Positions 1 to 21,065 of a stretch of 21,065 nt of DNA are shown piece after piece; positions within the stretch are counted from its first letter, which is position 1; every line of letters starts with the position of its first letter. The notes beneath the pieces are model-generated. The model was given only the letters and a program-made list of their open reading frames with translations, searched no databases and had not been told where the DNA came from. Location: IMG/VR virus record IMGVR_UViG_3300042882_000428, positions 1 through 21,065 of that record. One strand, written 5' to 3'. Both the position numbers and the translations under genes were made by a program. The stretch comes from a virus.

Positions 1-292
1 GGTAGCGAATCACCGCGAACCAGCGACGGGCCACGGGCGAGTAGGCCACGCCTTCCTCAACGATGACACGCTTCCCGAAGAAGCAGCAGTTACGCCGGGC
101 CTGCTCAGGCGTTGAGCCGGTGCCAATCCCCTCGTACTGGCCGCAGCTGCTGTGAACCAGCGAGCCACGGCGAGCGATCACGACGGCGTGATCTTGGGCA
201 CTGATGACAGAGCCACGACGAGCCACCACGGTGGTGTCAGCGTTGGCAAACGAAGCGAACGCCAGGGCGGCGAGAAGCAAAACGAAACGCAT
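1..292 (-). CDS. Small secreted protein, 3' end cut off by the window edge
   Basis: At least 97 residues are visible and the gene runs off the left edge. The ATG at 292 follows a textbook AGGAGG site. The N-terminus is a clear signal peptide: a short basic start, a hydrophobic stretch at residues 3-13, and a likely cleavage after FANA (about residue 18). The mature part has two copies of an ARRGS motif (residues 24-28 and 40-44), then a region with Cys50, Cys69 and Cys70 and the pattern GIGTGS..EQARRNCCFFGKR. From memory this resembles small secreted proteins common in planctomycetes, but I cannot confirm that and assign no function. It is the last visible gene of the minus-strand run, separated from its neighbour by 282 bp, so it probably has its own promoter and may be a lysogenic-conversion (moron) gene. 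Confidence 0.8.
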   Translation of the reverse strand, partial: MRFVLLLAALAFASFANADTTVVARRGSVISAQDHAVVIARRGSLVHSSCGQYEGIGTGSTPEQARRNCCFFGKRVIVEEGVAYSPVARRWFAVIRY

Positions 293-574
293 AGCAGTCC
301 TCCTGTGACTGGGAACAAATCCACAGCCAGCAGGATTGCAAACGTGTCAAGGAATCAGGGCCGCCCTACTCGTAAGCAAAAGTGTTCGCTTTTCGTCGCT
401 TTTGGGATACGTTCTGGCGTCATGTCGCGGGGCGTGACACGACTGCGAGATATGCGGCAGATAATCCGCGTTAGCGCGACAAGCTTGCGGCTAGCGGCTG
501 CACGGCACTTACGGCTTGGAGATATACGGCCAGAAAAGAAAATACACGGGTCTGCTTATCCACTAGTTCTGCGA
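293..574 (-). promoter_or_regulatory. Intergenic region, probable promoter for the secreted-protein gene
   Basis: This 282-bp stretch is the longest gap between genes in the window, and I see no open frame with a ribosome binding site in it. On the minus strand a perfect TTGACA (plus 345-350) lies about 50 bp before the secreted-protein start, but no good -10 hexamer sits at the right distance, so the promoter call is weak. Two near-identical motifs, GAGATATGCGGC (447-458) and GAGATATACGGC (519-530), sit 72 bp apart in the same orientation and could be protein-binding sites. Confidence 0.3.
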
Positions 575-739
575 CTACTCATCGTCTTCGTATGGCTCGT
601 CAGCGTCGATCTCCAGTAGGCGGGCCAGCCTTGGTTCGATGGCGATCAGCACATCGTCGTTTGGCTGCGGCCCGCCCCGCATCCACATATCGTCGATGGC
701 TTGTGCCATCGTTTTGAGAAACAGCGTTTGGATGTCCAT
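575..739 (-). CDS. Small acidic hypothetical protein (54 aa)
   Basis: I do not recognise this protein. The start at 739 (MDIQTLFL) is chosen over longer options because GGAG lies just upstream at a good distance, and because the longer reading would pass through the 762-808 repeat and the opposite reading of the neighbouring gene. The protein is acidic, has no cysteines or membrane segment, and ends in DEPYEDDE. It follows the first copy of the structured repeat by about 20 bp and is the last gene before the 282-bp gap. It is probably a small phage accessory protein of the early operon. Confidence 0.55.
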   Translation of the reverse strand: MDIQTLFLKTMAQAIDDMWMRGGPQPNDDVLIAIEPRLARLLEIDADEPYEDDE

Positions 740-761
740 CGTCGCTCCAGTTTGTACGTCG

Positions 762-808
762 CAGAACCACGCGATGCAGCGGACGGAGCCGCTGATCGCT
801 GGCGTTCT
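762..808 (-). repeat. 47-nt structured repeat, copy A
   Basis: It is identical to copy B (1106-1152) except at one base (802 versus 1146). On either strand it folds as an imperfect hairpin: an outer stem AGAAC/GTTCT, an internal loop of 4 and 3 nt, an inner stem GCGAT/ATCGC, one unpaired base, then CAGCGG/CCGCTG closing a 6-nt loop. It begins 4 nt after the stop codon of the DUF551 gene at 813. Nested stems of this kind with AAC and GTT at the base recall integron attC sites. However, the bases next to GTT do not match the usual GTTRRRY, so the attC reading is only a hypothesis. The plus strand can be read as NHAMQRT. Confidence 0.8.
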
Positions 809-812
809 GTGG

Positions 813-1088
813 CTACTTGCTCGTCCTCGGCGTCGGCGGGAGCGGCATCCAGTGCGTGGGCCTGATGTCTTCCGCCCAGTCTGTTCTGAATCCGTACTCG
901 TTCTCAGGCAGATGCTTGTCGTAGGTGCAAACCGCAACCGTGAACGACTGCGGCGGAACATTGGAGCGGTACGCCAAAACGATCTGCCCGCGATCCGGCA
1001 GCGACTCGTCTATCGGAATCCACCGCCGCTCCCACTCAGCCATTGTCGGTTCCAGTTCTTCGATGATTCGTCGTTTCAACCAGCCCAT
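813..1088 (-). CDS. DUF551 domain protein (91 aa)
   Basis: Small phage protein of the DUF551 type, recognised from the opening block WIPIDESLPD (residues 23-32), the following VLAYRSN strand and the closing THWMPLP (residues 78-84). The family is widespread in phage early regions and its function is unknown. The start at 1088 is chosen because GAGGT lies 7 nt upstream; an in-frame GTG at 1106 lacks that support and would begin inside the repeat. The gene is bracketed by the two repeat copies: copy B ends about 18 bp before its start codon and copy A begins 4 nt after its stop. The repeat-to-repeat distance of 344 bp therefore defines a one-gene unit resembling a mobile cassette. Confidence 0.75.
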   Translation of the reverse strand: MGWLKRRIIEELEPTMAEWERRWIPIDESLPDRGQIVLAYRSNVPPQSFTVAVCTYDKHLPENEYGFRTDWAEDIRPTHWMPLPPTPRTSK

Positions 1089-1105
1089 CGTAACCTCTAC
1101 GCTCA

Positions 1106-1152
1106 CAGAACCACGCGATGCAGCGGACGGAGCCGCTGATCGCTGCCGTTCT
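1106..1152 (-). repeat. 47-nt structured repeat, copy B
   Basis: Second copy of the repeat at 762-808, differing at one base (C at 1146). It overlaps the last base of the upstream gene's TGA stop (1154-1152), so both copies sit directly after a stop codon in the same orientation. The same nested stem forms: AGAAC/GTTCT, GCGAT/ATCGC with one unpaired base, and CAGCGG/CCGCTG. There is no T-run after it on the minus strand, so it is not an ordinary intrinsic terminator. Confidence 0.8.
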
Positions 1153-1289
1153 CACTGCACCGTTTCGCAGGCCACTAGTGAACCGTTTCGCAGCCGCTGC
1201 ATCTCGTCTGCGGCCTCTTCCATGAGTAGGTGCAGCCGTGCCAGATGCACGGTTCGCCAGTTGCGAAGCCGCTCCACAATGTCGCTCAT
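1152..1289 (-). CDS. Small hypothetical phage protein (45 aa)
   Basis: The sequence MSDIVERLRNW...EEAADEMQRLRN has the helical, charged pattern of small early proteins seen in many phages, in which DIVERLR and ADEIERLR-like blocks recur; the function is unknown. The start at 1289 has AGAGG upstream and overlaps the stop of the HTH gene by ATGA, so it is probably translated by coupling. An in-frame extension upstream to 1352 is possible but has no better site. Its stop codon abuts repeat copy B. Confidence 0.6.
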   Translation of the reverse strand: MSDIVERLRNWRTVHLARLHLLMEEAADEMQRLRNGSLVACETVQ

Positions 1290-1660
1290 GCCACACCTCT
1301 CGGCTGGCAGATCCCGTGCCGCCACTTGCTGACCTTGCTTTGCGTGTTGCAAGGCTCCTCTCGCCGTCTGCTGTCGTAGTGCTTTTCCCTCACCACCTTT
1401 GCCCGCTCCTCAACCCACGGCGACAACGCCAGTCCGTCTAGCGATGCGGCATCGTCCTCAGGTGTCGGTGCCTCAGGTTCGTCAGCTGGGTGCAGCGTCC
1501 TGCGTGGCAACTTGTACCGCTGTGCCCACTTTGTGACTGTGGAATAGGCCACGCCAAACCGCTTGGCAATCTCTGACGAGGTAACGCCTTCCGCCCACAG
1601 TTGGTGGAGCAGCACGAGATCAGCCCGAGAGTGGTTGCGTGATGCTTCGCTGGCTTTCAT
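1286..1660 (-). CDS. Helix-turn-helix DNA-binding protein (124 aa)
   Basis: Residues about 14-50 carry a homeodomain-like helix-turn-helix: LVLLHQLWAEGVTSSEIAKR is followed by FGVAYSTVTKWAQRYKLPRR, the pattern of resolvase or Sigma-70 region-4-like HTH domains. The rest is an acidic linker (PADEPEAPTPEDD) and a basic C-terminus with two cysteines. It has no catalytic domain, so it is probably a small transcription regulator or a DNA-binding accessory protein rather than a recombinase. The ATG at 1660 overlaps the stop of the clamp gene (ATGA), so it is made from the same transcript as dnaN. Confidence 0.65.
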   Translation of the reverse strand: MKASEASRNHSRADLVLLHQLWAEGVTSSEIAKRFGVAYSTVTKWAQRYKLPRRTLHPADEPEAPTPEDDAASLDGLALSPWVEERAKVVREKHYDSRRREEPCNTQSKVSKWRHGICQPRGVA

Positions 1661-2775
1661 GCGTCCTCCGCCAGAGGCATGATGACTCCGGTGTACGGGC
1701 CGCAGCGAAGGAGCACGCGGCTCTGGGCGTCCTTCACGTACACGTCAACATGCGGCTCTTCGTCGGCTGGCAGGTTCGCCAAGAACTGGGCCAGATACTT
1801 CGGGTCCAGCTTCGTGCTTGCCGTTGAGCCCGCCGCGATCGTCGGGCAGATCACCTTGCTCTCCCCGTACTCGCTCGAGCGGCCCACGAGCACCAGCGTG
1901 TTGGCCGTCCACGTCAGGCTGATGCCCTTGGACTGCTCGCTGGTGACGATGGCTGCGGACTGCACCGCCTGGAGCAGCTCCACCACGTCAATCACCGTAG
2001 GCTCGCCTTCCGCCTCGCCAACCACGTCACGCCACCGTGGATAGCGACCGTCCACGAGCCGGCCCGTGATCGTGCAGCCGTCCAGCGAGAAGCGGACCTC
2101 TTTTCCGTTGGACTCAACCTGAACGCTGCCGTCACCCGTGGCCATGCTTGCCACCGTCGCCAGCAACCTGGCCGGCACGATGGTCTGCGAGGCGTCAACG
2201 GCATCGTCGCTCTCAGTCTCCACGCACGCCAGGCGTCGCCCGTCAGTGCCAACCCAGTGCTGCCGCGAACCGTCTGCGGTTGACTCCACGTCCAGCATGA
2301 CGCCGCCCAGTGCGTAGCGGCTGGACTCGGCGTCCGTGGCGTACGTCGTGGCCTTGGCGGCCCGGCAGAACTGGTCAGCCGGCAGGCGGCAGATTGCCTT
2401 CAGATCGCCAGCGTCCCACGTTGGGAACTCTGCGGCGTCTTCCGTTGGTAGAGTCCACGAGCCAGCACCGCACTTCACCGTTACGCTGCTTTCCTTCGGA
2501 ATCAGAAACACCTCGTCGCCGGTCGCGGCCCGCAGGATGGCGCTGAGCCGATGAGCCGGCAGCAGCATGGCGTCGCCGTGGTAGTCAATCTCGCGGTCAA
2601 TACGCACCTCGAGATCCGTGCCCGTCAGCAGCCCGTCACCTAGTCTGACGTTGCCCAGGATTGGCTTCGCGTGCCTTGTCGGCACAGCCCTGAGCACGTC
2701 GGCAAGTGCCGCCCTGAGCGTTGACGTTGCCAGCGTGATTCCAGTTGCCTTCCGTTCCCGTGTTGCAGTCGCCAT
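1657..2775 (-). CDS. dnaN: DNA polymerase III beta sliding clamp (phage-encoded)
   Basis: At 372 residues it has the normal length of bacterial DnaN, a ring-forming clamp that holds polymerase on DNA. Recognisable blocks are RYALGGVMLDV (153-163), TDGRRLA (177-183), the interdomain block VDGRYPRW (241-248) and the C-terminal VIMPL (364-368) that helps form the partner-binding pocket. The ATG at 2775 has AAGGGG and AAGGA sequences just upstream. The start lies inside the end of the upstream small membrane-protein gene. A clamp without a polymerase gene in the window suggests that it recruits the host polymerase or other partners to phage DNA, or replaces the host clamp; that role is inferred. 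Identity as a DnaN fold is secure; being phage-borne is inferred from the neighbours. Confidence 0.93.
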   Translation of the reverse strand: MATATRERKATGITLATSTLRAALADVLRAVPTRHAKPILGNVRLGDGLLTGTDLEVRIDREIDYHGDAMLLPAHRLSAILRAATGDEVFLIPKESSVTVKCGAGSWTLPTEDAAEFPTWDAGDLKAICRLPADQFCRAAKATTYATDAESSRYALGGVMLDVESTADGSRQHWVGTDGRRLACVETESDDAVDASQTIVPARLLATVASMATGDGSVQVESNGKEVRFSLDGCTITGRLVDGRYPRWRDVVGEAEGEPTVIDVVELLQAVQSAAIVTSEQSKGISLTWTANTLVLVGRSSEYGESKVICPTIAAGSTASTKLDPKYLAQFLANLPADEEPHVDVYVKDAQSRVLLRCGPYTGVIMPLAEDA

Positions 2776-2884
2776 TCCTTGGCCCCTTTCGATTGAGAGA
2801 TACCCCTACAAGAATCCCGAGAGCGAAAGTGCCCGCGAGAAGTGTTTCACCGATTGCCAGCCAGACGAAATCCGAGAGCGTCAT
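2636..2884 (-). CDS. Small single-pass membrane protein (82 aa), overlapping the clamp gene
   Basis: The first 30 residues form one strong hydrophobic helix (FVWLAIGETLLAGTFALGIL), followed by a basic turn and a polar, low-complexity tail. The start at 2884 overlaps the preceding stop by ATGA. The last 140 bp overlap the start of dnaN in another frame, which is long for a phage overlap. Only the N-terminal membrane segment therefore looks selected, and the tail may simply be what the clamp sequence allows. I do not recognise a family. It could be a small inner-membrane anchor or a superinfection-related protein, but nothing here decides it. Confidence 0.5.
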   Translation of the reverse strand: MTLSDFVWLAIGETLLAGTFALGILVGVSLNRKGPRNGDCNTGTEGNWNHAGNVNAQGGTCRRAQGCADKAREANPGQRQTR

Positions 2885-3153
2885 AGTTCTTCTCCCGTGT
2901 CTTCAAGCAGCGGCCACGTCTTCGGCTGCTCGCGTGCTTCGATGTGCTCGAAGTAGCAGGCCTGTCTGACAAGCCTGGCCCGCAGTTCGTCGTTCTCAGC
3001 CTTGAGCGTCTTGATGGACGCAATGGCAATCCCGATGGTGCGAGCGTTCGCAACGAGTGAGTCGTGCATGCTCCAGTTGTCAGCGTCTTCACTGGCGTGG
3101 ATGCAACCACCCTGCAGACGCAGCAGACGCTTGATAAGTCTTTCGGTTGTCAT
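2881..3153 (-). CDS. Small hypothetical protein with coiled coil (90 aa)
   Basis: Not recognised. The N-terminus is basic (TTERLIKRLLRL), and residues about 55-75 (IASIKTLKAENDELRARLV) form a likely coiled coil, suggesting a dimer. The start at 3153 overlaps the stop of the LexA-like gene by ATGA, and its own stop overlaps the next gene the same way, placing it firmly in the operon. It is similar in style to other small helical early phage proteins; no function can be given. Confidence 0.65.
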   Translation of the reverse strand: MTTERLIKRLLRLQGGCIHASEDADNWSMHDSLVANARTIGIAIASIKTLKAENDELRARLVRQACYFEHIEAREQPKTWPLLEDTGEEL

Positions 3154-3389
3154 GTTCGCACCCTGATTCCACGGGACTTGCCGGGCTCAATGGTGATGTA
3201 GCCCTTACGCTCCAGGCGTTTAAGCAACCCGGCGACAGCGTTGGGCGATGAGACGCCAATGCCGGCGGCGATTTCTCTGACGGCAGGGCCCCACATGCCA
3301 GCAGTTCTGCAAATGAAGTCGTATGCCTCTTTCTGGCGAGGCGTGAGCGGTTGTCGCTCTTCGGTAGCGGTGGTGTTTTCTGGGGTCAT
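3150..3389 (-). CDS. Stand-alone LexA-type winged-helix DNA-binding domain (79 aa)
   Basis: The whole protein matches the N-terminal DNA-binding domain of LexA: LTPRQKEAYDFI (15-26), GPAVREIAAGIGVSSPNAV (34-52) with the recognition helix, then LKRLERKGYI and the closing PGKSRGIRV (69-77). LexA normally continues into a self-cleaving serine peptidase, which is absent here, so this protein cannot be inactivated by RecA-driven cleavage. It may compete with host LexA at SOS boxes or act as a phage regulator of its own promoter; both are inference. AGGAGG precedes the ATG. It lies 17 bp downstream of the initiator gene and overlaps the next gene by ATGA. Confidence 0.8.
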   Translation of the reverse strand: MTPENTTATEERQPLTPRQKEAYDFICRTAGMWGPAVREIAAGIGVSSPNAVAGLLKRLERKGYITIEPGKSRGIRVRT

Positions 3390-3406
3390 GGATGCTCCTC
3401 CTTGAG

Positions 3407-3997
3407 TTAACAGCTCTCGTCAACAAATCCACTTTTGGGATTCGACGGTGCCGGCTCCTGACCGGCACCGGAAGAATCCTCAATTGAGATCCCATTGGTA
3501 GTACTTGGACTACCAATGGATCTAAATGAATTGCGGGCACAGAGTGTGCGCGCTCCGCGCACCACTCGTGCGCGCTCCGCGCACGGCTCGTGTCCGGAGC
3601 GCGCACCACTCGTGCCCGGGGGGGGCACGCCTTGTGCGCGCTCCTGGACACCACTCGTGCCCGGGGGGGGCACCACTGGTGCGCGCGCCGTGACAAGAAA
3701 AACGGTGCGGCCAGAGCCCTCGGGCTTCTCCAAAACCTCCAGAACCCCACAGGAAATCATCTGCGTGATGCCTCTGCGAATGGTCGTTGGATGTACTCCA
3801 ACAAGCTTGGCGGCACGCCGGATGGACATCCTGACTTGGCACGTCGAGAAGTCAGCCGCGTAGAGCACGTACAAAGCCGCCAGACGCCCTTCTGATCTGA
3901 GCGAGGCTAGAGAGCCGTCCTCGAGCATCGCCCTCCAGCGGCGACGCATTTCGCCCTGGCGTGAAGGCTCCTTTCCGGGTCGTTTCTCAAACGTCAC
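3407..3997 (-). CDS. Lambda-O-like replication initiator with internal origin repeats
   Basis: Residues about 35-102 form a winged-helix domain, with a core of MSIRRAAKLVGVHPTTIRRG and a wing ending GSGRTVFLV, as in phage replication initiators. Residues about 105-155 are encoded by an array of 22-bp DNA repeats. Because 22 is not a multiple of three, successive units are read in different frames (VPPPGTSG, ARSGHEPCAERA), so the DNA repeat rather than the peptide repeat seems to be what is maintained. This matches lambda O, whose gene contains the origin iterons. The start is GTG at 3997, overlapping the primase-helicase stop by GTGA, the expected O-P style pairing in reverse order. The C-terminal 40 residues are polar and perhaps disordered. 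Confidence 0.75.
   Translation of the reverse strand: MTFEKRPGKEPSRQGEMRRRWRAMLEDGSLASLRSEGRLAALYVLYAADFSTCQVRMSIRRAAKLVGVHPTTIRRGITQMISCGVLEVLEKPEGSGRTVFLVTARAPVVPPPGTSGVQERAQGVPPPGTSGARSGHEPCAERARVVRGARTLCARNSFRSIGSPSTTNGISIEDSSGAGQEPAPSNPKSGFVDESC
3487..3523. repeat. Long perfect inverted repeat inside the initiator gene
   Basis: CCATTGGTAGT (3492-3502) and its exact complement (3509-3519) flank a 6-nt loop ACTTGG. With one bulged C at 3491 the stem extends by AGAT/ATCT to 15 base pairs. It lies about 23 bp from the 22-bp repeat array, next to a short AT-rich stretch (3520-3533), all inside the coding region. It could be part of the origin (an initiator or host-factor site or a primer hairpin) or an RNA structure limiting downstream expression. 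Confidence 0.75.
3546..3678. repeat. Array of six 22-bp palindromic repeats; candidate replication origin
   Basis: Units start at 3546, 3568, 3590, 3612, 3634 and 3657 (22, 22, 22, 22, 23, 22 bp), with degenerate partial units on both sides. Each has a roughly palindromic core of about 17 bp plus a 5-bp spacer, usually CACTC. Units 1 and 2 have GTGCGCGCTCCGCGCAC; units 4 and 6 have GTGCCCGGGGGGGGCAC. The core of unit 5 is the reverse complement of unit 3 with one extra T. Lambda's origin iterons are likewise short dyad repeats inside the O gene; the match in placement and symmetry makes this the best origin candidate here. That function is inferred. Confidence 0.75.
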
Positions 3998-5757
3998 ACT
4001 GCACCCCAGTTCTGGGTTGGAGCGTGTCCGGAAAACTCGGGGAAGTCTGGGATTTCGCAGGCGTCCTCAAAGTACTGGTACTGCCCGTGGAACCACATTT
4101 CCACGTCAGCCATCTGGCCCTGGCGGAGCTTCTTGCACTTCCACTCAATCTTGATTTCGCCAGCCTCGCCGGTTTCGCCTATGCGGTGCCCGAAAAGGAA
4201 GTTGTCCACGTCAAAGTCGATCTGATTTGAGCCCTTGCCGATGTTGCCGATCTCGGTGCTGGCGTCGCATCCTTTGGCGATATTCGTGACGAGAAGCGTT
4301 GCGATGTTCCGTGTTGTCGTAATCTCGCGGAGCTTCAGCAGAACCTCGTTAATCTCGCCAGTTTTGTCGTTGAAATGCCTCGTGGAACGAACCAACTGCA
4401 GGTAGTCAACGATGAGCAACGTCGGGCCGTCCTTCGTGACTGCACGCTCAATCCTGTCAATGATGAGAGGAGCCTCAATCAGTTTCAGGCGATTGCCGAT
4501 AGCTGCACCAAGGTCAGACGCTACGCGGTCGCTTGGCTCTCGCTTCTGGATTACGTCCTGCAAAGTTAGCTTCTCTGGCTGTCCGCCAAAGTTCGTAATG
4601 GCCCTGGCTGCGAGCGCTGCCCGAGTCATTTCCCCAAGGCACCAAGCCGCAACCATCTCTGGGTTTTGCCCGAGGCATTGAAGAACCAGCTGCAGGGCAA
4701 GAGCGGACTTCCCAAGGCCAGGAGCAGCAGCGATGGCTGTCATTTGCCCTAGCGGAAGGCCGCCGCCAAAGAGCTTGTCTAGGGCTCGAATGCCGGTGGG
4801 AAGGGCAGGCGTCTCTTCCTGCTCTCGCCAAGCCTTGATCGCGTCTAGCAGCGTCGGCGTGGGAGTTTCGTCTGCGGCATCGACAACAGGAACGGCCTCA
4901 TCTGCAGACCCTAGGACCGGAAGTCGCGTCCTCTTCCAGGCGTTGGCAATCTGCCGTGGGCAATCGTCAAGGTCATCCTGCCGCAGGCCAACGCGACGCA
5001 TGCGCTCCATAATGGCCGTAGTTGCCTCAGCAACACCCCATCCACGGGCAGCCATGTCGCACGCAACCGTAAACATGGTTTGACGCCGGCCAGCTGCAAG
5101 CGCGAATCCTTCCTCGAGGAACCGCCGCGTTAGGTCGCTCATGCTCTTCGGCTTTACGACGATGGACTGCACCGCCTGGCCACGGAACACGTCCAGCGAG
5201 TAGATCCGAGTCGGGTCGCAGTCCCAGAGGTGCGCCCTGGGCGTCTGCTCGTACTTCCAGTTCACAAACCCAGGAAGACGCATGATGCGCGGCCAGTCGC
5301 AGATTGATTGATCAGAGCCAAGTGAGGAGGCAATGGCCTTCATCCGCTCGTGCCACGCAGCTGCGTCGCGCATTGGCTCTGACAGCCGCCACCACAAATG
5401 AACTCCGCCACCGCTTTCAATGATGGCTGTGGGCATCGGGAAGCCAGCGGCACGAACGCGGGCCAGGGCGTCCTCGACTACAACACCACCGTCAAAGTCT
5501 GCAAACACACACCGGGCCAGGGCTACGCCTTCAGCCTGGGAGGAGTTCTTTTCCTTGCGAGGATTTGCCCCAAAGTAAGCGTGAACTCGCTGGTTTTCGT
5601 CGCGGTTCAGCCGCTCGAGCCAGTCGATGATGTCCGGTATTTCAGTCAGCGTTGACCACCGCCGGCCAGCGGCAGGAGGAAGCGGACGAAACTCAATGAT
5701 GTCCTCGGGCTCAAAGATAGCGCCAAGGAAATCGATGCACTGCGAAAGGGCGTCCAT
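3994..5757 (-). CDS. Fused primase (AEP/prim-pol type) and DnaB-like helicase
   Basis: 587 residues in two parts. The N-terminal 280 carry archaeo-eukaryotic primase signatures: the metal-binding VFADFDGG (about 84-91), SGGGVHLWW with its histidine (about 115-123) and DWPRIMRLPGFVN (about 154-166). The C-terminal half is a RecA-fold helicase: Walker A in APGLGKS (about 345-351), Walker B LLIVDYLQL (about 447-455), then a sensor-like LLVTNIAKG. Such fusions make primers and unwind the fork in phages and plasmids. The start is set at ATG 5757 rather than the TTG at 5760, because GGGGAG lies 6-7 nt upstream and it gives a TGATG overlap with the nuclease gene. The stop overlaps the initiator start. 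Together they should load and drive replication at the array at 3546-3678. Confidence 0.88.
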   Translation of the reverse strand: MDALSQCIDFLGAIFEPEDIIEFRPLPPAAGRRWSTLTEIPDIIDWLERLNRDENQRVHAYFGANPRKEKNSSQAEGVALARCVFADFDGGVVVEDALARVRAAGFPMPTAIIESGGGVHLWWRLSEPMRDAAAWHERMKAIASSLGSDQSICDWPRIMRLPGFVNWKYEQTPRAHLWDCDPTRIYSLDVFRGQAVQSIVVKPKSMSDLTRRFLEEGFALAAGRRQTMFTVACDMAARGWGVAEATTAIMERMRRVGLRQDDLDDCPRQIANAWKRTRLPVLGSADEAVPVVDAADETPTPTLLDAIKAWREQEETPALPTGIRALDKLFGGGLPLGQMTAIAAAPGLGKSALALQLVLQCLGQNPEMVAAWCLGEMTRAALAARAITNFGGQPEKLTLQDVIQKREPSDRVASDLGAAIGNRLKLIEAPLIIDRIERAVTKDGPTLLIVDYLQLVRSTRHFNDKTGEINEVLLKLREITTTRNIATLLVTNIAKGCDASTEIGNIGKGSNQIDFDVDNFLFGHRIGETGEAGEIKIEWKCKKLRQGQMADVEMWFHGQYQYFEDACEIPDFPEFSGHAPTQNWGAV

Positions 5758-6302
5758 CAACGGCTCCCCTGCTTGTTTCCGCCACGGAGCTCAGTTGCAA
5801 TGCACGGCAGTGCATGCCCGTTGTCTGCATAAGCAGCCGTGCCGCCGTACGACAGCCTCAGACGCGGGAGACGGTGCTGAAGAAAGGCAACGCCGATCCG
5901 ATTCTGGATCATCACTGACTCAAGGTCGTTCTTTACGGGATCGCACGGCCAAATAAAATTCAGCCGTGACATGACGTTAAACCCGTTGGGGGTCTCCCAC
6001 ACGCATCGCGTGTAGTCCATCACCTGCGAGATGACACGACCGAGTTTCGCACCAGACTTTTTGCATTCGATTCCAACATGACCCCAACGCCATCCGCTCT
6101 CAATGAGCAACTTCTTTGGCTGAAGAAGAACATCAATGCGTGGCCTGCCTGTTCCGGTGGTGTCGATGCGCGGGTGGAGCATCCATCCATGAACCTCTTG
6201 CAGCACGTGCCAGTGCGTCGGATTGACAACTGACAGCAAAGCCGCAACGGCGTCTGGCTCCGTTGCGTATTCGCCGCACGTCAGCACTTGGTCTGGATAC
6301 AT
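5757..6302 (-). CDS. PD-(D/E)XK family nuclease-like protein (181 aa)
   Basis: The spacing E36 ... RPRID57 ... GIE79-C-K81 ... Q93 matches the PD-(D/E)XK nuclease core, in which the acidic residues bind metal and the lysine is catalytic. Members cut or trim DNA in recombination, repair or restriction. It sits in the replication operon, just before the primase-helicase, so a role in recombination (a partner exonuclease for the RecT protein) or junction processing is likely but inferred. The start at 6302 (MYPDQVL) is preferred over 6329 because AAAAGGA sits 8-9 nt upstream, while the longer start has no site. The C-terminal 80 residues are unassigned. Confidence 0.6.
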   Translation of the reverse strand: MYPDQVLTCGEYATEPDAVAALLSVVNPTHWHVLQEVHGWMLHPRIDTTGTGRPRIDVLLQPKKLLIESGWRWGHVGIECKKSGAKLGRVISQVMDYTRCVWETPNGFNVMSRLNFIWPCDPVKNDLESVMIQNRIGVAFLQHRLPRLRLSYGGTAAYADNGHALPCIATELRGGNKQGSR

Positions 6303-6373
6303 CCGTGTATTCCTTTTCAATCCCGCCATGCCGCGTCGAAGCGGCGTCCGCGCCTATCGCGTGGCGGTGCGTG

Positions 6374-6847
6374 TTAGAAGGGAACGTCATCCGTAGGCAG
6401 CGTGGCCGTGATCTTCGCCGCAACCGTCCTCGGCTTGGCCTTTGGCTGAGGCTTGGGCTCTGTCGCCACGTACCTCTTCACGACTGCCGACACCTTGCCG
6501 CTCTTGCTGGTGTAGTGGCTGACTTCAGCTGTCAGCGTTGCACCAACTAGCGACGCCGGATCAAGGCTGACCTTTCCGCCAGCGGCAGAGACGCCGATCG
6601 CGTCGGCCAGCTGCTTGGCACGCCAGCCCAGGTGCTTGGGAATGTCATCAAACACAAACTTGTGGTTGCCAGATGACGTTGCCAGACGCAGCTTGAGGCA
6701 CAGCCCGTGCGGGTTTGCGTCTGTGACCTTGTACTCGTTAGGCCCTTCCTCAGCGTGTTTCACGGTCATTTCGTGAACACCGGCAGGAACAATCTCACGA
6801 TCCATGGTCGATAGCTGCGACTGTTCGTCTTCAATGATGAAGTCCAT
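6374..6847 (-). CDS. Single-stranded DNA-binding-like protein with SSB tail (157 aa)
   Basis: The last residues are LPTDDVPF, the acidic-hydrophobic tip by which bacterial SSB proteins recruit partners. A Lys/Pro/Ala linker (about 130-150) precedes it, and the body has alternating strands (GLCLKLRLATSSGNHKFVFD; GATLTAEVSHYTSKSGKV) that could be an OB-like fold. The body resembles phage DUF669-type proteins more than classical SSB, so I call the function rather than the family. The start at 6847 is supported by AAAGGGA upstream; the in-frame 6895 start is not. It lies between the ParB-like and nuclease genes, and would protect single strands for the RecT protein and replication. Confidence 0.65.
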   Translation of the reverse strand: MDFIIEDEQSQLSTMDREIVPAGVHEMTVKHAEEGPNEYKVTDANPHGLCLKLRLATSSGNHKFVFDDIPKHLGWRAKQLADAIGVSAAGGKVSLDPASLVGATLTAEVSHYTSKSGKVSAVVKRYVATEPKPQPKAKPRTVAAKITATLPTDDVPF

Positions 6848-6937
6848 CTTGTCCCTTTCTGTTGTCCGTAGTTCCGTTGCCATCCTCTGCCGCACGTCAA
6901 CGAGACGCCGCAGTTGCTTTCCAGATCACTGCCATAG

Positions 6938-7813
6938 TCAGACGTAGTCGGAGCTAAGCCGCTCGTAGTTGAGTCCAGCAATCTGAGGAAAATCCTCGTT
7001 GGGCTTGTAATAAACCTTCTTAATCCAGTTTGCCGTAATCTCGGAGTTCCACGCCCTGATCGCCATGAACGCAAGCTGCCGTCCTCCAATACGACGAACA
7101 CTCAGACGCCTGTTGATTACTGACTCTCGCAGGATGTGAAACGGACGCTCCAACTCCGAGCTGCCGTCGGCCATCACAGACACGAACTCGCTAGCCATTT
7201 CCGCGTTAGAGCAGGCAAACAGATAATGCACTGCTGCCAGAAGAGAAGGCGAAGAGAAAACGCGAACTCCAGCGCACCTAGCTACGGAGTCGTTGATGCC
7301 TGGCCTACGCGACAGGATGTCCAGGCAGACCCTCGGGCTGAATCCGTTGCAGCCGCCGCCTCCCTCGTAGAACTGCCCAGTCATTCCGAACACCCAAAGC
7401 AACTTAACGCAAGCCGCCAAATGAGTTGCGTTCTCTTTTCCGTGGATCCCAAGAATGTCGCTCGTCCGTCGCGTGCGCAGATTGGTGTCGATCGTGTCGA
7501 ACGCATCCGACTCCACGCCGTAAGCGACGTACGTCCAGAACCCGACGCCGGAATTCACGCATGCGTGCAGACGGTGCTGGCCGTCCAATAGTCTTCCGTC
7601 GCCTGAGAACTTGATTGTTTCTCCATTCAGCATCCATTCGCCTCGCACAAGAACAGCTTCCAGGGAATCTACATGTCCCTTGCTCAGTCGCCTGTTGGCG
7701 GTGTTTCTGGCGAGCCACTGACCGGCTATTTCTGGGGTCACAAAAACCTTTTCAACACACTGTCCGGCTCGCTTATCAACTCCGTTCCGGTATTGAACTT
7801 GCGTCGTAACCAT
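6938..7813 (-). CDS. ParB/Srx-like domain protein (291 aa)
   Basis: The block GEWMLNGETIKFSGDGRLLDGQHRLHA (about 58-84), with GQHR at its heart, is the signature of ParB/sulfiredoxin-like domains, which bind nucleotide or DNA and in some members act as nucleases or CTP-dependent clamps. The rest (residues 100-291) is mostly helical, contains FMAIRAWN, and is of a type I have seen in phage early proteins; its role is unknown. There is no HTH like that of chromosomal ParB, so partition is not implied. AAAGGAG lies upstream of the ATG at 7813. It is separated from the winged-helix gene by a 9-bp hairpin at 7888-7915. Confidence 0.7.
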   Translation of the reverse strand: MVTTQVQYRNGVDKRAGQCVEKVFVTPEIAGQWLARNTANRRLSKGHVDSLEAVLVRGEWMLNGETIKFSGDGRLLDGQHRLHACVNSGVGFWTYVAYGVESDAFDTIDTNLRTRRTSDILGIHGKENATHLAACVKLLWVFGMTGQFYEGGGGCNGFSPRVCLDILSRRPGINDSVARCAGVRVFSSPSLLAAVHYLFACSNAEMASEFVSVMADGSSELERPFHILRESVINRRLSVRRIGGRQLAFMAIRAWNSEITANWIKKVYYKPNEDFPQIAGLNYERLSSDYV

Positions 7814-7887
7814 TAGTAATCGCTCCTTTGCTTACTTGTCCTTTCACCATCCGGCCGCCGGAACACCCGGCTTCTGTGTCTTGTCAT

Positions 7888-7915
7888 GCGGTGACGTTGC
7901 TTTCGCCGTCACCGC
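7888..7915 (-). terminator. Hairpin directly after the winged-helix gene
   Basis: GCGGTGACG (7888-7896) and its exact complement (7907-7915) enclose a 10-nt loop, starting 1 nt after the stop codon at 7916. There is no T-run on the minus strand, so it is not a standard intrinsic terminator. It may be an mRNA-stabilising or attenuating hairpin, or an operator. Confidence 0.4.
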
Positions 7916-8227
7916 TCACGCTTTTCTCCATATGACAGCCATCCGCCCGCTCGCAGTCCGCCTGGTGCCGGCCTCCACGATCAGGCCGCGCTTGGCCAAC
8001 TCAATTCGCCTGGGCCTGACGGTGCTCGCGTTCATCTCGAGCTCGCGCGTGATCTCTTCGTCAGTGCTTGGCGTACGGCACAGGAACTCGTAGACGCGCA
8101 GCTGCATGGCGTTCAGCGTCTTCGGCGTCAGCGAGTCCGCAGCTGCGGCCGAGGTGGCCGAGCCGTTGACGCTGGGGGCTCGCGTGGCGAATAGCGGCAG
8201 CGGTGCTTCCTTGTAGTAGTCGCTCAT
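7916..8227 (-). CDS. Winged-helix DNA-binding protein (103 aa)
   Basis: After a 30-residue polar, alanine-rich leader, residues about 37-100 form a MarR/Rrf2-style winged helix: MQLRVYEFLCRTPSTDEEI, then NASTVRPRRIELAKRGLIV as the recognition helix, and a wing ending GRMAVIW. Small proteins of this kind are common in phage early regions, where they act as regulators or replication helpers. AAAGGA precedes the ATG at 8227, and the gene sits downstream of the 72-residue gene after a 150-bp gap. Its target sites are not visible here. Confidence 0.7.
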   Translation of the reverse strand: MSDYYKEAPLPLFATRAPSVNGSATSAAAADSLTPKTLNAMQLRVYEFLCRTPSTDEEITRELEMNASTVRPRRIELAKRGLIVEAGTRRTASGRMAVIWRKA

Positions 8228-8250
8228 GTCACAAGTCCTTTTGTGTGTTT

Positions 8251-8267
8251 GCCGGGTTACGCCCGGC
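8251..8267. repeat. Short GC hairpin upstream of the winged-helix gene
   Basis: GCCGGG (8251-8256) and CCCGGC (8262-8267) enclose TTACG. It lies about 23 bp before the start at 8227, so it would form in the leader RNA just ahead of the ribosome binding site. A small translational control element or an operator is possible; no T-run follows. Confidence 0.3.
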
Positions 8268-8378
8268 GCGACCGACTCACCGCCGGATCAACGGCGTCGG
8301 CTGCTGCAGTTACTCGCCACCAGCAGCTAGGCGGCCAATGCGGCTGTGTTCGTCAGCCTGCTCGCCAATGGCGTGGCG

Positions 8379-8597
8379 TTAGTCTCCTGTCCAGTTCGTC
8401 CCAGGCCGTGGCCCTGCGTCGCCAAGCGTTTGAGGTTCATTGCCCCATCGCTCGCGCCACGCCTGACGCACAGCCAACTCGTCTGCGTATGGACGGGCCA
8501 GGGCCATTGATTCCATAGAGACGGCGTTGGCAATCTTCATGGCGTCGTGCTTGTTGCCAGCCGTCTGGATCGCCGTGATGGCCTCGTCAAGCGTCAT
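8379..8597 (-). CDS. Small hypothetical protein (72 aa)
   Basis: Not recognised. The N-terminal two thirds are helical (MTLDEAITAIQTAGNKHDAM), with a short polar tail ending NWTGD. The start at 8597 overlaps the stop of the RecT gene by ATGA, so it is probably translated by coupling with it. That position directly after a single-strand annealing protein hints at an accessory role in the same step, but no motif supports it. A reading frame shifted by one on the same strand is also open and shorter; I prefer this one because of the overlap. Confidence 0.6.
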   Translation of the reverse strand: MTLDEAITAIQTAGNKHDAMKIANAVSMESMALARPYADELAVRQAWRERWGNEPQTLGDAGPRPGTNWTGD

Positions 8598-9448
8598 GCC
8601 GTCACCTCGTGCTCAGCGGCCTCGTGCTCAAACGCCACGCCATCGTCAGAGTCGCCTAGAATCTCGGCCCGGTGCAGCATCAACTGCACGAGCTCGTCGT
8701 GCTCGCTCTTCGTGAACTTGCCTTCGGTGAGCCGCTGAGCCACCAGCGTTCGCAGACGGTTTAAGGCCGTGATGCTGTCGGCCTTGCTCACCGCCAGGCG
8801 GGCGTTGCCAAGTGCATCGCTGGCAGCGGCCGGCTGATCCGCCTTGAGTTTCACGACGGTGGCCTTGGGCTCGTCGGTGAACTTCGGACGCACCACCACG
8901 GGCTCAGGCTGCGTGGGGTAGTCCTGGGCCTCTTCAGCCGTCACAAGCCCACGCAGTGCGTCAGCAAATGCGTTACGCAGTGCGAAGCCGCGAGCACGCA
9001 GCTGCAGCATCCGAGACGGGTACTGAGTCCACGGGCCCGACTTTCCCCACAGGCCAGCCTTTTTGGCGTCGGCCACCGAGAACCGCACCGTAGTTGGTGC
9101 AGGGTAGCCATGCCGCTTGGCCTCGCAGACGGCGGTGAGGTTGTCGCCCTCGCCTTCAAGGTATTCGCGGACGTACTCGCAAACTGGGCACGCCTGCACC
9201 AGGGCCAGGGCCGCGTCGCCCCAAATCGTGGGCCGTCCGTTGATGACGGCGATCGACTGCAGGCTTTGCATCGGGGAAAGCCCGACTTCGCTGCCGTGCT
9301 GGATGGCTAGTAGGCAGGACTCTGGCTTGCCCTTGAAGTCCTTTGGGGCGAACTCGCTGGCCGCCACCATCTTGGAAAACCGAAACGCATCGTCAAAGCT
9401 TTGAAGAGCCAGCCCACTGGCTCGTTGTGTTGAAAGTTCTGTTGTCAT
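8594..9448 (-). CDS. recT: RecT family single-strand annealing protein
   Basis: At 284 residues this matches the phage RecT class that coats single-stranded DNA and anneals it to complementary strands. The conserved core is residues about 47-177: LLAIQHGSEVGLSPMQSLQ, then VINGRPTIWGD, and finally AKKAGLWGKSGPWTQYPSRM with RARGFALRNAFADALRGLV. The C-terminal 100 residues are a flexible region and a helical tail rich in acidic residues. AAAGGA precedes the ATG at 9448. No adjacent RecE-type exonuclease is present; the PD-(D/E)XK protein at 5757-6302 is the best candidate partner. The SSB-like protein at 6374-6847 is a likely co-worker. Confidence 0.85.
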   Translation of the reverse strand: MTTELSTQRASGLALQSFDDAFRFSKMVAASEFAPKDFKGKPESCLLAIQHGSEVGLSPMQSLQSIAVINGRPTIWGDAALALVQACPVCEYVREYLEGEGDNLTAVCEAKRHGYPAPTTVRFSVADAKKAGLWGKSGPWTQYPSRMLQLRARGFALRNAFADALRGLVTAEEAQDYPTQPEPVVVRPKFTDEPKATVVKLKADQPAAASDALGNARLAVSKADSITALNRLRTLVAQRLTEGKFTKSEHDELVQLMLHRAEILGDSDDGVAFEHEAAEHEVTA

Positions 9449-9626
9449 CTCGCGTCCTTTGCTGTTGAAAAAAGCCCGCTCCGCGTCCTGCTCGGCGGGT
9501 GGTTAGTGCGTCCTTGCTGCTGGGGCTCCGCCCCACTCCTTCCGCTCAGCGGTTCCACCGCCTTGCGTTCCCTTGTTCGTGATTCGCGAATCGCGGACAT
9601 GCGTGCCGCTACTGCGCTTACGTCGC
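9449..9626. other. Intergenic stretch with several small hairpins
   Basis: No convincing gene. It contains GGGGC-TCC-GCCCC (9522-9534) and the perfect 12-bp palindrome GATTCGCGAATC (9581-9592). These could be processing or regulatory sites between the 78-residue gene and the RecT gene. An open frame across it (9445-9663) has an Arg/Ser-rich composition and no ribosome binding site, and was left out. Confidence 0.4.
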
Positions 9627-9863
9627 TCAATGAGTGACATCGTTGGCACTCACCGCGAGCCATCCGCCGTCAATCTCGATGCTGAGTCGGTCGCCATCGA
9701 CGTTCCAGATGCGTCCCTGCCAACGCTTGCCGGCCGAGCATCCGCTTACGAAGTCGCCAATGGCGTAGGTGACCTTCGGTGCTGGGCTCACCGTCTGCTC
9801 GTGTAGGCCGGCTACTGCGGCGAGGTACTCGTTTTCTGCGGGACTTGATTCATTCGTGATCAT
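9627..9863 (-). CDS. Small hypothetical protein, possibly SH3-like (78 aa)
   Basis: Not recognised by family. Residues about 30-76 alternate strands and turns (YAIGDFVSGCSAGKRWQGRI, then DRLSIEIDGGWLAVSANDV) in the style of a small beta-barrel such as SH3 or KOW folds, which often bind RNA, DNA or protein. The start at 9863 has an excellent AAGGAG about 9 nt upstream. It is preceded by a 131-bp region that probably holds a promoter and followed by the RecT gene after 178 bp. Phage early proteins of this size often work as host modulators, but nothing here proves that. Confidence 0.6.
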   Translation of the reverse strand: MITNESSPAENEYLAAVAGLHEQTVSPAPKVTYAIGDFVSGCSAGKRWQGRIWNVDGDRLSIEIDGGWLAVSANDVTH

Positions 9864-9994
9864 CGGGGTGCTCTCCTTCTCTTGGGTTGAGGTAGTGTAC
9901 GGGCGTATACCTACAAGGCAAGCGTCTGTACGAAGATTCCAGTGTCAGTCCTGCGCGGCCTTTCCTTTCCGAGCCTTGTGCGTTGTGCAGGTAT
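9864..9994 (-). promoter_or_regulatory. Leader region of the 78-residue gene with repeated AGGTA motifs
   Basis: On the plus strand the motif AGGTA or its complement occurs at about 9890, 9909 and 9989. The last copy belongs to AGGTATCTACCT (9989-10000), a near palindrome that overlaps the stop of the 47-residue gene. A CTGTAC half-site at 9926-9931 matches the core of the operators near the integrase. These could be repressor sites; I cannot name a good -35/-10 pair. Confidence 0.3.
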
Positions 9995-10138
9995 CTACCT
10001 TTGAAGTGCAAAAAAAGAGTTGAGCAGCGTGACAACATCAAACACGGCTCGAGCAACCGGCGTTTGCGTTCCCAGCTGCTGGCCTAGATGCACCAGCGTC
10101 AGGGCAACCACGGCGTCGTTCCACGTCAATCGCTTCAC
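9995..10138 (-). CDS. Small hydrophobic hypothetical protein (47 aa)
   Basis: A short gene, found by its ribosome binding site: GGAGG sits 7 nt before a GTG at 10138 (context GGAGGTGATGACGTG), and the only other nearby start, an ATG, hits a stop after two codons. The 47-residue protein starts MKRLTWNDAVVALTLVHLGQ and ends AVFDVVTLLNSFFALQR, with two largely hydrophobic helices. It could be a small membrane-associated or helix-pair peptide. It follows the excisionase-like gene, so it is probably among the first genes expressed. No family is recognised. Confidence 0.6.
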   Translation of the reverse strand: MKRLTWNDAVVALTLVHLGQQLGTQTPVARAVFDVVTLLNSFFALQR

Positions 10139-10255
10139 GTCATCACCTCCATGCGGTCAGTAGGCTAGTGCAGTTATCTGCCATTGGTCAATAGGGACTT
10201 GAGCACGATTTTTTTCATGCAGAAAAACCCCAGCAAGTTGGGTAAAGCCTACTGG
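10139..10255 (-). promoter_or_regulatory. Candidate early promoter upstream of the 47-residue gene
   Basis: On the minus strand TTGACC (at about 10189-10194) lies upstream of a weak TAGCCT -10 (18-bp spacing), about 30 bp before the GTG start at 10138. The run of As and Ts just upstream (about 10208-10226) could raise promoter strength. The -10 match is poor, so treat this as tentative. Confidence 0.3.
10217..10243 (-). terminator. Weak intrinsic terminator after the excisionase-like gene
   Basis: On the minus strand ACCC-AACTTGCTG-GGGT is followed by a run of Ts, 13 bp after the stop at 10256. The stem is only 4-5 bp, so any termination is likely partial. Confidence 0.3.
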
Positions 10256-10555
10256 TCAGCCAACTGGTCCGCCGCTCGGCGGTCGGCCGCCACGGGTGCC
10301 AGAGGCACGCTCGGCATGCTTTTGCTCAGCCAGTTGCCTGAGCTCGATGGCGTCATACACAGGGCATCTCTTGCCAAACCTGTGGTCAGACCAGATGTCG
10401 CCTTCTCGGGCGAGCTTGCGGATGTAGCCAATCCGAACGCCCAGGATCTCGGCGGCCTCAGTGGTGCCTACGAGTTCCCGCTCTGTCTCCGTTGCCGTGT
10501 CCATGGCAAGGAGTTTAGCGGGCTGTCCAGCGGGTGTCCGTTTTTTCTTTGCCAT
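10256..10555 (-). CDS. Excisionase/MerR-like HTH protein (99 aa)
   Basis: Residues about 29-78 form a MerR/excisionase-type winged helix: GTTEAAEILGVRIGYIRKLA, then REGDIWSDHRFGKRCPVYDA, where the second block normally contacts DNA. The gene lies next to and divergent from the integrase, the usual place for a phage Xis or a lysis-lysogeny regulator. The N-terminus is basic and the C-terminal 20 residues are Gly/Pro-rich. The start at 10555 has only a weak GGAAG; the later ATG at 10504 has none. It could instead be a repressor of the shared control region, which carries CTGTACAG sites. Confidence 0.6.
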   Translation of the reverse strand: MAKKKRTPAGQPAKLLAMDTATETERELVGTTEAAEILGVRIGYIRKLAREGDIWSDHRFGKRCPVYDAIELRQLAEQKHAERASGTRGGRPPSGGPVG

Positions 10556-10728
10556 GCTTCCAGTTCACGCAGCACGCTGAATCATACGGATTAACTCGCC
10601 TTGCCTGCTGTACTGGAAACGCTGTACAGTAGATTTGCGGCGATCTTTCTAGCGGATGGGGTGTAGATTGAACATCTGTACAGTATCCGGTAGCATCGCC
10701 TTTTTGACAAGAAAATGGGAGGCGTGCG
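10556..10728. promoter_or_regulatory. Divergent control region between xis-like and integrase genes
   Basis: CTGTACTG (10608-10615) and two copies of CTGTACAGTA (10622-10631, 10676-10685) are the repeated elements; the core CTGTACAG is a perfect palindrome. A plausible integrase promoter is TTGAAC (10668-10673) and TAGCAT (10691-10696) with 17-bp spacing, so the third site lies exactly in the spacer, where a bound protein would block transcription. On the minus strand TATGAT (10581-10586) could be the -10 for the HTH gene, next to the first two sites. GGGAGG precedes the integrase ATG. Confidence 0.55.
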
Positions 10729-11670
10729 ATGACTTTGAGGGATTTGCTGATTGACCGAGTGGCCCCGCTCAAAGGGCTCTCTGACCGCTCGGTGGTGATG
10801 TACCTGAGCAGCCTGGACAGGTTCCGCGACTACCTGGGGCATGAGCCCACGGTGGACGATCTGGATGATTTAACGGCCGCAAAGTTCCTGAGGTGGCGGC
10901 AGGCTACCCAGCACAGCAAGTGGAAGAAGATCTCGCCGGCCTCGCTGGCGAAAGACAGCGCCCACCTTCGGAGCCTGTGGACTTGGCTGGCCAAGAAACG
11001 ATGGAAACGCAGCAACGGCGAGCTGGTGGAGTTCCCCGACTACGCCCGGCCTCGCGTCCCTAAGCCGGTGCCAAAGGCTTTCAACGCCACCCAACTGTCC
11101 CAGCTGGTGGAGGCCGCACGCCACCGCAAAGGCCACATATGCGGCAAGCCAGCCGCCTGGTACTGGGTGACCAAGATTCTCGCCATGTTCCAGACGGGCG
11201 AGCGCATTGGTGCCGTGCTCGAGCTCCGGTGGTCAGAGGTGGATCTTGAGCGGCACACGCTGACGTTCCTGGCTGCCACCCGTAAAGGGCACAGGGAGAC
11301 GATTACACGGGCGATCACGCCAGAACTGGCCAAGATGCTGGCTATGTGCAAAGGGGCCCCCAGCGAGCGTGTGTGGCCTTGGGTGGAGGATCGTGAGTTC
11401 CTGTCCATCTACGGAAGTTTGCGGGTGCTGTGTCGCACAGCGGGGGTGCCGTACCACCCGTTTCACAGCATCCGCAAATCGACGGCCAGTTACCTCAAGA
11501 AAGCAGGCGTGTCTGCCAAGAAGCAGCTGGGGCACAGCAGCGAGGAGATGGCGGAAACCCACTACTACGACGAGGAGATCACGGGCAGGGAATCCAACCT
11601 CGACTACCTGCCAGACATCACGCAGCGGCCGGAAGACAGGCCAGATGCTGGGCCGGGCAGGCCGAGATGA
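10729..11670 (+). CDS. int: Phage tyrosine recombinase (integrase)
   Basis: 313 residues, typical for phage integrases that move the phage genome into and out of the host chromosome. The N-terminal 100 residues are a SAM-like core-binding domain (SDRSVVMYLSSLDRFRDYLG). The catalytic residues are visible: R159 in GERIGAVLELRW, K186 in RKG, H246 and R249 in HPFHSIRKS, H269 in LGHSSEEMAETHYYD, and Y279 or Y280 as the nucleophile. It is the only clear plus-strand gene, divergent from the xis-like gene and convergent with the operon ending at 11737. GGGAGG lies upstream of the ATG. The attachment site is not identified. Confidence 0.95.
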   Translation: MTLRDLLIDRVAPLKGLSDRSVVMYLSSLDRFRDYLGHEPTVDDLDDLTAAKFLRWRQATQHSKWKKISPASLAKDSAHLRSLWTWLAKKRWKRSNGELVEFPDYARPRVPKPVPKAFNATQLSQLVEAARHRKGHICGKPAAWYWVTKILAMFQTGERIGAVLELRWSEVDLERHTLTFLAATRKGHRETITRAITPELAKMLAMCKGAPSERVWPWVEDREFLSIYGSLRVLCRTAGVPYHPFHSIRKSTASYLKKAGVSAKKQLGHSSEEMAETHYYDEEITGRESNLDYLPDITQRPEDRPDAGPGRPR

Positions 11671-11678
11671 ACCAGGCA

Positions 11679-11729
11679 CAGGGCGAGCGACGGCGGGAAA
11701 GGGATAAAACCGCCGCCGCTCAAGCCCTG
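11679..11729. terminator. Long imperfect hairpin between convergent genes
   Basis: CAGGGC, GAGCG and CGGCGG pair with CCGCCG, CGCTC and GCCCTG, giving 17 base pairs with one mismatch and a 2-nt bulge around a 13-nt A-rich loop. It begins 9 bp after the integrase stop and ends 8 bp before the stop of the minus-strand gene at 11737. This is the natural place for a bidirectional terminator, though neither strand has a strong T-run. It could also be part of attP. Confidence 0.55.
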
Positions 11730-11736
11730 GCCTAGG

Positions 11737-11919
11737 TCATGAGTCAAAGTGCCTCGCCCGCTGCACAGCGGCCTCGCCCTTCACGCGGCTGAGCTCGGCC
11801 AACAACCGCATGACGTGTGCCGCCAATACGCCGCTTGTGCCCTGGTCCCAGCAGCCGGAGAACTTGCGGGCGTCCCACTCGCACTGCTGCAGGTAGGCGT
11901 CAGTGAGCGGCTCAGCCAC
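11737..11919 (-). CDS. Small hypothetical phage protein (60 aa)
   Basis: The start is placed at a GTG at 11919 because GGGAGG lies 6 nt upstream; an ATG 54 bp earlier would lie further inside the preceding gene and lacks a site. The protein reads VAEPLTDAYLQQCEWDARKF...QGTSGVLAAHVMRLLAELSR, helical, with a pair of cysteines. It overlaps the MazG-like gene by 8 bp. Similar short proteins occur in phage operons, but I cannot name the family. It is the last gene of the operon before the integrase. Confidence 0.65.
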   Translation of the reverse strand: MAEPLTDAYLQQCEWDARKFSGCWDQGTSGVLAAHVMRLLAELSRVKGEAAVQRARHFDS

Positions 11920-12484
11920 GCTTGGCCTCCCGCAACTTAAGCAGACAGATGAGCGACCAGTTGGCGGCGTCAATCAAGGCGTTCTCGTAGTCCACGGGCT
12001 GGCCGTTGGCGTACTTCTGCATCCGCACCACGCAGTCAGACAAGTCACACAACGCTCGCCGCCAGGGCTCAACGCCACACTTGGCCGATGCGGTGACGTT
12101 CTCAAATGGGTCCGCCGCACCGCCATACGAGGCAGTCTTTTCGTAGTGCAGCTGCCGCAACTCCTCGAGCAGTTCAAGAAACGGCAGCGAACCGGGCCGC
12201 TGCTCGTGCGTGATGCCGTCGCCGGCCAGACGCTCAAGGGCTTCGTCTAGTTCGTCTTGCGTTAGGCCAGCCCGGTGCAGGTGGTGCTCGTGCAGCAGGT
12301 GCTCGATGTATGGCTCATCGACGTGTTGCGTTTCCTCGGTACTTGCATCAAAGCACCTAGGTTCTGTCGCCGCCTGCGACACGTCGTACCACTCCTCGCG
12401 TGGCTTCCCAGCCGCTTGGTTCTCGCGGCGGATCTCGACAGCAGCACGCAGCAACTCGTTGGCGTCTTCAATCGTGGTCGTCAT
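11912..12484 (-). CDS. MazG/DUF1599-like nucleotide pyrophosphohydrolase candidate (190 aa)
   Basis: The C-terminal 90 residues have the pattern of phage MazG-like or DUF1599 proteins: LELLEELRQLHYEKTASYGG, then DPFENVTASAKCGVEPWRRAL, then DLSDCVVRMQKYANGQ and YENALIDAANWSLICLLKL, with conserved Glu and Asp in helices that would bind metal. Relatives hydrolyse or change nucleotide pools during infection. The N-terminal half is helical with a histidine-rich patch (LLHEHHLH) and is unassigned. The start at 12484 has AAAGGGA and an ATGA overlap with the phosphoesterase gene; the longer reading to 12577 has neither. Function is a family-level inference. Confidence 0.5.
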   Translation of the reverse strand: MTTTIEDANELLRAAVEIRRENQAAGKPREEWYDVSQAATEPRCFDASTEETQHVDEPYIEHLLHEHHLHRAGLTQDELDEALERLAGDGITHEQRPGSLPFLELLEELRQLHYEKTASYGGAADPFENVTASAKCGVEPWRRALCDLSDCVVRMQKYANGQPVDYENALIDAANWSLICLLKLREAKRG

Positions 12485-13554
12485 TTGGTTCCCTTTCTCA
12501 AGTCTCTGTCGCAAAACAATGGGTACGCCCGCGTCACTTCGTTGCGGCCGTGGTCGATGATTGCCATCCCTTGGCACGGTCGCTCTGGCGATGCAACCCG
12601 CTCAGCGTATGGGCTGTGTCCAATCACTGAGCCGTTGGCGACGTAGCGGGCACCGCGCAGCCAGCCGAACGAGTGGTAGTGCCCGAATATCGTCAGGTTC
12701 GCTTTGCGTCCTGCGTCCCATCTAGCAATCGCCTTACTTGCTGGCAGAGCCAGGCCGTAGACGCCACCAGCGAAACGGATGCTGTGGCCGTGCGTCGTGC
12801 GTACGAGAAAGCCGTCGAGGTCCACGTAGCCCAGATGCCCCTCAGCAATCCGCCATTCGACGTTCGCGTTGGCCTCCTCGCGGGCCAGCGTGAAATACAT
12901 CATCTGCTCCCACGAGTGCTCAAGCTCTGTGGCGATGCGGTTTTTCTCGGTGCTCCTGCCGTGGTTGCCGGCGTTCGTGCAGACGATGACTTGATCAGCC
13001 TCTGCGGCGATCGCGTCAATCATTCTCCGCAGCCGCTCAGCGATCCACCGCGTTGCGTTCATGGGCGAAAGTGCCGCAACTTCCATGCAGTCAGGGTGAA
13101 TGTGGCCCGTGATGAAATCCCCTCCGAGCCAGATGAGCACGCGACGAATGTTCGCTTGATTGCGTTCGTGCTGGAGGCAGGCGATGAACCGCTCCTCGAG
13201 TTCACCTAACCGCCGCTGGCACACGTCAAGCGAGTAGTCGTTCTCGCCGTTCACAGTCTCCGGCAGCACACGCTCTTCACAATGCACGTCCGAGAGCATC
13301 AGCACCGCCGTCGCGTCGTGCTTCGCATGACGTACCTTCTTCGGCGCATGCTGCTTCGCGGCCTTAATGCCCGAGAGCCCTGCGATAGCGTTTGCCCGCT
13401 CATTCGCGGCGTCGATGGCCTGGAGTGCCGCCTTGTAGCGGCCTTTCAGCGTCGCCACTTCGGAGCGGAGGCGTGCTAGTTCGGCGTCCGTTGCTAGCCG
13501 AGAAGCATCGGCCACGGCATCAGCCACGGCGATGTCTAGTTTTTTGACAGCCAT
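12481..13554 (-). CDS. Calcineurin-like metallophosphoesterase (357 aa)
   Basis: All metal-binding motifs are present, numbered from the start used here: SDVH (88-91), GGD (144-146), GNH (196-198), HGHS (255-258) and GHYH (291-294). The family cleaves phosphodiester or phosphomonoester bonds in DNA, RNA or small molecules. The N-terminal 70 residues are a likely coiled coil (DAELARLRSEVATLKGRYKA) with an alanine-rich segment, which probably oligomerises it. The start at 13554 has AAAGG; the in-frame 13602 start would overlap the previous gene by more. Phage copies lie near tail or early genes; the substrate is unknown. It overlaps the MazG-like gene by ATGA. Confidence 0.85.
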   Translation of the reverse strand: MAVKKLDIAVADAVADASRLATDAELARLRSEVATLKGRYKAALQAIDAANERANAIAGLSGIKAAKQHAPKKVRHAKHDATAVLMLSDVHCEERVLPETVNGENDYSLDVCQRRLGELEERFIACLQHERNQANIRRVLIWLGGDFITGHIHPDCMEVAALSPMNATRWIAERLRRMIDAIAAEADQVIVCTNAGNHGRSTEKNRIATELEHSWEQMMYFTLAREEANANVEWRIAEGHLGYVDLDGFLVRTTHGHSIRFAGGVYGLALPASKAIARWDAGRKANLTIFGHYHSFGWLRGARYVANGSVIGHSPYAERVASPERPCQGMAIIDHGRNEVTRAYPLFCDRDLRKGTK

Positions 13555-13784
13555 TCGGCAAACCTTTTTTCCTTGCACGAGTGGATGCCACGCTCGCGGC
13601 ATTTGTCTGAGAGAATCCGCGCCAGCGTCAGACGCTTCACCGGATACTCGCCGTTCTGAAACCTCTTGCGAATGTCAAGAAGTTCCGTCTGCGTTTCCTT
13701 CGGCAGTGCGTCCCACCAGTTCCCTGGCTTGCACGCCCTCACCGCATCCCCGACAGACTCAGTGAGACTGCTACCCTTCGCCAT
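13536..13784 (-). CDS. Small hypothetical protein, possibly DNA-binding (82 aa)
   Basis: Not recognised. Residues about 20-50 (GNWWDALPKETQTELLDIRK) and the basic helix near the end (KRLTLARILSDKCRERGIHS, then KEKRFAEWL) suggest a small helical nucleic-acid-binding protein; two cysteines lie in the C-terminal half. GGGAGG is about 7 nt before the ATG at 13784. It overlaps the metallopeptidase gene by 14 bp and the phosphoesterase gene by about 19 bp. A small-terminase-like role can be imagined, but the length and position do not support it. Confidence 0.6.
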   Translation of the reverse strand: MAKGSSLTESVGDAVRACKPGNWWDALPKETQTELLDIRKRFQNGEYPVKRLTLARILSDKCRERGIHSCKEKRFAEWLSKN

Positions 13785-14058
13785 CGTTTACCTCCCTGTA
13801 GCCCAGGCTATAGAGCACCTTGCTGATGTCCTTGCCGGCCTGCTCGACGTGCTCCTCGCTTGCGGTTGGAAAAAGCGCATGGAGTAGTTCGTGCGTCAGG
13901 ATCGTGAGCTTGTGCCGGCCCTTAAGCCCGCTGTGAATCAAGATGCGTGGCCGCTTGGACTTCTGCGAAAAGGTGTAGCCGTACGCCTGGCCCTTGAGGT
14001 CCGTGAAACGGACTAGCCACCGCTCGTCGCCGTTGAGTGTGAAGTGGTGATCTTCCAC
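13771..14058 (-). CDS. HExxH zinc metallopeptidase-like protein (95 aa)
   Basis: The motif LTILTHELLHALFPTASEEH contains HELLH (56-60), the zinc-binding HExxH signature, with E69 or H70 as a possible third ligand. Small proteins of this sort (SprT or ImmA-like) in phages are thought to cleave host or repressor proteins, but the target is unknown. The N-terminal half is a mixed beta region (RWLVRFTDLKGQAYGYTF). The start is GTG at 14058 with AAAGGG upstream. It lies downstream of the cysteine-rich gene at 14094-14459 and overlaps the next gene by 14 bp. Confidence 0.7.
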   Translation of the reverse strand: MEDHHFTLNGDERWLVRFTDLKGQAYGYTFSQKSKRPRILIHSGLKGRHKLTILTHELLHALFPTASEEHVEQAGKDISKVLYSLGYREVNDGEG

Positions 14059-14093
14059 GGCTCGCCCTTTCGCTTACCACCGTAGCGGGGGCG

Positions 14094-14459
14094 TCAACCG
14101 GCAGCCCTGCGACAGGCGAGAAGCACCAGCTGCCGAGCAGCGATGTCGGACCACGGCAAGATTGTTTTCCGCTTGGCGTGCTCTGTCCGCATGACGCCAA
14201 GAATCTCAGCCATGCCTTCGTCAGACCTGCACCAGTCTGGGCCACGCTCGTCCATCTTTCGGGCCATCGCGTTGCACGAGCACGTCGGCGTGGACTCAAT
14301 GCCGAGCCAGTCTCGCAGTATGTTGCTAAGCTCAGTGCCAGGATTTTGTACACGCCGCCCCTGAGTAATTTCGGTACAGACGCGAAATGTTTTCAGAGAG
14401 CGGGCATGTCTGCCACACACGATACAGCACGAGGTTTTCGAATCTAGTTGGCAAATCAT
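14094..14459 (-). CDS. Small cysteine-rich protein (121 aa)
   Basis: It has a CIVCG knuckle near the N-terminus, then a core PGTELSNILRDWLGIES with CSCNAMARKMDERGPDWC, in which four cysteines could bind zinc. From memory, proteins with PGTEL...CxCNA...WC are frequent in planctomycete genomes and phages, with no known function; I have not verified it. The start is ATG at 14459, which overlaps the stop of the preceding gene by ATGA; a TTG at 14546 gives a longer reading without any ribosome binding site. It lies just after the tail gene cluster and may be tail- or particle-related. Confidence 0.6.
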   Translation of the reverse strand: MICQLDSKTSCCIVCGRHARSLKTFRVCTEITQGRRVQNPGTELSNILRDWLGIESTPTCSCNAMARKMDERGPDWCRSDEGMAEILGVMRTEHAKRKTILPWSDIAARQLVLLACRRAAG

Positions 14460-14938
14460 CGCGAAAAGGTAAAAAACGGAAACACGTCCACGACCATGTT
14501 TGCGAAAAATGGGTATCTCAATGGATTCACGTTTTGGTTTGTGCAAATGTCGTAGACAGGGGCCGTACCTCCATTAAAAGGATAAAACCTATACGTGTTC
14601 GCTCTGCCAGGAAGTCCATCGCAATCAACTGGAATGTTGGATGTAATTGCGATAACACTGGTTGAGGAGTTGATGAATTCAACTATAATTCTCACGCCTC
14701 CGACATCGTATACGTAACGAGCAGTGTTGGCAGACGTGCTTCCTCCAGTGAGAACATAAGTAGTTCCAGAGAAAGCATCGGTAGCCGCTTGAGCAACTGC
14801 CGGGCAGCTAACGTTTGTGTACGTTTGAATGCCAAATGTGATACTGATTTCAGAAGGGTAAGAACAGCAGCAAGAGCACGTAGTGGCAAGCATTGTATCT
14901 TTGAGTACGGGCTTTCCTGACTTTAGGGCGATTGGCAT
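14456..14938 (-). CDS. AT-rich, cysteine-containing tail-region protein (160 aa)
   Basis: The protein begins MPIALKSGKPVLKD, has a CSCCC cluster at about residues 21-25, and otherwise consists of beta-rich, Ser/Thr/Asn-rich sequence (TYVLTGGSTSANTARYVYD). That is typical of tail-tip, decoration or receptor-binding proteins. Its DNA is much more AT-rich (about 40-47% GC in the lines I counted) than the flanks, suggesting recent acquisition or diversification. The ATG at 14938 lies 1 bp after the stop of the upstream gene. A start of the form GKPVL... recurs, from memory, in planctomycete phage proteins. Function is inferred only from composition and location. Confidence 0.55.
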   Translation of the reverse strand: MPIALKSGKPVLKDTMLATTCSCCCSYPSEISITFGIQTYTNVSCPAVAQAATDAFSGTTYVLTGGSTSANTARYVYDVGGVRIIVEFINSSTSVIAITSNIPVDCDGLPGRANTYRFYPFNGGTAPVYDICTNQNVNPLRYPFFANMVVDVFPFFTFSR

Positions 14939-14939
14939 T

Positions 14940-15401
14940 TCAGCACGCCGTTGCGTTGACAGAGAACGAACTTGTTGCCGCAGTCGCTAGAGCACCAACA
15001 GGCAACGTGTTAAATGTCAGCGTGCTTGTGGTGATTGTTGCCGCCGTTGCAGCATTCACCACGTCCCATTGCCAGTTCACCAGATGCCAAGCAGTGCCCT
15101 CTCTCCCGACGATGCAATTCCTTTGGCCAGCCGAAGGAAGGTTTATGAGGAAGTTGAGCACGCTTGCCGTAGCGGTCGGTGCGTTCTTGAACGTCACAGT
15201 CTTGACGCTGCCAGCCGTCCATGCGCCCGTGAACGTCGCTGCCCTCACCTGCTTCGGGTGCCTGTCTGATAAACGCCTATCAAACGTCAGCGGCGACGCA
15301 GCTGGGGCTGAGAGCTCGGCCCGGCGAACGACGCGAGCGACACGCTCGGCGCTTTCTCGAGTGAACTGCACCGCGTCAAAAGGTTTCTTCTGGCGTGCCA
15401 T
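14940..15401 (-). CDS. Putative tail-region structural protein (153 aa)
   Basis: A basic N-terminal 50 residues (RESAERVARVVRRAELSAPA) is followed by a beta-rich, small-residue C-terminal part (ATFTGAWTAGSVKTVTFKNA; NAATAATITTSTLTFNTLPV), typical of a phage virion protein. I do not recognise a family, though the GAW...KTVTF pattern resembles planctomycete phage proteins I recall. The ATG at 15401 lies 3 bp after the stop of the previous gene, so it is probably coupled. A link with the neighbouring cysteine-rich protein is likely because the two genes are almost adjacent. Confidence 0.55.
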   Translation of the reverse strand: MARQKKPFDAVQFTRESAERVARVVRRAELSAPAASPLTFDRRLSDRHPKQVRAATFTGAWTAGSVKTVTFKNAPTATASVLNFLINLPSAGQRNCIVGREGTAWHLVNWQWDVVNAATAATITTSTLTFNTLPVGALATAATSSFSVNATAC

Positions 15402-15404
15402 GCG

Positions 15405-16283
15405 TCAGGTTGGCGGCGTGCCAAAGAGGTCACCGAAGTTGGCTTCGGAGTTGACGCGGAAGTCATGGATGAACGGGAACGCAGAAGACTGGGCACCTTC
15501 TCCGTTTAGTGCGACGGGGTTTGGGGACGCTACCCACTCGCCATTCTGGAAATCAAAAACCATCGCTCGCCGCTTCTGTCCACTTGCAGCGTCTATGAAG
15601 TTCCACCCGATGTCAGGTATTCGTAGATTCCACTTGCTCTCCCGGTAAAGAAGCTCACACGTCGTGGCCCAGTACGTGTAGACGACGTTGTTGTATGACT
15701 CAATCGTGTAGGTGGCGTTGACGCCGGCGACTTTCCACGAGTGAGCAGGGCAGCCAAAGTAATCGCCGCTGTTCACTTTGTTTGTGGCCTGCATCTGCGA
15801 CGCAGGAAAGTTGGCGTAGTTCTTCTTGATCGTGGCCCTGACAATCTGCTCTTCTGTCGTAAGCCCCTCAAAATAGTCGTTGGCTGAGTTCACCAGCGGC
15901 CTGCGTGTCGTGCCATACCAGTAGTAAAACGCTGGCACCTGGGCAGGCTCGGCGGCGAATGTCCAATCGGCTGAGCGAAACAACGGGGCAAGCAGCTCGT
16001 TTGCAGTGATCAGCCCGTACTCAGCAACCACTTGGACGTGGTACGGCGAATCCGAGTGCCGCTCTGTCGTAGTGACTTTCCTCAGCCCGAGAAACGTCAG
16101 CGACGGATGAGCAGCACCCCAGTTGTCCAGGCCAAGCGCGGTGATGAGTTCTTGCTCAGTCGGTGGATTGTTCTCTAGGGTGTTGTCCTCAAGCGTCAGC
16201 ACGAACGTCCGCACCGCCTTTGTGGCCGTGCCGATCTCGCCTTCTGTCGTGCGTGCAAGCTCACGCCAAGACTGTATGGGCAT
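15405..16283 (-). CDS. Putative distal tail or minor tail protein (292 aa)
   Basis: It comes straight after the tape measure gene, overlapping it by one base (TAATG), the position of the distal tail or lambda M/L-like proteins in siphoviruses. The sequence is rich in beta strands and aromatic residues (AFYYWYGTTRRPLVNSANDY, SYNNVVYTYWATTCELLYRE) and has no transmembrane segment. I do not recognise a family from sequence; the assignment rests on position and composition. The start MPIQSW shares its first base with the stop of the tape measure gene. Confidence 0.6.
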   Translation of the reverse strand: MPIQSWRELARTTEGEIGTATKAVRTFVLTLEDNTLENNPPTEQELITALGLDNWGAAHPSLTFLGLRKVTTTERHSDSPYHVQVVAEYGLITANELLAPLFRSADWTFAAEPAQVPAFYYWYGTTRRPLVNSANDYFEGLTTEEQIVRATIKKNYANFPASQMQATNKVNSGDYFGCPAHSWKVAGVNATYTIESYNNVVYTYWATTCELLYRESKWNLRIPDIGWNFIDAASGQKRRAMVFDFQNGEWVASPNPVALNGEGAQSSAFPFIHDFRVNSEANFGDLFGTPPT

Positions 16284-19200
16284 TAGATGCCTCCCACGTC
16301 AGCGTAGCCAACGATGGCGACTGGCTGATTGAAGTAGTTGCTGGACGCCTGGGCGATGCCAAGTGCTACCCGCTCAAGAAGCTTTGTCTGAAGCCTTGCC
16401 TGAATCAGTGCGGGGTCTTGGGCCTGAGCCGCCGTCTGCAGCACTAGGTTTGCCCCCTCAACGCTTCGCACGTCGGCCACGTTGATCGACTGTTGTCCAA
16501 GCGTGTTGAGCTTGCGGAGTCGTTCTTCCTGCCGCTTCGCTTCGGCCTCGGCGGCCTTACGCTGCTCCTCAAAGATGCGGGCCTGCTCCTGGGCGTACTG
16601 CTGCTGGGCCTGCTGCTGCTGTTGCTGGTACGCCTGGACTGCGGCCTGCTGCTGATTTTCGTACTGCTGCTGGCTCTCAATGAGTTGCTGCTGAGTCTGC
16701 AGCTGCTTCTCTCGTCCGTTTGAAATGTCTTGCTCAACAGCCAGAGCATCCTTTAGCAAGTCAATCCGCTGCACGGCAGCCCGAGCGGAGTTCATATCGT
16801 TCTGTTCACGGGCAGCCTCAAGCGATTGCCGCTCAAGAGCAATCCGCTGCTCAATCGCTTCAATATTGAATGCGGCCTGCTGGCGGCGTGCAGCTGCTTG
16901 CTCAGCGCCGGCAACTTCCGCCTGCGTTCTTTGGGCAATGAATTCATTTACACGCTGGTTCGCGTCAACCTCTAGCTGAAACGCCGCGGTCTTTGCTTCC
17001 TGCTCTGCCCGCTTCAGTTGCTCAATCTGAGCCAGCCGCTCCTCAAAGATACTTCGCTGTCTGCTGATCTCCTTTTCGTACACGTCGCTCGAAAGAATGA
17101 TGCCGTCCCTGGCTTGCTCTTGAGCCAGGGCCACGCCTTCCTGCAACTTCATCGCCGCTTCGGCACCGGCGTTGCCAAACTCGCCAGCCTTATCAACTAG
17201 GCCGGAAATGCTTTCGGCCGTTTTGCTGAAAGCGGCAGAGAAGCCATCGGAGAAGCCTTGATCAATTGCTGTCTGCTGGTCTTCAAGCTTTGATCGCAGT
17301 TGGTCAAGTTGGGCAAGCCGTGCTGCTGCAGCGTTTGAATCCTCTGTAGCGGATCGTTCTCTTGCGGCGGCAAGTTCTTTCTGTGTTTTTAACTGCTCTC
17401 TGGCGACAGATGCAATGTCTGCCTCAAGCTTTGCAGATTGATCAGACGGCTTCATTAGCTCTTTGACTCTTGCCGCATCAGCCTCCGCCTGCTTTGTAGC
17501 GTTTTCTGTAGCCTGCTGGCGCGATTCATTTTCCTTGTCCAGTTTGCCGTTTAGGTCATCCATGAAGCCGTTCATGATCTGGATCTGATCGGCAGTAAGC
17601 CCGCCCTCGTCCGCCATTTTTTGGAATTGCGCGACGGTATCAGCAGACTGCTGAAAGAGCTTTGAGCCACCGTCTTCGGCCGTCTTGAAGTAGGCTTCAA
17701 GACGCTCTCCCGCATCGCCAAGATCGGCCTGCACTTTGACTTCTGGGAGTCGCGCGTTCTCAATTTCAGAACGCAGGCCGCTGAGGTACTGCGATGCCGC
17801 GCCCTGTCCTGCCTGCTGTGCGTTGCCGTCGCCGCCGGCGAAGATGCTGTTGAACGTGTTTGCCGCGTTTGCCGCTGCGGCCGCCATCTCGCGGGCGTTT
17901 CTATCTGCCGACTCCTGCGACGCTGCTGCCAGCCCTGCGCCGAACTGCTCAAGATCGTCGCTGACGTAACTGCCGAGAGCCTCAATGATCTTCCCGAAAC
18001 CCAGCAGCAGCACGTCAATGCCGGTCTGAATGGCATTGAACGCAGCCCGGATGCCTTCGGATGCTGCGAGCAGAATCTTGCTCGTTACATCAAAAACGTC
18101 TGCGGCAAAAGAAAACGTCTCGCCAAGGCTTCCAAAGTTCGCAACGAACTTATCGAAGATTTCTGCGAAGTACTCAGCACCCTGCAGCAGCACATCAGTG
18201 ATGGCGTTGGCAATTGCGTTTCCGCCGGTGCCCTGCGTGCCAGTTCCCTCAAAAGTCTTGACGAACTCGAGGAACTGATTTGTTACATCCGTGACGGCAG
18301 GAGCAAGGTTGCCAATGACTTGGCCAACGATTCCCTGGACGGTGGCTCGCACCTTATCGAATGCGTCGTTCATGTCAGCGACATTGCCGACCTGAACATC
18401 ACTCACGATAGCCCCAAGTTTTTCGCCTTCTGCCTCTAGCTCTTTAAGGCTTGTTATTCCTTCGCGGAACAATGGTGCCAGAGCGGCACCTTTTTCGCCA
18501 AAAAGTTCAACCGCAGCGGCTGCGCGATCAGAGGCAGTTGGCAGTTCAGAAATGGCTGAACCGATTGCCGAGAACTGGTCTTCTGGAGATAGCCCGCGAA
18601 GCTGTTCTAGAGATAGGTTGATTCCGCGCAATGACTTGTCTAGTGCATCGCCAGGCGAAGCCTTTCCAATGCTCACGGACAGTTTTTGAACTGCCCCAAG
18701 AAATTGCTCGGTATCCACGCCGGCCAGCTTGGCCGCGAACGAGTAGCCCTGCAACGCCTCAACGCCGATGCCAGTACGGGCCGAGAAGTCGTTAAGCGTA
18801 TCGACAGACGTGTTGACGCTTGAGACGAGCGACGTGACCTCAGATGTCACGCGAGTGAACACGGAGCCAAGAGCCTGCAGTCCGTCAACAATGAGTCTTC
18901 CGATTTCGATCTTTGCAAGCAGGCTGACGTTTTTATTGAGATTATCAATCCTATCGTCAGCGACCGTTGCTTCCTTTGCTACCCCGTTTAGGTCTTGCTC
19001 GGCGCGAGCCGCAGCACGGTTGAACTGGTCTTGGCTGAGGCGTCCTTCTTGCAGGTGCGTATTTAGCTCCTGCATTTGCCGGTCGTACCGTTCCTGCGGA
19101 GTCAGGTTTGCTTCAATGATCCTTCCTGCTGCGGCGACTGCCTGGGCACGAATCTTTTCGGCCTCAGCAATCTCTAAAGCTGAAGCCTTTTCTATGTCTC

Positions 19201-19939
19201 CCCTGACTTTATCAATGAAGTCAGAGGCTTCTTTTTCTGCCGCTGTCCTTCTTTTTGCAGACTCTTCTGCAGCGGCGGCCAAATCCTTTTCGGCTTGAAT
19301 GGCCGCTGCATTCTGTCCGCTGAACTCTGCTCGCGCGCGAGCAGCGGTTTCCTCAGAAATTGCGCCGGCCTTAAGCAGTCTGTCTACGTCCGCCAGCTGC
19401 TGCGCCCTGCGTTCTTCTGTAGTCGCAAACTGCTCGGCAAGCCTTTGCCCTTGCCCGAGCACTTCAAGGCGTTCTCGCTCAGCCGCAATAGCCTTCGCCT
19501 GCGCCTCACTGCCTTCGTAAACAGCCCTGCCATAAGTCTCTTCAGAGATTGCACCAAGTAGCAAAAGCCTTTCAAGCTCTGCGACAGAGTCTTGACGCTG
19601 CTGCTCGGCGCTCGTGTATTTCTTCGTTATCTCAGCGGCGCGGGCGTATGCGTCGGCCGTGTTTTTTACTTCTTCCCGTAAAGCAGCAAACTGGTCCGCA
19701 TACTGCTGAGCGCTTAACCCGCCCTTAAGCTGTTCCGCTAAATCCGTAAACTTTTGATTTAGAACGGCCTGAGCATCTGCTGCCGATTGGCTGTCTTTCG
19801 CCAGCACGTCAAACGCAGACGTGGCCTTGCTCGCCTGCTTGGCCAGATTCTCAAGCGCCCGCTCAGCCGGCGTCAGGTTTTTCACCACGCCAGAGGCGTC
19901 GGCGTTTACCTTCAGCGCGAGTGAGAGGATGGTGGCCAT
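16283..19939 (-). CDS. Phage tail tape measure protein (1218 aa)
   Basis: A very long, helix-rich protein that sets tail length and passes through the tail tube during DNA injection. Residues 1-330 are coiled coils rich in Ala, Glu, Gln and Arg. The middle (about 340-700) has hydrophobic stretches (NAIQTGIDVLLLGFGKIIEA) that could enter the host membrane. The C-terminal 300 residues are long Glu/Gln/Arg helices with a run of glutamine blocks (YQQQQQQAQQQYAQEQ). The ATG at 19939 is 3 bp after the stop of the GT gene, the lambda order G-T-H. By the usual rule of about 0.15 nm per residue the tail would be near 180 nm, as an estimate. Confidence 0.93.
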   Translation of the reverse strand: MATILSLALKVNADASGVVKNLTPAERALENLAKQASKATSAFDVLAKDSQSAADAQAVLNQKFTDLAEQLKGGLSAQQYADQFAALREEVKNTADAYARAAEITKKYTSAEQQRQDSVAELERLLLLGAISEETYGRAVYEGSEAQAKAIAAERERLEVLGQGQRLAEQFATTEERRAQQLADVDRLLKAGAISEETAARARAEFSGQNAAAIQAEKDLAAAAEESAKRRTAAEKEASDFIDKVRGDIEKASALEIAEAEKIRAQAVAAAGRIIEANLTPQERYDRQMQELNTHLQEGRLSQDQFNRAAARAEQDLNGVAKEATVADDRIDNLNKNVSLLAKIEIGRLIVDGLQALGSVFTRVTSEVTSLVSSVNTSVDTLNDFSARTGIGVEALQGYSFAAKLAGVDTEQFLGAVQKLSVSIGKASPGDALDKSLRGINLSLEQLRGLSPEDQFSAIGSAISELPTASDRAAAAVELFGEKGAALAPLFREGITSLKELEAEGEKLGAIVSDVQVGNVADMNDAFDKVRATVQGIVGQVIGNLAPAVTDVTNQFLEFVKTFEGTGTQGTGGNAIANAITDVLLQGAEYFAEIFDKFVANFGSLGETFSFAADVFDVTSKILLAASEGIRAAFNAIQTGIDVLLLGFGKIIEALGSYVSDDLEQFGAGLAAASQESADRNAREMAAAAANAANTFNSIFAGGDGNAQQAGQGAASQYLSGLRSEIENARLPEVKVQADLGDAGERLEAYFKTAEDGGSKLFQQSADTVAQFQKMADEGGLTADQIQIMNGFMDDLNGKLDKENESRQQATENATKQAEADAARVKELMKPSDQSAKLEADIASVAREQLKTQKELAAARERSATEDSNAAAARLAQLDQLRSKLEDQQTAIDQGFSDGFSAAFSKTAESISGLVDKAGEFGNAGAEAAMKLQEGVALAQEQARDGIILSSDVYEKEISRQRSIFEERLAQIEQLKRAEQEAKTAAFQLEVDANQRVNEFIAQRTQAEVAGAEQAAARRQQAAFNIEAIEQRIALERQSLEAAREQNDMNSARAAVQRIDLLKDALAVEQDISNGREKQLQTQQQLIESQQQYENQQQAAVQAYQQQQQQAQQQYAQEQARIFEEQRKAAEAEAKRQEERLRKLNTLGQQSINVADVRSVEGANLVLQTAAQAQDPALIQARLQTKLLERVALGIAQASSNYFNQPVAIVGYADVGGI

Positions 19940-19942
19940 GGC

Positions 19943-20248
19943 TTACTCGGGGAACGCTAGGAGCTTTTGCAGCTCCCGCTTCATCTCGTCTGCGTGCTGG
20001 GGTGGTTTCTCAATCGGGTTGAAGTCGTCCGCTTTCGGTGCCTTGCCTTGCTGGGAGTACGGTGCGAGCACGGCACTCGTCAGCAGGCCCGTCTGCCGCC
20101 ATGGATCAGGAAGAGCGTGGAAGTGGCGGGTAAACGCAATCCACTCCGTAAGCTCCTGCGAATCCATGCGGCGAGACAGTTCCCTCACCGTCATTCCCAA
20201 GTGCCCCGCCAGACGAAACAGGAAACGCCTCGTCGGGCGGACGCTTAG
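19943..20248 (-). CDS. T extension of the tail assembly chaperone, read by -1 frameshift (gpGT-like)
   Basis: This frame has no good start of its own: the first usable codon is a TTG at 20200 without a convincing ribosome binding site. It is open without a stop from 20248, where the -1 slip joins it to the G gene, giving a fused product of about 225 residues (124 from G plus 101). The joined region reads RRFLFRLAGHLGMTVRELSR and continues ELTEWIAF...DPWRQTGLLTSAVLAPYS, typical of DUF4035/GT-type chaperones. They hold the tape measure protein during tail building. The tape measure gene follows 3 bp later. Only the TTG-initiated part is seen as a separate open frame. Confidence 0.8.
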   Translation of the reverse strand, partial: LSVRPTRRFLFRLAGHLGMTVRELSRRMDSQELTEWIAFTRHFHALPDPWRQTGLLTSAVLAPYSQQGKAPKADDFNPIEKPPQHADEMKRELQKLLAFPE

Positions 20249-20254
20249 TTTTTT
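20206..20254 (-). promoter_or_regulatory. Programmed -1 frameshift signal: slippery heptamer and stem
   Basis: AAAAAAC (20254-20248) is read A AAA AAC in the G frame (codons GCA AAA AAC TAA), the canonical X XXY YYZ form. After a 7-nt spacer TAAGCGT, CCGCC-C-GACGA pairs with TCGTC-T-GGCGG, making a 10-bp stem with one mismatch around a 13-nt loop (20240-20206). The G stop lies directly after the heptamer and the T frame continues after a -1 slip. All parts expected of a frameshift signal are present. Confidence 0.85.
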
Positions 20255-20619
20255 GCGAGTTCCTCCACGTCAGTCTCGGTCATGTTGTTGTGCTTGAGCG
20301 CCTTCTCGAAGAGCTTGGACACGATGGCCGCTGACTTCTTCGCCAGCTGCTCAATGCCAGCCTCGTCAAAGAGACGCTCGCCACTCTCGGGATGGCACAG
20401 GCAGCGGGCCAGATACTTCGTTCTGAAGTTGTCGATACCCGTCTCCTTCTTGCCCACCCACTCCTTCTCGTAGCTGTCCCGCTCTTCCACGGTCATGACT
20501 CGCACGCCAAGCACAAGCGGCTTGCCGTCACCGCCTTTCCACTCACGCACTGTCACTTTGAGAACGGGCAGATCGTCAGCCGCAAGAATCTGGGCAGCAA
20601 GTTCTGAAACGCTCAGCAT
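20245..20619 (-). CDS. Tail assembly chaperone (gpG-like, 124 aa)
   Basis: The protein has the features of phage tail assembly chaperones (HK97 gp13/lambda G-like): a short beta start (LPVLKVTVREW) and a helical C-terminal half, FRTKYLARCLCHPESGERLF followed by EQLAKKSAAIVSKLFEKALK. It ends LAKN with a stop directly after the slippery sequence at 20248-20254. It lies between the tail-tube-like gene and the tape measure gene, as expected. AGGAGG is just upstream of the ATG at 20619. G is probably made in excess over the GT fusion, as in lambda. Confidence 0.8.
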   Translation of the reverse strand: MLSVSELAAQILAADDLPVLKVTVREWKGGDGKPLVLGVRVMTVEERDSYEKEWVGKKETGIDNFRTKYLARCLCHPESGERLFDEAGIEQLAKKSAAIVSKLFEKALKHNNMTETDVEELAKN

Positions 20620-20627
20620 GGTTCCTC

Positions 20628-20945
20628 CTAGCCTTGGACTCGTAGCGTGACTGCGTACCGCGTCACGTCATTGACCACGCCAGCCATGGTGAACTTCTCA
20701 AGCACTGCCTTGCCCGAGTAAGCGAGCCCGCCACCAGCAATGGTGACTAGCGAGCGCTTGCCGTAGTTGGCCGTGGAGATGTTCGCCGTGGTTAGGCACT
20801 TCATCTCTATAGTGCCAATGTCAAGCGTCCACGTACTGGCGCGAGCCAATGGAAGAGCGCCGCCGTGAGTTACGGTCAGTTCCGTAACCTCACCGAAGTT
20901 CACGCTGTTCCACGTAGCCGTAACGCCCGCTGAGTAGCCAGCCAT
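20628..20945 (-). CDS. Putative major tail (tube) protein, small (105 aa)
   Basis: The order tail tube - G/GT - tape measure fits lambda-like phages, so the gene before the chaperones is expected to encode the tube protein. The sequence is beta-rich with small residues (GYSAGVTATWNSVNFGEVTE; STWTLDIGTIEMKCLTTAN; RYAVTLRVQG) and no charged helices, which suits a tube subunit. At 105 residues it is shorter than most major tail proteins (about 130-250), so it may be a compact version. GGAGG is 7 nt before the ATG at 20945. Its stop codon overlaps the ribosome binding site region of the chaperone gene. Confidence 0.6.
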   Translation of the reverse strand: MAGYSAGVTATWNSVNFGEVTELTVTHGGALPLARASTWTLDIGTIEMKCLTTANISTANYGKRSLVTIAGGGLAYSGKAVLEKFTMAGVVNDVTRYAVTLRVQG

Positions 20946-20964
20946 GACGGGCCTCCGTCACGGA

Positions 20965-21065
20965 CTAGCTACGGGCAATACGGATGGTGGCCTGGCCTCG
21001 GATCGCGTCCTGCGTCGCCAGCGTGAGCGTGGACGAGTTGACGGTGCCAGCACGGCTCAGAAGCG
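20965..21065 (-). CDS. Tail-region gene, only its 3' end visible
   Basis: An open frame enters from the right edge and stops at TAG (20965-20967), about 20 bp before the tube-like gene. The visible end reads VNSSTLTLATQDAIRGQATI and then RIARS. In siphoviruses this position usually holds a head-tail completion or tail-terminator protein, but too little is visible to identify it. Confidence 0.5.
   Translation of the reverse strand, partial: LLSRAGTVNSSTLTLATQDAIRGQATIRIARS

Follow-up and report, generated by a model that had tools for sequence, protein, structure and literature searches.

The window analysed here is an entire IMG/VR-type virus record of 21,065 bases, possibly a fragment, whose proteins include a beta clamp, a DnaB-type helicase, a tape measure protein and a phage integrase (Pfam and PHROG searches). 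Two copies of a repeat in the same orientation (759-808 and 1103-1152; 96% identical, 344 nt apart) lie within a run of minus-strand genes, with the beta clamp gene and an HTH gene upstream of them. An earlier note on this DNA, made from its letters alone, had likened the unit that they enclose to an integron cassette, and much of what it described is borne out. The gene between the repeats is a minus-strand DUF551 gene (Pfam E 8e-10) with GAGG before its ATG, and each repeat adjoins a stop codon: on the gene strand the DUF551 TAG (813-815) precedes copy 1 by 4 nt, while the TGA of the next ORF (1152-1154) overlaps copy 2. The copies fold at -13.4 to -14.9 kcal/mol (z -2.1 to -3.2) into the two nested stems reported, with a closing AAC/GTT stem and an unpaired G, and they do depart from GTTRRRY as the note had stated. 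A second unpaired base in the fold was overlooked, as were an attI-like site at about 516-568 and a first cassette at 567-804. As we read them, the features of the region are as follows.

516-568, plus strand: attI-like site, recognised by the matching end of cassette 1 and by homology to siblings; strand exchange expected between the G and the TT of GTT (566-568)
567-804, plus strand: cassette 1, running from the TT that follows the attI-like site up to the G in the GTT of attC1; matching ends
575-739, minus strand: ORF of cassette 1, 54 aa, no family; GGAG before its ATG
765-806, plus strand: attC1 core, AAC to GTT; short-loop type, cassette 1's own attC
805-1148, plus strand: cassette 2 (DUF551); matching ends
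813-1088, minus strand: DUF551 gene, ATG with GAGG; the ORF finder start is a GTG at 1106
1109-1150, plus strand: attC2 core, AAC to GTT; cassette 2's own attC
1149-1285, plus strand: remnant cassette 3, without an attC of its own; its ORF (1152-1289, minus strand) shares bases with the HTH stop codon
1286-1660, minus strand: HTH protein gene (HTH_23), the backbone gene nearest the array on its right; siblings are 85-99% identical in this region
10729-11670, plus strand: phage tyrosine recombinase (Phage_integrase, phrog_1); a possible candidate recombinase, not an integron integrase

Cassette 1 begins with CTGCGAC after GTT (566-568), 7 nt complementary to the flank before attC1, and cassette 2 begins with TTCTGTG, complementary to the CACAGAA that precedes attC2. 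The ORF of cassette 1, in a longer frame used as query, has no match in Pfam or PHROG, and the DNA of window positions 700-1200 gave no long match. The stop codon of the HTH gene and the ATG of the ORF in remnant cassette 3 overlap at 1286-1289, which suggests that the two became translationally coupled once an attC was lost. Elsewhere in the window, a GC-rich stretch made of tandem repeats about 22 and 45 nt long (3533-3693) lies within a minus-strand ORF (3407-3997), to whose product it would give a repetitive end.

The window repeats belong to a large family. An 18-mer, AACCACGCGATGCAGCGG, is found in at least 119 viral stretches, and across the 154 copies that were read the arms are conserved and the loop is variable. 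A structural finder (AACC, 6-nt offset, 5-bp arm, bulged G, 6-bp arm, loop, complementary arms, GTT) returned 604 elements, 533 of them distinct when their flanks are included, spread over 227 of the 254 IMG/VR loci, and the same loci reversed gave 12 elements; loci L120-L123 and L193-L232 are excluded from the counts over 254 loci. IMG/VR contigs are often fragments and several loci come from one contig, a redundancy that counting distinct sequences removes only partly. Chance is excluded by this family evidence, that is, by the spread of the 18-mer and by the excess of elements over the backwards control. Where a locus holds two or more elements (157 loci), they share one orientation in 151 and occupy both strands in 6.

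Because the finder imposes the outer stem and the first bulge, leaving the inner stem and second bulge free, the outer arms and first bulge were tested apart. When any bulge was allowed, the AACC arm had exactly one unpaired base in 380 of 380 elements (G in 374, C in 5, T in 1), the other arm had none in any of them, and the backwards control gave 0. A second unpaired A, six bases further, is present in 508 of 533 elements, in a part of the loop that the finder does not constrain, and 392 of 417 long loops pair at four of four positions when this A is skipped, against 0 of 417 when it is not. Covariation was scored over 23 long-loop sites, each from a different arm class. The score is 0.478, compared with 0.135 after shuffling and no more than 0.097 after sliding, and it includes covariation of the outer stem and first bulge for which the finder partly selects; both sides have changed in 11 of 18 pairs. 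Two of the five covariation measures are unexceptional, namely the number of pairs with both sides changed (attained in 32 of 500 shuffles) and the number of pair types (in 233 of 500).

The spacing of these unpaired positions can be set beside that of a known site. As reference we used the attC of aadA, in a sequence that is present at 100% identity in plasmids. In the phage elements AAC is followed by 8 nt, the first unpaired base, 6 nt and the unpaired A, with 9 nt to GTT on the other arm (508 of 533), and the aadA site has the same spacing (8, 6 with A, 9). The R'' and L'' boxes would therefore lie on the AACC arm, with strand exchange at the GTT end. Known attC sites are described (PMC2727003) as having R'' and R' boxes, an unpartnered L'' base, extrahelical bases, an unpaired central spacer and a variable terminal structure. 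All of these have counterparts in the phage elements: the unpartnered L'' base, a second extrahelical base, the unpaired central spacer and a variable terminal loop, as well as terminal inverted boxes ending in AAC and GTT (a finder requirement, 604 against 12 in the control). With the 7-nt boxes included the phage sites measure 48-148 nt (median 89), and those of the short type, at about 50 nt, fall below the 57-142 nt range quoted for attC sites. What does not agree is the sequence of the boxes: R' reads GTTRRRY in only 3 of 531 sites and R'' reads RYYYAAC in only 4 of 531, R' being mostly GTTCT or GTTAT.

The opening bases of an integron cassette are complementary to the R'' box of the attC that belongs to it. 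Such matching ends recur in the phage arrays: the bases after GTT are complementary to those before the next AAC over a mean of 4.63 positions in 318 distinct bodies (four or more in 254, fewer in 64), compared with a mean of 1.84 and a maximum of 2.08 over 1000 permutations of the unit ends. The units are compact, with a median body of 294 nt and usually one ORF, and the ORF stop falls within -3 to 10 nt of the next element in 277 of 313 cases. Assigning each attC to a cassette from matching ends alone was considered and dropped; the ends do not tell which neighbour belongs, and site geometry, the attI-like site and co-inheritance were therefore used instead.

With the matching end of an array's first unit as the sole guide, the sequence that immediately precedes its GTT proves to be conserved. 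We built a matrix (24 columns, 26 bits, cut-off 13) on 59 of the 106 distinct array ends; by eye, the remaining ends were judged to be other variants, attC sites or chance. The consensus, TTATCCGGATCCGCAGAAACACTG followed by GTT, is recognised in 98 of 254 loci, once per locus, with 0 in the backwards control; 156 of the 254 are missed. Of the 98 sites, 87 have a same-strand attC to their right at a median distance of 272 nt and none is opposed to its attC, 10 are in loci with no detected attC, and 1 has no attC to its right. Since 26 loci had been fetched only through the attI pattern, the test was repeated on the remaining 228 loci, with training on one half and scanning of the other. It found 75 sites, two of them in a single locus, and nothing in the control; 72 of the sites have an attC on their right, and no site is opposed to its attC. 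In the window the site has diverged, with a score of 11.8 that falls below the cut-off, but it is homologous to the sites of siblings. Several variants have in common, by eye, a half-site containing TTA, an inverted half-site and then GTT. By position and by its conservation in 98 of 254 loci, the element next to the first cassette thus appears to be attI-like.

The ten loci with an attI-like site and no detected attC (L017, L234, L236, L239, L242, L245, L247, L253, L257 and L258) are possibly empty platforms, or they may hold undetected, divergent attC sites or too little sequence on the right. Beyond the attI-like site, the commonest neighbour is a gene for a RusA Holliday junction resolvase (Pfam E 2e-24 in L014, with homologues in 34 other loci; 83 have enough sequence), which could act on recombination intermediates.

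The backbone of the window recurs in seven sibling records, with 89-96% identity to the left (L069 not covered) and 85-99% to the right. Had these relatives kept the same genes and repeats in a fixed order, the capture proposed in the earlier note would have lost its footing; the backbone is kept, and the content of the array differs. The window has 2 attC, L172 3, L160 1, L139 2, L136 4, L063 4, L158 2 and L069 2, and in the six siblings with both sides present the distance between the shared backbones ranges from 378 to 1547 bp. Cassette 1 of the window is in none of the seven, and four have partial matches to cassettes 2 and 3. In L172, L160, L136, L063 and L069 an attC abuts the backbone at its start (window 1286), in place of which L139 and the window have in common the remnant of cassette 3 without its own attC; in L158 the right-hand match starts further on, beside a truncated attC. 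The body of cassette 1 (569-764) is present at full length in L152 (94%) and L189 (92%), with other left ends and other neighbours. Matching ends, an attI-like site at the fixed end and cassettes that differ between siblings are thus shown by comparison of sequences. Together with the attC anatomy and the occurrence of cassette 1 elsewhere, they support the cassette reading. The earlier note had further placed the capture site at the end of an operon; that placement needs correction, as genes in the same direction continue past the array in relatives (RusA beyond the attI-like site).

The textbook cassette has its attC 3' of the ORF (PMC4670013). Here the longest ORF of a unit is antisense to attC in 218 of 318 units, sense in 16 and ambiguous in 84. 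As the genes mostly run antisense, the attC lies at the 5' end of the gene, so that the attC at the gene's 3' end, expected of a conventional cassette, is not what these phages have, and the cassette reading of the earlier note is to be corrected in this respect. Inheritance is consistent with this geometry. In 35 pairs of homologous bodies found in other contexts, the attC on the 5' side keeps its class (start or non-start, see below) in 32 and its arm sequence in 21, compared with 19 and 5 for the attC of the left neighbour; an earlier comparison of 75 pairs pointed to the right element in 24, to the left in 8 and to neither in 43. Several homologous bodies have different attC sites on both flanks, which is impossible by one-sided exchange, and so either both ends recombine or homologous recombination also acts.

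Nearly half of the elements have a further property. In 250 of 533, the loop contains a Shine-Dalgarno-like motif and a start codon (ATG in 247) from which the frame stays open as far as the element extends, and 241 of these start heads continue in one frame into the gene, with 9 out of frame. Behind start heads the body is open in phase over at least 80% of its length in 79% of cases (n=157), against 35% behind other elements (n=161), and a start signal within the body itself is found in 24% against 76%. The codon at the junction of head and body played no part in sorting the elements; among start heads it is a stop in 0 of 239, among the others in 20 of 289 (p 6.5e-6). In L027, the attC encodes residues 1-14 of a C5 methylase whose Pfam match begins at residue 19 and whose next start codon is at 39; if translation begins in the attC, the N-terminus would be MTHDVAGPSVASLG. 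Many of the leaders encoded by attC are acidic, for example MSDENERSVASAG, MTDEVDEMSAASRG and MSDETTPQDDKAMSPASAG. We infer that, in about half of the sites, translation starts inside the attC and the protein reads through the stem. Such a role may explain the altered R' box, since GTTRRRY would place TRR at the junction of head and body, a stop in three of four cases. Both window attC sites are of the short-loop, non-start type, and the genes of the window therefore use their own ribosome-binding sites.

It is tempting to speculate, and somewhat against the odds, that these phages represent a lineage with modular heads, a phage-specific integron in which heads made of a ribosome-binding site, a start codon and an acidic leader (mostly 13-19 residues) reassort with headless bodies at the AAC and GTT ends under a host recombinase, yielding combinatorial in-frame N-terminal fusions.

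The cargo is largely unfamiliar. Of 175 representatives of cassette proteins with at least 60 aa, 132 were searched against protein families. Few match Pfam, in 15 families that include C5, Dam and N4 methylases, Mom, HNH nucleases, HTH proteins and DUF551; PHROGs adds phosphoadenosine phosphosulfate reductase (among the 25 of 94 families listed). In single-linkage clustering of 307 cassette proteins, the representative of one of the two largest clusters (42 members) matches DUF551.

None of 100 records with an attC or attI-like site encodes an integron integrase over the TIGR02249 cut-off (two matches were weak and partial), a search in which many records are fragments and the control genomes also had no integron integrase over the cut-off. 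The enzyme may therefore act in trans, and we favour, as the inferred source, an integron integrase of the host. The foremost competing proposal is that a tyrosine recombinase of the phage itself moves the cassettes. Such enzymes are common, since 38 of 50 records match PF00589, 34 of them above the cut-off, and they are related: of 29 compared (from 30), most match most others, the window enzyme matching 25 of the other 28. Yet the remaining 12 of 50 records have no match, though many are fragments; the window enzyme is by family an ordinary phage integrase (phrog_1) with no match to TIGR02249; and its gene lies about 10 kb from the attI-like site. We consider this proposal unlikely, if still a serious contender, and continue to favour the host integrase.

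Attempts to name the host were less productive. The earlier note linked such repeats to planctomycete genomes, a link that was not confirmed: the pattern, with loops of 3-33 nt, matched 2 contigs in 84,980 species genomes, one a classic-polarity array (L120) and the other (L121) read as a chance match in coding sequence, and a planctomycete origin was set aside. In a pattern search of 61 genomes, comprising that of L120 and its relatives, only L120's and one other matched. Tyrosine recombinase matches in the L120 genome all fall short of the integron-integrase cut-off, and we read them as Xer-like or insertion-sequence enzymes. Proteins 29-32% identical to the window integrase (E up to 1e-15) occur in 2 of 392 genomes of the L120 phylum. 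Cultured phages were also tried as a route to the host and abandoned, three window proteins being only 24-34% identical among the matches listed.

Ordinary homologous recombination, in which the repeats would be no more than conserved boundary sequences and a site-specific enzyme would be superfluous, is improbable as a general account. It would accommodate the swapping of heads of different families on the same body, the failure to find an integron integrase and, given near-identical short-loop copies that could recombine, some of the exchange itself. It gives no reason to expect that unit ends match, that bulges sit at fixed positions, that 151 of 157 multi-element loci keep a single orientation, that an attI-like site occurs once per locus, or that junctions with the backbone fall at GTT while the arms of the attC differ. 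Still less credible, and very nearly to be dismissed, is that the elements are only RNA hairpins, terminators or translational controls, copied between gene ends: they do stand beside stop codons in gene runs (277 of 313 stops) and have ribosome-binding motifs in the start heads, but matching ends, the attI-like site and the differences between sibling cassettes call for an explanation at the level of DNA, and in the window there is no Rfam match, nor any terminator or promoter match at the elements, so that the terminator-only role named in the earlier note as fatal to its reading finds no support.

We therefore return to the cassette reading and hypothesize, with considerable confidence although from sequence comparison, that these tailed phages maintain an integron-like array of cassettes bounded by attC-type sites, with an integrase supplied in trans and attC sites that double as start heads. 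An integron-type tyrosine recombinase, most likely the integron integrase of the host, would exchange strands between the G and the TT of GTT; cassettes would be added at the attI-like site and shuffled or deleted between attC sites. The genes mostly run towards attI, inside a phage gene run able to transcribe the array. In about half of the sites the attC would serve both as recombination site and as N-terminal leader, with an R' box changed in such a way that the junction of head and body stays open. If this is true, capturing genes in the manner of integrons belongs to the regular make-up of a group of uncultured phages and is not something acquired now and then; the system has an attI-like site of its own, reversed polarity and a recombination site that doubles as a translation start. 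It also points to a source of the small genes of phages, among them DNA methylases, Mom, HNH nucleases and many of no recognised kind, and the use of a host integrase in trans by a phage becomes open to experiment.

Several known systems invite comparison. Phage boundary or linker sequences are short conserved joints between the exchangeable genes of mosaic modules, and the array described here likewise has short conserved sequences between exchangeable genes; we know of no description of linkers with attC structure, matching ends or attI. A bacterial likeness is L120, a contig from a metagenome-assembled genome of an unclassified bacterium, with similar arms (GCGATGCA and TGATCGC), of which the AACC arm likewise bears the bulged G; unlike in the phage arrays, all four of its ORFs longer than 200 aa run with the attC direction. 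Three of its five elements have GTTRRRY (GTTGGAC twice, GTTGGGC) and two do not (GTTGTAC, GTTCTGC). The same contig (1-5506) contains an apparent tandem duplication of a cassette, with ORFs of equal length at 207-1001 and 1475-2269.

Integron parts in phages are already known. Qi et al. 2023 (PMC9892861) reported integrons or their components in 21 phages, among them 17 CALINs; five of six attC tested were active with IntI1, the recombined junctions fell between the G and the TT of GTTRRRY, and two arrays had the typical bacterial orientation. Like those CALINs, the present arrays consist of small genes bounded by attC, methyltransferase cassettes among them, without an integrase; they differ in the box, mostly GTTCT or GTTAT, the antisense genes, the attI-like site and the start codons in attC. 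Measured against the definition of a CALIN (at least two attC and no integrase), the window has two sites and no intI match, but not GTTRRRY. In the open PMC literature, the scope of our search, we found no report of phage arrays with reversed polarity or of start codons within attC.

The class 1 integron offers a further parallel. Its attC geometry is shared, with two extrahelical bases at equal spacing, as is an attI-type site beside the first cassette, and in one phage array (L140) the attI-like site at the left end contains the 12-mer GTTACGCAGCAG, as in attI1, at about the same distance from GTT. Unlike the class 1 integron, the phage arrays are without intI, have their attC at the 5' end of the gene, and have genes that read towards attI.
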